Positions 1-64,000 of a DNA stretch of 64,000 nt are shown here, piece by piece. Within the stretch, counting starts at the first letter, position 1, and every line of letters begins with the position of its first letter. Position numbers and translations under genes: made by a program. The notes below the pieces were generated by a model. That model had not been told where the DNA came from, ran no database searches, and was given only the letters and a program-made list of their open reading frames with translations. The DNA is from Arthrobacter sp. Leaf141 (GTDB lineage: Bacteria > Actinomycetota > Actinomycetes > Actinomycetales > Micrococcaceae), in NCBI RefSeq assembly GCF_001424565.1, contig NZ_LMOL01000045.1, positions 80,544 to 144,543 of the forward strand, written 5' to 3'.

Positions 1-1
1 T

Positions 2-1240
2 TTAAGGGGTCAGGGCCTGCTTGACCAGCCCGCGGCCGTAGTCGTTTCCGTTGGGGGTGCGGACCACCGTGTGCATGTGGAATGGCGCCGGCTCGTCATT
101 GTCCAGGAACACCCCGGTGTGATGGTCAAGCTCCAGGATTACCACCGGACTCTGCACGCGCAGGTAAAACGCCTCCGCACCCTCCCAGCCGCCGATCCAG
201 CTGAAGAAGGTCTCACTGTAATGACTGCGGATCTCCCGGAGCCGGGCGGCACGCGGCCCGGCCGGCAGGTACACCAGGAAATCCGCCACCAGGGCATCCA
301 GCACTTCGAGGGCTTCGGTGGGCATGGCGGAGACCTTGATCCCCTCGTACGGGATCACCCGGTTGTCCTGGAAGCAGCCGCCAAGGTGCCGCTCGTCGCC
401 GGAGTGGAGCCGGCCCTCAGGCATGGCAGGGTCAACCATGGCCGCATAGACCGTGGCCGCGTCGCGTAGCTCAGCGGGCAAGGCTTCCATCAGCTGCCGG
501 GCCAGCCCGATCCGCTCCTTGAACACCTGGACGCCGCGGTGCGGGCCGGCGTCGATCAGGTCCGGTTCGGCGCCGAGGAACACCGGCGAGATGACCAGCT
601 GGGTGCCTGCCACCAAAGCGTTCACGGCCGCGTGGTGGCCAAAAAGCTGCCACCCCCACGGCTCCGTCCCGGACGGTTCGCCGAAGAGGGAGAAGTTGTA
701 GCTGAACTCGTTCATCAGCAGGGGCAGCTCCACCAGGTCGCCCAGGAAGCCGTTGATCCGCATCAGCCCGCGCACCAACTCGAAGCCTTCCGGGCTGAGC
801 GTGGCTTCCACCAGGGCCAGTGCGGCATCCCGGACGGGGGCGTCCAGTTCGTCCAGCCGGAGCCCGGTATCGTGCTGCATAAACTCGGGGTTGGCCCAGC
901 TCTGCCACTCCACCGCGTCCACGGCGTAGCGGAGCTTCCCGGCCTGCTGATCACTCACCACGGCCAGGAGTTTCCCGGCCGCTGCCACCATCTGCGCGGT
1001 GGGCGCCTCTTCGCCGGGCCGGGCGGGGGCCAACGGAAACAGGCCTTCTTGCATCACGCCGTCACTGGTGATCCCGCGGAACGGCCGGGGGTAGAGCTTT
1101 TTCCAGCCCTCGATCATGGGCCCGGCGAAGGAATCCCGCGTGGCCGCCTCGGCGTACCCGCGGGCGTCCAGCCCCCTGATGGCCGCCACCCGTGGGTGGT
1201 TCGGGGCGTACAGGAAATCACGGAAGGACGGCGTCGACAC
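2..1240 (-). CDS. DUF3500 family protein
   Basis: This is a 412-residue protein of the DUF3500 family, whose biochemical role I do not know. It is soluble-looking with no signal peptide. The C-terminal part is rich in His and Asp (an FHMH segment and a preceding LDNDEP), which could bind a metal. A GTG start at 1240 is chosen because AGGAG lies 5 bases upstream; a GTG two codons earlier overlaps that ribosome site. It overlaps the 3' end of the FAD hydroxylase gene by 23 bp, so it is translationally linked to an aromatic-type catabolic operon. The natural stop (TAA) is just inside the window edge, so the gene is complete. Confidence 0.85.
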   Translation of the reverse strand: MSTPSFRDFLYAPNHPRVAAIRGLDARGYAEAATRDSFAGPMIEGWKKLYPRPFRGITSDGVMQEGLFPLAPARPGEEAPTAQMVAAAGKLLAVVSDQQAGKLRYAVDAVEWQSWANPEFMQHDTGLRLDELDAPVRDAALALVEATLSPEGFELVRGLMRINGFLGDLVELPLLMNEFSYNFSLFGEPSGTEPWGWQLFGHHAAVNALVAGTQLVISPVFLGAEPDLIDAGPHRGVQVFKERIGLARQLMEALPAELRDAATVYAAMVDPAMPEGRLHSGDERHLGGCFQDNRVIPYEGIKVSAMPTEALEVLDALVADFLVYLPAGPRAARLREIRSHYSETFFSWIGGWEGAEAFYLRVQSPVVILELDHHTGVFLDNDEPAPFHMHTVVRTPNGNDYGRGLVKQALTP

Positions 1241-2975
1241 GGGCACTCCTGGAGTCGTTGGGGGATGTTGCAGCGGCGTCGGCGTTCAAACCGGCCGCGA
1301 CGGACAGGGCGGCCGCGGCGGCTTCTGCGGCGTTCCCGCGCCAGGCCACGTGCTGGTCGGGCCGGACCAGCACCGCGCCCGCGCCCCAGAGTTCGGCCAT
1401 GGTGGTCCCGTCGTCGGACGGGCCGACGGCGGCAACGGTCACCGGAATGCCCTGCCGGGCGGCCGCTGCCAGGACCGGGGCGAAAACGTCGGTTTCCGGC
1501 ACCCCGGCCAAGGTGCCGGCGTCGGCCAGCAAGGTGAAGCCGGTGCCCAGGCTGCTGTACACCGAGGTGGCATCGGCCAGCCAGGTGTGCGGCAGCAGCG
1601 CGCCGGGATTGGCGGATGGGACATAGCTGATGGGGTCCTCCGGCGGGATGGGCAGGCCATCCGGGACCACCACCGGCGAGCCCGCGTACGAGTAGCCCAG
1701 CACCAGGCCCAGGGAATCAAACTCGCTCTGCTTCACGGCGAGGGCCTGGTGGGCTGCGGCACGGGCGGCATCCCCGGCCGGGCCCGCCGCCGCGAGGGCC
1801 GGATCAGCGAAGTGGTACGCCAGGGCCTGACCGTTGGCGGCGGCATCGCTGATGGTCCGGGCAGCAACCGGGCGGCGTTCAGCGCCGTAGCTGGCCAGGA
1901 GGCCGGGCCCGGCCCAGCCGTTGATCGAGGCGGCCAGTTTCCAGGCGAGGTTGGCGGCGTCGCCGATGCAGGTGTTGAAGCCGTGGCCGCCCCAGGGCGG
2001 GTTCAGGTGGGCGGCGTCGCCCACCAGGAAGATGTTGCCGCGGCTGTAGTCCGGTGCCAGGAGCATCCGGGCCGTCCAGGCGTCGGTGGCCAGGACTTCC
2101 ACGTCCACTTCGGCGCCGACCAGGGAATGGACCAGTTTTTCCGCGGCGGCGTTGTCCACCGAAACGTCGGGATCCACGCCCTGGACAATGGCCCACCACG
2201 TGTTGGCCAGGTCCATGGGACCCACCATGCCCGAGGCGTCCTGACCCACCACCCAGTAATGGACTGCCGGTTCCAGCGCCACGGCGCCGGCCAGCTGCCT
2301 GGAGTGGAACAGGACGCTGATGTTGGACAGCGCCGCGGACCCGCCCGCCAGACGGATCCCCAGGCTGCGGCGTACTGCGGAGGTGCCGCCGTCGGCCCCG
2401 ATGACGTAGTTGGCCACGACGGTTCGTTGCTCACCTGCAGGGGTCGCGACCAGCACGGAGTGCGGCGCGTGCGCCCCCTCGACATGCTGCACTGTGAGGC
2501 CGTAGGCCAGGGTGATCAGCGGATGCCGGCCGGCTGCGGCGCGCAGGACTTCCTCAAGTGCAGGCTGCGGGATCTGCTGGCCCGCCTCAGGCTGCGGGCC
2601 GTACCGGCCGGGGACCAGCTGGAAGGCGTTGCGGAACCGGCGCAGCTCATGGGCGGCGGGCCCGGTGAGGCCGGTGCAGAACGCGACATCCTGGGAGTAC
2701 CCCACGGGAAGCGGCGCGGCGGCGCGGACGGCGTCCGCCAGGCCCAGGCGGCGCAGGTGCGTCATGGTGCGGGCGTTGGTGGTTTTGGCCCGGGGCCGGG
2801 TGTGGTCCACGGCGTCCCGGGGCTCGATCACCAGGCTGGGGATGCCGCGGCCGGCAAGGTCCAGGGCCAGGAAGAGTCCGCTGGGGCCGCCGCCGGAAAT
2901 GAGGACCTGCACCTCCCCCGGCAGCCCGGCCACGGCGGCCCGGCCGGCCGGGGTGGCAATGGGCGTGTCAGCCAT
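1218..2975 (-). CDS. FAD-dependent aromatic monooxygenase (PheA/TfdB/MhpA type)
   Basis: This 585-residue protein is a flavoprotein hydroxylase that probably adds one oxygen atom to a phenolic ring using NAD(P)H and O2. The N-terminal Rossmann motif is GGGPSG at residues 28-33. A central GADGGTSAVRR segment is the DG motif, and GDAAHLNPPWGGHG near residue 305 is the FAD-ribityl motif of this class. The C-terminal 150 residues resemble the thioredoxin-like dimerisation domain of phenol hydroxylases. The start is the ATG sharing one base with the stop of the upstream FAH-family gene (TGATG). Substrate is unknown; pairing with an FAH-family hydrolase suggests ring hydroxylation followed by C-C bond hydrolysis. 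Confidence 0.88.
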   Translation of the reverse strand: MADTPIATPAGRAAVAGLPGEVQVLISGGGPSGLFLALDLAGRGIPSLVIEPRDAVDHTRPRAKTTNARTMTHLRRLGLADAVRAAAPLPVGYSQDVAFCTGLTGPAAHELRRFRNAFQLVPGRYGPQPEAGQQIPQPALEEVLRAAAGRHPLITLAYGLTVQHVEGAHAPHSVLVATPAGEQRTVVANYVIGADGGTSAVRRSLGIRLAGGSAALSNISVLFHSRQLAGAVALEPAVHYWVVGQDASGMVGPMDLANTWWAIVQGVDPDVSVDNAAAEKLVHSLVGAEVDVEVLATDAWTARMLLAPDYSRGNIFLVGDAAHLNPPWGGHGFNTCIGDAANLAWKLAASINGWAGPGLLASYGAERRPVAARTISDAAANGQALAYHFADPALAAAGPAGDAARAAAHQALAVKQSEFDSLGLVLGYSYAGSPVVVPDGLPIPPEDPISYVPSANPGALLPHTWLADATSVYSSLGTGFTLLADAGTLAGVPETDVFAPVLAAAARQGIPVTVAAVGPSDDGTTMAELWGAGAVLVRPDQHVAWRGNAAEAAAAALSVAAGLNADAAATSPNDSRSARVDAVLP

Positions 2976-3847
2976 CAGGCACGGCTCCGCAGGGACACGT
3001 CGCCCACGGGGGTGGTGAGGGTGCCGAGCTTGTCGATTTCCACTTCGACGGTGTCGCCGGGCTGGAGCAGCCACTGCGGTGTGCGGGCATAGCCCACACC
3101 CTCCGGCGTTCCGGTGGCTATGACATCGCCCGGATGCAGGGTGAACGTTTGGCTGATCAGGGCGATGATGGCCGGCACGGAGAAGATCATGTCCCGGGTG
3201 TTGCCGTTCTGGGCCTCCACACCGTTGACGCGGGTGCGGACCTGGAGGCCGTCCCGCAGGTCGCCCACCTCATCGCGGCTCACCAGCGGGCCCAGCGGGC
3301 CGCTGAAGTCGCCGTTTTTGCCAAGGGTCCACTGTGAGGTGAGCTTCTGGGCGGTCCGGGAGGTGATGTCGTTGAAGGTGGAGTAGCCGAAAACGGCGCC
3401 GGCAGCTGTTTCCTCGTCCACGGACTCCACCCGCTGGCCGATGTACGCCGCGACTTCACCCTCCCAGTCCAGGCCTGCTTCGCCGGTGGGGACCGGGACA
3501 GGGACGTTGCCCACGGACAGGGAAGCCGTCCAGCGCCCGAACAGGGTGGGATACGGCGGCAGGTCCTGGTTCTTGTAGCTGCCCTCGGCGACATGGGCTT
3601 TGTAGTTCAGGCCCACGCAGATGACCCTGGCAGAGGCCGGGACCAGAGGCACTTCGGTGACGCCTGCGCGCTCAAGGAAAGTGCCGCCGTCGGCCGCTTC
3701 CGTGTCCGTCACCAGGGAGGCGGCCTTGTCCTGCCAACCCGTGGGGTCGGCCCAGAAGTCGGCCACCGGGGCAAGGGGAAGGACGCGGGCGCCGGCCAGG
3801 GCCGCGGCCCAGGGCGTGCCGAGGTGGGTGATGCCGATGAAATGCAT
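2975..3847 (-). CDS. Fumarylacetoacetate hydrolase (FAH) family protein
   Basis: A 290-residue FAH-superfamily enzyme. Members hydrolyse or decarboxylate C-C bonds in ring-cleavage products such as acylpyruvates, using a divalent metal. The sequence shows the core CVGLNYKAH, the acidic metal-binding DWEGEVA segment, a conserved FNDITSR region and the C-terminal GDVIATGTPEGVG. The start at 3847 has GAAAGG upstream; the frame stays open further upstream but without family similarity. It sits between the alpha/beta-hydrolase and the FAD monooxygenase in one minus-strand operon, supporting a role late in aromatic-compound breakdown. The exact substrate cannot be told from sequence. Confidence 0.88.
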   Translation of the reverse strand: MHFIGITHLGTPWAAALAGARVLPLAPVADFWADPTGWQDKAASLVTDTEAADGGTFLERAGVTEVPLVPASARVICVGLNYKAHVAEGSYKNQDLPPYPTLFGRWTASLSVGNVPVPVPTGEAGLDWEGEVAAYIGQRVESVDEETAAGAVFGYSTFNDITSRTAQKLTSQWTLGKNGDFSGPLGPLVSRDEVGDLRDGLQVRTRVNGVEAQNGNTRDMIFSVPAIIALISQTFTLHPGDVIATGTPEGVGYARTPQWLLQPGDTVEVEIDKLGTLTTPVGDVSLRSRA

Positions 3848-3893
3848 GGGGGGCCTTTCAGGTGTGGCCGGGCGGGGCGCCGGCCGTGCTGGT

Positions 3894-4757
3894 TCAGTGG
3901 TGGGTCGCCTGGCGGCGGAAAAAGTCAACGGTGGCGGCGGTGGCCTGGGCGGCTGCGGCGGTGGATCCGTCGGGTCCGCCCCACATGTGGTCGGCCCCGT
4001 CGATCAGGAGGAGTTCGACGGCGGCGCCCGCGGCTTCCAGCGCGTCGGCGAGGCTGGCGGACTGGGCGGCCGGAACGAACCTGTCGGCGGTTCCGTGGGC
4101 CAGGAAAAACGGCGGGGCGTCGCGATGGACGTAGCTGAGCGGGCTGGCTGCAGCGGCTTTCTCCGGCGCGTCGGCGGGTTGGGCGCCGAGCAGGAGCGCC
4201 TCGCGGGAGCCTGGATCGTCGGCACTGGCCACGGCGTCAGGCAGGGCCTGGCTGCCCATCTTCACCAAATCGGTGGGCGGGTACCACGCGGCGACGGCAG
4301 CGACCCGGTCTGCAGCGGTGGTGTTGGCGTCCGCAGTGAGCGCGACGAGGCTCGCCAGGTGCCCGCCGGCGGAGTCACCCCAGGCGTAGATCCGGTCCGG
4401 GTCCACACCATAGGCGGCGGCGTTGGTCCGCAGCCAGCGAACGGCGGCTTTGGCGTCCTGCAGCTGGGCGGGGAAGACGGCGGTTCCGCTGAGGCGGTAG
4501 TCCGCGGAGGCCACCACAAAACCGGCCGCCACCAGGGCGCCGATCGGGTTGATGCCGGTGCCGTCCACTGACGGGCCCAGGGAGGACCGTTCGCCGGTCC
4601 GCCAACCCCCGCCGTGGAAGTGGACGATGGCAGGGCTGCTGCCGCCGATCTGCGCCTCCGCCGGAAGGTGAAGGTCCAGCAGCAGCGGCGCCGCCCCCTC
4701 GGGACGGGCAAACTCAAGGCCCTTGATGACCCGGCCTGCCGTCGTCGTCGACTCCAT
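3894..4757 (-). CDS. Alpha/beta-hydrolase (HSL/BD-FAE-like esterase)
   Basis: A 287-residue cytoplasmic alpha/beta-hydrolase and the first gene of the minus-strand catabolic operon. It has the oxyanion-hole motif HGGGW at residues 48-52, the nucleophile elbow GDSAGG with Ser129, a candidate acid in GTADRFVP and the catalytic His in GADHMWGG. These are the complete features of the hormone-sensitive-lipase/BD-FAE class, which cleaves acyl esters on small molecules or sugars. The context suggests it frees an aromatic or acyl moiety for the following hydroxylase and FAH-family enzyme. No clear Shine-Dalgarno precedes the ATG. An IclR-like palindrome lies about 95 bp upstream. Confidence 0.87.
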   Translation of the reverse strand: MESTTTAGRVIKGLEFARPEGAAPLLLDLHLPAEAQIGGSSPAIVHFHGGGWRTGERSSLGPSVDGTGINPIGALVAAGFVVASADYRLSGTAVFPAQLQDAKAAVRWLRTNAAAYGVDPDRIYAWGDSAGGHLASLVALTADANTTAADRVAAVAAWYPPTDLVKMGSQALPDAVASADDPGSREALLLGAQPADAPEKAAAASPLSYVHRDAPPFFLAHGTADRFVPAAQSASLADALEAAGAAVELLLIDGADHMWGGPDGSTAAAAQATAATVDFFRRQATHH

Positions 4758-5147
4758 GTGTGTACCGCGCCGTCCTGTCCTGCGGGCCCTGTGTTGCGGG
4801 CCACGTCCTGACTCAACTTTGCGGCATCAGCGCCTTGCCGGCGCCCGTTGGTTTCACTCAATGAAAGAGGTTGTCCGGACCGGGCCTTCACGGTTGGGTA
4901 AAGGCCCTGCCCCCGGTCAGAATGGGCGGCGGCCAAACATTTTCTCCTGTCACCTAAAAAGGTCGCGAGCCTCTAATCACTCTGGTTCCGCCCCCGATGT
5001 GGCTTTTAGCAGTAAATGGCGGCGTTTTCACCGCGCTGTTTGGCGCATCGGGCAGCCCGCAAGGGGATCTGTACCGGGCGTCCAGAATTCCTGTAAATGC
5101 TTCTATCCATCCGCTCCTCAGGACCGCGCCTGTTAGCGTGATCAGTT
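4758..5147. other. Intergenic region between the catabolic operon and the CDA-ASCH gene
   Basis: About 390 bp between divergent genes. It holds the palindrome at 4852-4866 and should contain the promoters of both flanking units. The right half is noticeably less GC-rich than the operon to its left, marking the edge of the 5.1-8.3 kb accessory patch. I see no convincing gene in it. Confidence 0.6.
4852..4866. promoter_or_regulatory. IclR-like operator TTTCA-N5-TGAAA
   Basis: The 15-mer TTTCACTCAATGAAA is a perfect palindrome in its outer five bases on each side. TTTCA-N5-TGAAA resembles operators of IclR-family regulators. It lies upstream of the minus-strand catabolic operon. A near match precedes the IclR gene of this window (17024-17038) and another lies in the SBP/GH1 divergent region (33677-33691). 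Confidence 0.45.
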
Positions 5148-5825
5148 GTGGAACCACTTGAACCTGAGCGCCGTGTCATCGATGCCGCAGAGGCCTTAGC
5201 GCGAACCCTCGGGGCGAGCGACAATCACACCGTCGCCGCGGTCACGATGGATATTGACGGAAACATTCACCAGGCAGTGAACGTCTACCACTTCAACGGT
5301 GGCCCGTGCGCCGAGCTGGTCGCCCTGGGCGTTGCGGCAACCGCAGGGGCGAAGCAACTGCTCACGATAGCAGCGGCTGGCGACAGGGGGCGCGGTCTTA
5401 TCCCCCCGTGCGGACGATGCCGGCAGGTGCTCCTCGATCACCATCCCGACATACTGGTCGCAGTACCGGCAGAATCCGGTCCGGTCGTCCGGCCGGTTCG
5501 CAAACTCCTGCCGGACACGTACTTCTTCCCAGATGCTAATGAGCGACGAATTGTTCGATTCAACAAGCGGTATCACGACGCCGTGATGTCAGGCGAGAAG
5601 ACTACAACCATCCGCTGGGATGACCCGATCACGGTGGGACCTGCGACATTCGTCTTCGAGGACCACCCTGATTTTGCCCACGCTGAGGGCGAGGTTCTCT
5701 CAGTGGAGCGGATCCGTTTGATCGACCTCGATGCCGATCACGCTGCCGGCCTCCAGTCGCACTATCCAACCATGCCCCAAGACGCCGAGCTGTCGCGTGT
5801 GACCTTTCGCCTCAGCACGTCCTAG
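5148..5825 (+). CDS. Cytidine deaminase-like/ASCH domain fusion
   Basis: A 225-residue two-domain protein. Residues about 1-115 are a zinc-dependent cytidine-deaminase-like domain: PCAE at 53-56 (Cys54 zinc ligand, Glu56 proton shuttle) and PPCGRC at 86-91 (Cys88 and Cys91), as in the three-Cys deaminases including blasticidin-S deaminase. Residues about 130-225 are an ASCH domain: RIVRFNKRYHDAVMSGEKTTTIR carries the GxKTxTIR signature, with Lys151. ASCH proteins such as E. coli YqfB hydrolyse N4-acetylcytidine. One inference is two-step salvage, N4-deacylation followed by deamination to uridine. The GTG start has no ribosome site, and TAGCGT lies 8 bp upstream, so the message may be leaderless. 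Confidence 0.8.
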   Translation: MEPLEPERRVIDAAEALARTLGASDNHTVAAVTMDIDGNIHQAVNVYHFNGGPCAELVALGVAATAGAKQLLTIAAAGDRGRGLIPPCGRCRQVLLDHHPDILVAVPAESGPVVRPVRKLLPDTYFFPDANERRIVRFNKRYHDAVMSGEKTTTIRWDDPITVGPATFVFEDHPDFAHAEGEVLSVERIRLIDLDADHAAGLQSHYPTMPQDAELSRVTFRLSTS

Positions 5826-5896
5826 CTCCAAGGCAATTGTGCGCCCCTGGCCGGCATCCATGTGGATTGGCAGCGAGGATGATTTGGGGAGTCTCG

Positions 5897-6634
5897 TCAG
5901 AGGGCGCCTCGAACAAAGCCTTCTTGGAGGTACCCACCTGATATGCCGAGTACCTCCTTTGCGAGAGCTATGAGATTCTGTGGGTCGCGGTTCGGGTCCC
6001 TCGCCCATGCCAGCAGGCGGACCGCCAAGTGATGGTCACTCTGGGCGAGCCTGCGAATGACCCATTTACCGGCGCCGAGCCAGTTCCCGTTCTCGAGGAG
6101 CAACAGATCGGCCGCCTCGCGGAGCACCTCTGCAGTCAGTATGAGATCTTCCGCTGCCGACTCGCTGCCTTCGAGGTCGTCTACAAGAGCGCTGAGGTTG
6201 TAGCGACGGGAATCTCGTTCTTGGTCTGTGAGCGGTTCAGGCCCTCGGGCCATTTCAGCTTGAGCTCCCTCTTGCCAAGCAGCACCGCTTCCGTCGTCTG
6301 TTAGAAACAGTCCCTTCGCGCATATCGCTGCTATCACCGGTCTACGATCCTGGGCTTCCTTGCGGTACCAGAACTGGAGGCTCTCCGGTGTATGTACGAA
6401 GGTTTCTACCAGCCAGCCCCGGTACCGGGTGGTCTGGGCGTAGTTGGAGTGACCGGTCGGATACAGCAGTGCGATGTCGAGATCCGAGGTCGACGTTGCT
6501 GTTCCCGCCGCAGCGCTTCCGCCGAGAATCGAGGCACATGCTTCAGGATGGTTTTCCTCCACGAAGGCTCGGGCGACGTTACAGATGTTCTTTTGGTCCA
6601 CATGTCCAGAGTCACGGGCGAGAGGCATGTCCAT
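5897..6634 (-). CDS. Nucleotidyltransferase-domain protein
   Basis: A 245-residue protein with a pol-beta-type nucleotidyltransferase core: GGS at 38-40 followed by SDLDIAL with Asp51 and Asp53, the metal-binding pair. This is the minimal catalytic motif of MNT or aminoglycoside-nucleotidyltransferase-like proteins. The C-terminal half (about 130-245) is helical and could be a substrate-binding or HEPN-like helical region, although no RX4-6H motif was recognised. The substrate is unknown. It lies in a lower-GC patch with the CDA-ASCH, HIT and small membrane genes, suggesting accessory or transferred DNA. A toxin-antitoxin role cannot be supported because no partner gene is evident. Confidence 0.72.
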   Translation of the reverse strand: MDMPLARDSGHVDQKNICNVARAFVEENHPEACASILGGSAAAGTATSTSDLDIALLYPTGHSNYAQTTRYRGWLVETFVHTPESLQFWYRKEAQDRRPVIAAICAKGLFLTDDGSGAAWQEGAQAEMARGPEPLTDQERDSRRYNLSALVDDLEGSESAAEDLILTAEVLREAADLLLLENGNWLGAGKWVIRRLAQSDHHLAVRLLAWARDPNRDPQNLIALAKEVLGISGGYLQEGFVRGAL

Positions 6635-6734
6635 AGCTCCAGTGTTTCAGCCCGGCCGCATGACGGCTGTCCAGGTGGCACAAACCAGCATGGGACTGGA
6701 CCTTTCCCGTGGACAATCCTTCAGCAGCAAGCGG

Positions 6735-7202
6735 TTACTCCTCGTAGCCGCTTGCTCGGCGCAATTCCCCTGTTAGAGCGCGGGAATCAGCTGTCTGTCC
6801 AACCGCCTCCGGCTGGCTCGGAACCTGCCCCCAAGGGCGGACGAGACCGTCTCCTTGATATCGAGGAATGAGGTGCACATGCAGGTGAGAAACGTCCTGC
6901 CAGGCCGCCTCGCCGCTGCTCTGAATCAGGGTCATTCCTTGGGGATTCAGCTGTCGCTTGAGGATGCTGGCAACGCTCCAGACGCCTCGCATTGTGGCTG
7001 AAAATTCATCACCTCCCACATCGAACACGTTGGCCGCGTGTATGCGGGGCACGACCAGGGTATGTCCTCGAGTCGCTGGAGCGATATCGAGAAAAGCCAC
7101 CACATCATTGTCGGCAAAGAAAATTTGGTCTCCAGTGTCGCGCTCAACGATGCCGCAGAACAGACAGTTTTCCCGGTCGGATTCTTGAACCTCTAGTCCC
7201 AT
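6735..7202 (-). CDS. HIT family nucleotide hydrolase/transferase
   Basis: A 155-residue histidine-triad protein. The HIT signature HLHVHLIPR spans about 106-114 (His106, His108 and His110), and CLFC at 13-16 gives the usual N-terminal zinc pair. The body follows the Hint/Fhit-like fold (VVAFLDIAPATRGHTLVVPR). Such proteins hydrolyse nucleoside phosphoramidates or dinucleoside polyphosphates. The ATG at 7202 is chosen because it directly precedes the conserved domain; an in-frame ATG 16 codons upstream is possible. The C-terminal 35 residues after the triad are variable. The neighbouring nucleotidyltransferase is on the same strand about 100 bp downstream. Confidence 0.85.
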   Translation of the reverse strand: MGLEVQESDRENCLFCGIVERDTGDQIFFADNDVVAFLDIAPATRGHTLVVPRIHAANVFDVGGDEFSATMRGVWSVASILKRQLNPQGMTLIQSSGEAAWQDVSHLHVHLIPRYQGDGLVRPWGQVPSQPEAVGQTADSRALTGELRRASGYEE

Positions 7203-7561
7203 GTTCCATGTGTACACGACTGGACTGTGGGCCGTAAGCCGGTGGATCAACGCACGCTCCGGCGTCCGTTCAGGGATCCTTACCGGACGCTGCTGTCATT
7301 GTGCGGCCCAATTGAACGGTTCAAGCAAACCGGTATTACCCCCATCTCTCACTCGATTGACAACAGCTCACGATTAGCCAGCGTGGGGACGCGCCAAGCA
7401 AGCAGATGCGGGTGCTACTTCCGGTTTTTGTAATGTGCCATCGTTGCGTAGATCATTCCGACCACACCAATAACCATAAAAATGCCTACAGCAGGTTCCA
7501 TTCCTTCTCATTTCAACGTACGAGCAATGGGCGTCTTACCGGGCCCATGGACGCGAGAGTG
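7203..7561. other. Lower-GC intergenic region with a possible small ORF
   Basis: About 360 bp between the HIT gene and a minus-strand membrane protein. Base composition is clearly more AT-rich than the flanking backbone. The only gene candidate I see is the 28-codon membrane-peptide ORF at 7415-7501, listed separately. No terminator hairpin stands out. Confidence 0.5.
7415..7501 (-). CDS. Possible 28-residue single-span membrane peptide
   Basis: A short frame starting ATG GAA CCT and ending TAG encodes 28 residues. After the start come about 19 hydrophobic residues (AVGIFMVIGVVGMIYATMA) and then a basic tail (HYKNRK), the classical layout of a small N-out/C-in membrane peptide. A purine-rich AGAAGGA directly abuts the ATG, which is closer than ideal for a ribosome site. 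A downstream in-frame ATG at codon 9 would leave a shorter span. It is supported by amphipathic order and composition only. Confidence 0.35.
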   Translation of the reverse strand: MEPAVGIFMVIGVVGMIYATMAHYKNRK

Positions 7562-7945
7562 TCACTTGCCGGCCAGCGAAACAGCTTGCCCAAGGTTTAG
7601 CCGGAAGAACGCGATCTCCTTACCCAACGCGTAGGCGACTGCCGATGCAGGGATCGGCAGGAGAGCGAGCCCCTGCCAGGGGTCGGGCAGCAGGAGAAGT
7701 ACCGCCGTTCCGGTCAAGATCGAAGCGTAGATCGGCCAGTGCGGCCCGCGAACGCCCGTGAAGAATCCGATGGTGCCCCCGATCAGGAGAGCAGCTCCTA
7801 CGACCAACACTGCAGGCGGAAGCACACCAAGCGGTAGGGAGGAGATGAGAAAGACAAGCAACCCGGCGAAAAGCACGGCGGGAATCGATATGCGGACCCC
7901 GAAATCCCGGACGATCCGCCGTCGGTCCTGAATATTTTCGTCCAC
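7562..7945 (-). CDS. Small multi-span membrane protein, unknown function
   Basis: A 127-residue protein I do not recognise. A charged N-terminus (DENIQDRRRIVRDFG) is followed by about four hydrophobic segments, roughly residues 20-40, 42-63, 70-86 and 90-108. The last two are joined by a short PDPWQG loop, and the tail is KEIAFFRLNLGQAVSLAGK. It is probably an integral membrane protein of the cytoplasmic membrane. The ATG is preceded by GGGGGCATT, giving a G-rich ribosome site. It stands alone in the lower-GC patch, and no neighbour indicates a job for it. Confidence 0.65.
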   Translation of the reverse strand: MDENIQDRRRIVRDFGVRISIPAVLFAGLLVFLISSLPLGVLPPAVLVVGAALLIGGTIGFFTGVRGPHWPIYASILTGTAVLLLLPDPWQGLALLPIPASAVAYALGKEIAFFRLNLGQAVSLAGK

Positions 7946-8133
7946 AATGCCCCCTTTTTGTCCTCTACCTAGGTTACCGAGCAGGCAGCGAGGCCTCGGT
8001 TGCCGCTTTCCAAATGCAGGTGAGGAGATTCTTCAACGGGCACTCACCTGGTTGCTTTGACGCTACTGTCAGCCCGCTTGTCGCTAAGCTAATTCTGGTC
8101 TGAACGAATGTGAACATCCTTGGGGGGAAAATT

Positions 8134-8292
8134 ATGGATGCTGGTCCGCTGAATCTCGTTATCCTCTCGGCGGTGGTTGCAGCCGTCTTTTTCTATGTTC
8201 TCTACCTCGTGATTAGAACGGCTGTTCGTGACGGCATCCTCAGCGCCGATGAGAGAAGGGCCGCTGATATGAGGGACCCGGAGCCCCAGTAG
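8134..8292 (+). CDS. Small single-span membrane protein
   Basis: A 52-residue protein with a short N-terminus, one hydrophobic span (about 7-28, LVILSAVVAAVFFYVLYLVI) and a charged cytoplasmic tail (RTAVRDGILSADERRAADMRDPEPQ). The ATG at 8134 is chosen because GGGGGG AAA lies 6 bases upstream; a GTG eight codons earlier has no such site. DGILSADERRA resembles tails of small actinobacterial membrane proteins, but I cannot assign a function. It lies divergently from the membrane protein at 7562-7945. Confidence 0.6.
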   Translation: MDAGPLNLVILSAVVAAVFFYVLYLVIRTAVRDGILSADERRAADMRDPEPQ

Positions 8293-8366
8293 CTGGTTAC
8301 TGGGCGGCGCCCGCGTTACCCCGATTTGGACGCTTCCCCAGGGCGCCCACTGCAAACGGGCGAACG

Positions 8367-9410
8367 TCAGGGGCCGGGTTTGTTAATGGGCTTGTCCAGC
8401 GCCACACTGATGGTCTGCCCGGGCGCAAGTTCGCCGTTGGGCAGGTCTGAGAAGTCATACCAGGCCCCGGCCGTGCCTGTGCTGGGATGATTGGCCGAGC
8501 GCAGGTCAGTCACGCCGAAGCGGAACGAAACTTGGCGTTCGATGTCTCCCGGCGCGGTGGTGTATGTCAGTGGAATGCCCTGGGCGTCAGAGGTGGACGT
8601 CCCCTGAGCGCCCTCGATCTTCAGTTCGCCGGGTATCAATCGAAGCTTCGTACCGGCAGGGATGGGCTGATCCACGGACAGCGAGTGGTTGTACATCAGG
8701 ATCTGTGCCGTGCTCGAGCGAAACTTGTAACCCAGGCTGTCGAATGAGTCACCGTCTGCCGTGGTGTAGAAGACCGTTTGGCCGAACGAGTTGGTGACCC
8801 CTGTACCGGCCCCTGAGCGGCTGTCCACGGGATTCTTCTGCAGCTGGATGACCTTGCCGGCCTGGATGAAAAAGACGTTCCCCTTTTCGTAGGTGAACGG
8901 GACCTTGTTCGCTTCCGCCAACTGCTCAGCGGTCAGATTGAACCTGTAGGTGATGCCCGCCAAGCTGTCTTCGGGCTCTATCGTGTATCCCGTTGGAATG
9001 CCGTTTGCGTCAATCGTGGCAGTGCCCTGGGCGCCCGGCATGGGACCGGCCGGAATTAGCCGGAGCCGTGTCCCCGGAGCGAGGGGAGTTCCGGGCTGGA
9101 GTCCGTTGAAGCCGGCGACCTTCGCCTCGGATAGCCCGTACGTCTTCGCCACCGCCGCGAGGGTATCGCCTGGGACGGTGGTGTAGAAGTCCGCGTTGCC
9201 AAACGAGTCCCGCACGGTTTCTCCACCCAGGGCAGGCGTAGCGGCGGAAGACGCAACTGCAGCGTTCGTGGCCCGGACGGTGGCCGGTTCCTCCTGGGTT
9301 GGCGCGCCCGCGTAAGTGCATCCCGCCAGCCCCAGCAGCAGCCCAAAAAGCAGCGCTGGCGGAACCAGGCGCAGGCCTGTCCACGTTGTTGATCTACTAA
9401 CAGTTCCCAC
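8367..9410 (-). CDS. LysM-repeat lipoprotein
   Basis: A 347-residue predicted lipoprotein. The signal peptide runs to residue 30 and ends in the lipobox LAGC, with the acylated Cys at 31. The mature part carries four LysM-like units, at roughly 75-120, 140-190, 215-262 and 285-335. Each has a YTT/YTI-x-PGD-S start, and most end with a GTRLRLIP-like strand. Two linkers are near-duplicates (GAQGTATIDANGIP and GAQGTSTSDAQGIP), showing internal duplication. LysM domains bind GlcNAc polymers such as peptidoglycan, so it is likely cell-wall-associated. No catalytic domain is attached. The downstream 70 bp to the small membrane gene holds nothing else recognisable. Confidence 0.82.
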   Translation of the reverse strand: MGTVSRSTTWTGLRLVPPALLFGLLLGLAGCTYAGAPTQEEPATVRATNAAVASSAATPALGGETVRDSFGNADFYTTVPGDTLAAVAKTYGLSEAKVAGFNGLQPGTPLAPGTRLRLIPAGPMPGAQGTATIDANGIPTGYTIEPEDSLAGITYRFNLTAEQLAEANKVPFTYEKGNVFFIQAGKVIQLQKNPVDSRSGAGTGVTNSFGQTVFYTTADGDSFDSLGYKFRSSTAQILMYNHSLSVDQPIPAGTKLRLIPGELKIEGAQGTSTSDAQGIPLTYTTAPGDIERQVSFRFGVTDLRSANHPSTGTAGAWYDFSDLPNGELAPGQTISVALDKPINKPGP

Positions 9411-9749
9411 GATGGTTATGCCCCCATAACAGAGTCAAGGGCCCCCAGCGGACCAAAATCGAGCCTAGCGGATGAACAGTGAGCCGCGCCGGTAGCGGCC
9501 CTTCACGGGGAGCTGCTCTCGCCAGCCTTCGTTCTGGGCCAGGGCGTGTTTCCAGGCGTCTTTATGGCGGCTGAAATCCGCCCTGCACGAAGCCCTGGTC
9601 CGGCTCTGCCCTTAAGCCGCAGGTCCGCGGAACGGTCGGGGCTTGGCCTGCCACCACATGGTCAGAGCACAACCCTCGCCCCTACCCTGGAGTTATCCTT
9701 CCCGCAGCGTCGGCACCGCCGGCGCAGGCCGCCGTCGTCCGTTGTTTGG
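9411..9749. other. Intergenic region with a possible gene remnant
   Basis: About 340 bp between the LysM lipoprotein and the BASS-family transporter. The left part contains a 48-codon minus-strand open frame without a normal start (see 9465-9608). The right part shows no gene or clear hairpin. Confidence 0.5.
9465..9608 (-). pseudogene. Possible C-terminal gene remnant
   Basis: On the minus strand an open stretch of about 48 codons between stops ends ...DAWKHALAQNEGWREQ, then LPVKGRYRRGSLFIR and TAG. The composition looks protein-like (amphipathic, Trp- and basic-rich), but no ATG, and no GTG or TTG at a plausible position, opens it. It may be the tail of a deleted gene or chance. No family was recognised. 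Confidence 0.22.
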
Positions 9750-10748
9750 TCAGGCCTGCGGGTCCGGCAGCGGACGCCGCGCCAGCCAGGCAGCCACAAC
9801 AGCGCCGGAAACGTTGTGCCACAGCGAGAAGACGGCGGATGGCAGGGCGGCCAGGGCCCCGAAATGGGCGGTGGCAAGCGTGGCGGCGAGGCCGGAGTTC
9901 TGCATTCCCACCTCGAACGCCAGGGCGCGGCGGGCCCGCGCATCGAGCCTGCCCACCTTGCCGGCGAGGTAGCCCAGCCCCAGTCCGAAGCCGTTATGCA
10001 GCACCACAGCAAGGAACACGATCCCGCCCGCGGCCACGATCTTGTCCGCGCTGCCCGCCACCACAATGGCAACAATCAGTGAAATTACGACGGCGGACGC
10101 CCAGGGCAGTGCGGGGAGGACCTTCGCCACGGCTTTCCTGAGCAGCAACCGGGCCAGCAGCCCGGCGACCACCGGTAGCAGCACCGTCTTCAGGATATCC
10201 AGGACCATGCTGCCGGCATCGATCTGGAGGTAGGAGCCGGCCAGGAACAAGACCAGCAGCGGGGTGACGATCGGGGCGATGAGGGTGGACACCGACGCCA
10301 CGGCCACCGAAAGCGCCACATCGCCCTTGGCGAGGAAAGCCATCACATTCGAGGCGGTGCCGGACGGTGCGCAGCCCACCAGGATCAGGCCCACCGCAAG
10401 TTCGGGGCTCAGGTTCAGGGCCGTGGCAATCAGCCAGCCGGCACCCGGCATGATCACGTAGTGGGCCACGATCCCCAGCGCCACGGCCCAGGGGCGGCGG
10501 ATCACCGCAGCGAAGTCCGGCGGCGTCAGGGTGAGGCCCATGCAGAACATGATGATGCCCAGCAGGTACGGGACACTGGGCGCCATGGGCTTGAAGGCCC
10601 CCGGGGCAAAAAACCCGGCCAGGCCGGCGGCCACCACCAGGAGGGGGAACACGGTGACCGCGATCCTGGCGATTCTGGCTTCGGCCGCCAACGCGGGGTT
10701 CAGGGGTCCCTCTTCGGGTCGGGACGGGGATTTAGTTGCCTCAAGCAT
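9750..10748 (-). CDS. Bile acid:sodium symporter (BASS) family transporter
   Basis: A 332-residue integral membrane protein of the BASS/SBF family, with about nine to ten hydrophobic spans. Diagnostic segments are GIIMFCMGLTLTPPDF near residues 55-70, the helix-break motif GCAPSGTASNVM near 125 and EVGMQNSGLAATLA near 275. These form the crossing helices that bind sodium and an organic anion. Bacterial members carry pantoate, oxoacids or similar anions rather than bile acids; the substrate here is unknown. The ATG at 10748 gives the family length. Upstream in-frame codons encode Cys-rich, non-family sequence. The gene follows the GH43 gene on the same strand after about 120 bp. Confidence 0.86.
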   Translation of the reverse strand: MLEATKSPSRPEEGPLNPALAAEARIARIAVTVFPLLVVAAGLAGFFAPGAFKPMAPSVPYLLGIIMFCMGLTLTPPDFAAVIRRPWAVALGIVAHYVIMPGAGWLIATALNLSPELAVGLILVGCAPSGTASNVMAFLAKGDVALSVAVASVSTLIAPIVTPLLVLFLAGSYLQIDAGSMVLDILKTVLLPVVAGLLARLLLRKAVAKVLPALPWASAVVISLIVAIVVAGSADKIVAAGGIVFLAVVLHNGFGLGLGYLAGKVGRLDARARRALAFEVGMQNSGLAATLATAHFGALAALPSAVFSLWHNVSGAVVAAWLARRPLPDPQA

Positions 10749-10868
10749 CAAATTATGGTGCCACTGCCGGGCACCGGCCGCCAGTTCGTGACGGCATCCG
10801 GTCACGAAGCACGCCACCGGCTGCCTGCAGGCAGGCAGCCGGCACCCCACCGGCTGCAGGCCAGTGGA

Positions 10869-12374
10869 TCAGGTTCCGGGCGCAGCAGCCGCGGACAGAT
10901 ACTCGAACCGGTCAAGAACCGCCGGCCCGCCCAGCGCGGACACACCAATGACCCTGCCCGTGAAGCCGCCGGCCACCTCGGTGGAAAGATAGCGGCCATC
11001 CAGCCTGGCCAGCTCGGTGAGGTGTCCTGCCTGCCGGAAGCCGAGGACCACCTCGTCGGGTCCAACGTTTTGGCCGGGCTGCCCGGCCCGGGCGGGCGGC
11101 GCGGAGCTTATCTCCAACTGCACGGCTTCACCCGGGTGGGGGGCCGCCGTCGCGAGTTCCTGCGTGAGGGGCCCGATCCGGGCGACGGCCTGCACCAGGC
11201 CCTGCCCCAGCCGGACCGCGTACCAGTGCCTGCTGTCGATCCGCAGCACCAGTTCGGCGCCGGCATCGACGGCACGGAACGCGGCCCGGCAGGTCCAGTC
11301 CGCATCCCGGAGGCGGGTTGCCAGCAGTCGCGGGCTGTCCGGCCCGCCGGCAGCCAATTCCAGGCCGCCGTCCGCCGCCGGGCGGGATGTGAACGCTGCC
11401 GGTTCGTCGCCCGGTGATACCCAGCGCGGGTGCAGTTCCGGTGCGGCGAAGTCCTCCACAAACGAATGGTCCGACGCCGGAACCTGGTAGCCGGCCTGGT
11501 CGAAACCGGGCCAACCGTCCTGCCAGGTGACGCCGGAAAGGAACGTTTCCCGGCCCAGGACGTGGTATCCCGGGCTGGACCCGCCGGTCCGGACGCCCAG
11601 GTACACCGCAGCCCAGGTCCCGTCCGGCTTTTGCACAAGGTCCGCATGCCCGGTGTTCTGCACCGGGGTGTCAAGGCTGCGGTGGCTCAGGATGGGGTTG
11701 CCGGGACAGGCTTCGAACGGCCCGGCAGGTGAGGTACTGCGGCTGATGGACACCGCGTGGCCCCGCTCGGTGCCGCCTTCGGCCAGCATCAGGTACCACC
11801 AGTCCCCCACCTGGTAGAGGTGCGGACCTTCGGGGAACGCCAGCCCGGTGCCCTGCCAGACCTTCCGGGGAGCTTCGAGCAGGTGCCCGCCGGCAGTGTC
11901 GAGGCGGGCCTGGACGATGCCCGACGCTTCGGGACCCGGGCCAAAACCCACCCAGGTGAGGTAGCAGTTTCCCGCCTGGTCCCAGGCGATGTCCGGGTCG
12001 ATCCCCAGCGTCCCGGCAATCTGGACAGGCTCGCTCCAGGGCCCTGCCGGGTCTGTGGCACGGAACAGCAGGTGGCCGCCGCCGAAGTCGCTCATGTTTG
12101 TGGTGATGAACCAAAACTGCCCGTTGTGGTGGCGGAGCGTTGAACCGAAGATCCCGCCGGACCCACGGCGGTCACCCGCGGCGAACTGGGTGCGGCGGGT
12201 CAGGATGTTGCCCACCTGCTCCCACGCCACGAGGTCACGGCTGTGGAAGACAGGCGCCCCGGGAAAGTATTCGAAGCTTGAGGAGGCCAGGTAGTAGTCC
12301 CCGCCCACCCGGCAGACGGTGGGGTCGGGAAAGAACCCCGGGATCACGGGGGTGCCGGCCGCGGACTGGCTCAC
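10869..12374 (-). CDS. Glycoside hydrolase family 43 (beta-xylosidase/alpha-L-arabinofuranosidase)
   Basis: A 501-residue GH43 enzyme with no signal peptide, so it is probably intracellular. The five-bladed propeller carries the general base in FFPDPT (Asp17), the pKa-modulating Asp in GIDPDIAWD (Asp126 or Asp128) and the acid Glu182 in PEGPHLY. The C-terminal 190 residues form the beta-sandwich typical of the XynB subgroup. It should cleave xylo- or arabino-oligosaccharides from the non-reducing end. It overlaps the upstream alpha/beta-hydrolase gene by ATGA, which places it last in the operon after two hydrolases and GH3. Confidence 0.88.
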   Translation of the reverse strand: MSQSAAGTPVIPGFFPDPTVCRVGGDYYLASSSFEYFPGAPVFHSRDLVAWEQVGNILTRRTQFAAGDRRGSGGIFGSTLRHHNGQFWFITTNMSDFGGGHLLFRATDPAGPWSEPVQIAGTLGIDPDIAWDQAGNCYLTWVGFGPGPEASGIVQARLDTAGGHLLEAPRKVWQGTGLAFPEGPHLYQVGDWWYLMLAEGGTERGHAVSISRSTSPAGPFEACPGNPILSHRSLDTPVQNTGHADLVQKPDGTWAAVYLGVRTGGSSPGYHVLGRETFLSGVTWQDGWPGFDQAGYQVPASDHSFVEDFAAPELHPRWVSPGDEPAAFTSRPAADGGLELAAGGPDSPRLLATRLRDADWTCRAAFRAVDAGAELVLRIDSRHWYAVRLGQGLVQAVARIGPLTQELATAAPHPGEAVQLEISSAPPARAGQPGQNVGPDEVVLGFRQAGHLTELARLDGRYLSTEVAGGFTGRVIGVSALGGPAVLDRFEYLSAAAAPGT

Positions 12375-13324
12375 GCTGCGCCCGCCAGGGCCAGTTCCGC
12401 AGCCAGGAAATCCAGCGCCGGTCTACCTTCGGGGAGACCTGCCGCATGGTTGAGGTGGCCATGGACGGCGCCGCGGGCCAGGAAGTAGGAAACTGGAACG
12501 CCTGCCTGTTCCAAGGCGGCGGCAAACACCTCGGCGGAGCCGCGGGCGTCGTCAAACTCGCAGGCAAGCAGCGCGGTGGGTGGAAGTCCCGCGGGGTCCG
12601 CGTAGCCGGGCATCGCGTAGGACGGTGCCATGCTCACCGGTCCGCCCACGTAGTTCTCGGCGGTCCGGATGCAGTCCTCCAGGGTGAACCGCAGTTGGCG
12701 CGGCAGCCCGGCCATCACGTCCGCGGCCAGCCCGCCGGCCGGGGCGGGCAGGTCCGGATGCAGGAAGGGGTACGCGAGCAGGAGCTTGGCGGGCAGCGGT
12801 TTGCCTGCATCCACCAGGTACAGCGCAGCCCCGACCGCCAGGTTGCCACCGGCGCCGGCGCCGCCCAGGCATAGGAGTCCGGGGTCCAGACCCAGGCTTT
12901 CGGCGTTCCGGCGCGCCCAGAACCAGCCGGCCAGGGCGTCATCATGGGGGACGGGGAAGCACACACCATCGCGTGCCAGCCGGTAATCCACTGACAGCAC
13001 CGGGGTGCCGGCCGCCGCTAAAACCCGGGCGAGGTAGTCGGATTCCGGCATGTCCACGGTGCCGCTGACGAACCCGCCGCCGTGCAGCCACACCAGCCCA
13101 GCGGCGCCGGAGCCGGCAGGATGGCCGTAGATCCGGATGTTGACGGGGCCGTGCCTGCCTTCGGCGGTGACTGTGCGGATGGGGACGTCCGGCCCGGCCA
13201 GCCGCAGCGCGCCGGAGTCCAGGACCAGGGGCCCGGCCGGCGAGGCCAGGTATTGGGCGAAGCCTGCATCGGGCGCCGGGCCGGTGTCAGTCTCCGGTTG
13301 GCGCGACGGCTCAGGCACCGTCAC
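12371..13324 (-). CDS. Alpha/beta-hydrolase-fold protein lacking the nucleophile serine
   Basis: A 317-residue protein of the HSL-like alpha/beta-hydrolase group. HGGG at 81-84 forms the oxyanion motif, and candidate acid (CEFDDARG) and His (GAVHGH) segments are present. The nucleophile elbow reads GGAGAGG at 154-160 where the family has GDSAGG; aligned on AGGNLA, the serine is glycine (Gly157). It therefore probably lacks ordinary esterase chemistry, unless another residue substitutes. It overlaps by 4 bp both the upstream active-looking esterase and the downstream GH43 gene. A regulatory or binding role, or recent inactivation, is possible. Confidence 0.8.
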   Translation of the reverse strand: MTVPEPSRQPETDTGPAPDAGFAQYLASPAGPLVLDSGALRLAGPDVPIRTVTAEGRHGPVNIRIYGHPAGSGAAGLVWLHGGGFVSGTVDMPESDYLARVLAAAGTPVLSVDYRLARDGVCFPVPHDDALAGWFWARRNAESLGLDPGLLCLGGAGAGGNLAVGAALYLVDAGKPLPAKLLLAYPFLHPDLPAPAGGLAADVMAGLPRQLRFTLEDCIRTAENYVGGPVSMAPSYAMPGYADPAGLPPTALLACEFDDARGSAEVFAAALEQAGVPVSYFLARGAVHGHLNHAAGLPEGRPALDFLAAELALAGAA

Positions 13325-14337
13325 TGCCGGCCGAGCTTCCGGGAGAAGTAGGACACCGCGTTGGCCAGGATGGCGTCCAACTGGTCCTCGGCGCCGAAGA
13401 AGCAGTGGTCACCACCCTGGACCGTGACCACCTCGTGCTCCACCCCGGCGCCGGCGAGCGCAGCCGCCAGGAGGTCCGTCTGGGAATGCGGCACCAGGCC
13501 GTCACTGTCGCCGTGGACCAACAGGAACGGCGCTGCATCCGCGGTCACGTAGCTGACCGGGCTGGCAGCGGCCAGCAGTGCCGGGTCGGCGGAGCCGCCC
13601 ACCAGCATCTGTTCGGGCTGCAGGGACATGCCCGGCGGCACGGCAGCGGTCAGGGCCGCCGGGAACATTCCGGCCGGCATGTTCATGGGCGGGATGTCCA
13701 CCAGCGAGGAGACGCCGTAAAAATCGACGACGGCGTGCACGGCGCTTGAGTGCCCCTGCGCACCAAGGCCGCCGTGCAGGTCCTCCCGGTCGCCGGTGAG
13801 GCCCAGCAGCGCCACCAGGTGCCCACCGGCGGATTCGCCCCAGGCGCCGAACCGGCCGGGATCCACCCCCAGGTCCCCGGCGAAGGCGCGGAGGTACCGG
13901 ACGGCGGCTTTGAGGTCGTGGAGCTGGGCAGGGAACGGTGCTTCGAGGCTGTGCCGGTAGTCCACCGTGGCGCAGGCAAGGCCTGCCTCGTTGAGCAGCC
14001 GGAACACCGAGTCCGGGGCGAACGTGGGCGGCAGTTCCCGCCGGTCCCCCAGTTGGAAGGCGCCGCCGTGCACCCACAGCACCAGCGGTACAGGGCCGGT
14101 GGCGTGCCGGGGCAGCCAGATGTCCATTTTCAGGGACCGGAAGCCGAGGATGCGGGCGTAGGTCACTTCGCTGTGCACCGCGGAAACGTCCGACACCTCC
14201 ACCGGGATTCCGGGGGCGTCAAAGACGGCGAACGGCGGGACCGGGGCCCCGCCGGGGCGGGCCGGGTCATTCAGGGCCGGGTCATTCAAGGACGGGTCAT
14301 TCAAGGACGGCTGGACAGCCGTGTCGCTGTGCGTCAT
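13321..14337 (-). CDS. Alpha/beta-hydrolase (esterase) with N-terminal LNDP repeats
   Basis: A 338-residue esterase-fold protein. After a 35-residue tail, the catalytic domain has HGGAF at 90-94, the intact nucleophile elbow GESAGG (Ser169), an acid in HGDSDGLVP and a His in GGDHCFFG. It resembles BD-FAE/feruloyl or acetyl esterases, so it could remove acyl groups from hemicellulose fragments cut by the GH3 and GH43 neighbours. Residues 11-25 are three pentapeptides (SLNDP, SLNDP, ALNDP) encoded by three 15-bp tandem copies. It is cytoplasmic with no signal, and overlaps the next gene by ATGA. Confidence 0.86.
   Translation of the reverse strand: MTHSDTAVQPSLNDPSLNDPALNDPARPGGAPVPPFAVFDAPGIPVEVSDVSAVHSEVTYARILGFRSLKMDIWLPRHATGPVPLVLWVHGGAFQLGDRRELPPTFAPDSVFRLLNEAGLACATVDYRHSLEAPFPAQLHDLKAAVRYLRAFAGDLGVDPGRFGAWGESAGGHLVALLGLTGDREDLHGGLGAQGHSSAVHAVVDFYGVSSLVDIPPMNMPAGMFPAALTAAVPPGMSLQPEQMLVGGSADPALLAAASPVSYVTADAAPFLLVHGDSDGLVPHSQTDLLAAALAGAGVEHEVVTVQGGDHCFFGAEDQLDAILANAVSYFSRKLGRQ
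14264..14308. repeat. Three 15-bp tandem repeats within the esterase gene
   Basis: Three consecutive units: GGGTCATTCAGGGCC, then GGGTCATTCAAGGAC twice. They are in frame and encode LNDP pentapeptides near the N-terminus. Copy number could vary by slippage without breaking the frame. Confidence 0.85.
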
Positions 14338-14474
14338 GGGGTGCTCCTTGCGGGTGCTGTGGTCCGGTTGCCGCCGGCGGCGGCAACGAAAGGCTGGGTG
14401 CCGGGTCTAAAACCAGGGCGAGGCGCCGGGGCGGGCGCGGCACGGTGCTTCGTGCAACGCCACGCAGCGCGGGC

Positions 14475-14535
14475 GGGCGGGTCATGTGATGGTCCCCGTC
14501 CCAGTGGGCGGGTCATGCGATGGCCCCGTCCCAGT
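14475..14535. repeat. Two ~31-bp direct repeats spanning the GH3 stop codon
   Basis: Copy one (14475-14505) and copy two (14506-14535) differ by one substitution and one indel. Copy two contains the last codons and stop of the GH3 gene; copy one is a downstream duplicate of that 3' end. A third partial GGGCGG follows inside the gene. Confidence 0.8.
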
Positions 14536-16951
14536 GGGCGGCCAGAGGTCCGGCCAGGGCGCCGGCGGCCTGACCGGCGTCGGAGGCCGGGGCCAGCTGG
14601 AACAGGGTCGGTTCCAGCACCCAGCCCGTTTCCTCGTCCCAGTACTCGAAACTCCGGACGGGCAGGAGCACCTCAAGGTCGGCCGATTCCCCGGCGGCGA
14701 GCTGAACGGTCCCGAAACCGGCCAGCCAGAACGCCGGCCGGTCAACCTCGGAGCCGGGCGCCGAGGCGTAAACCTGCGCCACGTATTTGCCGGCCCTGGT
14801 GCCGGTGTTCTTAACGGTGAGGACAGCGGAAACACCGGCGCCCGCGTGCCGCAGCGAAAAGGCGGACACGGCGAACGTGGTGTAGGACAGCCCATGGCCG
14901 AACCAGTACGCGGGGGCTGGCTCCTGCCGGGCCCAGCCGCGATGGCCCAGGTGCACTCCTTCCGTATAAGCCAGTTCGCCGTCCCGGGGGGCGGTAGTGG
15001 TGACGGGCGCGTCCGCCAGCAGCGCGGGCCAGGTGGTGGGCAGGTGCCCGCCGGGCTCCACTGCGCCCAGCAGAACATCCGCCAGGGCGTTGCCCATTTC
15101 CATGCCCGGGAACCAGACCAGCAGCACCGCCGCCGCGTCATGGCGCCAGGGCATTTCCACCGGGGCGCCCGCATTTACCACCACCACGGTGCGCGGATTG
15201 GCTGCAATCACCGCGGCCACCAATTCATCCTGGGCGCCGGGAAGCCGGAGGGAGGTCCTGTCGAAGCCCTCACTTTCCACGGCGCCGGAAGTCCCCACCA
15301 TCACCACGGCCACCTCAGCCTCCCGGGCGGCCTGCACGGCGGCGGCAATTTCCGCGTCCTGCGAGAGGCGGGGCTCGGCCACACCCAGCCCCACGCGGAA
15401 CAGCATAAAGTCGCCGGCCCAGGTGAAGCGGAGGGCCACGTGGATGGCCGTGCCCGCCGTCAGTTCAACGGGGCCGCTGACGTCAGGGGCGCCAATGAGC
15501 ACCTCCTCGAGGTTGCCGGCACGGTCCCTGGAATCGGCGGTGGCTACGGGAACGCCGTCCACCGTCACCTCGCCCAGGCCGATCCCCTTGTAGCCGAGTT
15601 GCCAGCTCCCGGACAGGTGCGGGGTGAACAGGGTGGAAAGTTCGACGGCGGCCGCCCCGGCGGGGACGCCGGTCCGGCCCCGCGTCAGCGTGGTCAGCCG
15701 GCCTGCCTGCGTTTCCAGGACGGCACCGGCAGCGTCCAGCCAGCGCAGCTGCACGGGTGCGCCATCAAAGGTGCACTCACCGGGCCGGGGTTCGCGGAGG
15801 CCATCGGCGAGCCAGGCACCCTGCGTGGTGGTGACCCGGACGCCTTCGCCCAGCGCGTTCCGGAGCCCTGCCGCGGGTGGAACCGTGTAGTCGGGATACA
15901 CCGAGGCGCTGCCGCCGCCCTGCGTGCGGGGGTCCAGTGCTGCCGGCCCGATCAGTGCGATCGAGGTGGGCCCTGCCGGCCGCAAGGGCAGCATGCCGTC
16001 CCGGTTCTCCAGCAGGACCGTCCCTGCAGCGGCGGTCGCCCGGGCCAGCGGACCGGCGTCGGACGGGTTAATCGCTTGGTTCCGGCCGGCGGTGACCCTG
16101 CGGCCCAGCGTCAGCAGGCGGCGGATTTTCCGGTCGATCTCCGCCTCCGCGACCTGCCCGCCCCGGACGGCCTCAACCAGCGCCGCACCCCACAGCTTCT
16201 CCGGTCCGGGCATGGCCAGGTCCGTGGCCGCAAGCGCCGATCCGGTGGTGGAATACACGGCGTGCCAGTCGGAGACCACGGCACCGTCGAAGCCCCACTC
16301 CCCCTTCAGCGGCTCCGCCACCAGCGCGTTCTCGGTCATGGGCGCACCGTTGACGCCGTTGTACGCGGCCATGACCATCCACGGCCGCGCGTTCCGGACC
16401 ACATTTTCGAACGGCGCCAGGTAGGCCTCGCGAAGGGTTCGGGCCGCGAGCACGTTGTTCACTTTCGTCCGGTCAGTTTCGGCCTCGTTGGCTACAAAAT
16501 GCTTCGGGCAGGCACCGATCCCCAGGGACTGGATGCCGGTCACGTACGCGGCGGCCAGGTCGCCGGTCAGCAGCGGATCCTCCGAATAGCACTCGAAGTT
16601 GCGGCCGGCCAGGGGTGAACGGTGCAGGTTGATGGTGGGGCCCAGGACCACATCCACCTCCGCGCGGCGGGCTTCGGCGGCGAGCTGGCGTCCGATGCGC
16701 TCCAGGAGGTTCCGGTCCCACGACGCCGCCAGCCCGGTTCCGGACGGGAAGTTGGCCGAGCCGTGCTGTTCGTTCTCCCTGTGCCCGCGCACGCCCACGG
16801 GACCGTCCGACACGATCACCCGCGGCAGTCCCAGCCGGGCGTCCGCGCGGGTGGACCAGAGCCCGTCGCCGCTGATCAGCGCAACCTTGTCTTCAAGCGG
16901 CAGCGTGGAAAGGGCGTGTTCGACGTCGGCGTCGAGACTGGTGGCGGTCAT
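14513..16951 (-). CDS. Glycoside hydrolase family 3 (beta-glucosidase/beta-xylosidase type)
   Basis: An 812-residue GH3 enzyme, the first gene of the 17.0-10.9 kb minus-strand block. The TIM-like domain holds KHFVANEAETDR (150-161, substrate-binding Lys-His) and the nucleophile region VVSDWHA with Asp228. Residues about 430-560 resemble a PA14-type insertion (TPHLSGSWQLGYKG). The second alpha/beta domain and a C-terminal FN3-like domain follow (FGHGLSYTTFA onwards). There is no signal peptide, so it likely acts on imported oligosaccharides. The ATG at 16951 gives a normal GH3 N-terminus; upstream in-frame sequence is not conserved-looking. The divergent IclR gene is the likely regulator. Confidence 0.9.
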   Translation of the reverse strand: MTATSLDADVEHALSTLPLEDKVALISGDGLWSTRADARLGLPRVIVSDGPVGVRGHRENEQHGSANFPSGTGLAASWDRNLLERIGRQLAAEARRAEVDVVLGPTINLHRSPLAGRNFECYSEDPLLTGDLAAAYVTGIQSLGIGACPKHFVANEAETDRTKVNNVLAARTLREAYLAPFENVVRNARPWMVMAAYNGVNGAPMTENALVAEPLKGEWGFDGAVVSDWHAVYSTTGSALAATDLAMPGPEKLWGAALVEAVRGGQVAEAEIDRKIRRLLTLGRRVTAGRNQAINPSDAGPLARATAAAGTVLLENRDGMLPLRPAGPTSIALIGPAALDPRTQGGGSASVYPDYTVPPAAGLRNALGEGVRVTTTQGAWLADGLREPRPGECTFDGAPVQLRWLDAAGAVLETQAGRLTTLTRGRTGVPAGAAAVELSTLFTPHLSGSWQLGYKGIGLGEVTVDGVPVATADSRDRAGNLEEVLIGAPDVSGPVELTAGTAIHVALRFTWAGDFMLFRVGLGVAEPRLSQDAEIAAAVQAAREAEVAVVMVGTSGAVESEGFDRTSLRLPGAQDELVAAVIAANPRTVVVVNAGAPVEMPWRHDAAAVLLVWFPGMEMGNALADVLLGAVEPGGHLPTTWPALLADAPVTTTAPRDGELAYTEGVHLGHRGWARQEPAPAYWFGHGLSYTTFAVSAFSLRHAGAGVSAVLTVKNTGTRAGKYVAQVYASAPGSEVDRPAFWLAGFGTVQLAAGESADLEVLLPVRSFEYWDEETGWVLEPTLFQLAPASDAGQAAGALAGPLAAHWDGAIA

Positions 16952-17023
16952 GCGGCAGGCTCCTGGGCGTGGGGTGCTGGGAGTTCCAGCTTCCGTTCCC
17001 GCAGCATCTTCACCACAGGGAGC

Positions 17024-17038
17024 TTTCATTGGTTGGAA
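17024..17038. promoter_or_regulatory. IclR-like operator in the GH3/IclR divergent region
   Basis: TTTCATTGGTTGGAA matches TTTCA-N5-TGAAA with one change. It lies in the 133-bp divergent region between the GH3 gene and the IclR gene, about 45 bp before the regulator start, with a TANNNT (TATTGT, 17042-17047) just after it. It is probably the autoregulatory and operon control site. Confidence 0.42.
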
Positions 17039-17084
17039 TAGTATTGTGGGACAGCTCACGTATCCCCCAGCATCGAAGGCGGCC

Positions 17085-17915
17085 ATGGCAGTCCCTCCGG
17101 ATTCAGACGCTCCTCCCGCCCGCGGCAAGCGGCCCAAGCAGGGCGAACCGGTGGTGGACCGCGCCCTGAGCCTGCTCGCTGTCTTTTCGGACCGGCGCCG
17201 GGCGCTGACACTGTCGGAGCTGGCGCGCCACGCGGACATGCCGGCCCCCACAGCGCTGCGGCTGATCGCCCGCCTGGTGGCGTGGGGCGCGCTGGAGAGG
17301 CTCGACGACGGCCGGTACGTTGTGGGGGTCAGGCTTTGGGAAGTGGCATCCCTGTCGCCGCGGGGGCACGGGGTACGCGAAATCGCTTTGCCTTACCTGG
17401 AGGACCTTTTTGAGGTCACCCGGCACCACGTGCTGCTGGCAGTGCGGGACAACGAACAGGCGGTGCTGATCGAGCGGCTGTCCGGAAAGGATGCTACCGA
17501 GGTGGCCTACCGGGTTGGCGGGCGGGCCCCGCTGCGGACCACGGCCATCGGGCTGGTGCTGCTGGCCGGCGCTGACCAGCAGTTCCAGGAAACCATGCTG
17601 CGCAAACCACCTGAACTCGAACCCGGCGTGGCGGTTATGCCGGAGGGGCAGGTTCGCCGGACATTGTCCGACGTGCGCCGGACGGGCATTGCCATGATCC
17701 GCCGGACCTTGCCGTCCACCACGGTGTCGGTGGCCTCGCCGGTCTTCGACGCCCAAGGCACCGTGGTGGCGGCGCTGTCCATTGTGGTGCCGGACGGTGC
17801 CACACCCCCGAACGTCCTGGCCCCGGCGGTGCGCGCGGCAGCCAGGGCCGTCTCCAGGAACCTGGGTTACAAGGCGGAAGCCAGCGCAGACGTGCGGACC
17901 CATTCGGAAGGCTGA
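17085..17915 (+). CDS. IclR family transcriptional regulator
   Basis: A 276-residue IclR-type regulator. The N-terminal winged helix (about 25-85) includes LTLSELARHADMPAPTALRLI and a wing ending RYVVGVRLWE. The C-terminal effector domain (95-260) has IERLSGKDATEVAYRVGGRAPL and the VSVASPVFDAQG segment typical of the family. It is transcribed away from the GH3-hydrolase-hydrolase-GH43 operon, so it probably controls that block in response to a sugar or aromatic acid. The ATG at 17085 is chosen; a GTG 13 codons upstream in the same frame is possible. A matching palindrome also precedes the 1-4.7 kb operon. Confidence 0.88.
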   Translation: MAVPPDSDAPPARGKRPKQGEPVVDRALSLLAVFSDRRRALTLSELARHADMPAPTALRLIARLVAWGALERLDDGRYVVGVRLWEVASLSPRGHGVREIALPYLEDLFEVTRHHVLLAVRDNEQAVLIERLSGKDATEVAYRVGGRAPLRTTAIGLVLLAGADQQFQETMLRKPPELEPGVAVMPEGQVRRTLSDVRRTGIAMIRRTLPSTTVSVASPVFDAQGTVVAALSIVVPDGATPPNVLAPAVRAAARAVSRNLGYKAEASADVRTHSEG

Positions 17916-17937
17916 AGCCCGGCACTAGGCTAGGGGC

Positions 17938-18432
17938 ATGACGTGGGAGGACGTGCCGGGGCCGGCGAAAGAGCAGGTGGTCCTGCAGGCGCCTGCCTTC
18001 ATCAAGGGCTGGCTGATCACCACCACTCTGTGGGTGGGCCTGTTGGCCACCATCATCGCCATATCCCACGTGGTCACAGCCTTCCGCTCCGGGACCGACG
18101 CGTGGACAGGCTGGGGAGTCGTGCCGCTGGCGCTCTTTTACGGTTATGGGACCGCCCTTTTGGCGGGCGCTCCGCTCGCGTGGGTATTGGCCTTCCTGCT
18201 CCGTCCCGTGCGGCGCCAGTGGATCCATGTCGGTGCATTTTTTGCCGCGCCCACCCTGGTCTTTTGGGGGCTGGGCGGGTTGCTGGGACTGGGCTGGCAC
18301 CCGGGGTTGCTGGGTTTGTGGGCAACCGTGGGGGCTGCCGCTGCCGTGGGCCGGTGGGCGATCCGGGGGAATATATCCACGAGCAGCGCGTGGGCCGCGC
18401 GGGAGCAGTACCCGGAGATCCCCGCGCGCTGA
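17938..18432 (+). CDS. Four-span membrane protein, unknown function
   Basis: A 164-residue integral membrane protein I do not recognise. After a 22-residue soluble start (MTWEDVPGPAKEQVVLQAPA) come four hydrophobic segments, about 25-47, 60-85, 98-117 and 120-137. A basic loop (LLRPVRRQW) sits between spans two and three, and the charged tail has SAWAAREQYPEIPAR. It lies 22 bp after the IclR gene and may be co-transcribed with it. Its content does not point to sugar metabolism. Confidence 0.68.
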   Translation: MTWEDVPGPAKEQVVLQAPAFIKGWLITTTLWVGLLATIIAISHVVTAFRSGTDAWTGWGVVPLALFYGYGTALLAGAPLAWVLAFLLRPVRRQWIHVGAFFAAPTLVFWGLGGLLGLGWHPGLLGLWATVGAAAAVGRWAIRGNISTSSAWAAREQYPEIPAR

Positions 18433-18644
18433 GAGCACGCCCCGGAACCGTTGCGTTGCCTATAGGTGCGCCCGGGAAATATGGCGGGACTCGACCCTGC
18501 TCACCGTGCGCGGAGGGACAAAAGCGGAGGTTCGCCTTTTCTCCTCCGATCCGTCAGCGGAGGGCAGCTTCCGCGGCCAGGGCTGATAGTTGCCGACGGC
18601 TGCCCGGCTGCTACGGTTGCAAGTTGCAAAGTGCGGCTGGGTCT

Positions 18645-18679
18645 TGACGCCATACTTGCAAAATGCAAGTATGGCGTCA
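18645..18679. promoter_or_regulatory. Perfect 16-bp inverted repeat over the VOC/HxlR promoter
   Basis: Arms TGACGCCATACTTGCA (18645-18660) and TGCAAGTATGGCGTCA (18664-18679) are exact reverse complements separated by AAA. The right arm ends on the A of the VOC start codon. TTGACG at the left edge can serve as a -35 and AAGTAT as a -10, giving a leaderless message. No ribosome site is present. The co-transcribed HxlR regulator is the obvious candidate to bind it. A TTGCAAGTTGCAA half-site pair lies just upstream (about 18617-18629). Confidence 0.7.
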
Positions 18680-19083
18680 TGAGCCTTTTCATCACCTGCC
18701 CGGTTGAGAACGTCGAGCGCTCCACAGCCTTTTATACCGCCCTTGGCTGGAACCTCAACACCGAGATGTCAGACCACAACGTGTCCTGCTTCGCGATCGC
18801 GCCCGAGCAGTACGTCATGCTCGGCAGCCGCGAGATGTACGCGAGCGTCGGTGGCGCCGAAGAGCTGGTCGGCGGGCCGGACACCCCCTCGAAGGTCACC
18901 GTCTCCTTCGACCTCGGCAGCCGGGAGGCAGTGGACAGGCTCATCGAACGCGCCGGCGCCGCCGGCGGGCGGATCGGCGACACCGACGACTACCCCTTCA
19001 TGTACCAGCGCCAGTTCGACGACCCCGACGGCTACCACTATTCGCCGTTTTGGATGAAGCCGGACGTCGATCCGACCGCGTGA
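18679..19083 (+). CDS. VOC (glyoxalase/bleomycin-resistance) family protein
   Basis: A 134-residue VOC-fold protein, close to the DUF1338-free, PhnB-unlike group of small glyoxalase-related proteins. It starts FITCPVENVERSTAFYTALGW, the standard first beta-alpha-beta module. The second module has FDLGSREAVDRLIERAGAAGG, and it ends QFDDPDGYHYSPFWM. Proteins of this group are often detoxification or metabolite-binding proteins; the metal ligands are not clearly complete here. The ATG at 18679 is chosen because the operator palindrome and promoter immediately precede it. Its stop overlaps the GTG of the HxlR gene by GTGA, so the two form an operon. Confidence 0.82.
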   Translation: MSLFITCPVENVERSTAFYTALGWNLNTEMSDHNVSCFAIAPEQYVMLGSREMYASVGGAEELVGGPDTPSKVTVSFDLGSREAVDRLIERAGAAGGRIGDTDDYPFMYQRQFDDPDGYHYSPFWMKPDVDPTA

Positions 19084-19382
19084 GCGACCTCGCCGCGGCC
19101 CTCGACGTCGTCGGAGCGCGGTGGGCCCTGCTTATCGTGGAGCGGCTGCTCGACGGGCCGCAGCGCTACGGCGATCTGCAGCGCGACCTGGGAGTGCCAA
19201 CCAACATGCTTGCGACCCGCCTGCGTGAGCTCGAGGCCGCCGGCCTATTGTCCCGCCTACCCCTTCGGCACAACACGCGGGCCTACGCGTTGACCGATAA
19301 GGGCCTCACCCTGCGCGAGGCGATCAACGCACTGGAACGCTGGGGCGGCGAGCAGCGGGCTCGGAGTGCCCCGAAAACCTGA
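19080..19382 (+). CDS. HxlR family transcriptional regulator
   Basis: A 100-residue HxlR-type winged-helix regulator (GARWALLIVERLLDGPQRYGDLQRDLG, then the recognition region MLATRLRELEAAGLLSR and wing HNTRAYALTDKG). Many family members sense electrophiles through an N-terminal Cys just before this domain. That Cys is absent here, since the N-terminus is SDLAAALDVVGARW. The GTG at 19080 is preferred because it gives the GTGA overlap with the VOC gene; an ATG ten codons upstream would overlap that gene by 34 bp. It probably represses its own operon through the palindrome at 18645-18679. Confidence 0.82.
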   Translation: MSDLAAALDVVGARWALLIVERLLDGPQRYGDLQRDLGVPTNMLATRLRELEAAGLLSRLPLRHNTRAYALTDKGLTLREAINALERWGGEQRARSAPKT

Positions 19383-19622
19383 GGCCTTCAGGCAACGGGT
19401 ACATCGCTTTTGTGACTGGGCGGCAAGTCGGATAAGCCCATCGGCCTACAGGTGCGCGCCTGATCGCCGCCACGTGAACAGTCACGGCTAACGGGGGCGG
19501 GTGGATTCGCCTCGGCCTTAAGGCGGGGCCAAGTCGTCCTGCACGCATGGGCATTTGCTGTTCCCGGCCCGAAGGCTTCGCGTGACGTGCCGGAGCGCCG
19601 CCCACTGCCAGGAGCCACCCCC

Positions 19623-19652
19623 TTGACGTAGTGGCCCACTTCACATTAGATT
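19623..19652 (+). promoter_or_regulatory. Predicted sigma-A promoter of the MHS transporter
   Basis: TTGACG (19623-19628) is a good -35. TAGATT (19647-19652) fits the TANNNT -10, with an 18-bp spacer. The -10 runs into the first TTGTTCAACAA operator, so a bound regulator would block RNA polymerase. Confidence 0.5.
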
Positions 19653-19679
19653 GTTCAACAACCTCAGATTGTTCAACAA
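19651..19679. promoter_or_regulatory. Tandem FadR/GntR-type operators TTGTTCAACAA
   Basis: Two copies of TTGTTCAACAA (19651-19661 and 19669-19679) are 18 bp apart within a direct repeat AGATTGTTCAACAACCT. Each is a perfect 5-1-5 palindrome and fits TNGTNNNACNA, the FadR-subfamily GntR consensus known for LldR. No GntR gene lies in the window, so the regulator is elsewhere. Confidence 0.6.
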
Positions 19680-19815
19680 CCTGACCAGCACTGCCCGGCA
19701 GCCGTACTCCGCCGGGAACGCCCCACCGCTGCCCCTCGGCACTCCCCGGCCCGCGGCGCAGGCACCCTTCCCGCCCCGGCGGTCCGCAGCAACGCATCCA
19801 CCCTGGAGGACACCC

Positions 19816-21159
19816 ATGGCCACCAACCCAGCCCCGGCGCCTGAGACCACAGCCCCCGTGGTGCGCCGCAAGGATATGTACAAAGCCTTCGCCGCCAGCC
19901 TTACGGGCACCGCGCTTGAATTCTACGATTTCGCCGTCTACTCGGCAGCGGCCGCCATCGTTTTCCCGCTCATCTTCTTTCCCGCCGCAGATCCCCTTAC
20001 GGGCACCCTCCTCGCTTTCTCCACCTACGCCGTGGGCTACATTTCCCGGCCCGTCGGCGGCATCATCTTCGGCCGCCTGGGTGACGAGATCGGCCGGAAA
20101 AAGGTCCTGGTCATCACACTGATGCTGATCGGCGTGGCCACGTTCCTGATCGGCCTGCTGCCCGCCTACGGCACCATCGGCATCGCCGCACCGATCGCAC
20201 TGGTGCTGCTCCGCTTCGCCCAGGGAGTCGGCGTGGGCGGCGAATGGGGCAGCGCCGTGCTGCTGTCCAGCGAATTCGGTGATCCCCGTCGTCGTGGTTT
20301 CTGGGCCTCCGCCGCCCAGATCGGCCCGCCCGCCGGCAACCTGATGGCCAACGGCGCCCTGGCGGTACTGACGTTGATGCTGTCCGAGGAAGCTTTCGTG
20401 GATTACGGCTGGCGGATTGCGTTCCTGGTCTCCGCAGTTTTGGTGGCCTTCGGACTCTGGATCCGGCTGCGGCTGGAAGACACCCCCGTTTTCAAGGCCC
20501 TCGAAGCCCGCGGCGAAAAGCCCAACGCCCCCATCAAGGAAGTCCTCCGCACCCAGCGCCGGCCCCTCGCCGCAGCCATCCTCAGCCGCATCGGCCCGGA
20601 CGTGCTCTACGCCCTGTGCACCGTTTTCACACTCACCTACGGCATCCAGAAGCTCGGCTTCGACCGCGGCCAGGTTTTGGTGGCCGTCCTGATCGGATCG
20701 GCCGTCCAGCTCTTCACCATGCCCCTGGCCGGCGCGGTCTCAGACCGGATCAACCGTCGCCTCGTCTACGGCATCGCCGCGGTGGGCGCCTCCGTCTGGG
20801 CCTTCGTCTTTTTCATAGCCCTTGAGGGAAAGTCCGCTACGGTCCTGATCATCGGCACCGTGCTGGGCCTGGTGTTCCACTCCTTTATGTACGGCCCGCA
20901 GGCCGCGTTCGTGGTGGAACAGTTCAGCCCGCGCCTCCGCTCCACCGGCAGCTCGCTGGCGTACACCTTTGCCGGAATCATCGGCGGCGCCGTGGCGCCA
21001 TTTATGTTCACCCTCCTGATGGGCGCCTACAACAGCTGGCTGCCCGTGGCCATCTACCTGACGGTGGCCTGTGTCCTCACCATGGTGGGCCTGGCCCTGG
21101 GCCGGAACTCAAACGTCGCCGAAGATGAGGAATACCTTCAGGAATCAGCGCACGCCTAA
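19816..21159 (+). CDS. MHS family MFS transporter (metabolite:H+ symporter)
   Basis: A 447-residue, 12-span major-facilitator protein of the metabolite:H+ symporter family (relatives of ShiA, KgtP and ProP). Markers are GTALEFYDFAVYS in TM1, the MFS loop signature FGRLGDEIGRKKVL between TM2 and TM3, and RFAQGVGVGGEWGSAVLL in TM4. It imports a small organic acid, betaine or aromatic acid with protons; the substrate is unknown. The ATG at 19816 has GGAGGA 5 bases upstream. The promoter is overlaid by two GntR-type operators, suggesting induction by an acid such as lactate or a sugar acid. Confidence 0.9.
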   Translation: MATNPAPAPETTAPVVRRKDMYKAFAASLTGTALEFYDFAVYSAAAAIVFPLIFFPAADPLTGTLLAFSTYAVGYISRPVGGIIFGRLGDEIGRKKVLVITLMLIGVATFLIGLLPAYGTIGIAAPIALVLLRFAQGVGVGGEWGSAVLLSSEFGDPRRRGFWASAAQIGPPAGNLMANGALAVLTLMLSEEAFVDYGWRIAFLVSAVLVAFGLWIRLRLEDTPVFKALEARGEKPNAPIKEVLRTQRRPLAAAILSRIGPDVLYALCTVFTLTYGIQKLGFDRGQVLVAVLIGSAVQLFTMPLAGAVSDRINRRLVYGIAAVGASVWAFVFFIALEGKSATVLIIGTVLGLVFHSFMYGPQAAFVVEQFSPRLRSTGSSLAYTFAGIIGGAVAPFMFTLLMGAYNSWLPVAIYLTVACVLTMVGLALGRNSNVAEDEEYLQESAHA

Positions 21160-21185
21160 GCCCAGGCGGCACGTCAACACGAAGT

Positions 21186-21218
21186 CCGGCGGCCGGAACA
21201 TTGCGTTCCGGCCGCCGG
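21186..21218. terminator. Bidirectional terminator hairpin between MHS and ROK genes
   Basis: CCGGCGGCCGGAA (21186-21198) and TTCCGGCCGCCGG (21206-21218) form a perfect 13-bp stem with a 7-base loop. It lies between the convergent stop codons of the MHS and ROK genes. There is no U-tract, as is common in actinobacteria. Confidence 0.8.
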
Positions 21219-21227
21219 CGCGTCCTC

Positions 21228-22451
21228 CTAGTTCATCGCACCGGGCGGCCGGGCGGAAGCGACCGGGCGCCCCAATCGCAGGACGTCACTGCGGGCCGCT
21301 TCGAGGGCTGCGTGCACGGCCCCGGTGGCCACGGACGTGGCGCCGAGCGCGGACAGCAGCAGCTCCGGGGCCGGCAGGTTGATTTCCCCGGGGAGCAAGT
21401 CCTGCGCCACGGCCAGCACCTCATCCAGACCCTCCACCACCGCCCCGGCCACAATCACCCGCTCCGGGTCGTACAGGCTGCCAAAAACGCCGGTTACCCG
21501 GGCGAGGAGCGCTCCCGCGCGCTCCACCAGGGCCCGCGTCCAGGCATCCCCGGATCGGGCAAGGTCCAGGACCATCCGGCCCGTAAGGTCCGCGGCTGCC
21601 ACCGGCGCCAGGGGATGTCCGGGCGGAAGATCGCCGGCCGCCTTGGCTTCGCGGACCCAGTCGGCCAGCTGCAGGCCGATCCCCACCACCGACTCAACCC
21701 CAAAAACGTAGTCGAAGGCCATCATCTCGCCCACACCGCCGTGCTTGCCCTTCAGCAGGCGGCCATCCACCACTACTCCCGCGCCCAGCCGGTCCCCGGC
21801 GAGCAACACCACAAAATGCCGCAGCCCGACGGCCGCTCCCACGCTGCCCTCGGCGATGGCGGCCAGCGATGCGTCGTTCTCGATCCGGACAATAGGCACC
21901 CACTCCTCCAGCAGCTGCTGCAGGCCGGGATTCATCCGCTGCCAGAAGCCGCCCTCCTGGCGCGGCGATGCGCCAACGGCATCCACCGGCGCCGGGACGC
22001 CGACGCCGGCCGCAAGGACCTCGTTGCGTTCCCGGCCGGCCTCGAGCAGGGCCGCATCGATGGCGGACACCACGGCCACCCGCCGTTCCGCGGCGCCGCT
22101 GTCAACGTCAAGCCGGACGGTCTGCCGCGCCAGGGGGTTTCCCGAAAGGTCGGCGATGGTGGTGGTGAGGTGGGTCCGGCCCGCGTCCAGGCCCACCACC
22201 ACGGCAGCCCCGGGGCGGAAGGCGAACCGCCGCGACGGCCTGCCCTTGCTGTATTCACCGGTGGCGCGGGCATTGGGAAGCTCCTCAAGGAGGCCAAGGC
22301 TGATTAGCCCGTCCAACGCCTCGATGGCTGTGGAACGCGTCAGTCCCGTGGCCGCCATCGCGTCCGTACTCACGAAGGCTTCCGCCGCCCACACAAAATT
22401 CAGCATTGCCTGCAGGCTGGCGCGCGGGGCGGCAATTCCTGTGTCCGTCAT
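21228..22451 (-). CDS. ROK family transcriptional regulator
   Basis: A 407-residue NagC/XylR-like ROK regulator. The N-terminal winged helix (about 10-75) contains VSTDAMAATGLTRSTAIEALDGLISLGLL. The ROK sugar-kinase-like part (from about 85) has VVGLDAGRTHLTTTIADLSG and the glycine-rich VGEMMAFDYVFG. The usual HCG-x-G-C-x-G-C-x-E zinc and ROK signature is weak: the region after KHGGVGEM lacks the CxCGxxGC cluster. That suggests a regulator without a structural zinc. It is divergent from the sugar ABC operon beginning at 22578, which it probably represses until a sugar binds. AAGGA lies 9 bases before the ATG. Confidence 0.86.
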   Translation of the reverse strand: MTDTGIAAPRASLQAMLNFVWAAEAFVSTDAMAATGLTRSTAIEALDGLISLGLLEELPNARATGEYSKGRPSRRFAFRPGAAVVVGLDAGRTHLTTTIADLSGNPLARQTVRLDVDSGAAERRVAVVSAIDAALLEAGRERNEVLAAGVGVPAPVDAVGASPRQEGGFWQRMNPGLQQLLEEWVPIVRIENDASLAAIAEGSVGAAVGLRHFVVLLAGDRLGAGVVVDGRLLKGKHGGVGEMMAFDYVFGVESVVGIGLQLADWVREAKAAGDLPPGHPLAPVAAADLTGRMVLDLARSGDAWTRALVERAGALLARVTGVFGSLYDPERVIVAGAVVEGLDEVLAVAQDLLPGEINLPAPELLLSALGATSVATGAVHAALEAARSDVLRLGRPVASARPPGAMN

Positions 22452-22577
22452 CACTGCCAATCCTTGACCGCGTCAGTTCTGTACTGCATCATTGTCGCAG
22501 GACAGTTGATTCGCAAGCTAAATCTAATAGCCGAAACAACACCTGAGCCGACACCGGCCCCCGAAAGGATCCTCCCC

Positions 22578-23837
22578 GTGCCCCGACGCCGTAGCGCAAA
22601 AATCCTCGCCCCACTCCTGGGCGTCCTGATGCTCGGAACAGGCCTCTCCGCCTGCAGCAGCGCGGACGCCCCGGAAACCGTGAGGTTCCACCTCTCCAAA
22701 CCCGAGGCAATCCCGTACTTCCGCGAACTCATCAAGGAGTACAACGCCGCCAACGACGACGTCGAGATCGTCCTCGATTCGTCCTCCAACCTGCAGGCAG
22801 GCTTCCTCCGGGGAAACCCGCCGGATCTGGGCCTGCTGAACTACAACATGGAAATGGCCCGCTTTATGGAGCGGGGCGCCCTCAGCGACCTCAGCGACAT
22901 GCCCGAAGCAGGCCGGATCCTCCCCGAAGTCCAGGACCTGGTGACCCAGTACGCCTCCTACCCCGGCCGGACCAGCGTGCTGCCGTACTCCGTGATGGCG
23001 GCATCGGTGATCTACAACAAGCAGATCTTCAAGGAACAGGGCATCGAAGTCCCCACCACGTCCGCGGAGCTTACGGCTGCCTGCGAGAAGCTCAAGGCCG
23101 CCGGCATCACCCCCTTCTATGGAACGTTCAAGGACCCCTGGACCGCGGCGCAGGGCTGGTTCGATTACACCGTAGGCGGCGAAGTGGACGTGGCGGACTT
23201 CTACAAGGCCATGAACGAACTGGGCACGGAGGTTGGGCCGGACAGCCCTGCCTCCTTCCAGAAGGACTTCAAGGAGCCGGTCAGCCGCATGAAGCAGTTA
23301 ATCGACAACTACACAAACGCCGACGCCGCCAGCAAGGGGTACGGCGACGGTAACCTGGCGTTCGCCAAGGGTGAGTCGGCCATGTACCTGCAGGGCCCGT
23401 GGGCTTTCGGTGAGATCGCCAAGACCGCCCCGTCCCTGGAACTGGGCACGTTCCCGCTGCCCATGACGGAAAACCCGGAGGACCTGGAGGTGCGGGTCAA
23501 CATCGACCTCGCCGCCTGGATCCCCGAGGCATCCAGGCACAAGGATGCAGCCCGGAAATTCCTCAGCTACCTGTTCCGGCAGGACGTGATGGACAAATAC
23601 AACGCTGCCCAACTGGGCTACGGCACCACCACCGACGCTGCACCGGCCACGGACCCCCGCATCACCGGAATGAGGGACTATTTCGAGGCCGGGGACTTCT
23701 ACCAGGGACCCTCCAAGGCCATCCCGCTCACCATTCCCACCGAGAACTACATCCAGGGAATCGCCCTTGGCGGCGATGCCACCCAAGCCCTGAGCACCCT
23801 GGACGCGGACTGGGCGCGCCTGGCGCTCCGCCGCTGA
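22578..23837 (+). CDS. Sugar ABC transporter substrate-binding lipoprotein
   Basis: A 419-residue extracellular solute-binding protein of the CUT1 (family 1) type. The signal peptide MPRRRSAKILAPLLGVLMLG ends in the lipobox LSAC near residue 26, so it is anchored to the membrane surface. The mature protein has the two-lobed fold, with FMERGALSDLSDM and KGESAMYLQGPWAFGEI as recognisable ligand-binding segments. The GTG start is chosen for GAAAGGA 8 bases upstream. It is followed by two permeases with no ATPase gene, so it likely shares a housekeeping MsiK-type ATPase. The adjacent GH78 gene suggests rhamnosides or related oligosaccharides. Confidence 0.9.
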   Translation: MPRRRSAKILAPLLGVLMLGTGLSACSSADAPETVRFHLSKPEAIPYFRELIKEYNAANDDVEIVLDSSSNLQAGFLRGNPPDLGLLNYNMEMARFMERGALSDLSDMPEAGRILPEVQDLVTQYASYPGRTSVLPYSVMAASVIYNKQIFKEQGIEVPTTSAELTAACEKLKAAGITPFYGTFKDPWTAAQGWFDYTVGGEVDVADFYKAMNELGTEVGPDSPASFQKDFKEPVSRMKQLIDNYTNADAASKGYGDGNLAFAKGESAMYLQGPWAFGEIAKTAPSLELGTFPLPMTENPEDLEVRVNIDLAAWIPEASRHKDAARKFLSYLFRQDVMDKYNAAQLGYGTTTDAAPATDPRITGMRDYFEAGDFYQGPSKAIPLTIPTENYIQGIALGGDATQALSTLDADWARLALRR

Positions 23838-23856
23838 CGGACAGAAAGAACAGGCG

Positions 23857-24744
23857 ATGACAGCAACAACACTTACCCCCCGCCCCAAACGCAAAGTGGA
23901 GAAGATCTACTACGCGTTCCTCGTCCCGAGCCTGGTGCTCTTCACCCTCTCCATCACATTGCCGGCCATCATCGGCATCTTCTTCAGCTTCACCAACTCC
24001 ATCGGGTTCGGCGACTGGGACTTTGTAGGCCTGATCAACTACGTTGCCCTGTTCTCCGACCCCGCCGTCCTGGCCAGCTACCTGTTCACCTTCGGTTTCG
24101 CGGCCGTGACGGTGGTCCTGGTGAACGTCCTGGCCTTCCTCCTGGCGGTGGGGCTCACCGCCAAGATCAGGCTGAAGACCAGCCTGCGCGCGGTCTTCGT
24201 GATCCCCATGGTCATCTCCGGCATCATCATCGCCTACGTCTTCAACTTCCTGTTCTCCAACTCGCTGCCGGAACTGGGGCAGGCGGCCGGCGTGGGCTGG
24301 CTGAGTGAAAGCATCCTGGCCAATCCTGAGTTGGCCTGGATCGGCGTCGTCCTGGTCACCACCTGGCAGGCCATTCCCGGAACGCTGCTGATCTACATCG
24401 CCGGCCTCCTGGCAATCCCCGGCGACGTTTATGAGGCCGCCGACCTGGACGGCGCCGGCAAGTTCGCGCAGCTGGTCCGGATCACGCTGCCCCTCGTGGC
24501 CGGCTATATCGTGATCAACGTCCTGCTGGGCTTCAAGAACTTCCTTAACGCCTATGACGTGATTGTGGGTCTCACCAACGGCGGCCCCGGCACCGCCACC
24601 CGGAGCATCCCCATGACCATCGTCACCGGGTTCACCGGCGGCGACTACGCCTACCAAATGGCCAACGCCGCCATGTTCTTCATCATCGTGGTGGCCATTT
24701 CCCTGCTCCAGCTCCGGATCACCCGCGGAAGGAACGCGCTCTGA
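23857..24744 (+). CDS. Sugar ABC transporter permease 1 (MalF-like)
   Basis: A 295-residue inner-membrane permease with six predicted spans. The EAA loop reads YEAADLDGAGKFAQLVRITLPL near residues 190-212, the contact site for an ATPase. The N-terminal RPKRKVEKIYYAFLVPSLVLF and FTNSIGFGDWDFVGL match CUT1 MalF/UgpA-type proteins. It starts 20 bp after the binding-protein gene, and its stop overlaps the next permease start by one base (TGATG), indicating tight co-translation. It forms the translocation pore with the following gene product. Confidence 0.9.
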   Translation: MTATTLTPRPKRKVEKIYYAFLVPSLVLFTLSITLPAIIGIFFSFTNSIGFGDWDFVGLINYVALFSDPAVLASYLFTFGFAAVTVVLVNVLAFLLAVGLTAKIRLKTSLRAVFVIPMVISGIIIAYVFNFLFSNSLPELGQAAGVGWLSESILANPELAWIGVVLVTTWQAIPGTLLIYIAGLLAIPGDVYEAADLDGAGKFAQLVRITLPLVAGYIVINVLLGFKNFLNAYDVIVGLTNGGPGTATRSIPMTIVTGFTGGDYAYQMANAAMFFIIVVAISLLQLRITRGRNAL

Positions 24745-25664
24745 TGACCATCCTCAACACCCCCGCCATCGAGGGCGCCGAAACCGCGACGGCCGCCGGC
24801 ACCAAGGCACCCCGCCGCGCCGCAGCGTCACCCCGGAGCCGGGGCGACAAGGCCAACTGGCCACTGACCACCATCCTGGTGCTATGCGCGCTGACCGTTG
24901 TGGTGCCGCTGTACGTGACCATCTCCATGGCGTTCAAAACCCAGGCGCAGGCAGTGGACGGCAACGCTTTCTCCCTGCCCGCACCGTTCAGCCTCGAAGG
25001 CTTCACCACCGCCTGGAACCTGACCAACTTCCCTGCAGCCTTCGCCGTCACCGTCCTCATCACGGCCGGCACCGTCGCCGGTACCGTCATCCTGGGCGCC
25101 CTCGCCTCGTTCGCCATTTCCCGGAACTGGGACCGCAAACTGTTCCGGTATTCGTTTTTCTACCTTCTGGCTGCGATGTTCATCCCGTTCCCCGTGGTGG
25201 CGCTCCCCCAGATCCAGCTGACCGGCCTGGTGGGCTTGGACAACCCCGCCGGCGTGGTCCTGCTGCACATCATGTTCCAGCTCAGCTTCAGCATCCTGCT
25301 GTTCACGGCGTTCCTCCGTTCCATCCCGGCGGAACTGGAGGAAAGCGCCAGGATCGACGGCGCCAGCACCTGGCAGACGTTCTGGCAGCTCATTTTCCCG
25401 CTGCTGGCGCCCATGAGCGCCACCGTGGGGATCTTCGCCTTCCTGGCCTCCTGGAACGACTTCATGATGCCGTCGCTGATCACCTCGGACCCCGCCCTGC
25501 AGACCCTCCCAGTGGTGCAGAGCATCTTCCAGACGCAGTTCAGCAACAACTACAACGTGTCCTTCGCGTCGTACCTGATGGCCATGGCGCCGGCCATCAT
25601 CGTCTACCTGTTCTGCCAGCGCTGGGTCATGGAAGGTGTCACGCAGGGCGCCGTCAAGGGCTAA
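24744..25664 (+). CDS. Sugar ABC transporter permease 2 (MalG-like)
   Basis: A 306-residue permease with a longer soluble N-terminus (about 40 residues) and six spans. The EAA loop is LEESARIDGASTWQTFWQLIFPLL near 200-222, the canonical form for CUT1 MalG/UgpE-type partners. It pairs with the upstream permease. Its last 4 bp overlap the end of the convergent rhamnosidase gene, leaving no space for a separate terminator. No ATP-binding gene follows, so the ATPase must be encoded elsewhere. Confidence 0.9.
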   Translation: MTILNTPAIEGAETATAAGTKAPRRAAASPRSRGDKANWPLTTILVLCALTVVVPLYVTISMAFKTQAQAVDGNAFSLPAPFSLEGFTTAWNLTNFPAAFAVTVLITAGTVAGTVILGALASFAISRNWDRKLFRYSFFYLLAAMFIPFPVVALPQIQLTGLVGLDNPAGVVLLHIMFQLSFSILLFTAFLRSIPAELEESARIDGASTWQTFWQLIFPLLAPMSATVGIFAFLASWNDFMMPSLITSDPALQTLPVVQSIFQTQFSNNYNVSFASYLMAMAPAIIVYLFCQRWVMEGVTQGAVKG

Positions 25665-27919
25665 AACACGTGGCTGCCGCCCTGGACGGTGAACCGTTCC
25701 CGGCCCGGCAGGTCGACGTCGGCGCTCACGCCGGCCGGGACGGTGGCCTCCACGGCCAGCCGGCCGTCCACCATCCGCCAATCAACCCGGACCTGCCCCG
25801 CGGGCGTCGCGAGGCTGGTCCGGGCCCAGTCGATGCCGGCGCCGGGCTGCGGGGCAATGAGGATCCTGGCGTAGCCCGGCTCCAGCGGCCTGATGCCGCC
25901 CACCACCTTGTGCATCCAATCCGCCACGGCCCCCAGGGCGTAGTGGTTGAAGCTGGTCATCTCGCCGGGGTTGATGGATCCGTCCGGAAGCATCGAATCC
26001 CAGCGTTCCCACACCGTGGTGGCACCCATGGTCACGGGGTACAGCCAGGACGGGCACTGCTCCTCCAGGAGGAGCCGGTACGCGTCTTCCAGGTGGCCGG
26101 TGTCCGTGAGCGCGTGGGTGATGAACGGCGTCCCGGCGAATCCGGTGGACACGCGGTAGCCGTTCTTCCGGACCAGCTGGGCCAGGCGGTTGCCGGCGAA
26201 GTCGCGCAGTTCCGGGGTTTCCAGCACGTCGAACGCGATGGCCAACGCGTACACGGTGCTGCAGTCGCTGTGGATGGTGCCGTCAGCGGCCACGTAGTAC
26301 TTGGCGAACGACCTCTGCACGCGGGCCGCGAGCGCTTCGAAGTACTCCGATTCCTCCGGTTTGCCCAGCAGCCGGGCCGTTTCCGCAGTGATCCGGGCCG
26401 TCCGGTACAGGCAGGCGGTAGCCACCACACCGGTGTCGGCCTTGGCAGCCCACGGCTGGTCCGGCGCGGCGTCCGGGTCCAGCCAGTCGCCGAACTGGAA
26501 GCCCTGGTCCCACAGCCCTTCGGGGGACAGCAGCGTTTCCACCCGGCGGGTGTGCGAGGCCATCGAGGCGTACTGGTTCCGCAGCACGCCGAGGTCGCCG
26601 TAGGCTTCCCACAGCGCCCACGGCACCCAGACTGACGCTTCGCTCCACAGGGCGGAGGACTCGGGTTTGGGGAATTCGGGCGGCTGCGGGCAGTACTTCA
26701 GCGCGTCAGGTACGGTGATGGGGACCAGCCCGTCCGCGGCTTCCTGCTCCGCGGCGAGGTCCAGCAGCCAGTCCTGCAGGAAGCCCTGCACGTCGTAGAG
26801 GAACGCGGCGGTGGGGGCGAACACACCGATGTCGCCGGTCCAGCCAAGCCGTTCGTCCCGCTGCGGGCAGTCGGTGGGCAGGTCGAGGAAGTTCCCGCGC
26901 AGCCCCCACACGATGTTGCTGTGCAGCTGGTTCACCAGCGGGTTGGAGCATTCGAACTCACCGATCCGCTCCAGCTCCGAGTGCACCACCACCGCTTCGA
27001 GCGAATCCGTGGTGAGGGTGCCGGGCCAGCCCGTGACCTCGGCGTAGCGGAACCCGTGGAATGTTTTGGTGGGCTCGAAGAAGTCGCTGCCACCGGAGAG
27101 GATCAACGTGTCCGCCGCCTTCGCTGAGCGGAGCGGCCGGACCCCCAGTTCACCGTCTTCGAGGACCTCTGCGTGCCGCAGGGTGATCGCGGCGCCGGCC
27201 TCGCCCTGGACGGTGAACCTCAGCCAGCCCACCAGGTTCTGGCCGAAGTCCACCAGCGTTTTGCCGGTGGGTGAGGTAAGGATTTCCACAGGGCGGACGA
27301 CGCCGGTACGCACCACGGGCGGGCCAACCGGCGTTGCCAGCCGGCCGGCGTCGAACGCCAGGGTCCGCACCCCGGCCCACCCGCCGTCGGGCTGCGCCGC
27401 GAACCCGGGAGCCGACCAGCCTGGCTGGACCCGTCGGGCGTCCACAACCTGCCCGTCGTAAAGGTCGTTGAACGTCGTGGCGGACGGGCCTGCCTGCCAG
27501 GTGTCATCGGAGGCGACGGTCTGGACGTGGCCGTCCGCGAAGGTGATGTCCAGCTGGCCGAAAAACCCCAGCTCACTGCCGTACAGGTTGGACTCGCCAT
27601 GCCAGGCCAGCCGGCCGCGGTACCAGCCGTTCCCCAGTTCCACGCCGAGGACGCTCTCCTGTCCCAGCAGGGCAGTGACGTCGTAGCTGCGGTAGCGGAG
27701 CCGCCATTCGTAGGAGCTCCAGCCCGGGCTCAGGACGTCATCCCCCACCGGGCTGCCGTTGATGAAAGCCTCGTAGACGCCGAAGGCGGTGGCCCGCAGG
27801 GTGGCTGAGGCCACGGCGCCGTGGCCCGTGTCCAGGGCGAACTCCTTCCGGAGCCGCGGGGCGCCGTCGAACTCCTGGGTGGGCGTGATCATGGCAGCCT
27901 GCCACGGGGTCGAAGTCAT
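25661..27919 (-). CDS. GH78 alpha-L-rhamnosidase
   Basis: A 752-residue intracellular-type rhamnosidase. The N-terminal beta-sandwich carries AFINGSPVGDDVLSPGW, followed by a second beta domain. The (alpha/alpha)6 catalytic domain holds DCPQRDERLGWTGD with the acid-side residues, and the later WERWDSML region supplies a conserved Glu. It releases terminal L-rhamnose from glycosides such as rutinosides or pectic side chains. The ATG at 27919 is chosen as the likely start; an in-frame ATG 15 codons upstream overlaps the ABC ATPase gene by 8 bp and is possible. It is the last gene of the Opp-type transport operon. Confidence 0.9.
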   Translation of the reverse strand: MTSTPWQAAMITPTQEFDGAPRLRKEFALDTGHGAVASATLRATAFGVYEAFINGSPVGDDVLSPGWSSYEWRLRYRSYDVTALLGQESVLGVELGNGWYRGRLAWHGESNLYGSELGFFGQLDITFADGHVQTVASDDTWQAGPSATTFNDLYDGQVVDARRVQPGWSAPGFAAQPDGGWAGVRTLAFDAGRLATPVGPPVVRTGVVRPVEILTSPTGKTLVDFGQNLVGWLRFTVQGEAGAAITLRHAEVLEDGELGVRPLRSAKAADTLILSGGSDFFEPTKTFHGFRYAEVTGWPGTLTTDSLEAVVVHSELERIGEFECSNPLVNQLHSNIVWGLRGNFLDLPTDCPQRDERLGWTGDIGVFAPTAAFLYDVQGFLQDWLLDLAAEQEAADGLVPITVPDALKYCPQPPEFPKPESSALWSEASVWVPWALWEAYGDLGVLRNQYASMASHTRRVETLLSPEGLWDQGFQFGDWLDPDAAPDQPWAAKADTGVVATACLYRTARITAETARLLGKPEESEYFEALAARVQRSFAKYYVAADGTIHSDCSTVYALAIAFDVLETPELRDFAGNRLAQLVRKNGYRVSTGFAGTPFITHALTDTGHLEDAYRLLLEEQCPSWLYPVTMGATTVWERWDSMLPDGSINPGEMTSFNHYALGAVADWMHKVVGGIRPLEPGYARILIAPQPGAGIDWARTSLATPAGQVRVDWRMVDGRLAVEATVPAGVSADVDLPGRERFTVQGGSHVF

Positions 27920-27956
27920 GGGGATCCGTTCTGAAAGTGCGGGTGGAAAAAGGTGT

Positions 27957-28952
27957 TCAGGCATAGTGGCATGCTACGTCCGCGCCGCCCACCCGGCGCA
28001 GGGCAGGGCGTTCGTCGCGGCAAAGATCCGTGGCGAGGGGGCAGCGCAGCCGGAACGGGCACCCGCCGGGGGCTGGGGTGGCTGCGGCGCCGGTCCGGAT
28101 GCCCAGGGATTCGCGAGCCTCGCGGCGGGCGGCCTGTTCGGCGGGGCGGGGTACGGGCGAAGCCGCCACAAGCGCCTGCGTGAAGGGGTGCCGCGGGTTG
28201 CCGGTGACCTCATCGGCGGGGCCGTTTTCCATCACCTGGCCGCGGTAGAGGACCACCACCCGTTCGGCGAGGAACCGGACCACGGCGATGTCGTGGGCAA
28301 TAAAGAGGTAGCTCAGGCCCCGCTCGTCCCTGAGGTCCGCGAGCAGGTTCAGCACCTGGGCCTGGGTGGAAAGGTCCAGCGCGCTGACGGCCTCATCGCA
28401 GACCACCAGCTTGGGATCGCAGATCAGGGCCCGGGCCACGGAGATCCGCTGGCGCTGGCCGCCGGAAAACTGGCTGGGGTACCGGTCCACCGCGTCCCGC
28501 GGCAGGCCAACACGTTCCAGCATGTCTTCCGCCTTGCTCCGGGCCTCCGCCGCTGCGGCGCCGCGGAGCTTGAGTGGTTCCATCAGGGAAGCGCCCACGG
28601 TGTTGCGCGGGTTCAGGGACGAGTTGGGGTCCTGGAAGACGGCCCGGAGTTCCCCGCCAAGCGCGCGGCGCTGGCCGGGCCCGGCGGCCGTGATGTCCGT
28701 GCCCTGGTAGGCGATGGATCCGCCGGAGACCTTCTGCAGGCCCAGGATGGCTTTGCCGATGGTGGACTTTCCGGAGCCGGACTCCCCCACCAGGCCCACG
28801 GTTTCGCCGGGCGCGATGTCGAAGCTGACGCCGTCCACGGCCGCGGGGGAAGCCGCGGCTTTCCGGCCGCGGCCGTAGCGGACCACAAGGTCCTTGACCG
28901 CCAGCATGGGCGCCGTGGTGGTGCCGGGCCGGGCCGGTGTTTCAATGCTCAT
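27957..28952 (-). CDS. Opp/Dpp-type ABC transporter ATP-binding protein (DppF-like)
   Basis: A 331-residue ATPase of the peptide/oligosaccharide (Opp/Dpp) family. Walker A is GESGSGKST (about 57-65), the signature is SGGQRQRISVARAL, and Walker B is LVVCDEAVSALD. The C-terminal extension has the Opp-type Cys cluster (CPFRLRCPLATDLC), which in relatives can hold an iron-sulfur cluster. The ATG at 28952 overlaps the fused permease-ATPase gene by ATGA. With that fusion it completes a heterodimeric ATPase pair. Neighbouring GH78 and GH1 genes suggest transport of glycosides rather than peptides. Confidence 0.9.
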   Translation of the reverse strand: MSIETPARPGTTTAPMLAVKDLVVRYGRGRKAAASPAAVDGVSFDIAPGETVGLVGESGSGKSTIGKAILGLQKVSGGSIAYQGTDITAAGPGQRRALGGELRAVFQDPNSSLNPRNTVGASLMEPLKLRGAAAAEARSKAEDMLERVGLPRDAVDRYPSQFSGGQRQRISVARALICDPKLVVCDEAVSALDLSTQAQVLNLLADLRDERGLSYLFIAHDIAVVRFLAERVVVLYRGQVMENGPADEVTGNPRHPFTQALVAASPVPRPAEQAARREARESLGIRTGAAATPAPGGCPFRLRCPLATDLCRDERPALRRVGGADVACHYA

Positions 28953-31006
28953 GCCAGGTCCTTTTCGGTGACGTTCAGCTGTTCCGGGGTCAGGTCCAGC
29001 AGCCGGTGGGGTGCCACGTCGGTGGCCACCCAGTCCAGGCCTTCGACGGCAAGTTCGTCCGCCTTGACGCACCGGACCAGGCCCGAGCCGGTTCCGGAGG
29101 ACAGCAGCGGAACCGGAGCCAGGCACGCCGAGCCGGCAAACTGGCAGCGGGCCGCGAAGCGGCAGCCGGAGGGCCAGTCCTTGGGCTGCGGGACCTGGCC
29201 TTGAATCGTGGCGAGGCGCTCGGGCATGTCCGTGTGGTTGGCGTGCGGGTCGGCGGCGAGCAGCGCGAGGGTGTACGGGTGCCGCGGGTCATCGAGGATG
29301 TCGGCCGTCCGGCCGTTTTCCACCACCTGGCCGGCGTACATCACTGCCACCTGGTCGCAGATGTCCGCCACCACACCAAGGTCGTGCGTCACCATCACCA
29401 CGGACATCCCCGTTTCCTTGACCAGGCCCCGGAGCAGGGAGAGAATCTCGGCCTGGACGGTGACGTCCAGGGCGGTGGTGGGCTCGTCTGCCACCAGCAG
29501 CCGGGGTTTCCCGGCCAGGGCCAGGGCGATTGCAACGCGCTGGGCCATGCCGCCGCTGATCTGGTGCGGGTAGGTTTTCAGGATCCCGGCGGCGTCCACG
29601 ATGCCCACCTTCTCCAGCAGGCTGAGGGCTTCGGCGCGGGAAGCGTTCCGGCCCATGCCCCGGAGCCGCCGGATGGTGGCGGTGAGCTGGTAGCCCACCG
29701 TGAACATGGGGTCCAGCGCCCGCATGGGTTCCTGCGAGATCAGGGCGATGTCCCGGCCGCGGATGCCTTCCATTTCCTTGTCCGTGGCGGCGGCAAGGTT
29801 CATGCCGTTCCAAAGGATCCGGCCATCGGCTGCAGATACGCCGGAGGGCAGCAGGCCCAGGAGCGCCAGCGCGGTCATGGTTTTGCCGCAACCGGATTCG
29901 CCCACCAGGCCCAGGACGGTGCCCTGCTCGACGTCGAAGGAGACGTCCGTGACCAGGCGGACACCGTTGTCCACACCTACGGAGAGGTTGCGGACGCTGA
30001 GCAGGCCCTTCGCCAGGCCGTCCGGCGCGTCGGCGGCGCCCGCGGCGGACACTGCCTTGGCCCGTTGACGGCGCGCTGCGGCGGAGGGCAGGTGGGAGGC
30101 GGCCGCGTTGGGCGCCTTGCCCAGGGCGTTGCCGATCGCGTTGGCGGCCAGTACTGTCAGTGCCAGCACCACGCCGGTGGGGACCATCATCCACGGCGCG
30201 TCGTAGACGTGCTGGGAAGCGCCCTGGATCATGCCGCCCCAGCTGGGCTCGGGGATGGGCGGGCCAAAGCCGATGAACGCCAGGCCTGCCTGGATGAGCA
30301 TGCCGACGGCGAAGATCAGCGCGGCCTGGACCACAATGGTGTTGACCAGGCCCGGGAACACGTGGCGGAGGCTGATGCCCAGGGCACCCATGCCGTCCAC
30401 CTTGGCGGCATCCACATAGAGCTGGGACTGCAGGGACTTCGCCTGGCCCAGCATCACCCGGTAGATGCCGGCGGAGATCAGGACACCCAGGATGGCCATG
30501 ATGAGGGGGATGTTGGTGCCCACGGCGCCGATCACTGCCAGGATGATGACGGTTCCCGGCAGGGACATCATGACTTCCGTGACGCGGCTGATGACCGCCT
30601 CGGCGCGGTCGCCCGCCCCGGCCGCGGCCATGGCAAGGATGGTCCCGAGGCCGACGCCCACCAGCACCGTGATCATTGAGGTCCCCAGGGTGCCGGCGGC
30701 GGCAGCGAAAATGCGGCTGAGGATGTCGCGGCCCAGTTCGTCGGTGCCCAGCCAGTGCGCGGCGGTGGGGCCGGACAGGACGGCGGTGAAATCCTGGTCC
30801 TCGGTCCGGAACGGCAGCCAGAGCGGCGCCGTCAGGGAGGCGGCCACTATGGCGGCCAGCCAGATGAGCCCGGCCACGGCGCCCGGCGAGGCGAAAAGCC
30901 GGTGCCGGGAGAACCTGGTGAGGGCTGCCTTTCCGGGGGTGCCCGCCGGGGCAAGGGCCGGCGTCGCGGTGGAATCTGCTGGGGCGGGGGCAACGTTGGG
31001 GATCAT
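28949..31006 (-). CDS. Fused ABC permease-ATPase (DppC-DppD)
   Basis: A 685-residue fusion. Residues about 30-290 are a DppC/OppC-type permease: [16 protein letters not shown] and the EAA loop [25 protein letters not shown] linker of about 45 Ala-rich residues follows. Residues about 335-600 are a DppD-type ATPase: Walker A GESGCGKT, signature [15 protein letters not shown] and Walker [13 protein letters not shown]. The C-terminal Cys-rich Opp tail ([14 protein letters not shown]) is present. The usual two proteins are thus one chain, fixing 1:1 stoichiometry. It overlaps its neighbours on both sides by ATGA. Confidence 0.9.
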
Positions 31007-31944
31007 GAGGCACGCAACTTCGGGTCGAGGAACTTGGTGGCGAGTTCCAGCACCAGGTTGACGGCGACCACCACCACGGTGGCGATCACCACCACGCCTT
31101 GCACGGCGGGGGCGTCGTGGGTGCTGACGGAGGTCTGGACGGCCTGGCCCAGGCCCGGCATGGCGAACAGCTGCTCGGCGATGACCGAACCGCCGAACAG
31201 GCCGATGAACTGCAGCGCGATCCCGGCCACGATGGGCAGCGAGGCGTAGCGCAAAGCGTGGACATAGAGGATTTTCCAGGTGGGCGTGGCCGTGGCGCGG
31301 AGCGTCCGGATGTGTTCCTGCTGCAGCGCCTCGAGCATGGAGGCCCGGGTCTGCCGGGCGATGAACGCCGCCCCGCCCACGGCCAGGGTGATGACCGGCA
31401 GGGCCAGGGACAGCGCCCAGTCCTGCGGGGAAACCTCGAACGGGACGTAGCCGGTGGCGGGGAAGACTGAGGACTGGACGGCGAAGAGGTACACAAAGAT
31501 GATGCCGATCCAGAACGCCGGCAGGGCCACGAGGAGCCCTACAAACCCGCCGATCAGCTGGTCCAGCAGGCCGCCGCGGACGGCGGCTGTGACGCCCAAA
31601 GCGATGCCCAGGACGGCGCTGAGCAGTGTGGCGCCGGCGGCGAGGGAAGCGGTGACCGGCAGGCGGGACGCCAGGTCCGCACTGACGGACCGGCCGTCAA
31701 TCAGCGAGGTGCCCAGGTTGCCCTGAACCGCGTCCCCCAGCCAGCGGAAGAACTGGCTGAACAATGGATCGGACCAGCCGAGGCGCTGGTTCACCTCATC
31801 GATGGCTTCCTGTGAGGCGCCGGCGCCCAGCGAAACCGCTCCGGGACTGCCGGGCATCGCGTGCACCAGCAGGAATGCCAGTACCGCAACCACCAGCACG
31901 GTGGCCAGCGCCATCAACAGGCGCTTGGCGACGAACAATGCCAT
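31003..31944 (-). CDS. Opp/Dpp-type ABC transporter permease (DppB-like)
   Basis: A 313-residue, six-span permease of the DppB/OppB class. The N-terminal TM (LLMALATVLVVAVLAFLLVHAMPGSP) and the periplasmic loop with LGWSDPLFSQFFRWLGDAVQGNLGTS are characteristic. The EAA loop is RTLRATATPTWKILYVHALRYASLP. It begins 62 bp after the binding-protein gene and overlaps the fused permease-ATPase by ATGA. It forms the pore with the DppC half of that fusion. Confidence 0.9.
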   Translation of the reverse strand: MALFVAKRLLMALATVLVVAVLAFLLVHAMPGSPGAVSLGAGASQEAIDEVNQRLGWSDPLFSQFFRWLGDAVQGNLGTSLIDGRSVSADLASRLPVTASLAAGATLLSAVLGIALGVTAAVRGGLLDQLIGGFVGLLVALPAFWIGIIFVYLFAVQSSVFPATGYVPFEVSPQDWALSLALPVITLAVGGAAFIARQTRASMLEALQQEHIRTLRATATPTWKILYVHALRYASLPIVAGIALQFIGLFGGSVIAEQLFAMPGLGQAVQTSVSTHDAPAVQGVVVIATVVVVAVNLVLELATKFLDPKLRAS

Positions 31945-32006
31945 GGTGACCTCCGTTGGTCAGGCCGGGCGCGGCTTCCGCAGAAGCCGCGCCCGGCGGG
32001 GTTGTG

Positions 32007-33563
32007 TCAGTTGGTGGGCTTGAAGGACGAGAGCAGCGGGTAGGAGTTGGAGCCTGCGAACTCCACTTCCGAGACCTTCTTGGTGTTGTAGCCCCAATTG
32101 GAGAGGGACTCGAACAGCGGGATCATCCAGCCGGACTCCACCAGGCGGGTGTTGAGCTTGGTCAGTGCCGTCTTCCGGGCAGCGTCGTCCTTGGCAGCGG
32201 CAACCTCTCCGGTGGCGGCGGACAGCTGGTCATCGGTGGCCTTCTGGACGTTGGTGAAGCCGTTCAGGATGGCCCCGTACATCAGGCCCAGCGGGTTGTC
32301 CCAGGTCAGCGGCGCGTAGCCCAGCGGGGTGGTGGCGACGGCGGCGAATGCCTCGTCCGTGGAGGCGGCCATCTTCACGTTCATGGTGATGCCCACGGCA
32401 GCGAGGTCCTTCTGGATGGCCTGCAGGTCGGTCTGGGTCTGGGCGCCGGCGATGATGGTGAACTCGAAGCCGTTGGCGTAGCCGGCTTCCGCGAGCAGGC
32501 TCTTGGCCTTTTCCGGGGAGTAGGCAAACCGGGTATCCAGCTCCGTGGTGAAGCCGGCGGAATCCTTGGGCAAAGCGTTCCAGGCCGGGACGTCACCCTT
32601 GTGGAGCGCGTCCACCAGGGCTTTGCGGTTGATGGCGTACTGAATGGCCTGCCGGACTTTCTCCTCCGCGAAGGCGGGAGCAGTCTTGCCGGTCTTGTCG
32701 AAGGAAATCATGGTCTGGACGGTGCCGCCGATCTGCGACACCCCCACGCCCTTGGACTTGGCGAAGTCCACCGTGGGAGAGGTCAGCTGGGCGACGTCGG
32801 CCTGGCCGGAGACCAGTGCGTTGGCGCGGGCCTGCGGGTCCAGGATGACGCTGAAGACGATCTTGTTGTAGGCGTAATCGGCGGCGTCGGCATTTTTGTC
32901 GTTTTTGACCAGCACGTACTTGTTGCCCTTAACTGTGCTGGCATCAAGGGTGTAGGGGCCGGAGCCGTCCGGCTTGGTGGCCAAGCTGGCGGAGTCGGCC
33001 ACGCCCGTCTTGCCAACGATCATGCCCATGGTGGAGGTCAGGTTCTTCTCGAAGCCCGGCTGGGCCTTGGCGAAGGTGATGGCCACCTGGGTGGGGCTGA
33101 CGACGTCGACACTGCTGATTTCCTGCGCCCCGCCCTTGGCGATGGCTGAGTAGGTGCTCAACGCGGCGTCCGTGCGGCGGTCCAGGTTTGCCTTGACCAG
33201 GGCGGCGTCCAGGGTGGAGCCGTCGGTGAAGGTGACACCTTCCTTGAGGGTCAGCGTCAGCACCGTGCTGTCCGCGTTGTAGGCGAAGGCGGACGCCAGG
33301 CCGGGGCCGGCGGAGCCGTCCGGCTGCAGGTCCAGGAGGGTGTCGTAAAGTCCTTCCATAAACTGACGCTGGGCGTCAGCCACCCGGATGGGGTCGTAGC
33401 CGAACGACGCGGAGTCGCTCTCCACGCCGATGGTCAGGGTGGTTTTGTCAACGGCCGTGTTGGCAGTCTGGGTGCCGCCGCCACAGGCAGCCAGGGAACC
33501 CATCAGCAGGGCGCCGGCCAGGACGGCGGCGCTCCCCCGGCTCTTGGTGGTCTGAAGTCTCAT
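32007..33563 (-). CDS. Opp/Dpp-type substrate-binding lipoprotein (SBP family 5)
   Basis: A 518-residue extracellular binding protein of solute-binding family 5. The signal peptide ends with the lipobox LAAC (Cys near 27), followed by GGGTQTANT. Family marks are FMEGLYDTLLDLQPDGS, the LTLKEGVTFTDGSTLDA segment (the V-x-F-H-D-G-x3-A region) and the repeated AKPDG-type ligand loop. The ATG at 33563 begins a proper signal peptide; upstream in-frame sequence does not. It is first in the minus-strand transport operon that ends with the rhamnosidase, and divergent from GH1, so the ligand is plausibly a beta-glucoside or rhamnoglucoside. Confidence 0.9.
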   Translation of the reverse strand: MRLQTTKSRGSAAVLAGALLMGSLAACGGGTQTANTAVDKTTLTIGVESDSASFGYDPIRVADAQRQFMEGLYDTLLDLQPDGSAGPGLASAFAYNADSTVLTLTLKEGVTFTDGSTLDAALVKANLDRRTDAALSTYSAIAKGGAQEISSVDVVSPTQVAITFAKAQPGFEKNLTSTMGMIVGKTGVADSASLATKPDGSGPYTLDASTVKGNKYVLVKNDKNADAADYAYNKIVFSVILDPQARANALVSGQADVAQLTSPTVDFAKSKGVGVSQIGGTVQTMISFDKTGKTAPAFAEEKVRQAIQYAINRKALVDALHKGDVPAWNALPKDSAGFTTELDTRFAYSPEKAKSLLAEAGYANGFEFTIIAGAQTQTDLQAIQKDLAAVGITMNVKMAASTDEAFAAVATTPLGYAPLTWDNPLGLMYGAILNGFTNVQKATDDQLSAATGEVAAAKDDAARKTALTKLNTRLVESGWMIPLFESLSNWGYNTKKVSEVEFAGSNSYPLLSSFKPTN

Positions 33564-33666
33564 TGGTGCGCCTTCGCATTCGTGTTGGACAACGGAGAAA
33601 GTAAACATGTGGTGTGCCGGCAGCTGCCTGGCTCCCCTCAAGGATCAGCCGCAGCGAATTCCCGCG

Positions 33667-33691
33667 GACATGAGAATGTCATTGATTGAAA
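33667..33691. promoter_or_regulatory. Palindromes in the SBP/GH1 divergent region
   Basis: GACAT-GAGA-ATGTC (33667-33680) is a perfect 5-4-5 palindrome. It overlaps TGTCATTGATTGAAA (33677-33691), which fits TTTCA-N5-TGAAA on the opposite strand with one change. The sites lie between the divergent binding-protein and GH1 genes and could co-regulate both. The bound protein is unknown; an IclR-type regulator is one option. Confidence 0.38.
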
Positions 33692-33733
33692 ATGTATTGT
33701 GGCGCCGGTCACGCCGGGCCGGAGGATGGATAA

Positions 33734-35041
<1,308 letters not shown>

Positions 35042-35126
35042 AAAAAGTTTGGAAGTCCACCCATCCATCGGCCCGTCCGCTCCGAATGCCTTGCGATCTA
35101 TACTTTCCAAGACTGAGGACGGGACC

Positions 35127-35417
35127 ATGGATGAGGCGGACCAGCAGGTACTGACCGGCGGTGTCATCACCGAACACGGCCTGGATCCGACGCACCTTTG
35201 GCTGGAATACATCGCGTTGGGTGGCGATGCCCCGGAACAGGACCTCCGGTCCTACCTGGCGGGGAACCTGAAGCTGCCCGCCAAGGACAGGGACGCCCTG
35301 GCGCAGGCCATCAACGAGCACTGCGCAGCCAACAGCCTGCTGGGCAGGGTGCCGCTCAGCGATTTCCCGTTGGCCGGCCGCCCCACGGATTTCCAGGATC
35401 CCTACTCGTCGAAGTAG
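35127..35417 (+). CDS. Small acidic hypothetical protein
   Basis: A 96-residue soluble, acidic protein I do not recognise. It reads DEADQQVLTGGVITEHGLDP at the start and has a middle helix-rich part (YLAGNLKLPAKDRDALAQAINEH). The ATG at 35127 is preceded by GAGGA. It starts 85 bp after the GH1 gene, and its 3' end overlaps the convergent GAF-ANTAR gene by 16 bp. That arrangement with an ANTAR regulator may or may not be functional. Confidence 0.6.
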   Translation: MDEADQQVLTGGVITEHGLDPTHLWLEYIALGGDAPEQDLRSYLAGNLKLPAKDRDALAQAINEHCAANSLLGRVPLSDFPLAGRPTDFQDPYSSK

Positions 35418-36154
35418 GTAATGACCCGGCCTTCACCTGCCACTGAGGTGATGACCGCTCCCGCAACGTCCCGGAGTTTCAGGTTGCGGCTGTTGGAGGC
35501 GTTCAGCAGCACCCGGAACGCCGAATCCTGGTCGCACTTGTTCTGGGCCATGATGGCGCCGGTGGCAAGGTCAATCACGGTGCGGGACTTCATGGCGGCG
35601 CTCATGCCGTCACGGGTCTCGCGCAGTTTGGTCATCCGCAGCGCCAGGGTGAGGCCCTTGGATGCCTGGGCCACAAAACCTTCGGCCCGCTCAAAGCCGC
35701 CGTCGGCGAACCCATCCCGGCGCCTGCTGTAGATGCTGACCAAGCCGGTGGCGTCGTCGTCGAGCTGCAGTGGCAGGCAGAGGACAGAAGCGATCCCCTG
35801 CCGGCGGGCCGCGCCGGCATAATCGGGCCACCGCTCTTCCAGGGACAGGTCCGGGCTCAGGACGCCGGCGCCTGAACGGTCCGCGTCCACCCCCGGCCCG
35901 TCGCCGTTCCTGCCTTCCAGGAGCATCAGGAGCCGGGCGCGCGGATCGCTTCCCACCACCACCAGGGGCTTCTTGGGGCGGGCCAGGCTGATCCCGCACC
36001 AGAGGCCGCACTCCGGGGTCCCCAGCGCGGTGGCCGCATGACCGGCGACAGCTGCGAGGAGGCCCTCGGCATCGGTGTCGGCAAGGACCAGGTCCTGCAC
36101 ATGCGCCGCCACAGCAGCAAACAGCCCGCTGTCCGGGCATTCGGCGTCAGCCAA
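35402..36154 (-). CDS. GAF-ANTAR RNA-binding response protein
   Basis: A 250-residue cytoplasmic regulator. A GAF domain occupies about 5-165 (from SGLFAAVAAHVQDLVLADTDAEGLL to DGFERAEGFVAQASKGL) and an ANTAR domain about 175-238 (MKSRTVIDLATGAIMAQNKC, then DSAFRVLLNASNSRNLKLRDVA). ANTAR domains bind paired RNA hairpins and prevent transcription termination. GAF suggests a small-molecule, redox or gas signal. The TTG at 36154 is chosen because GGAGGGG sits 8 bases upstream; the frame is open further upstream but without such a site. Target RNAs are not evident nearby. Confidence 0.83.
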   Translation of the reverse strand: MADAECPDSGLFAAVAAHVQDLVLADTDAEGLLAAVAGHAATALGTPECGLWCGISLARPKKPLVVVGSDPRARLLMLLEGRNGDGPGVDADRSGAGVLSPDLSLEERWPDYAGAARRQGIASVLCLPLQLDDDATGLVSIYSRRRDGFADGGFERAEGFVAQASKGLTLALRMTKLRETRDGMSAAMKSRTVIDLATGAIMAQNKCDQDSAFRVLLNASNSRNLKLRDVAGAVITSVAGEGRVITYFDE

Positions 36155-36256
36155 GAATTTTTCCCCTCCGTCTTTAAGGAAAGCCACATCACTATGGCCG
36201 CTCACTGCCAAACGGTGACTCCACCCTACCCGCGGCCACCCCGTAACGTGGCACCC

Positions 36257-37843
36257 ATGAAGCTTGCCCACACGCAGCAGGGAACTGTCCAAGGCACCAC
36301 CGCCACTGTGGACGGCACCCTGGTCCACCGGTTCCTCGGAATTCCCTACGCCGCGCCCACCGGCGGGCAGCGTTTCCGTCCGCCTGTTCCCGCCCCTGCC
36401 TGGCCGGGCATCAGGGACGCTGCCGGCCCCGGCCCCGCCGCGCCGCAGAACCCCGACCTGCAGGCACCGCCGGGCTCCACGCCCAGGCGTTGGAGCGAGG
36501 ACTGCCTCAACCTCAACGTGTGGACGCCGGAATCCGGGGCCGGGTCTGACCGACCAGTGCTGGTGTGGGTCCACGGCGGCGCTTACCTCAGCGGCGCCAA
36601 CAGCGATGCCATGTACGACGGCGGCGCCCTGGCTGCCGCCGCGGGTGCCGTTGTGGTGGCCGTCAACTACCGGCTGGGTGCGCTGGGTTTCCTGCATCTG
36701 CCGGAGCTGTTGGGCCCTGAGTACGCCGATTCGTCCCACGTTGGCCTGCTGGACATCCTGGCAGCGCTGCGCTGGGTGCGCCGGAACATTGCCGGTTTCG
36801 GCGGCGACCCGCAGAACGTGACCGTCTTTGGCGAGTCCGCGGGCGCCGCAGCCATCGGCACCGTGCTGGGCATGCCGGCGTCGGACGGTCTTTTCCGGCG
36901 GGCCGTGATGCAGAGCGGCACGGCCGAGCGGTACCGCACCCCGGCGGATTCCGCGCGGCTCACCACGGAATTCCTGTCCTTGTGCGGCCTGGACAGCGGG
37001 TCCGCTGCCGGACTGCTGGATTTTCCGGTGGCGGAGCTCCTTGCCGCGCAGGAAAAGCTGGTGCAGCGCACGGCAGCGTCGTCATATGCCGTGCCGTTGC
37101 CGTTCCAGCCCACGGTGGGCACGCCGGCCCTGCCGCGGCCGCCGCTGGAGGCGGTCCGGGCCGGGCTGAACGGCGGGGTTGACCTGCTGATCGGGACCAA
37201 CCTGAATGAAGGCTCCTTCAGTGTGCAACTGCGGCCCGACAACCCGGCCGGACCCGCGTTCACTGATCGGGTGGCATCCGTTCTGGCCGGCGCGGGAATC
37301 CCGCGTGCCCATGCCGCGGGCTACGCCGAAGCGCTGGGCCGGGTCCATGCCGCGGCCCCCGGCGCTGCACCAGCATCCGACGGGAAGGTGCTGCTGGAGG
37401 CTGCCATCGCGGACTCGGTGTACCGCCAGCCCAGCAACCGCCTGCTGGCCGCCCGGGAGGAGTGGGCCGGCAGTGCTGCGGCCGGCACTGTCCCTGGCCG
37501 GAACCATGCGTACCTGTTTACCTGGCCCAGCCCTGCCATGGGCGGCCGGCTGGGCTCCTGCCATGCGTTGGAGATCGCCTTTGTGTTCCGGCACCTCAAC
37601 TCACCGGAGTCGGCATTCCTCACCAGGGGCACGGCACCGCAGGCCCTTGGCGACACGATGAGCTCCGCGTGGGCAGCCTTCGCCGCGACGGGGATCCCGG
37701 TGCTGCCCGGAGCGGAGTGGCCGGAATACGGCGCCCAGCGCGCCACCGTGGTCCTGGATGCCGACGTGAGCGTGGCGATCGACCCGCGCCGGGAGATCCG
37801 CGAATTTTTCGAGGCGGCGACCGCCGGGCAACTGGAAGGTTAA
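36257..37843 (+). CDS. Type-B carboxylesterase/lipase family protein
   Basis: A 528-residue carboxylesterase of the type-B (para-nitrobenzyl esterase-like) family. Motifs are FLGIPYAAPTGGQRFRPP near the start, EDCLNLNVWTP, the oxyanion HGGAY, and the nucleophile elbow FGESAGAAAIG with its Ser near residue 197. The catalytic His lies in the region around GSCHALEIAFVF. It is cytosolic with no signal peptide. It is divergent from the GAF-ANTAR gene, with only about 100 bp between starts. The natural ester is unknown. Confidence 0.9.
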   Translation: MKLAHTQQGTVQGTTATVDGTLVHRFLGIPYAAPTGGQRFRPPVPAPAWPGIRDAAGPGPAAPQNPDLQAPPGSTPRRWSEDCLNLNVWTPESGAGSDRPVLVWVHGGAYLSGANSDAMYDGGALAAAAGAVVVAVNYRLGALGFLHLPELLGPEYADSSHVGLLDILAALRWVRRNIAGFGGDPQNVTVFGESAGAAAIGTVLGMPASDGLFRRAVMQSGTAERYRTPADSARLTTEFLSLCGLDSGSAAGLLDFPVAELLAAQEKLVQRTAASSYAVPLPFQPTVGTPALPRPPLEAVRAGLNGGVDLLIGTNLNEGSFSVQLRPDNPAGPAFTDRVASVLAGAGIPRAHAAGYAEALGRVHAAAPGAAPASDGKVLLEAAIADSVYRQPSNRLLAAREEWAGSAAAGTVPGRNHAYLFTWPSPAMGGRLGSCHALEIAFVFRHLNSPESAFLTRGTAPQALGDTMSSAWAAFAATGIPVLPGAEWPEYGAQRATVVLDADVSVAIDPRREIREFFEAATAGQLEG

Positions 37844-37879
37844 GCGGCCCGGCGGTTAACCGGCCCGGCTCAGCGGGAC

Positions 37880-38320
37880 TCAGGCACCGGCCAGTGAGTT
37901 GAGTTTGTCCCGGATTCCGTCCAGCGCCGGGTCCCGGAGCGACATAAATGCCGGTTTCAGGAGTGGCTGGATGATTTTGGCCGGGCCGTTGATGCTGAAC
38001 TCGGCCTTGTAGTCCACCACGGACCCGGTGCCGGCGGGCCGGACCTCGATGGTGTCCAGTGCGGTGACGGTCTTGTTGTGGCCGCGGAGCTTGATATGGC
38101 CTGCGGAAAGTTCAATCACAACGTACTCGAGTGACTGCCGTTTTCCCCGGAACTCGGCCTCTGCGTGGTACTTGTGGCCCACTGCCACCGGGCCGGGTGT
38201 CAGCTTGTCCATGACCGGCGTGCTGGGGTCCCACTGGCTGGTGTTCTCGAACTCGCTCAGGAAGGCAAAGGCCTTATCCGCGGACAGTTTGGTTTCAACG
38301 CTTCCGGCAACAGTGATCAT
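37880..38320 (-). CDS. SRPBCC (polyketide cyclase/START-like) family protein
   Basis: A 146-residue SRPBCC-fold protein. It starts MITVAGSVETKLSADKAFAFLSEFENTSQWDP, the standard first strand and helix of the family. It continues with the beta-sheet (YVVIELSAGHIKLRGHN) and ends with the long C-terminal helix (LLKPAFMSLRDPALDGIRDKLNSLAGA). Such proteins bind hydrophobic ligands in a cavity. It stands between convergent and divergent neighbours on the other strand, so no operon context helps. Function is unknown. Confidence 0.8.
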   Translation of the reverse strand: MITVAGSVETKLSADKAFAFLSEFENTSQWDPSTPVMDKLTPGPVAVGHKYHAEAEFRGKRQSLEYVVIELSAGHIKLRGHNKTVTALDTIEVRPAGTGSVVDYKAEFSINGPAKIIQPLLKPAFMSLRDPALDGIRDKLNSLAGA

Positions 38321-38467
38321 GGCTCCAGTCTAGGAAGCCCGTCGCAGGAAACACAGACCCCCCGCCGTGGGGCCGGACACCGGAAAACGTTGCCGTCCCG
38401 GGAATCCTTCACGGTTCCGGACCGTTAACTGAGAGTCTGGTACGCCATTGAATGGACAAGGAAGTAC

Positions 38468-38920
38468 ATGAACGCCAAATTTGAATCAGTGGAAGACGAC
38501 GCCGGCAAGATCACCCGGTACGCCCGGCATGCCAACGGCGGCGGGCTTGTTGCGCCCGGCGCGATGGTGGCCGAAAGCGCGCACATCGGCGCCATGGCCT
38601 ATGTGGAGCAGGGCGCCCGCGTGGGATCGGGCGCCAGGATCGGCGCCGGCAGCTGGATCGGCCGGGACGCTGAGATCGGCGACCGGGCCGTGGTGGGCGC
38701 CGGCGTCCGTGTGGGCCAGGGGTCGATTGTCGGGAACCGGGCACACGTGGGCAGCCACTCCCGGATCGGCGCTGGAGTGCTGATCGGGCACGGCGTGCAC
38801 CTGGTGGCGGATGCGACAGTGCCTGACGGCGGCCGGGTCACGTTGCGCCGGTCGGCACCCCGGCAGGCAGCGGCCACCCGGCAGCACCGCTCCCAGGTCA
38901 AGGATGGGATGGCGGCCTGA
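38468..38920 (+). CDS. Hexapeptide-repeat (left-handed beta-helix) protein
   Basis: A 150-residue protein whose residues about 28-115 are hexapeptide repeats of the (I/V/A)GxGxx type, for example VGSGARIGAGSWIGRDAEIG and VGAGVRVGQG. It should form a trimeric left-handed beta-helix as in LpxA, DapD-like acyltransferases or gamma-carbonic anhydrases. I do not see the His-zinc set of carbonic anhydrases or an obvious CoA-binding tail, so function is open. AAGGAAG precedes the ATG. The 3' end overlaps the convergent nickel-permease gene by 23 bp. Confidence 0.75.
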   Translation: MNAKFESVEDDAGKITRYARHANGGGLVAPGAMVAESAHIGAMAYVEQGARVGSGARIGAGSWIGRDAEIGDRAVVGAGVRVGQGSIVGNRAHVGSHSRIGAGVLIGHGVHLVADATVPDGGRVTLRRSAPRQAAATRQHRSQVKDGMAA

Positions 38921-39977
38921 GCCCGGCGGCCGGGGAGTTTCCGGAGCGGCCCAGCAACGCCGCCGCAGCCCACACGGCCAGCAGCAGGGCCACCAGGAGC
39001 AGGCCCGCTTCGCCCAGGTCGATCGACCCCAGCCATCCGGTCAGCGGATCGTCCAGGGCAAACGCGGCGTCGAAGAAGCCGCCCAGCGTGATCACGGCGA
39101 TGAACAGGGCCGAGACGGCTGAAATGCCGGTCACCGCGGCGTTGAAACCCAGTTTGCGCTGCGGGTCATCAAGCGCGGACCGGTACATCCGCATCATCGC
39201 CACTCCGTTGAGGGAGTCGCAGAGGGTCATCGCGGCCGTGAAAGCGAGCGGCAGGGCCAGCAGGGCGATGGGTGGTACCCCGGCCAGGGACGCGGCAGTG
39301 GTCATCATCAGCAACCCGATGGTCGTGGCGGTGTCGAACCCCAGCCCGAACAGGAATCCGATCACGTAGATGTTCCGTGGCCGCCGCACCCTGGCCAGCG
39401 GCCGGGCCAGGAGCTTCGCCACGAGGCCCGCGGGCTCCAGGTCGCGCGCCTCGATGGCGCCCCCGGCCCGGGCCCTGCGGTAGGCGCGCGCGGAGCGGGT
39501 GAACGCTGATCCGTTGAACAGGCCCATGGCCAGCAGGAACAGGCCCGAGACGCCGCTCCCGATCAACCCGAGCACCAGGTTGCCGGTTGTCCCCTCCTGC
39601 ATGGATTCGCCCACCGCGGCGGCGCCCGCGATTACCAGGATCCCCGCAAGGGTAACCACCGAGCTGTGTCCCAGGCTGAACGCGAAGCCGACACTGACCG
39701 GGTCCTGGCGCTGCGCCACGAACTTGCGGGTGGAGTTGTCGATCGCAGCCAGGTGGTCCCAGTCGTAGCTGTGCTTGACGCCGGCCAGGTAGGCGGTGAG
39801 CAGCAGGCCCAAGGTGAGGACCTGCCCGCCGGGCGCGCCGCCGCCGCCCACCAGCAACAGCACAACGGCGGCAACATGAAGCAGGGCCACGGCGCCGAAG
39901 GTAAACATCAGCCGGGTCCGGATGGGCAGGGCTTCCCGCTCGCGGTAGAAGGTGGCGAGGTGGGTCATGGCGGTCAT
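38898..39977 (-). CDS. NiCoT family nickel/cobalt permease
   Basis: A 359-residue membrane permease, last gene of the urease operon. The nickel signature HX4DH appears as HSYDWDH in TM2, followed by AAIDNSTRK. Other family marks are GFAFSLGHSSVV, FLFGLGFDTATTIGLL and the later FTAAMTLCDSLNGVAMMRMY. These correspond to the four conserved NiCoT motifs, although TM2 lacks the usual RHALDADH wording. It imports Ni2+ for the urease metallocentre. Its ATG shares one base with the ureD stop, tying nickel uptake to urease production. Confidence 0.88.
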   Translation of the reverse strand: MTAMTHLATFYREREALPIRTRLMFTFGAVALLHVAAVVLLLVGGGGAPGGQVLTLGLLLTAYLAGVKHSYDWDHLAAIDNSTRKFVAQRQDPVSVGFAFSLGHSSVVTLAGILVIAGAAAVGESMQEGTTGNLVLGLIGSGVSGLFLLAMGLFNGSAFTRSARAYRRARAGGAIEARDLEPAGLVAKLLARPLARVRRPRNIYVIGFLFGLGFDTATTIGLLMMTTAASLAGVPPIALLALPLAFTAAMTLCDSLNGVAMMRMYRSALDDPQRKLGFNAAVTGISAVSALFIAVITLGGFFDAAFALDDPLTGWLGSIDLGEAGLLLVALLLAVWAAAALLGRSGNSPAAGLRPPSHP

Positions 39978-40936
39978 CAGTGCTTCCTCAGGTTCAGGGG
40001 TTCCTGTCCGTGCCAGCGCGCACGGAGCAGGTTGGTGCAGGCAGCGAGCAGCCGGTTGAGCTCACCGGTACTGTCAGACAAGGCCCGCAGCACCAGGCCC
40101 GTGGTTCCCGCCACGGTCCGGGTGAGTGAGACACCGGCCAAGGCGTCGAACCCGGCGGTGCGCAGGTGCAGCTCGTCGGCGAGCGCCTGGTCAACCCGTG
40201 CGTCCACCACCACCAGGGAGCCCAGATGGCTGAAGCCTTCCATAAAGCCCAGGCCCGTGACGTCGCGTGCCGGCGGCTGGATCAACAGGTTATCGAGCAG
40301 CAGAAGCTCCAAGCCGCCGTCGTCAGCCAGGACCCGCACCTCGTTCCGGAGCCGGACTTCCTCGTAGCCGAACGCGGCGCCGTCCGGCGACCAGCCAGGG
40401 GTCACCACCTCGGCCATCACCAGGGCCGACGACGGCCGGACCGTAAACGCGGAATGTTGCCGGTAGCTGGCCTCGCGGTAGGCGATCAGCTGGTCCGGCA
40501 TCAGCTCCAGCCTGGCGCCCTCCCCCAGCCGCACGGCCATCCGCTGCTCGGCAAACGACCCGGGAGTCCGGTAAACCTTGGTAGCCGACTGAGTGGTCAG
40601 CAAAAGATCAGCCCCGGCCCGGACCTCAACATCCAGCAAAAATAGGTCAGCCCCAAGGTAAGCCCCACCAGGATTCACAACGACGTAGCAAACCTGCCCG
40701 GAGCCATCAAGGTAATGCGGCCGCAACACGCGAAGAGCACCTCGATGGTACTGACTGGACGCGATCGACCTTCCTCCGCGCATCTCGATGCCCAGCTCCA
40801 GTTGACCCCTCGCCGGGCGCTTAGCGGCCGCGGATGAAGGGGGCCGCGGCGTGGCGGGCACCGCGGAGCGGGCACGGCGCCCTTCATCCGCGGGCGCCGC
40901 CCAAGGTGAGTCAACGACGGAACTGCCGGTGCTCAT
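39977..40936 (-). CDS. ureD: Urease accessory protein UreD
   Basis: A 319-residue UreD/UreH, the scaffold that with UreF and UreG loads nickel into apo-urease. The conserved body starts near residue 48 ([13 protein letters not shown]) and includes [17 protein letters not shown] and [16 protein letters not shown]. The N-terminal segment about 13-38 (Pro-, Ala- and Arg-rich) is encoded by a palindromic repeat element at 40824-40897 and has no family counterpart I recall. The ATG overlaps the ureG stop by ATGA. Codons just after the element use more T-ending triplets than the rest of the operon. Confidence 0.9.
40824..40897. repeat. Palindromic element A, inside ureD
   Basis: The perfect core arms are GCGGATGAAGGG (40830-40841) and CCCTTCATCCGC (40880-40891); with two mismatches the stem extends to 40824-40846 and 40875-40897. 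The interior starts CCGCGGCGTGGCGGGCACC and ends AGCGGGCACGG, both shared with element B at 42271-42391. The element is in frame within ureD and adds about 25 residues. The stem sequences differ from those of B, but both are self-complementary. Confidence 0.8.
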
Positions 40937-41550
40937 GTCGCGAGGTCGAGCATCAGGACGTCGCGCCGCACCCATTCGATGACGGCGTCCAGGCCTTCGT
41001 CGGTTTTGAGGTTGGTGAAGCAGAAGGGTTTGGCGCCGCGGAACTCGCGGGAGTCCCGCTCCATGACGTTGAGGTCCGCGCCGACGTGGGGGGCCAGGTC
41101 GGTTTTGTTGATGATGAAGAGGTCGGACTTGATCATGCCCTGGCCGGCTTTGCGGGGGATCTTTTCGCCCTGGGCCACGTCGATGATGTAGATCGAGAAG
41201 TCCACCAGTTCGGGGCTGAAGGTGGCGGAGAGGTTGTCACCGCCGGATTCAACGAAGATGACCTGCAGGTCGGGGTGGCGGGCCTTGAGCTCCTCGATGG
41301 CCGCGGTGTTCATGGAGGTGTCTTCGCGGATGGCGGTGTGGGGGCAGCCGCCGGTTTCCACGCCGATGATGCGGTCCACGGGGAGGATGCCGTTGGCGGC
41401 CAGGATTTTGGCGTCCTCGATGGTGTAGATGTCGTTGGTGATGGCGGCCATGGAAATGTCGCCGCTCATGTGCCGGGTGAGGCGCTCCACCAGCTGGGTT
41501 TTGCCGGCGCCCACCGGTCCGCCGATGCCGATTTTGATGGGTTCACTCAT
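40933..41550 (-). CDS. ureG: Urease accessory GTPase UreG
   Basis: A 205-residue SIMIBI-class GTPase that powers nickel insertion into urease. The P-loop is GPVGAGKT at 11-18. The metal motif is [13 protein letters not shown] with the Cys-Pro-His nickel/zinc ligands, [15 protein letters not shown] is the switch region, and NKTDLAP gives guanine specificity. It is highly typical in length and sequence. It lies 13 bp after ureF and overlaps ureD by ATGA in the ureABCEFGD order. Confidence 0.97.
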
Positions 41551-41563
41551 GGGTTTCCTCCTG

Positions 41564-42229
41564 CTAGCTCATGAACATCCGGGCACGTTGACGCTCGTGC
41601 CGCATTTGAAAAATTTCCAGGCCGGGACTGACGGCGCCGAAGTCGTCAGGTGTGAGGTGCTTGACGCGTTCGACGGCGGCAGCAACGCCGTCGGCCGCCT
41701 CCCGCAGGAGCCGCTGCCCGGCGTTCTGGCCCAGCGGGATGGCGCGGACGGCATTTTGCGTCAGCGACGTCACCGTGGCGAAAAGGTAGGCGGCCAGCGC
41801 CTCCGCCAGCGGCACGTCCAGGGAGCGGGCGACGACGGCGAACGCCAGCGGCTGGTGCCCCACCGCGCGGCCGCCGCCCACCAGGTCCCGGTACAGCGCC
41901 AGTTCAGCGGAAGGAAAGATTTCGCCGCCGATTTCCAGAAGCCGGCCGCCCATCTTGGCGCTGGCCTCCCGGACCTGCCGCGGCAGCAGCGAAGCGGACA
42001 ACAGCGAATCCAACTCCGCAACATTCCACCCCTCATACAAAAACCGGATGGCCAACCCATCGGAATAAGTCAGCGACTGTGAAATAAACGCCCCCAGCCA
42101 GGCCCCAAAAGAAGCCTCATCAGCAACCAGCCCGGCGTCGACATAGCTCTCAAACCCCAGTGAGTGGGCAAAAGCCCCAGTAGGAAGCGCAGAGTCAGTA
42201 AGCTGCTGCAGAGCCAGCTGATAAGTCAC
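41564..42229 (-). CDS. ureF: Urease accessory protein UreF
   Basis: A 221-residue all-helical UreF that bridges UreG and UreD during urease maturation. It begins [26 protein letters not shown], the family hallmark, and later has LPLAEAL-type and [21 protein letters not shown] segments. The GTG start has only a weak G-rich ribosome site. The first 80 or so codons are rich in T-ending codons (GCT, ACT, TTT, GAT), unlike ureG and ureC, while the 3' half is GC-ending. It follows ureE after a 213-bp gap that holds repeat element B. Confidence 0.93.
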
Positions 42230-42270
42230 GATGGGTACCCCGGCGATGGGTGACCAATCGGATCGGCGGA

Positions 42271-42391
42271 GGCGGGAGATAGGGGCCGCGGCGTGGCGGG
42301 CACCGCGGGGGGCCCACTGCCGCGAGGGCCCCGACCCGAGCTTGCGAGGGTTGGGAGCGGCTGGGGACGGGCACGGCCCCTATCTCCCGCC
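42271..42391. repeat. Palindromic element B, ureE-ureF gap
   Basis: A 121-bp element bounded by perfect 18-bp inverted arms: GGCGGGAGATAGGGGCCG (42271-42288) and CGGCCCCTATCTCCCGCC (42374-42391). The left interior shares GGGGCCGCGGCGTGGCGGGC and the following ACCGCGG with element A, and the right interior shares GGGCACGG. B has an extra middle segment of about 55 bp with its own imperfect hairpin around CCCGAGCTTGCGAGGG. It interrupts an otherwise tightly packed operon. Confidence 0.85.
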
Positions 42392-42442
42392 GAAGCAGCA
42401 CAGCCCCCCACACCCCGTAGCGCACCCAACAAGGCGCCGAAC

Positions 42443-42922
42443 CTAGTGACTGTGCTCAGCATGGCGGAATGGCACGGGCAGAACGCGTTCCTGCCGGGAG
42501 TAGGGCACGCCGACGTGGAGCAGGTAGTCCTCGACGGTGTGGTCGTAGGCGCACACCATGACCTCGGCCGCGTAGTCGGAGGTCGAGTCGAAGAACTGGG
42601 CCTGGAGGTGGCGGTTGCCCAGGGAATGGGCCACCACGCCCATCTCGTGGAGGGTGCGGGGTGCGATGACCAGCACGTCGGTGGGCAGGACGGAGACAAC
42701 AATCAGGTTGTTGCCGGAGACGTGCAGGATGTCGCCGTCGCGCAGGTCCCCGGATCCGGAGGGCAGCCGGATGCCGAGTTCCTTGCCGTGGTCGGTGGTG
42801 GCGCGCTGGATGCGTTTGACCAGCTGTGCGCTGGGCAGCACCACTTTTTCGTGGTGGAGGCCGGCGTAGGTGTGTGGGTCGGGGAGTTCGTGCAGGTTGC
42901 CGAGGACTTTTTCGATGATCAT
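42443..42922 (-). CDS. ureE: Urease accessory metallochaperone UreE
   Basis: A 159-residue UreE nickel chaperone. The N-terminal peptide-binding domain (about 1-75) reads IIEKVLGNLHELPDPHTYAG and VLPSAQLVKRIQRATTDHGKELGIRL. The C-terminal domain has the GNRHLQAQF segment with the metal-binding His, and the tail ends FRHAEHSH, a short His-containing nickel-binding tail rather than a long poly-His. It delivers Ni2+ to UreG. It starts 16 bp after ureC. Confidence 0.95.
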   Translation of the reverse strand: MIIEKVLGNLHELPDPHTYAGLHHEKVVLPSAQLVKRIQRATTDHGKELGIRLPSGSGDLRDGDILHVSGNNLIVVSVLPTDVLVIAPRTLHEMGVVAHSLGNRHLQAQFFDSTSDYAAEVMVCAYDHTVEDYLLHVGVPYSRQERVLPVPFRHAEHSH

Positions 42923-42938
42923 GCGGGGGCTCCCGGGG

Positions 42939-44684
42939 TTAGAAGAGGAAGTATCGCTGCGCCATGGGCAGCACGTCGGAGGGCTCGCAGGTGACGTCCT
43001 CGCCGTCGACCGTCACCTGGTACGTTTCCGGGTCCACCTGGATGTCGGGGGTGGCGTCGTTGTACTTGAGGTCGGCTTTGGTGAGGGTGCGGATGCCGGA
43101 GACCGGCCGGATGACCTTTTCCAGGCCCAGCTCCGCGGGGACGCCGGCGTCGATGGCGGCCTGGGACAGGAAGGTGATGGAGGACTGCTGCAGGGCTTTC
43201 CCGAAGGTGGCAAACATGGGCCGCATGGTGCGCGGCTGAGGGGTGGGGATGGAGGCGTTGGCGTCACCCATCAGGGCATAGGCAATCTGCCCGCCTTTGA
43301 GGACCAGTTCAGGTTTGACGCCGAAAAATGCTGGATCCCACAGGACCAGGTCAGCGAATTTGCCTTCCTCCACGGAACCCACGGAGTCGGCGATGCCCTG
43401 GGCGATGGCGGGGTTGATGGTGTATTTCGCCACGTAACGCTTGAGCCGGAAGTTGTCGCTTTCCGCGCCCAGGCCCGCAGCGGCGCCGTGGACTCCGCCG
43501 GCGGGGTCCTTGAGCACGCCGCGCTGCTTTTTCATCTTGTCCGCCACCTGCCAGGTGCGGGTGATCACCTCGCCCACCCGGCCCATGGCCTGCGAGTCGG
43601 AGGAGGTGATGGCGAAGACGCCCAGGTCCTGCAGCACGTCCTCGGCGGCAATGGTTTCGGCGCGGATGCGGGAATCGGCGAAGGCCACGTCCTCCGGGAT
43701 GTCCGGGTTCAGGTGGTGGCACACCATCAGCATGTCCAGGTGCTCTTCGATGGTGTTGCGGGTGTACGGCAGGGTGGGGTTGGTGGAGGCGGGCAGGACG
43801 TTGGGCATGCCGGCGATTTTAATGATGTCGGGGGCGTGGCCGCCGCCGGCGCCTTCGGTGTGGAAGGTGTGGATGACCCGGCCGCCGATGGCCCGGATGG
43901 TGTCCTCCACAAACCCGCATTCGTTCAGGGTGTCGGTGTGGATGGCCACCTGGACGTCGTACTGGTCCGCAACGGTGAGTGACATGTCGATGGAGGATGT
44001 GGTGGAGCCCCAGTCCTCGTGGACTTTCAGCCCGATCGCGCCGGCCCGGATCTGCTCGGCGAGGGGTTCGACGGCGGACGCGTGGCCTTTGCCGAACAGC
44101 CCGATGTTGATGGGCAGTCCCTCCGACGCCTGCAGCATCCGCTGGATGTGCCATTTACCGGGGGTCACGGTGGTGGCTTTGGTGCCTTCGGCCGGGCCGG
44201 TGCCCCCGCCGATCATGGTGGTCACGCCGCTGGTGAGGGCGGTGGGGACCTGGTCCGGGGAGATGAAGTGGATGTGGGTGTCCACGCCGCCGGCGGTGAG
44301 GATTTTCCGTTCCCCGGCGATGATCTCGGTGCTGGCGCCGATCACAATGTCCACGCCGTCCGTGATCTGCGGGTTGCCGGCTTTGCCGATTTTGAGGATG
44401 TGGCCGTCCTTGAGGGCAATATCCGCTTTGTAGATTCCGGTGCTGTCCAGGATCACGGCGTTGGTGATCACGGTGTCCGGGACGTCCTCATCGCGGGTGG
44501 CCTGGCCGTTCTGGCCCATGCCGTCGCGGATCACTTTCCCGCCGCCAAACACCACCTCCTCGCCGTAAACGGTGCGGTCCTGCTCGATTTCGAGGAACAG
44601 TTCGGTGTCCGCCAGGCGGATCCGGTCGCCGGTGGTGGGCCCGTACAGGTCGGCGTATTGCCGGCGGGGAATCTCGAAGCTCAT
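42939..44684 (-). CDS. ureC: Urease alpha subunit UreC
   Basis: A 581-residue catalytic urease subunit, which hydrolyses urea to ammonia and carbamate. The nickel ligands lie in THIHFI (about 141-146), the carbamylated Lys in [10 protein letters not shown] (about 225), the His in VAIHTDT and in [12 protein letters not shown], and the flap Cys-His-His in MVCHHLN. All are intact. The length is close to the family norm of about 570. It overlaps ureB by ATGA (44681-44684). Activity needs the UreDEFG proteins encoded downstream. Confidence 0.98.
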
Positions 44685-45022
44685 GCGGGTTCCTTCACGG
44701 TTCCGGGCCGGCCGCCGTCGAGCGGGCCGTTGACGGCGTTGCTGAGCCCGAACACCTCGCGTGCGCCGGCCAGGGCGATCAGCCGGACGGTCCGGGAGTC
44801 CCCGGGTTCGAACCGTGCGGCGGTGCCGGCGGGGATGTCCAGGCGGCGGCCGTATGCTGCCGTGCGGTCGAAGGTGAGGGCGGCGTTGGCTTCGGCGAAG
44901 TGGAAGTGCGAGCCAACCTGGACCGGCCGGTCGCCGGTGTTGACCACCTGCGCCTCCACCGCATCCCGGCCGGCGTTTGCTGTGACCGGCTCAGGCCGGA
45001 GGATGTACTCTCCTGGAATCAT
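44681..45022 (-). CDS. ureB: Urease beta subunit UreB
   Basis: A 113-residue UreB. It starts [20 protein letters not shown], and the beta-barrel core [21 protein letters not shown] and [25 protein letters not shown] is fully typical. It is structural, packing against UreC in the (ABC)3 trimer. It begins 11 bp after ureA and overlaps ureC by 4 bp, so expression is coupled to both. Confidence 0.97.
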
Positions 45023-45033
45023 GGCGGTGCCCT

Positions 45034-45336
45034 TCAGCGGATGGGGTCGTGGACGGTGACCAGTTTGGTGCCGTCCGGGAAGGTGGCCTCGATCTGCACG
45101 TCATGGATCATCTCCGGGACACCTTCCATCACGTCCTCCCGGCGCAGCAGTGTGGTGCCGTAGCTCATCAGGTCGGCCACCGTGCGGCCGTCCCGGGCCC
45201 CTTCGATCAGCTCGTAGCTGATGATGGCCACGGCTTCGGGATGGTTGAGCTTGAGTCCGCGGCCCTGGCGCCGCCGGGCCAGGTCAGCGGCCACCACGAT
45301 CAGGAGCTTCTCCTGCTCACGCGGCATCAGATGCAT
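45034..45336 (-). CDS. ureA: Urease gamma subunit UreA
   Basis: A 100-residue Ure[21 protein letters not shown] at the start and [20 protein letters not shown] in the middle are diagnostic. It is the first gene of ureABCEFGD-nickel permease. The ATG at 45336 is chosen for GAAGGGAAG about 4 bases upstream and for family length. About 100 bp separate it from the LacI gene end, which must hold the operon promoter; no nickel riboswitch or clear nitrogen-control box was recognised there. Confidence 0.97.
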
Positions 45337-45432
45337 GGACTTCCCTTCAACGGCCTGTGGGTGGCACCACACTAAGTGTCAAAGGTTTCGGGGACGTTTC
45401 AGGCGTGTAATGGGCCGCTCTCCAGGGCCCGG

Positions 45433-46437
45433 CTAGGGCGCAGATTCCCGGATCTTCAGCTCGAACGCAGCCTCGACGTGGACTCCGGACGCCGCCGTTT
45501 CGGTCCCGCCGATCCGGTCCAGCAGCAGGCTGATGGACCGCTCGGCGATCTCGTCCATGCCGGGCGAGACGGTGGTCAGGGAGGGTGACGCGAAGCGGGC
45601 CTCGTCGATGTCGTCGAAGCCTGCCACCGCAACATCCTGCGGCACCCGCACGCCCCGGATCAGCAGTTCGTGCATGGCGCCGAGGGCCAGTGCATCGTTC
45701 AGCCCGAACACGGCGTCGAACTCCACCCCGGCATCCAGCAGGCCTGCCACGGCGGCTGCCCCGGCGTCGCGGCGCCAGTCGCCCTTGGTGACAAGCGCGG
45801 GGTCGAAGGGGACACCCGCCTCGGCGAGGGCTTCCCGGTAGCCGGTCAGCCGCAGCCCGCCACCGCCGGCAGTCTCGTCCGCGTGTGCCCCGAGGACGGC
45901 GATCCGGCGGCGGCCGCCCGCCAGCAGGTGCCGGGTGAGGGCGGCGGCGGCTTCCTGGTTCTTCATGGTCACGAGGTCAAAGCGCGGATCCACCACGTGC
46001 TCGCCCAGCATCACCAGGGGCTTGGTGCCCACCCGGGCGGAGATGTCGTCCGCGTCCATCGCCAGCGGCGTGAACAACAGGCCGTCCGTCAGTTGCCGGA
46101 AGGGGCCCTGCAGGGCCTTGCGTTCCGCGGCCTGCCCGGCGCCCGACTGCTCCACAAGGACGCGGTAGCCGCGCCGGGAGGCTGCCGTCATCAGCCGGGA
46201 GGCCAGCTCCGCGTAGTACGGCGCGGAAAGGTCGGACAGGACCAGGCCCAGCATGGAGGTCTTACCGGAGCGCAGGCTCCGGGCGGTGAGGTTGGCTTCG
46301 TAGCCCAGCTCGGCAATGGCATCCTCGACCCGCTGCTTCGTGGCGGGCCTGATGAACTCGTAGTCGTTCAACACGTTGGAGACAGTTTTCAGCGAAACAC
46401 CGGCCGCCCGTGCAACGTCGTTCATGGTGACCGCCAT
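45433..46437 (-). CDS. LacI family transcriptional regulator
   Basis: A 334-residue LacI-type repressor. The HTH (about 5-28) reads MNDVARAAGVSLKTVSNVLN, followed by the hinge helix NLTARSLRSGKT. The periplasmic-binding-like domain runs from LGLVLSDLSAPYYAELA to the C-terminus. The ATG at 46437 has GAAGGAG 6 bases upstream. It lies downstream of the DNA-glycosylase gene on the same strand and may act on the nearby GH51 gene, whose promoter has a CG-centred LacI-like palindrome. Urease control is unlikely for this family. The effector is unknown, probably a pentose or oligosaccharide. Confidence 0.9.
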   Translation of the reverse strand: MAVTMNDVARAAGVSLKTVSNVLNDYEFIRPATKQRVEDAIAELGYEANLTARSLRSGKTSMLGLVLSDLSAPYYAELASRLMTAASRRGYRVLVEQSGAGQAAERKALQGPFRQLTDGLLFTPLAMDADDISARVGTKPLVMLGEHVVDPRFDLVTMKNQEAAAALTRHLLAGGRRRIAVLGAHADETAGGGGLRLTGYREALAEAGVPFDPALVTKGDWRRDAGAAAVAGLLDAGVEFDAVFGLNDALALGAMHELLIRGVRVPQDVAVAGFDDIDEARFASPSLTTVSPGMDEIAERSISLLLDRIGGTETAASGVHVEAAFELKIRESAP

Positions 46438-46552
46438 CAAGGGCTCCTTCGTGTGATCCTGCCGCGTTCCGGATACATCGTTGCAGAACCGGCGGGCCCG
46501 CACCGAATCCGCCGCAACAGTGGCAGCCCGGCACCCATCCCGGGCACTGTCC

Positions 46553-47128
46553 TCAGGCTTTGGCGGCCTTCGCTGCGGCCTTGGCGGCCTGCTTGCTGGC
46601 CCTGACTTTGACCAGGGATTCCGGATCCACAATGTCAGCCACGGAAAGGTAGGAACCTGCCTCACCGTAATGGCCCGCAGCCTCCTGCCACCCGGCCGCC
46701 GAAAGCCCGCACTGTTTACCCAGCAGCGCCAGGAAGATCCGCGCTTTCTGCTCACCGAATCCGGGCAGCGCCTTGAGCCGTCGGAGCACCTCTGCGCCGT
46801 CGGGACCGTCCTGGGTCCAGATATTGGTGGCGTCCCCGCCCCACTCGCCCTGCACGGCTTCCGCCAGCGCCTGGACGCGGCCGGCCATGGAGCCGGGGAA
46901 CCGGTGCACAGCCGGGCGTTCCTTGAAGAGCTCCACAAAAGCCTCAGGGTTGTGGGCGGCGATGGCCGCCGGTTCCACCGAGCCCAGGCGGGTCCGGATC
47001 TTTTCCGGCCCGGCAAACGCGGATTCCATGGTGACCTGCTGGTCCAGCAGCATTCCGGTCAGCAACGCAAAAGCGTCCTCACTCAACAACTTGTCCGCGG
47101 CGGGATCCCCCGTGATGTGCAGCTCCAT
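46553..47128 (-). CDS. HhH-GPD family DNA glycosylase-like protein
   Basis: A 191-residue base-excision-repair-type protein of the HhH-GPD superfamily. The helix-hairpin-helix is LKALPGFGEQKARIFLALLG near residues 120-140. QGEWGGDATNIWTQ and the N-terminal LLTGMLLDQQVTMESAFAGP fit this actinobacterial subgroup. I do not see the usual catalytic Asp/Lys context clearly, so specificity is uncertain. The C-terminus is Ala/Lys-rich (ASKQAAKAAAKAAKA), like DNA-binding tails. The ATG at 47128 is chosen because GGGAGG is 9 bases upstream. Its place among arabinose genes looks incidental. Confidence 0.82.
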   Translation of the reverse strand: MELHITGDPAADKLLSEDAFALLTGMLLDQQVTMESAFAGPEKIRTRLGSVEPAAIAAHNPEAFVELFKERPAVHRFPGSMAGRVQALAEAVQGEWGGDATNIWTQDGPDGAEVLRRLKALPGFGEQKARIFLALLGKQCGLSAAGWQEAAGHYGEAGSYLSVADIVDPESLVKVRASKQAAKAAAKAAKA

Positions 47129-47197
47129 GCCGTCCATCCTCCCACCTGCGGCCGCCGTCGTCATGAGGACGCCTGCGCCGGGCCGTGCAGTGCCGGG

Positions 47198-48724
47198 TCA
47201 GGAACCCACGGACAGCCTGATCATGGACCAGGACACGGCGGGCAGCTCTGCCGTGAGCCGGCCGCCGTCGGCCTTGACCGTGACGTTTTCCGCGGGCAGC
47301 ACCGAGGTGGAATCGTCAGCGGTGGCCTGCCAGTACGGGTCCTTGTTGGTGTAGGTCAGCGCCTCCACCACGCTCACGTTCCCCAGCGCGGACACAACGG
47401 CGTCCAGGCTGAGCGCGTCAGTGGCGGAGCGGTTGACGGCGAACACCACCGCCTCGCCCTTGTCCGCGTCGTAGGTGGCAACGGCTGAGACGGCGGCAAA
47501 GTCGGCCGTTTTTCCGCCGCTGACCAGCGGGGATTCGACGGCGAGCTGCAGCACGGTGCCGGCTGCGTGCCGGGACGTCAGCGCAAACGGGTGGAACGTG
47601 GTCTGCTTCCAGGCGCGGCCGCCCGGCTCGGTCATGATGGGGGCGATGACGTTGACCAGCTGGGCCAGGCTGGCCGAGTGGACGCGGTCCGTGTTGCGGA
47701 GCAGGGTGATCAGCAGGTCGCCTACCACCACGGCGTCGGCCACGGTGTAGGTGTCCTCCAGGAGGACGGGGGCGACGGGCCAGTCCTTGCCGGTGGGGAC
47801 CTTGGATTCGTCGCGGCTCATGTGCCAGACGTTCCACTCGTCGAAGGAGATGTTGACCTGGCGGCTGGACTTCCGGACCGACTTCACGTGGTCGATGTGG
47901 CTGACGATGTCGCGGATGAAGGTTTCCATCCGGTGCCCGGAGGCCAGGTGTTCCTGCAGGTCGCCGAAGTCCTCGAAGTACATGTGGGCGGAGATCAGGT
48001 CCACTACGTCGTAGGTTTCAGTGAGCACCACCCGCTCCCATTCGCCGAACGTGTCCATGGTGGGGCCTGAGCTGCCGCAGGCAACCAGTTCCAGGTCCGG
48101 GTCGATCATTCGCATGCCGCGGGCCGTGTCGGCCGCCAGCCGGCCGTATTCCTGCGCGTTTTTGTGTCCGATCTGCCAGGGACCGTCCATTTCGTTGCCC
48201 AGGCACCACATTTTGATGCCGTAACCCTCCGGGGCGCCGTTGCTCCGGCGCTGTTCGGAGAAGTCCGTTCCGCCGTCGATGTTGCAGTATTCGAGCAGGT
48301 CCAGGGCTTCCTGGGTCCCCCGGGTACCCAGGTTGACGGCCATCATGGGTTCAACGCCGGCCTTGGCGGACCACTTGGCGAATTCGTCCACACCCACCAG
48401 GTTGGGGTCCGTGGAGTGCCAGGCCAGGTCCAGCCGCACGGGACGCTGGCCGGCCGGGCCCACGCCGTCTTCCCAGCGGTAGCCGGAGACAAAGTTTCCG
48501 CCGGGGTAGCGGATGGTGGAGACGCCCAGCTCGCGGGTCAGGTCCAGGACATCGCCGCGGAAGCCGTCCTCGTCCGCCGTGGGGTGCTCCGGTTCGAAGA
48601 TGCCGGTGTAGACGCACCGGCCCAGGTGTTCGACGAAGGATCCGAAGGTACGCCGCCGGACGGGTCCCACCGCGAACGCGGGATCCATGGTGATCTTCGC
48701 TGCGGACTGGTCTGCTGTGGTCAC
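47198..48724 (-). CDS. GH51 alpha-L-arabinofuranosidase
   Basis: A 508-residue intracellular GH51 enzyme. The acid/base Glu is in CLGNEMDGPWQ (near 177) and the nucleophile Glu in SFDEWNVWHM (near 297). STIRYPGGNFVSGYRWEDG is the conserved substrate-binding strand. It releases L-arabinose from arabino-oligosaccharides, feeding araBDA next door. The start is a GTG after AAGGAAG. A LacI-like palindrome overlaps a TATAAC -10 upstream, so the gene is likely repressed by one of the two LacI proteins nearby. Confidence 0.94.
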   Translation of the reverse strand: MTTADQSAAKITMDPAFAVGPVRRRTFGSFVEHLGRCVYTGIFEPEHPTADEDGFRGDVLDLTRELGVSTIRYPGGNFVSGYRWEDGVGPAGQRPVRLDLAWHSTDPNLVGVDEFAKWSAKAGVEPMMAVNLGTRGTQEALDLLEYCNIDGGTDFSEQRRSNGAPEGYGIKMWCLGNEMDGPWQIGHKNAQEYGRLAADTARGMRMIDPDLELVACGSSGPTMDTFGEWERVVLTETYDVVDLISAHMYFEDFGDLQEHLASGHRMETFIRDIVSHIDHVKSVRKSSRQVNISFDEWNVWHMSRDESKVPTGKDWPVAPVLLEDTYTVADAVVVGDLLITLLRNTDRVHSASLAQLVNVIAPIMTEPGGRAWKQTTFHPFALTSRHAAGTVLQLAVESPLVSGGKTADFAAVSAVATYDADKGEAVVFAVNRSATDALSLDAVVSALGNVSVVEALTYTNKDPYWQATADDSTSVLPAENVTVKADGGRLTAELPAVSWSMIRLSVGS

Positions 48725-48748
48725 GAAAAAACTTCCTTGTCTGTGTTT

Positions 48749-48760
48749 TACAACGTTATA
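48749..48760. promoter_or_regulatory. LacI-like operator at the GH51 promoter
   Basis: TACAACGTTATA is a CG-centred palindrome with one mismatch, typical of LacI-family operators. On the minus strand it reads TATAACGTTGTA, so its left half doubles as a good -10 (TATAAC). No convincing -35 was found at standard spacing. Confidence 0.5.
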
Positions 48761-48940
48761 GAAATATTGTTGACGGTCCCCGGCGCGGAGTCAAGCACTG
48801 CCCGGCGGAGCACGGACCAAGTAGTCCCCCGCAGCAAAGTCGAGTACCGCTTACCCATTCACCGGCGCCGGATACCGCATTAGGTTCTATCTCAGGGCAG
48901 GGATGTTTCCCCAGCCTGAGTACTTGGCTCACGAGGGGGT

Positions 48941-49711
48941 GTGGGGTCCATTCAGACTCACTACGTACGCGCAGATTTCCCGGACCATCTGGCCCGGGTA
49001 CTGAACGGGGCCGGCGACGAGGAAGCCTTTGAGACCGAGGCTTCTCCCCCAGCCGTCGCCGGCCCTCTTTTTCGTCCGGCCCCAACCGTCACGGACGTCC
49101 AGCGCATGGAAGCGCTCCTGGACCCGGTGGCGGATGCCGATGATCTAACCGGCTCCATCGAGCTGCTGGTGGCGGCTGCTGCCCGCGCCGTGATCCTGGA
49201 AATTGGTGGTGGATCTTCCGCTCATCCCGCGTCCGTGACGGCGCTCGACTGCGGACTGGTGGTAAGCGGGTCCGGCCGTCCGGTTGCCCGCCACGGCACG
49301 TCAGCCAGGGCCGCGGCGCTGCTGGACCGGGGCGTTCCCGCCACCGCCGCCGGAACGGGAACGGGCGAGGGGCCGGTGGCGGAGGTCCTGGCCGGTGGGC
49401 CGCCGGTGGTGGTCCTGCAGGGTGCCGCCGACATCCGCTGGCCCGGCTACTCCACCCGCCTGGCCGGGGCGGGGTTCGGCAGCATGCTGGCGGTCCGGCT
49501 CAGGCTCAGGCCGGGCGCTTCGGCCGCCTTGGTTTTCTTTGTGCCGGATCCCGCCGCGTTTCCCCTGCCGGCGATTGCGGCGGCGCGCGCGTTTGCGGTC
49601 CTTGCCGGCAGGAGCCTGCAGCTGGCCCTCGACCTGCACAACGCCGGAGCCATGGTGGCCGCGGAGATCCTGGCCGACTGGCCGGACACCCGGACGCTCT
49701 CACACCGGTGA
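48941..49711 (+). CDS. GAF-like domain protein without output domain
   Basis: A 256-residue protein resembling the sensor half of GAF-ANTAR proteins (ELLVAAAARAVILEIG, a PGYSTRLAGAGFGSMLAVRLRLRPG core and AIAAARAFAVLAGRSLQLALDL at the end) but lacking an ANTAR or other output domain. It is Ala- and Gly-rich and soluble. The GTG at 48941 sits only 2 bases after GAGGGG, so the start is unsure; an in-frame ATG at 49109 is an alternative. It lies between the GH51 gene (divergent) and araA (convergent). Function is unknown; assignment to GAF is tentative. Confidence 0.6.
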   Translation: MGSIQTHYVRADFPDHLARVLNGAGDEEAFETEASPPAVAGPLFRPAPTVTDVQRMEALLDPVADADDLTGSIELLVAAAARAVILEIGGGSSAHPASVTALDCGLVVSGSGRPVARHGTSARAAALLDRGVPATAAGTGTGEGPVAEVLAGGPPVVVLQGAADIRWPGYSTRLAGAGFGSMLAVRLRLRPGASAALVFFVPDPAAFPLPAIAAARAFAVLAGRSLQLALDLHNAGAMVAAEILADWPDTRTLSHR

Positions 49712-49721
49712 GGTGCTAGGC

Positions 49722-49740
49722 GTCCGGGCCGAAACCGGAC
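49722..49740. terminator. Small hairpin between convergent GAF and araA genes
   Basis: GTCCGG (49722-49727) pairs with CCGGAC (49735-49740) around a 7-base loop, in the 30-bp space between two convergent stop codons. The stem is short, so terminator function is only suggested by position. Confidence 0.35.
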
Positions 49741-49741
49741 C

Positions 49742-51262
49742 CTAAAGCCCGCCGGCGAGCTTGTAGTACGCGGCGTTCCAGTTCAGGTCCTTCTTGAACT
49801 GGCGGATGGTGGTGTCCTCATCGATGGTCAACAGCTCGGTCTTGGCGATTTCGGCGAAGTCCTCAAACACGTCCATCCCTACCTGCGTGGACAGCACCGT
49901 GTGGTGCGCGGCGCCGGCCGTGAGCCAGGCCACGGCGGAGGTGGCGAAGTCCGGCTGGGGCTTCCAGAGGGCACGGGCGACGGGCAGGTTGGGCAGGGGC
50001 TGGTCCAGCGGCACCACGTCCACGGCGTTGGCCACCAGGCGGAACCGGTCGCGCATGTCGGACAGGGCGACGACGACGCCGGCGGAGGCATCGGCGTCGA
50101 ACACCAGGCGGACGGGATCTTCCTTGCCGCCGATGCCCAGCGGGTGGATTTCCAGGCGGGGCTTGGCAGCGGTCAGCGACGGGCAGACCTCCAGCATGTG
50201 CGCGCCGAGGATCTTCTCCGAGCCCGGCTCCAGGTGGTAGGTGTAGTCCTCCATCAGGGAGGCTCCGCCGGGGAGGTCCCCGCCCATCACCTTGGCGGCG
50301 CGGACCAGGATGGCTGTCTTCCAGTCACCCTCGGCGCCGAAGCCGTAGCCTGCGGCCATCAGCCGCTGGACGGCCAGGCCGGGCAGTTGGCGGAGGGCGC
50401 CCAGGTCCTCAAAGGACGTGGTGAACGCCGCGGACCCGTTGGCTTCCAGGAAGCTGCGCAGCCCAAGTTCGATCCTCGCACCGTAGCGGAGCGAGTCGTG
50501 CCGGGCCGCGCCTGCGCGGAGTTCCGGGACCACATCGTAAAGCTCCTCGTATTCCGTCACCAGGGCGTCGACGTCGGCCTCCGCTGCCCCGTGGACGGCG
50601 TCGGCGAGTTCGTTGACGGACCAGGTGTTGACCGAGACGCCGAAGCGCAGCTCGGCCTCGGTCTTGTCGCCTTCGGTGACGGCGACGTTGCGCATGTTGT
50701 CGCCGAAGCGGGTGAGCTTGAGGGTGCGGACGGCGGCCCAGCCGGCGGCGGCGCGCTGCCAGGACCCCACCTGCCGGGACACCTCGGGGTTGGAGACGTG
50801 CCCCACCACGGTCTTGCGGGCGATGCCCAGGCGGGACTGGATGTAGCCGAACTCGCGGTCGCCGTGGGCGGCCTGGTTGAGGTTCATGAAGTCGAAGTCA
50901 ATGTCCGCCCAGGGCAGGTCCCGGTTGGCCTGCGTGTGGAGGTGCAGCAGCGGCTTGCGGAGCAGGTCCAGGCCCTGGATCCACATCTTGGCGGGGCTGA
51001 ACGTGTGCATCCAGGCGGTGACGCCGATGACCGAATCGTTCGAATTGGCCTCCAGCGCGGTCCGGCGGATGGCGTCGGAATCGGTCAGGACCGGTTTCCA
51101 GACGATCCGCACCGGCACCGAAGAGCTGGCGTTGAGCTGGTTGGCGATCTCCTGGGACTGGGCCGCCACCTGCTTGAGGACATCCTCGCCGTAGAGGTGC
51201 TGGCTGCCGGTGAGGAACCAGACCTCAAAGCCGTTGAGGGAGGTGCTTGCTGCGTTGGACAT
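49742..51262 (-). CDS. araA: L-arabinose isomerase
   Basis: A 506-residue L-arabinose isomerase (L-arabinose to L-ribulose, Mn2+-dependent). [20 protein letters not shown] at the start, [15 protein letters not shown] and the metal site region (FTTSFEDLG with Glu, plus [26 protein letters not shown] with His) are fully conserved. It is cytoplasmic. The ATG at 51262 follows AGGAGA and lies 29 bp after araD. It is the third gene of the araBDA operon, which is read leftwards from the operator at 53764. Confidence 0.97.
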
Positions 51263-51291
51263 GGATTCTCCTGGAAGTTGGTGCCGGGCCA

Positions 51292-51990
51292 CTACTGGCC
51301 GTAAACGTTCTGGTAGCGGGCGTAAAGGGAGTCGATGTGGCCCTGGTCGATGGACACCGGCTCGCCGAGCTGCCGCGAGATGTGCACGGTGCGTGCCACT
51401 TCCTCGCACATCACGGCTGCCTTCACGGCCGAGGTGGCGTCCTTGCCGATGGTGAACGGGCCATGGTTCTGCATCAGCACGGCCGGGGAGCTGGAGCCGC
51501 GGAGGGTCTCCACGATGCCTTGCCCGATCGAGTCGTCGCCGATCAGCGCGAACGGGCCCACCGGGATGGACCCGCCGAACTCGTCACCCATCATGGTGAG
51601 TACGCACGGGATCGCCTCGCCGCGGGCGGCCCAGGCGGTGGCGTAGGTGGAGTGGGTGTGGACCACGCCGCCCACCTCCGGCATGTGCCGGTAGACGTAG
51701 GCATGCGCTGCCGTGTCCGACGACGGCGACAGCGCCGGGTTGCCCCATTCCGCCCCGGCGTTGCCAGCCACGGGCACCCCGTAAAGGTCGGTGACCACCA
51801 TCAGCTCGGGGGCCAGCCCGTCGTAGGAGACGCCGGAAGGCTTAATGACCATCAGGTCCTCGCCGGGGACCCGCGCGGAGACGTTCCCCGCCGTCCAGAC
51901 CACCAGCTGGTACCGGGTCAGCTCGGCGTGCAGGGTGCAGACGTCGGCGCGGACTTTGGCAATGGCGTCCAGGATTCCGGCGGCGCTCAT
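51292..51990 (-). CDS. araD: L-ribulose-5-phosphate 4-epimerase
   Basis: A 232-residue class-II-aldolase-like epimerase that converts L-ribulose 5-phosphate to D-xylulose 5-phosphate. [21 protein letters not shown] is the phosphate-binding region. The zinc His ligands are in [13 protein letters not shown] and [12 protein letters not shown]. The length matches AraD. Its start overlaps the araB stop by ATGA, coupling their translation. Confidence 0.95.
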
Positions 51991-53717
51991 GCGTTCACCC
52001 CGGCAACTTCCTCAGTGTCCGCCCCGGCTGCCGGGAGCGGGCCGGCAGCCCGCCGCTGGATGGCCTTGAGCCGGTGCATCACGTTGTTGGTGCCGCGGCC
52101 GAAGTAATCGTGCAGGGTCCGGTATTCCTGGAACAGCTCATCGTAGGCAGCCACGTTTTCCGGGATCGGGGTGTACACCTCGCCGGGTTCGGCGCCCATG
52201 GCGGCGGCGGCCACGCGGATGTCCGGGTACTTTCCGGCAGCCACGGCGGCGTGGATGGCTGAGCCGAGGGCCGGGCCCTGGGTGGAGCCGATGGTGGAGA
52301 GCTGCAGGCCGGTGACGTCGGAGTAGATCTGCATCAGGAGCCGGTTCTTCAGCAGGCCGCCGGCCACGATGAACTCCTTGACGGGTACTCCGGAGTCCCG
52401 GAAGGCGTCCACGATGGTGCGGGTGCCGAAGGCCGTGGCTTCAAGAAGTGCCCGGTAGGTGTCCTCGGGCTTGGTGGCGAGGGTCTGGCCCACCACGATG
52501 CCGGAGAGTTCGTGGTCCACCAGGACCGAGCGGTTGCCGGAGTGCCAGTCGAGGGCGATCAGCCCGTGCCCGCCGATGGCCTGTGCGGCGGCCAGTTCGG
52601 TGAGGTATTCGTGGATGCCCAGGCCGGCCTTCGCGGCGGCCTGGTGGTAGGCCGGCGGGACGCCGTGCTTGGTGAACCAGCCGAAGATGTCGCCAACGCC
52701 GGACTGGCCTGCCTCGTAGCCCCAGAGCCCGTCCACTATGCCGCCGTCCACCACCCCGCACATGCCGGGTACTTCGCGGAGTTCGGTGCCGTTCATCACG
52801 TGGCAGGTGGAGGTACCCATGATGGCCACCAGCTGGCCCGGGTCAACGGCCCTGGCTGCGGGCGCGGTGACGTGGGCGTCAACGTTGCCCACGGCCACGG
52901 CGATGCCTTCCGGCAGTCCGGTCCAGGCCGCAGCTTCGGCGGTGAGGTAGCCGGCGGCGTCACCCAGCCGGCCAATGGTGTGTTCGAGTTTGGTGCTGAC
53001 GAAGTCCTCGAACCCGGGGTTGAGGGCGGCCAGGAAGTCCCCGGAGGGGTAGCGGCCGTCCTGGTAGATCCCCTTGTAGCCGGCGGTGCAGGCGTTGCGG
53101 ACGTACTGGCCGCAGAGCTGCCATACGATCCAGTCGGCGGCTTCCACCCAGTGGTCCATCTCGGCGTAGGCCCCGGGGTCCTCTTCCAGCAGCTGCAGGC
53201 CCTTGGCGAATTCCCATTCCGAGGAAATCAGTCCGCCGTAGCGCGGCAGCCAGGCCTCGCCGCGTTCCGCGGCGAGCTGGTTGATCCGGTCCGCCTGGGG
53301 CTGGGCCGCGTGGTGCCGCCAGAGCTTCACGTAGGCGTGTGGCCGGTTGGCGAAACCGGCCACCTCGTTCAGGGGCGTGCCATCGGCCTTGGTGGGCACC
53401 ATGGTGCAGGCAGTGAAGTCAGTGGCGATTCCGACGACGGCGGCCGGATCGATCCCGGCGTCGGCCACGGCTGCCGGGACGGCGTTGCGCAGGACATCGC
53501 GGTAGTCGTTGGGGACCTGGAGGGCCCACTCGCCGGGAAGCCTGGCGGATCCGCCGGTGCTTGCGGGCAGGGCGTCGGTGACCACCGCGTGCGGGTAGTC
53601 GAATACACCGCTGCCCAGTTCCTTGCCGTCCCGCACGCGGACCACCACGGCGCGGCCCGAAAGGGTCCCATAATCCACGCCGACGACGTAAGCGTCCCGG
53701 CCTTCCACAGCGTCCAT
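51987..53717 (-). CDS. araB: Ribulokinase
   Basis: A 576-residue FGGY-family kinase that phosphorylates L-ribulose. The ATP-binding phosphate-1 motif is VVGVDYGTLSGRAVVV at about 10-25. WVEAADWIVWQLCGQ, GTSTCHVMNG and the C-terminal GGLLKNRLLMQIYSDVTG are typical of AraB. It is first in araBDA, downstream of a LacI-type operator. The ATG follows AAGGAA about 7 bases upstream. Confidence 0.96.
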   Translation of the reverse strand: MDAVEGRDAYVVGVDYGTLSGRAVVVRVRDGKELGSGVFDYPHAVVTDALPASTGGSARLPGEWALQVPNDYRDVLRNAVPAAVADAGIDPAAVVGIATDFTACTMVPTKADGTPLNEVAGFANRPHAYVKLWRHHAAQPQADRINQLAAERGEAWLPRYGGLISSEWEFAKGLQLLEEDPGAYAEMDHWVEAADWIVWQLCGQYVRNACTAGYKGIYQDGRYPSGDFLAALNPGFEDFVSTKLEHTIGRLGDAAGYLTAEAAAWTGLPEGIAVAVGNVDAHVTAPAARAVDPGQLVAIMGTSTCHVMNGTELREVPGMCGVVDGGIVDGLWGYEAGQSGVGDIFGWFTKHGVPPAYHQAAAKAGLGIHEYLTELAAAQAIGGHGLIALDWHSGNRSVLVDHELSGIVVGQTLATKPEDTYRALLEATAFGTRTIVDAFRDSGVPVKEFIVAGGLLKNRLLMQIYSDVTGLQLSTIGSTQGPALGSAIHAAVAAGKYPDIRVAAAAMGAEPGEVYTPIPENVAAYDELFQEYRTLHDYFGRGTNNVMHRLKAIQRRAAGPLPAAGADTEEVAGVNA

Positions 53718-53763
53718 AAGAAGATTCCTTCAGTTGCTGCCGCCACTTCGCGGCCTGAAACTA

Positions 53764-53779
53764 TTGTGAGCGCTAACAA
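53764..53779. promoter_or_regulatory. LacI-type operator upstream of araBDA
   Basis: TTGTGAGCGCTAACAA is a 16-bp palindrome with one mismatched pair and a central GCGC step, typical of LacI-family operators. It lies about 47 bp upstream of the araB start. The adjacent LacI gene (53928-54941) is the likely binder, induced by arabinose or a derivative. Confidence 0.6.
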
Positions 53780-53812
53780 GATGTGAGTCAAGGGCATCGG
53801 GCGCCCGGTGGC

Positions 53813-53908
53813 GCTGAATCTGCCCACCTTTGCCGCCTGGCACCCCGGTGACGACGGCGGGTCGCCGGGACACGCCGTCGGCCGCCTCAAAGGTGGGGAA
53901 TTTCAGCG
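53813..53908. repeat. Large imperfect inverted repeat between the LacI gene and araB
   Basis: GCTGAATCTGCCCACCTTTG (53813-53832) pairs with CAAAGGTGGGGAATTTCAGC (53889-53908), 17 of 20 positions. The interior of about 56 bp is GC-rich with smaller stems (GACGGCGGG and CGCCGTCGG). It follows the LacI stop on the minus strand, so it may terminate that transcript, but it has no U-tract and is larger than the other terminators here. Confidence 0.6.
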
Positions 53909-53927
53909 GCAGGGCTGCCGGAACGGG

Positions 53928-54941
53928 TCAGGCGGGAGGTGCCGTGCTGGCCCGCAGCACCAGCTCGGGGGTCACCACGATGGAGCTGACGCCGGCGCCG
54001 GCTTCGATCTCCTTCAGCATGGCGTCGATGCAGCGCCGGCCCAGTTCCTCGAAGTCCTGCCGGACGGTGGACAGCGGCGGCGTGAAGTACCCCGCTTCGG
54101 GCTGGTCGTCGAAGCCCACCACGGAGACGTCGTCGGGCACTTTCACCCCGGCCTCCGCGAAGGCACGCAGCAGGCCCAGCGCCATCTGGTCGTTCCCCAC
54201 AAAAAGGGCCGTCGCCGTGAGCCCGGCAGCGAGGGTCCGGCCGATCCCGTAACCGCTGCCGGCACTCCAGTCCCCCTCCAGCAGGAGATTGTCCGGCAGG
54301 CCGGCGTCGCGCAGGGCATCCCGCCAGCCTTCCGCGCGTTCGGACCCATCCGTCCAGTCCGGCGGCCCCGACAAGTGGCCGATCCGCCGGTGCCCCTGCG
54401 CAATAAGATGCTCGACGGCGATCCTGGCGCCCCGGCGCTGGTCCACCATGGCGCCGCTCACCGCGCCGCTGCCCGCGGATCCTACGGCCACCACCGGGAC
54501 GGGCAGGTTCAGTTCCTCCAGCGTCAGCAGGGTATCCGCGTGCGGCACCAGGACCACAATGCCATCCACTGCCTGGTCCATAAAGTGGTTCACGGCGTCG
54601 GAAATGGCCTCCCGGCCCACCTCCCGCAGCGCGGCGATGCTGACAAAATATCCGGCGTCCCGGGCGGCCTGCTCCACCCCCAGCAGCGTGTTGGCCGGAC
54701 CGTACTGGGACAGCTCGCTGGCCAGCACCCCGATGGTCTGCGAGCGCCGGGTGACCAGGCTCCGGGCGGCCGTGTTCCGCCGGTAGCCCAGCTGGGCTAT
54801 TGCCGCTTCCACCTTTTCCCGCGTGGCGCTGCTGACGTTGGGGTGGTTGTTGACCACCCGCGAGACGGTCTGGTGCGAAACCCCGGCGATGTCAGCCACG
54901 TCCTCGAGACGCGGCATCCTGCCCTTGCTGCTGTTTGCCAT
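53928..54941 (-). CDS. LacI family transcriptional regulator (probable arabinose regulator)
   Basis: A 337-residue LacI-type repressor. The HTH reads LEDVADIAGVSHQTVSRVVN (about 12-31) and the hinge is RNTAARSLVTRRS. The effector domain includes ASELSQYGPANTLLGVEQAARDAGY and the conserved DDVSVVGFDDQPEAGYF. Position directly upstream of araBDA on the same strand, with a LacI-type operator between, makes it the probable arabinose-operon repressor; it is not an AraR of the GntR-LacI chimera type. Its start is divergent from the DUF4287 gene. Confidence 0.9.
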   Translation of the reverse strand: MANSSKGRMPRLEDVADIAGVSHQTVSRVVNNHPNVSSATREKVEAAIAQLGYRRNTAARSLVTRRSQTIGVLASELSQYGPANTLLGVEQAARDAGYFVSIAALREVGREAISDAVNHFMDQAVDGIVVLVPHADTLLTLEELNLPVPVVAVGSAGSGAVSGAMVDQRRGARIAVEHLIAQGHRRIGHLSGPPDWTDGSERAEGWRDALRDAGLPDNLLLEGDWSAGSGYGIGRTLAAGLTATALFVGNDQMALGLLRAFAEAGVKVPDDVSVVGFDDQPEAGYFTPPLSTVRQDFEELGRRCIDAMLKEIEAGAGVSSIVVTPELVLRASTAPPA

Positions 54942-55012
54942 GTGCCTATTCTGCCGGTGCCGGCGGGGCGTGGTGCTCCCCGCGCCCCGCCGGACCGTGC
55001 TGGAATGGCTGG

Positions 55013-55222
55013 ATGAGCGAAAACGTCAAGGGCCCGCGGTCCTACTTCCCTTCCATTGAAGCCAAGTACGGCCAGCCTGCTGAGCATTGGCTGGCGGCGC
55101 TGGATGCCGTGGCCGGGCTCAAGCACGCGGAACAGGTGGCCTGGCTGAAGTCCGTGCACGGCATGGGCCACGGCCACGCCAATGCGCTGGTCCACGTGTA
55201 CCGCGCCGGGCAGGGGAGCTAA
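55013..55222 (+). CDS. DUF4287 domain protein
   Basis: A 69-residue small soluble protein with the DUF4287-type core: GPRSYFPSIEAKYGQPAEHW, then VAWLKSVHGMGHGHANALVHVY. It is helical and often found as a free-standing domain in actinobacteria; function is unknown. The ATG at 55013 is preceded by weak GGATG context only. It is divergent from the LacI gene with a 71-bp gap and is followed after 29 bp by the SGNH gene, possibly as an operon. Confidence 0.75.
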   Translation: MSENVKGPRSYFPSIEAKYGQPAEHWLAALDAVAGLKHAEQVAWLKSVHGMGHGHANALVHVYRAGQGS

Positions 55223-55251
55223 GCCATCGTCGCCATCTTGCGGGGCCGCGC

Positions 55252-56418
55252 GTGAGCTCCGACCTGTCCCCCGCCGCCGCGGCAGCGGCGGTCCGCGGCG
55301 CCCTGGACGTCAGCCACGGGCCCGGGGGGACCGTGATCCGCCGGCTGCCGGCCTGGGCGCAGGCGCAGTTCGGTGGCGACGTTGCCCTGCACAACGCCAA
55401 TTCCACAGCCTCCGGGGTCCGGCTCGACTTTGAGACGGAGGCGGCCTGGCTGGAAATCGAGGCCACCTTCATCCGGGAGTCCGCCGCCTGGCGGTGGCGT
55501 CCGCTGCAGCCCGCAGCCATCAGCGTCACCGGCCCGGACGGGTTCGAGGAAAGCCGCCTGGTCAGCGACGGGGACGTGGTGGAAACCTTTCCCGACCGCC
55601 CTCCGGTCCTGACGCCGGGCGCCCCCTCAGTGCTGCGGTTCGAGCTCCCCGGCCCCCGCCGCCGCCGGACCGTTTCCGTGTGGCTGCCGCACCGCGGCCG
55701 GCTCAGGATCCATGCTGTCCGCGCCGGGGAGCCGCTGCGGCCGGCGCCACGCCGGGAACCGCGATGGGTCCATTACGGCAGTTCCATCAGCCAGGCCTCG
55801 CATGCGGACACGCCACTGGGCGTGTGGCCGGTGATCGCCGCCCGGAACCTGGGCCTGGACCTGTTCAACCTGGGGCTGGCCGGCTCCGCACACCTCGACC
55901 AGTTCGTGGCGCGGACCATCCGGGACCAGCCTGCCGGGCTCATCACACTGAAGGTGGGCATCAACATCATCAACAGCGCCAGCCTGCGGCGCCGGACCTT
56001 CGCCCCGGCCCTGCACGGGTTCCTGGACACCATCCGGGACGGCCACCCGGAGACGCCGCTGGTGCTGATCTCCCCCATTCACTGCCCGGAGCACGAGCAG
56101 GGACCGGGCCCGTCCCGGCTGGTGGACGGCGCCTTCCTGGCCACGGACCTTCCCCGCCGGCCCAACGACGGGCTGCTCACCCTGCAGGATGCCCGGGACA
56201 TCATCGCCGGCGCCGTGGCGCAGCGGCAGGCCGACGACGGCAACCTCCACTACGTGGACGGGCTGGAACTCTTCGGCGCCGCCGACGCCGCCCACCTGCC
56301 GGACCGGCTGCATCCGGACCCGGCGGGGTACGCCCTGATCGGCCGGCGCTTCACGGACGTTGCCGCGGGTGCCGCGTGGCTGCCGGCCTCCGCTGGGCCG
56401 CGGGTTGCCGGCATGTAG
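55252..56418 (+). CDS. SGNH/GDSL-type esterase
   Basis: A 388-residue protein. The N-terminal 170 residues form a jelly-roll-like beta domain (GGTVIRRLPAWAQAQFGGDV onwards). The SGNH hydrolase domain follows: block I RWVHYGSSISQASHA with the nucleophile Ser, a Gly in LGLAGSAH, the Asn in LITLKVGINIIN, and DRLHPDPAGYALIG with the catalytic Asp-x-x-His. This matches LIP3-like sugar acetyl-esterases, so it may deacetylate plant sugars. There is no signal peptide. A GTG start is used. A strong terminator hairpin begins 14 bp after the stop. Confidence 0.84.
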   Translation: MSSDLSPAAAAAAVRGALDVSHGPGGTVIRRLPAWAQAQFGGDVALHNANSTASGVRLDFETEAAWLEIEATFIRESAAWRWRPLQPAAISVTGPDGFEESRLVSDGDVVETFPDRPPVLTPGAPSVLRFELPGPRRRRTVSVWLPHRGRLRIHAVRAGEPLRPAPRREPRWVHYGSSISQASHADTPLGVWPVIAARNLGLDLFNLGLAGSAHLDQFVARTIRDQPAGLITLKVGINIINSASLRRRTFAPALHGFLDTIRDGHPETPLVLISPIHCPEHEQGPGPSRLVDGAFLATDLPRRPNDGLLTLQDARDIIAGAVAQRQADDGNLHYVDGLELFGAADAAHLPDRLHPDPAGYALIGRRFTDVAAGAAWLPASAGPRVAGM

Positions 56419-56432
56419 TCCCGGAATGCAGA

Positions 56433-56467
56433 AATCCCCCGGCAACCAGAGCGGCTGCCGGGGGATT
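56433..56467. terminator. Terminator hairpin after the SGNH gene
   Basis: AATCCCCCGGCA (56433-56444) and TGCCGGGGGATT (56456-56467) form a perfect 12-bp stem with an 11-base loop. It sits between the SGNH stop and the 3' end of the convergent tRNA-Lys, so it may serve both directions. Confidence 0.85.
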
Positions 56468-56481
56468 ACCACGTTCGCGGG

Positions 56482-56554
56482 TGGGCCCTGTGGGGTTCGA
56501 ACCCACGACCCACGGATTAAAAGTCCGATGCTCTACCAACTGAGCTAAAGGCCC
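56482..56554 (-). tRNA. tRNA-Lys (anticodon UUU)
   Basis: The minus strand folds into a standard cloverleaf. The acceptor GGGCCTT pairs with AGGGCCC (one G-U). The D-arm is GCTCAGTTGGTAGAGC. The anticodon arm TCGGACTTTTAATCCG carries TTT. The T-arm is GTGGGTTCGAACCCCAC. The discriminator base is A, and a full CCA is not encoded. UUU reads AAA and AAG lysine codons. Confidence 0.97.
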
Positions 56555-56741
56555 CAACCGGAGGTCCAAACGCAGAGCGTCGGCACCTTCCGGCCCAGTC
56601 CATTTCTGGACGTTAATACTCTAACCCATGAATCCGGCGCCTGGGCACGCGACCCGGGCGCCGCCGTCGTGCCTCTCCCTCCACGCCTGAAGGCCAGGGG
56701 GACGCTCGATTTCAGCGGCGGCACAGGAGTAGCGTGGGGGC

Positions 56742-57401
56742 ATGAGCGAGCAAGCAGCACCTACTCCCTATGGCGGCGCAAACCGGCACCACAAGCCGAA
56801 GCCTTTCGCCCCCATCGATTTCGAGCCGTTTGCCGGCGGCGCGGACCCGGCGCGGGTCTCCGAGGCCGCCCACCTTGCAGCCCAGGCGCTGGTCCGGCAC
56901 GGCCGCGACAGCGACGACCCCGTCGTCACCGAACGGCTGGTCCGCCTCGCCGACGAACAGGGCCTGGAAGCAATCGCCGAAATGTGGGCCGAAAGCCCCG
57001 CCCGGTCCCTGCCCGGCGCCTTGTGGCGGCTTTACGCCCTCCGCGCGGCAACGGTCCAGGATCCCGAGCGGATTTCCGTGTACTTCCGGGCCGGCAAGGA
57101 CACGGCCCAGGTGGCCAACGTGGTGGCAGGTGCTGCTGAGCCGCCCGGAGCCGAGGAAATGACGGCTATGGCGGACGCCATCCTTTCGGGGGCGTTCGAC
57201 GGCGAGTTCGACGTTGCGCTGGAACGTTCCGCCGCGTTTTGCCGCGTCGTGGCGCTGGGCCAGGCCACGATCGCCGACGGTGCCGAGCACTCCAATGAAG
57301 CCCATGCAAGCAAGCTGACCCGCAACTCCCACCAACTGGTGAAGACGGCCGAGGACCTGGAACACGCTGCCAACGCCTGGCGGCTGGGCGAACTGGACTG
57401 A
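56742..57401 (+). CDS. Conserved actinobacterial protein, unknown function
   Basis: A 219-residue soluble, helix-rich protein I cannot assign to a named family. It begins MSEQAAPTPYGGANRHHKPK, then FAPIDFEPFAGGADPARVSEAAHLAAQALV. The middle has RSLPGALWRLYALRAATVQDP, and the end has FCRVVALGQATIADGAEHSNEAHASK. It has no signal or membrane span. It is monocistronic between the tRNA and the DUF47/PiT pair, and a structured region with a T-run follows it. Length and clear coding bias support a real gene. Confidence 0.72.
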   Translation: MSEQAAPTPYGGANRHHKPKPFAPIDFEPFAGGADPARVSEAAHLAAQALVRHGRDSDDPVVTERLVRLADEQGLEAIAEMWAESPARSLPGALWRLYALRAATVQDPERISVYFRAGKDTAQVANVVAGAAEPPGAEEMTAMADAILSGAFDGEFDVALERSAAFCRVVALGQATIADGAEHSNEAHASKLTRNSHQLVKTAEDLEHAANAWRLGELD

Positions 57402-57472
57402 CGGCCGCCCGCACCCGGGCCGCCGGATCTGTCAAGGTTGACTTGCGCGAACCAAAGTAGAACACTGAAACC

Positions 57473-57563
57473 GGTGCCGAGCCGCGAAACCCCCGGGCTT
57501 CAACATTCAGCCGCCTAGAGCGGCCTACCGCCGAGAGGCGTATCCGGTTCGGCACCATTTTTC
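57473..57563 (+). ncRNA. Structured RNA or terminator upstream of the DUF47/PiT genes
   Basis: GGTGCCGAGCC (57473-57483) pairs with GGTTCGGCACC (57546-57556; one G-U) and is followed by ATTTTTC. The 62-base interior contains two further hairpins: GCCGC-CTAGA-GCGGC (57510-57524) and CGCC-GAGA-GGCG with a GNRA loop (57529-57540). CGAGCC can also pair with the upstream GGGCTT, giving an alternative fold. It could be the terminator of the preceding gene or a cis-regulatory leader of the phosphate genes. No known riboswitch consensus was recognised. Confidence 0.45.
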
Positions 57564-57690
57564 TGCCCTCTTCCGGTCCCGTTCCAAGGCACCAGACCCG
57601 GGCCGGTAGAGTTAGCCCCAGTTGCGCGCCGGCGTCAAGTCACACGGCAGCAAACCCTGCCCTGTACTTTCCCCGGAGACCGGTAAACAC

Positions 57691-58308
57691 GTGAAGCTGC
57701 GCCTTTTCCCCCAGGAGCCCGCCGGGCTGAACCTCCTCTCCCAGATGGCGCAGCAGATTGTGCTGGCCACGGCCACCCTGGCGGAAATCCTCGGCGTTCC
57801 GGCCTCCGAGCACGGCAAACTCGTTGACGACATGCACAACCATGAAGCCAGGTCCGCGGAACTGCACTTTGCGCTGCTGACCCATATGCGCACCAGCTTC
57901 GTGAACCCGCTCCCCCGCGAAGACATGTACGCCCTTTCCCGTTACCTCAACGAAGCCATGGAAAAGATGGACGCGGCAGCGGACCTGGTGGGCCTCTACA
58001 AGCTGGACCGGCTGCCCAAGCGCGCCGCGGACCAGCTGGAAATCATCAGCAGGCAGGCGGAGCTCACCGTGGACGCCATGCGCCGGCTGAACAACCTCGA
58101 TGACCTCGAGGATTACTGGATCGAGATCCTGCGGCTGGCCAAGCGTGCGGAACGGACCCACCGGGTATGGGTGGCGGACATGATCGCCGACATGAAGTGG
58201 GCCCAGTACTCCCGCAACCGTGACATTGCCAACCAGCTGGTGGAAGTCACCAAGGACATGCGGCGCATCGCTACCCAGGTGGGTAGCATCATCGTCAAGG
58301 AATCCTGA
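57691..58308 (+). CDS. DUF47 (PhoU-like) phosphate-transport accessory protein
   Basis: A 205-residue all-helical protein of the DUF47/PhoU-like family, which usually accompanies PiT transporters and modulates them. It starts MKLRLFPQEPAGLNLLSQMA. It has the family's acidic helix HGKLVDDMHNHEARSAELHF, the YALSRYLNEAMEKMDAAADLVGLYK segment and a basic C-terminal helix (KDMRRIATQVGSIIVKES). The GTG at 57691 is chosen for the conserved N-terminus. Its stop lies just before the GTG of the PiT gene, so the two are co-translated. Confidence 0.85.
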   Translation: MKLRLFPQEPAGLNLLSQMAQQIVLATATLAEILGVPASEHGKLVDDMHNHEARSAELHFALLTHMRTSFVNPLPREDMYALSRYLNEAMEKMDAAADLVGLYKLDRLPKRAADQLEIISRQAELTVDAMRRLNNLDDLEDYWIEILRLAKRAERTHRVWVADMIADMKWAQYSRNRDIANQLVEVTKDMRRIATQVGSIIVKES

Positions 58309-58309
58309 A

Positions 58310-59323
58310 GTGACAGCTGTTATCTTCGGCGCGGTGGTGGTGCTCACCGCCGCGTTTGCTTTCCTCAACGGCTTCCGCGACGTTTCCACCTCTGTGGCCT
58401 TGGCCACCCGGACCAGGGCGCTGACCCCCAGCGTCGCCGTGCTGCTGGCCGCCTTCTTCAACCTGGTGGGGGCGCTCCTGAGCGCCAGCCTCGCCGTGGC
58501 TGTCGCCAGGACCTGGATCAGCCTTCCACCCGGCCCTGAGGGCCTGGGGATCCTGACTGCAGGCCTGGTCAGTTCCTGTGCGTGGGGGCTGCTGATGTGG
58601 CGGCGCGGAATTCCGGCGTCGTCGACCCACGCTTTGGTGGGCGGCCTGGCCGGCGCGGGGCTCGCGAGCCTGGCCGTCGGCGGCGGTGGCGTGGGCGGGG
58701 TGGACCAGTCGCTGCTGTTCCAGGTGATCCTGCCGCTGCTGCTGTCGCCGGTGGTGGCTTACAGCGGAGCTTTCCTGCTGGTTTATCCGGCCACCTGGGG
58801 CGCCCGCTACACCCAGCCCAATGTGGTGAACCAGCGCTTCCGGCGAAGCCAGGCCATTGCGGCCGGCGCGGTGGCCTTTGGGCATGGTCTCCAGGACGGC
58901 CAGCGCGTCAGTGCCGTCCTCCTGCTGGCACTGCTGGCTGCCGGTTATGCCGACGGCGGCTCCATTCCGGTGTGGGTTGCCCTGCTTTCCGCGGTGATGA
59001 TCACCGCGGGGACCCTCTTTGGCGGCTGGCGCATCTCCTACACCATTGGCCACAAGATCACCCGGATCGATCCGCTACGGGGTTCAGTCGCGCAGATTTT
59101 CAGCGCCGTGATGCTGTTTGTGGGTGCCATCGGCCTGCACTGGCCGCTGTCCACCACGCACCTGGTGACCGCATCGGTCCTCGGCGCCGGGGAGAACCAG
59201 AACTTCTCCGTCACCAACCGCCGCCTGGTGATCCGGATCCTGGGTCTGTGGCTTCTGACCCCCGTGGCGGCGGCCGCCCTCGGGTTCGTGCTCGCCCTGG
59301 CGCTGACGCCGCTGGAGCACTGA
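58310..59323 (+). CDS. PiT family inorganic phosphate transporter (divergent)
   Basis: A 337-residue membrane protein of the PiT/PHO4 family with about ten spans and two inverted repeats. The first signature reads NGFRDVSTSVA in place of the usual NGFHDAANA-like motif. The second reads FGHGLQDGQRVSA in place of HGxNDAQK. The key Asp residues remain, but the flanking Asn and Ala are changed, so it is a divergent subgroup. Other marks are SSTHALVGGLAGAG and PLSTTHLVTASVLGAGENQ, which are standard. A GTG start is used. It probably imports phosphate using a cation gradient, with its DUF47 partner. Confidence 0.86.
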   Translation: MTAVIFGAVVVLTAAFAFLNGFRDVSTSVALATRTRALTPSVAVLLAAFFNLVGALLSASLAVAVARTWISLPPGPEGLGILTAGLVSSCAWGLLMWRRGIPASSTHALVGGLAGAGLASLAVGGGGVGGVDQSLLFQVILPLLLSPVVAYSGAFLLVYPATWGARYTQPNVVNQRFRRSQAIAAGAVAFGHGLQDGQRVSAVLLLALLAAGYADGGSIPVWVALLSAVMITAGTLFGGWRISYTIGHKITRIDPLRGSVAQIFSAVMLFVGAIGLHWPLSTTHLVTASVLGAGENQNFSVTNRRLVIRILGLWLLTPVAAAALGFVLALALTPLEH

Positions 59324-59335
59324 ACACCCGCGGGA

Positions 59336-59347
59336 CCCTGTACAGGG
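59336..59347. promoter_or_regulatory. Palindrome upstream of the zinc-ribbon gene
   Basis: CCCTGTACAGGG is a perfect 12-bp palindrome at the -35 position of a candidate leaderless promoter (TAAATT at 59362-59367, then ATG at 59375). It could be an operator, or part of the PiT transcript end. Confidence 0.35.
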
Positions 59348-59374
59348 CATCCGGGGTGACGTAAATTCGAGCAT

Positions 59375-59896
59375 ATGTTCCGCAAGGGGGCCGGAACTGC
59401 CGTTCGACGTCGTATGCAGGGCAGCGGACGGGTGCCGCTGCAGCGAATCGGCGGCTACGTATGCACCACATGGAAAAGAGCGCACGCCTTGTCCATCCCG
59501 AATCAACGGCGGCTCCCGCCCCAACCCCGGCAGCTCCGGTGCGGCAACTGCGGCACCGAACACCACCTGACCATCCACGCCGTCATTGCCCTGGGCAGTT
59601 CCGACGGGGACCTGGTCACGGTGTCCTACACCTGCGACGGCTGCCGGCTGTTCCATGAACACCCGGCATACTCGGCGGACGTCTCAGCAGCCCTCAACCA
59701 GGTGCGCGGAATAGCCGGCGTGATGGTTTTTGGCGAGGATTTCATCCACTGCGGATTTCCCATGGCAGGGACGGACCACGAGGTGGAACGGCTCAGCTAC
59801 CGCAACGCCAACACCAACGCCGGGCTCAGCGCCATTTCGCTGCCAACGCGGGTGCTGAAGTGCCGCTGCGGGTTCCACTTGGAGGTCCCGGAATAA
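59375..59896 (+). CDS. Zinc-ribbon hypothetical protein
   Basis: A 173-residue protein. The N-terminal 50 residues are basic and Arg-rich. Then come metal-site candidates: CGNC near 57-60, CDGC near 88-91 and CRC near 164-166, consistent with one or two zinc ribbons. FHEHPAYSADVSAALNQV lies between them. It has no signal peptide, and function is unknown. The ATG lacks a ribosome site, but TAAATT 7 bases upstream suggests a leaderless transcript; an internal TTG at 59489 is an alternative start that would drop the basic tail. Confidence 0.62.
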   Translation: MFRKGAGTAVRRRMQGSGRVPLQRIGGYVCTTWKRAHALSIPNQRRLPPQPRQLRCGNCGTEHHLTIHAVIALGSSDGDLVTVSYTCDGCRLFHEHPAYSADVSAALNQVRGIAGVMVFGEDFIHCGFPMAGTDHEVERLSYRNANTNAGLSAISLPTRVLKCRCGFHLEVPE

Positions 59897-59924
59897 CGGC
59901 AGGCCCCCGGGCGACGGCCTGCCG
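59897..59924. terminator. Terminator hairpin between the zinc-ribbon and pstB genes
   Basis: CGGCAGGCC (59897-59905) and GGCCTGCCG (59916-59924) form a perfect 9-bp stem with a 10-base loop. It begins directly after the zinc-ribbon stop codon and precedes the convergent end of pstB, so it can act in both directions. Confidence 0.78.
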
Positions 59925-59965
59925 GAAACGGAAAACTGCCTCCTGGGTCCGCCGGCACCAGAGGT

Positions 59966-60745
59966 TTATCCGAAGCGGCCGGAGACGTAGTCTTCGGTGG
60001 CCTTCTGGGTGGGGTTGCTGAAGATGCCCTGGGTTTCGCCGAACTCGATCAGCTTGCCGGGCTTGCCGGTGCCGGCGATGTTGAAGAACGCGGTTTTGTC
60101 GGACACACGCGCGGCCTGCTGCATGTTGTGGGTCACGATCACCACCGTGTACTGGTCCTTGAGTTCGTTGATGAGGTCCTCGATGGCCAGCGTGGAGATG
60201 GGATCCAGGGCGGAGCAGGGCTCATCCATCAGGATCACCTGGGGTTCCACGGCGATGGCGCGGGCGATGCAGAGTCGCTGCTGCTGGCCGCCGGAAAGCC
60301 CGGAGCCGGGCTTCTCGAGGCGGTCCTTGACCTCATTCCACAGGTTGGCGCCCTGCAGGGAACGCTCCACCAGGACGTCGGCTTCGCCCTTGGAGATCTT
60401 TTTGTTGTTCAGTTTCACGCCGGCCAGGACGTTGTCCCGGATGGACATGGTGGGGAACGGGTTGGGCCGCTGGAACACCATGCCGATCTGCGAGCGGACC
60501 GTGACCGGGTCCACGCCGGGGCCATAGAGGTTGTCGCCGTCGAGCAGCACTTCCCCTTCAACGCGGGCGCCGGGGAGCACCTCGTGCATGCGGTTCAGCG
60601 TCCGCAGGAACGTGGACTTGCCGCAGCCGGAAGGCCCGATGAAGGCGGTGACGGACTTGGCCTCGATGTTGATGGTGACGTCCTCCACGGCGAGGAAATC
60701 GCCGTAGTACACGTTCAGGTCCTTGACGTCGATGCGCTTAGACAT
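59966..60745 (-). CDS. pstB: Phosphate ABC transporter ATP-binding protein PstB
   Basis: A 259-residue ATPase of the high-affinity Pst phosphate importer. Walker A is GPSGCGKST (about 33-41), the Q-loop is [12 protein letters not shown], the signature is [15 protein letters not shown], Walker B is [13 protein letters not shown] and the H-loop is [10 protein letters not shown]. All are typical of PstB, and the length is normal. It is last in pstSCAB with 64 bp after pstA. The small intergenic gap contains a run of eight G. Confidence 0.97.
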
Positions 60746-60809
60746 GGTATTCCTTCACTGACTGGGATGAATTGATGGGGGGGGGTGGCCCGGGCGGGGC
60801 GGCTGGAGG

Positions 60810-61922
60810 TCAGCGGCCGGCTTTGGGCGCGAAGACGCGGGCGATCAGCCGGGCCGCGAGGTTCAGCACCATCACCAGGATAATCAGCACCAGGGCGGCG
60901 CCCCACGCCCGCTGCGAGGACGGGTCCGGGTTGGCCGGCGAGGTGGGGTTCAGGATCTGCGTGTAGATGAAGGTGGGCAGCGAGGCCATCCACCCGCCGA
61001 AAACGTTGGAGTTGATGCTGGTGGCAAACCCGGCCGTCACCAGGATGGGGGCCGTCTCGCCGATGACGCGGGCGATCGCCAGGGTGACGCCGGACGCGAT
61101 GCCGGAGATCGCCGTCGGGATGACCACCTTAAGGATGGTCCGCCACTTGCGCACGCCCAGGGCGTAGGCAGCCTCACGGAGTTCGTTGGGCACGATCTTC
61201 AGCATTTCCTCGCTGGAACGCACCACTACGGGGATCATCAGGACGGAAAGCGCGACGGCGGCCACGGCGCCGGTCTTGGTGCCCGGCCCCACCACCGCGA
61301 AGAAGAAGGCGGCCGCGAAGAGGCCCGCAACGATGGACGGGATTCCGGTCATCACGTCCACAAAGAACGTGATGGCCCGGGCCAGCCGGCCGTCATTGCC
61401 GTATTCCACCAGGTAGATCGCGGTGAGCAGGCCCACGGGAACGGAGATGATGGTGGCCAGCAGGGTGATCTGGATGGTGCCGAGGAGGGCGTGGTAAATG
61501 CCGCCCAGCACCGGGGCGCCGTCCTCCACCGCCCGGTTGTCATAGACGCCGGTGACGCCGTTCATGGAACTGGTGAGGAAGCCGGGGGCCAGCAGGCCGG
61601 GGACTCCGTTGACCAGGACAGTCCAGATGACCGAGACCAGGGGCAGCAGCGCCACGAGGAACGAGCCAACCACCAGGCAGGTGGCCAGTTTGTCCTTGGC
61701 GCGGCGGCTGCCTTCGACGGCGGCGCTCCAGGACACCAGGCCCACGGCGAACAGGACGGCCGAGACGATGCCCCAGCCGAAAGCGTTGAAGCCCACCAGG
61801 GCCAGGATGGCGGCGCCGACGATCAATGCGGCCGCCAGGACCACCAGCGGGGCGTACTTGGGCAACTGGCCCTTGGTCAGCGCCGAGCGCTTGCTGCGCA
61901 CGGGGGTGAGGGTGGAGGTCAT
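60810..61922 (-). CDS. pstA: Phosphate ABC transporter permease PstA
   Basis: A 370-residue permease. The N-terminus is longer than in E. coli PstA, with three hydrophobic segments (about 25-115) before the core. The core has GIYHALLGTIQITLLATIISVPVGLLTAIYLVEYG, a GIPSIVAGLFAA segment, and the EAA loop LREAAYALGVRKWRTILKVVIPTA. It forms the phosphate channel with PstC. Its ATG begins directly after the pstC stop (no gap), so the two are translationally coupled. Confidence 0.94.
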   Translation of the reverse strand: MTSTLTPVRSKRSALTKGQLPKYAPLVVLAAALIVGAAILALVGFNAFGWGIVSAVLFAVGLVSWSAAVEGSRRAKDKLATCLVVGSFLVALLPLVSVIWTVLVNGVPGLLAPGFLTSSMNGVTGVYDNRAVEDGAPVLGGIYHALLGTIQITLLATIISVPVGLLTAIYLVEYGNDGRLARAITFFVDVMTGIPSIVAGLFAAAFFFAVVGPGTKTGAVAAVALSVLMIPVVVRSSEEMLKIVPNELREAAYALGVRKWRTILKVVIPTAISGIASGVTLAIARVIGETAPILVTAGFATSINSNVFGGWMASLPTFIYTQILNPTSPANPDPSSQRAWGAALVLIILVMVLNLAARLIARVFAPKAGR

Positions 61923-62855
61923 TTAGTTGGCTCCCGAGAATTCTTTGTGCCGGCTGATGATCCAGCGCGCGAGCATGTTCACGGCCAGGGTGATGACAAA
62001 CAGGACCAGGCCTGCGGCGATCAGCGTGCTGACCTTCAGTCCGCTCGCCTCGGGGAAGTTCAGGGCGATTTCCGCCGCGATGGTCTGGTTTCCGGACTGG
62101 ATCAGGCTGGCGGTCAGTGCCCCGGAGGACAGCACCAGGGCCACGGCCATGGTTTCGCCCAGGGCACGGCCCAGGCCCAGCATGATGGCGCTGATGATTC
62201 CCGGCCGCGCAAACGGCAGGACGGACATCCGGATCATTTCCCAGCGGGTGGCGCCGAGCGCCAGGGCGGCCTCTTCATGCAGTTTGGGGGTCTGCAGGAA
62301 GATTTCGCGGGACAGGGACGTGATGATGGGCAGCACCATCACGGACAGGACGATGCCTGCGGTCAGGATGGTTTTGCCGGTGGCGGACGCCGGGCCCTGG
62401 AAGATGGGCAGCCAGCCCATGTTGTCGGCCAGCCAGTTGTAGATCGGCGAGATTTCCTTGGCCAGGAACGCTGCGCCCCAGGCGCCATAGACCACGGAGG
62501 GGATGGCAGCGAGCAGGTCCACCACGTAGCCCAGGCCGGCGGCGAGGCCGCGGGGGGCGAAGTGCGAGATGAACAGCGCCACGCCGATGGCGATCGGGGT
62601 GGCGATCACCAAGGCGATGACAGCGGCGATGAGCGTGCCCACCACGATGGGCCCGATGTAGGTGAAGAAGCCTGCGCCGCCCTGTATTTCGTCGGCGGGG
62701 GCGGTCAGGGCCGGGATGGCCTGGACCACAAGGAAGAGTGCGACGCCGAAAAGGACGGCGAGGATGAGGCAACCGGCGGCGAGCGCGGCGCCGGAGAAGA
62801 CTTTATCCCCGGCGCGGCCTGCGCCCTGGGTGCTGGTCAGGGAGGTGGCGGTCAT
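61923..62855 (-). CDS. pstC: Phosphate ABC transporter permease PstC
   Basis: A 310-residue permease of the Pst system with six spans. GPIVVGTLIAAVIALVIATPIAIGVALF, AAIPSVVYGAWGAAFL and the EAA loop HEEAALALGATRWEMIRMSVLPFA are diagnostic. GLGRALGETMAVALV near the end is the conserved last-helix motif. The ATG at 62855 is chosen for GAAGGG 7 bases upstream; an in-frame start 18 codons earlier is less likely. It is separated from pstS by a strong hairpin. Confidence 0.95.
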   Translation of the reverse strand: MTATSLTSTQGAGRAGDKVFSGAALAAGCLILAVLFGVALFLVVQAIPALTAPADEIQGGAGFFTYIGPIVVGTLIAAVIALVIATPIAIGVALFISHFAPRGLAAGLGYVVDLLAAIPSVVYGAWGAAFLAKEISPIYNWLADNMGWLPIFQGPASATGKTILTAGIVLSVMVLPIITSLSREIFLQTPKLHEEAALALGATRWEMIRMSVLPFARPGIISAIMLGLGRALGETMAVALVLSSGALTASLIQSGNQTIAAEIALNFPEASGLKVSTLIAAGLVLFVITLAVNMLARWIISRHKEFSGAN

Positions 62856-62905
62856 TCGACGGCCCTTCGATCGGGAAATGGAGCTGGCGGATGAAGCGGA
62901 CACAA

Positions 62906-62947
62906 CCACGTTCCCCGCCCCGCTTTTTGGCGGAGCGGGGAACGTGG
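62906..62947. terminator. Intra-operon hairpin between pstS and pstC
   Basis: CCACGTTCCCCGCCCCGC (62906-62923) pairs with GCGGAGCGGGGAACGTGG (62930-62947) at 17 of 18 positions around a 6-base loop. It starts 13 bp after the pstS stop. It probably lets most transcripts end or be stabilised after pstS, giving excess binding protein over permease. Confidence 0.82.
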
Positions 62948-62960
62948 GGTCAATGCTTGG

Positions 62961-64000
62961 TTAGGACTTGACCTTGATGGACTCGATCGCCTTGGTGGCC
63001 TTCTCCGCGAGGGCGGCGGAGAGCGGCGCCGACTTGGCGGAGTCCGCTGCTGCCTGCTGGCCGGCATCGGAGACCACGTAGTTTTCGAAGGCCTTCACCA
63101 GGTCAGCCGTTTCCTGGGTGGCGTAGGTGCTGCAGACCACGTGGTAGGAAACCAGGACCACCGGGTAGGCGCCGGCTTCAGTGGTCTTGCGGTCCAGCTT
63201 GATGGCAACGTCGGTGGCCGAGCGGCCTTCGACGGGGCTGCCTGCTTCAACGGCCTTGGCTGCTGCTTCGGCGGAGATCTTGACGAATTCCTCGCCGACC
63301 TTGATGGCTGCGGTGCCCAGCTTGCCGCCCACGGCGGAGTCATCGGCGTAGGTCACGGCGCCCGGGGTGTCGGTGACGGTCTTGACCACACCGGAGGTGC
63401 CCTTGGCGTTTTCGCCCTGGAGGGCTGCGGGCCAGACGCCTGCGGACTTGTCGGTCCAGACCTCGGGGGCTGCTGCGGCCAGGTAGTCAGTGAAGTTGGA
63501 CGTGGTGCCGGAGTCGTCGGAGCGGTTCACCGGGGTGACCTTGAGGTCCGGAAGCGTGGTGCCCTCGTTCAGGGCGGCGATGGCCGGATCGTTCCAGTTG
63601 GTGATTTCGCCGCGGAAGATCTTGGCGACGGTGGCGGCGTCGAGCTTGAGCTCGGTGACGTTCGGGACGTTGAAGGCCACGGCGATCGGCGAGATGTAGA
63701 CGGGAATGTTGATGGCGCCGTCGGGACCGCACTGGGCCTTGGAGGCTTCGAGCTCTTCGTCCTTGAGGTAGGCGTCGGAACCGGCGAACTGGGCGGAGCC
63801 GTCGATGATGGCCTTGCGGCCTGCGCCGGAGCCGTCCGGGGAGTACTGCACGGTGGCGCCGGAGTTGGCGGCGGTGAAGCCGGCCTTCCAGGCGTCCATG
63901 GCTGCGCCGGTGGAGGAGGCGCCGATGCCGGTCAGGGTGCCGGTGACCTTGGGGCCGGCTGAGGTGGAGTCGCCGGCGGGCGTGGTTCCGGTGGCGTTGT
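62961..64000 (-). CDS. pstS: Phosphate-binding protein PstS (5' end cut by the window)
   Basis: The visible part encodes about 345 residues of the extracellular phosphate-binding protein of the Pst system; the start and signal peptide lie beyond the window end. Recognisable segments are a GTLTGIGASSTGAAMDAWKAGF-like opening, YSPDGSGAGRKAIIDG (phosphate-binding Ser and Gly loop), FAGSDAYL, FRGEITNWNDPAI and VTPVNRSDDSGTTSNFTDYL. These make the identity firm. It is the first gene of pstSCAB and is followed by a strong hairpin before pstC. The Pho-type promoter is outside the window. Confidence 0.96.
   Translation of the reverse strand, partial: NATGTTPAGDSTSAGPKVTGTLTGIGASSTGAAMDAWKAGFTAANSGATVQYSPDGSGAGRKAIIDGSAQFAGSDAYLKDEELEASKAQCGPDGAINIPVYISPIAVAFNVPNVTELKLDAATVAKIFRGEITNWNDPAIAALNEGTTLPDLKVTPVNRSDDSGTTSNFTDYLAAAAPEVWTDKSAGVWPAALQGENAKGTSGVVKTVTDTPGAVTYADDSAVGGKLGTAAIKVGEEFVKISAEAAAKAVEAGSPVEGRSATDVAIKLDRKTTEAGAYPVVLVSYHVVCSTYATQETADLVKAFENYVVSDAGQQAAADSAKSAPLSAALAEKATKAIESIKVKS

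What the first reader, a model, noticed from the sequence alone, without database searches (positions are those of the whole stretch)
40824..42391. Stem-variant palindromic repeat family inside the urease operon
Element A (in ureD) and element B (in the ureE-ureF gap) share a core of about 25 bp on the left (CCGCGGCGTGGCGGGCACC and neighbours) and GCGGGCACGG or GGGCACGG on the right. The flanking arms differ in sequence (GATGAAGGG against GAGATAGGGG), yet each pairs perfectly with its own partner. Simple transposon ends would be conserved; instead the stems covary, which points to a structure-selected or structure-copied element. One copy is in frame inside an essential maturation gene and adds about 25 residues to UreD; the other breaks an otherwise compact operon and could act as an RNA processing or stability element. 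I do not recognise the family.
Basis: seen in the sequence. Interest (0 to 1): 0.75.

Follow-up and report, generated by a model that had tools for sequence, protein, structure and literature searches.

The report
Translated mobile hairpin elements in Arthrobacter
A short hairpin-forming DNA repeat has spread through Arthrobacter-type bacteria by landing inside genes without breaking their reading frame, and its two stem strands keep matching each other even where their sequence changes, much like the 'selfish' palindromes known from Rickettsia but with stems that stay matched.

Summary
Palindromes A (40824-40897) and B (42271-42391) share a conserved core and have different, self-complementary stems. 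They belong to a dispersed family (F1) of Micrococcaceae: 12 clustered sites plus cysD, argD, a PTS gene and one more locus, few copies per genome. In 56 distinct stem pairs there are 701 Watson-Crick cells, 1 G-T, 10 A-C and 13 other mismatches: pairing is kept almost without wobble, which points to DNA-level arm copying (replication template switching) rather than RNA selection. One genome has an 87-bp unit, stems included, identical at two unrelated loci.

Main correction: both window copies lie in reading frames. A is in frame in the UreD N-terminus (54 of 58 element-bearing loci keep frame). B is not in a non-coding gap: it lies in a 78-codon leader ORF that starts inside ureE, corresponds to the N-terminus of ureF in relatives without the element, and in 48 of 53 loci stops on or beside a new ureF start. 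F1 is also in frame in CysD, ArgD, PTS-fructose EII and two E2 linkers. Y1/RAYT transposase: 1 of 101 genomes, not this one.

Best reading: RPE-like, non-autonomous, protein-coding hairpin elements whose stems are maintained. Mobilising enzyme and host function unknown.

The parts
40824..40897 (-). Element A (family F1, short form): palindrome with 23-nt arms, in frame at about residues 14-38 of UreD
   Evidence: (79.2 bits with model R1)
40842..40862 (.). Conserved core of A (GGCCGCGGCGTGGCGGGCACC on +)
42271..42391 (-). Element B (family F1, long form): 18-bp perfect stem, 85-nt spacer
42284..42304 (.). Conserved core of B
42309..42367 (-). Nested F3 hairpin (CTCGCAAGCTCG-type) inside the loop of B; net +57 nt against the short form
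   Evidence: limits read by eye
42226..42462 (-). Leader ORF (78 codons + stop): ATG inside the 3' end of ureE, reads through B, TGA overlaps the GTG start of ureF; the same ATG starts ureF itself in most element-free relatives
39977..40936 (-). ureD (ATG overlaps ureG stop as ATGA); UreD domain starts at residue 85, after the element
40933..41550 (-). ureG
41564..42229 (-). ureF (GTG start)
42443..42922 (-). ureE

Best explanation
The two palindromes are copies of F1, a small (about 65-90 bp; about 120 bp with a nested hairpin) non-autonomous dispersed element of Micrococcaceae that behaves like a protein-coding palindromic element. Shown: the whole hairpin, stems included, occurs at unrelated loci; it is found where the reading frame stays open (N-termini of UreD, UreF, CysD, ArgD; linkers of PTS-fructose EII and E2 proteins) and also between genes. 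Shown: stems change sequence in matched pairs with almost no wobble intermediates, and the unit is found in both orientations at one site. Inferred: arm pairing is restored by DNA-replication template switching inside the hairpin (quasipalindrome correction), which can also invert spacers. Inferred: the conserved apical core is what an unknown trans-acting machinery recognises for propagation. Inferred: at ureF the insertion turned the old N-terminus into a separately translated leader that hands the ribosome to ureF through a stop-start overlap.
For: Dispersal: 167 elements from fetched loci cluster into 12 sites, besides cysD in two genera, argD, a PTS gene and the L097/L100 locus. In genome G117 the unit is identical over 87 bp at ureD (L096) and at an unrelated locus (L097) whose outer flanks match only 33% and 27%. 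Frame: ureD 54 of 58 filled loci in frame; ureE-ureF: of 53 filled loci 43 have a leader stopping in an NTGA overlap with the ureF start (17 distinct leader lengths), 5 in a TAATG or TAGTG overlap, 3 are fused in frame to UreF, 2 are broken. In frame in ArgD, PTS EIIABC linker, two E2 linkers and CysD. Stems: 41 distinct elements, 697 cells, 162 changed on both sides, none with a one-sided standard change; 0 of 500 shuffles as good on percent paired, doubly changed cells or covariation score (on the count of further pair types shuffles do as well, 474 of 500). 56 distinct arm pairs: 701 WC, 1 GT, 10 AC, 13 other, 7 bulges. Orientation at the ureD site: 45 forward, 15 inverted, 15 without, of 75 distinct loci. 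F3 hairpins nested inside F1 and F2 hairpins and alone. Range, own genome included: 3 of 394 class-wide and 7 of 248 order-wide genomes, each of the own genus; 23 of 197 in the family, 6 of 32 genera.
Against: No clean empty site was found: the apparent empties in ureD, cysD and argD can be deletion remnants or differ throughout the N-terminus, so no target-site duplication or insertion event could be read. No mobilising enzyme was found. 149 of the 167 elements sit at three conserved sites (56, 47 and 46), which looks like old inheritance more than active movement (the loci were partly chosen for the core). Within an arm type, stems (0.11-0.15 differences) and core (0.00-0.04) are more conserved than flanks (0.36-0.42) and than ureG third positions (0.25-0.27, urease sites only); that suggests purifying selection or renewal at the site, which plain selfish decay does not predict. 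Translation is inferred from open frames, template switching from the pattern; neither was observed.
Confidence: 0.68

Rival explanations
1. A selected nucleic-acid structure: a hairpin with a conserved apical motif that a host protein or RNase recognises in operon mRNA (or in DNA), tuning ureF/ureD or other downstream genes; stems vary because only pairing matters.
For: Core and stems are more conserved than flanks at the same site; copies sit at gene junctions (ureE/ureF, ureG/ureD, grpE-dnaJ, downstream of a glycerol-kinase-type gene); very stable fold.
Against: Few G-U pairs: 1 GT against 10 AC in 56 arm pairs in the core's forward direction; turned by eye to the coding strand for the inverted copies it is 2 GT, 8 AC and 1 of unknown direction, still the reverse of what sense-RNA selection favours. 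Absent at the ureF site in 13 and at the ureD site in 10 of the 30 ureG loci read (counted by eye). Inverted at the same site. Present inside protein linkers of unrelated genes. No Rfam match above gathering score at F1-F3 in the stretches tested.
Confidence: 0.2
2. REP/RAYT-type or MITE-type repeat moved by a transposase that binds conserved termini.
For: Short palindromic, dispersed, nested with other palindromes.
Against: Y1_Tnp in 1 of 101 genus genomes, not in this one. Stems are not conserved between copies. Few copies: own genome, at most three model matches in a hit genome. No target-site duplication found.
Confidence: 0.07
3. Arm types are alleles of one ancestral insertion per site, exchanged between species by homologous recombination; covariation reflects a handful of old events and the family is no longer mobile.
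For: Arms fall into discrete types per site, and close relatives can carry different types (L073 and L076, ureG third-position difference 0.093).
Against: Same 87-bp unit at two unrelated loci of one genome; eight of the 12 clustered sites were seen in a single locus.
Confidence: 0.05

Closest known systems
Rickettsia palindromic elements (RPE), with the Wolbachia and Methanocaldococcus coding palindromes listed in the references of PMC2229807 (passages read)
   Same: Short hairpin repeat found both between genes and in frame inside conserved protein genes; F1 is likewise read in several frames and sits at protein edges and linkers.
   Different: RPEs are 105-146 bp with terminal inverted repeats (PMC2229807 passage) and lose repeat identity with time (PMC6649704 passage). 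F1 keeps its stems paired while their sequence changes, has a conserved apical core, was seen only in Micrococcaceae and has few copies per genome. Sequence similarity to RPE was not tested.
Coding palindromes of nematomorph mitochondria (PMC6649704, passages read)
   Same: Inverted repeats inside coding genes with arms kept matched; template switching named there as a possible mechanism.
   Different: Those are perfect repeats up to 284 bp in mitochondrial genes; F1 is a dispersed bacterial family with one core.
Template-switch maintenance of hairpins (PMC8794818, abstract and start of introduction read) and spacer inversion in yeast coding inverted repeats (PMC8604942, abstract read)
   Same: Mechanism that gives multi-base compensatory changes, arm homogenisation and spacer inversion.
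   Different: Those describe a mutation process at resident sequences; here it would act on a dispersed element.
REP/RAYT elements (PMC3733652 and PMC12306157, passages read)
   Same: Small palindromic repeats near gene ends. PMC12306157 tabulates predicted REPs for one Arthrobacter genome (A. livingstonensis) without, in the passages seen, describing this family.
   Different: REPs are defined there as mostly extragenic, highly similar and repeated; F1 is mostly in coding frames at the sites checked, has variable stems and few copies, and no Y1_Tnp gene was found in this genome.

Membership tests
RPE-like protein-coding palindromic elements (as a kind) | Palindromic repeat able to fold into a long hairpin | tested here: met
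RPE-like protein-coding palindromic elements (as a kind) | Inserted in frame in unrelated conserved protein genes, and also intergenic | tested here: met
   ureD 54 of 58; ureF leader 48 of 53 plus 3 of 53 fused; cysD, argD, PTS EII, E2; downstream of a glycerol-kinase-type gene. Open frames only; translation itself not tested
RPE-like protein-coding palindromic elements (as a kind) | Dispersed (copies at non-orthologous loci) | tested here: met
Rickettsia palindromic elements proper | Sequence homology to the RPE families | not tested
   No RPE reference was fetched
REP/RAYT | Associated Y1 transposase (RAYT) in the genome | tested here: not met
   1 of 101 genomes, not own
REP/RAYT | High copy number of a conserved short palindrome | tested here: not met
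   two exact cores and five model matches at E<=1 in own genome, three of them at E<=0.15
MITE | Conserved terminal inverted repeats | tested here: not met
   45 distinct 10-nt left-arm sequences in 136 elements; copies of one arm type do share their stems
MITE | Target-site duplication | tested here: inconclusive
   no clean empty site
Structured RNA family in Rfam | Match above gathering score at the element | tested here: not met
   (the mir-9201 hit on L112 scores 29.9 against 95.5 needed)
RNA helix under selection | G-U wobble among pair variants, fewer A-C than G-U mismatches | tested here: not met
   1 GT, 10 AC; no one-sided standard change in 697 cells. No RNA family was counted as a positive control

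The most novel reading that the evidence does not exclude
A class of protein-coding hairpin elements (at least F1, F2 and F3) whose propagation depends on a conserved apical motif while replication template switching keeps rewriting both stem strands together. Such hairpins would be a natural record of DNA-level compensatory evolution that mimics RNA covariation. At ureF the element has been domesticated as the body of a leader peptide for stop-start translational coupling.
Probability: 0.35. Interest if true: 0.8.

Novelty: new variant of a known kind. Interest (0 to 1): 0.64.

Why it matters
Covarying stems are commonly taken as proof of a selected RNA structure. Here is a family in which stems covary strongly (0 of 500 shuffles as good on three measures) with very few wobble pairs and inside translated-looking protein termini, which suggests that covariation can come from a DNA copying process. 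It would also extend in-frame 'selfish' palindromes from Rickettsia and its like to free-living soil actinobacteria, where the effect on urease, CysD or ArgD can be tested genetically. And it re-reads the ureE-ureF gap of this genus as a leader ORF. Five full-text searches of the open-licence library listed no paper whose title or abstract start describes such elements in Arthrobacter or other actinobacteria; passages of three listed papers did not either. Subscription journals are not covered.

Tried and rejected
Chance: rejected. RAYT/REP: not supported. Rfam riboswitch, ribozyme or sRNA: nothing above gathering score at the elements in the stretches tested. Within-genome homogenisation of the core as the cause of its conservation: not supported (17 loci with both ureF and ureD copies, mean difference 0.88 against 1.15 in shuffles, p 0.10; identical in 5 against 4.4 expected). 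Arms as inverted copies of the host flank: suggested by cysD (right arm CCCTCAGCCGAGCG also present in element-free L291 and L270) and by ureD L076, but deletion remnants explain the cases as well, so left open. A box like CACCTTGGGCG beside some copies at the ureF, ureD and dnaJ sites is missing at others, so not taken as part of the element. Extra weak own-genome model hits (L113, L114) look like chance. L136 (E 6e-4) lies in a long ORF and may be a chance match. Filled/unfilled ratios are not frequencies: many loci were fetched because they hold the core. Alignment A1 was chosen for arm complementarity; one search loosened that: of 145 core hits 136 were used, 9 dropped for odd core length or poor arm alignment. 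demands a stem score, so it misses bulged copies such as L097.

Full report
What is there. The window holds a urease operon on the minus strand (ureA-B-C-E-F-G-D; E, F, G and D confirmed by Pfam, A-C read from the ORFs). Element A lies at 40824-40897 and element B at 42271-42391. They share the core GGCCGCGGCGTGGCGGGCACC exactly; their arms differ and each pairs with its own partner. In 64 kb only three perfect stems of 13 bp or more with 8-130 nt loops exist, and these are two of them.

Family and range. The core within two mismatches occurs in 107 of 150 genomes of the genus; in the capped list many genomes have it twice about 1.45 kb apart, i.e. at the same two urease sites (the reversed control pattern also gives some hits). 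The core with up to one mismatch was seen in 3 of 394 class-wide genomes and the covariance model hit 7 of 248 order-wide genomes, each of the own genus and own genome included; in the family the model hits 23 of 197 genomes in 6 of 32 genera. From 167 elements in fetched loci, flank clustering gives 12 sites: ureE-ureF 56, downstream of a glycerol-kinase-type gene 47, ureG-ureD 46, grpE-dnaJ 10, and eight seen once (gene names by Pfam for one locus each). Further sites are cysD in two genera, argD, a fructose PTS gene and the L097/L100 locus. The own genome has one more clear, diverged copy.

Dispersal of the whole unit. In genome G117 the copy in ureD (L096) and a copy at an unrelated locus (L097) are identical over 87 bp, stems included, while the outer flanks match only 33% and 27%. 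So stems can travel with the core, and the different stems seen at different sites are best read as diverged subfamilies. A second hairpin (F3, loop CTCGCAAGCTCG) is nested in the loop of B and of other F1 copies, is nested in a third family (F2, core GGCCCGATGCCACTCCC) and occurs alone. F2 has two variable stems, outer and inner, around conserved strands, and also occurs in frame in cysD and in the grpE-dnaJ gap. The own genome has F2 copies on C2 (partly masked) and C15.

Stems. In an alignment of 41 distinct short-form elements, 17 stem pairs give 697 cells: 96.6% pair, 162 carry changes on both sides, none carries a one-sided standard change. None of 500 shuffles and no slid register reaches the observed percent paired, doubly changed cells or covariation score; for the number of further pair types 474 of 500 shuffles do. 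These 41 were picked for complementary arms. With that loosened, 56 distinct arm pairs give 701 Watson-Crick cells, 1 G-T, 10 A-C, 13 other mismatches and 7 bulges. The direction counted is that of the core; turning inverted copies to the coding strand by eye gives 2 G-T, 8 A-C and 1 of unknown direction. Compensatory changes in RNA are commonly believed to pass through G-U (PMC8794818, start of introduction read); here A-C, which does not pair in RNA, outnumbers G-U, so RNA pairing does not look like what keeps the stems matched. No RNA family of the same genomes was counted as a control. Template switching within a hairpin creates matched multi-base changes (PMC8794818, abstract) and inverts spacers in coding inverted repeats (PMC8604942, abstract). 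The ureD site shows both orientations: 45 forward, 15 inverted and 15 without the element among 75 distinct loci. In the inverted copies read the outer stem segments are inverted too, so re-insertion is as possible as spacer inversion. I infer template switching; it was not observed.

Rates. Pairs of elements with the same arm type at one site differ in the arms by 0.11-0.15, in the core by 0.00-0.04, in the flanks by 0.36-0.42 (0.49 between types), and, at the urease sites, in ureG third positions by 0.25-0.27. Close relatives can carry different arm types. So the element resists decay more than its surroundings. This is the strongest point for a function at the site or for repeated renewal, and plain neutral decay does not explain it. 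Core similarity within genomes is not significantly raised (17 loci, p 0.10).

Reading frames. Element A is inside UreD: the ATG overlaps the ureG stop, the element covers about residues 14-38, and the UreD domain begins at residue 85. In 54 of 58 filled ureD loci, and 15 of 15 without the element, an in-frame start exists at the ureG junction; the four exceptions are L048, L103, L119 and L243, of which L048, L119 and L243 show an ATG after the element and L103 a duplicated loop segment. The supposed ureE-ureF gap is an ORF. Of 11 element-free loci, ureF itself starts at an ATG 17 nt before the ureE stop in 7; one (L199) has a leader with what looks like a decayed element, one (L068) lacks that ATG and two fit neither pattern. 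In the 53 filled loci that ATG opens a leader through the element; it ends in an NTGA overlap with a new ureF start in 43, in a TAATG or TAGTG overlap in 5, is fused in frame to UreF in 3, and is broken in 2. The 43 leaders have 17 different lengths, and two forward reading frames of the element are used. In the window the leader is 42226-42462, 78 residues. Translation is inferred from these frames.

Other hosts. F1 is in frame at the N-terminus of CysD (7 of 33 loci, 5 of them distinct by sequence; another genus), at the N-terminus of ArgD (L298, L299; the acetylornithine transaminase model starts at residue 45), in the linker between EIIA and EIIB of a fructose PTS protein, and in two E2 acyltransferases between lipoyl and E3-binding domains. 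The argD N-terminus also shows in-frame deletion remnants (L302, L304, L314), F3-like copies (L301, L321) and REP-like GGTTGAGCTGGTCGAAACC repeats, so these N-termini collect such elements.

Comparison. The nearest known kind is the Rickettsia palindromic element: 105-146 bp, hairpin, found between genes and fused in frame in protein genes (PMC2229807, passages read; also PMC3733652, passages read). RPEs lose repeat identity with time (PMC6649704, passage read); F1 does not. Homology to RPE was not tested. REP/RAYT membership fails on transposase and copy number; MITE membership fails on conserved termini.

Limits. No clean empty site, no mobilising enzyme, no expression data. Loci were partly chosen because they carry the core.

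Noticed in passing
window 44240-44533 (+): Rfam RF02514 (5' ureB small RNA) matches at 109 bits on the strand opposite ureC; it may only reflect conserved urease coding sequence.
   Followed up: no
L272, L274, L277, L285 (cysD) and L058, L091-L093, L095, L098 (grpE-dnaJ gap); own genome C2:118217 and C15:12451: A second palindromic family (F2) with two sequence-variable stems around conserved strands, in frame in cysD.
   Followed up: partly
L067, L281, L286 (alone); L094, L190, L195 (inside F2); window 42309-42367 (inside F1): A third hairpin family (F3, CTCGCAAGCTCG) that nests in the loops of F1 and F2.
   Followed up: partly
argD N-termini, L298-L327: N-terminus of ArgD holds different in-frame palindromic repeats in different species (F1, F3-like, REP-like GGTTGAGCTGGTCGAAACC, deletion remnants).
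   Followed up: partly
L103: Loop of the ureD element carries a tandem repeat, and the upstream ureD start is out of frame.
   Followed up: no
L108: ureD matches in three pieces, so it may be frameshifted in this genome or by assembly.
   Followed up: no
window 62906-62947: Separate 13-bp perfect hairpin with a T-rich loop, not of this family.
   Followed up: no
beside elements at ureF, ureD and dnaJ sites: A box like CACCTTGGGCG recurs near the stem at several non-homologous sites but not at others.
   Followed up: partly
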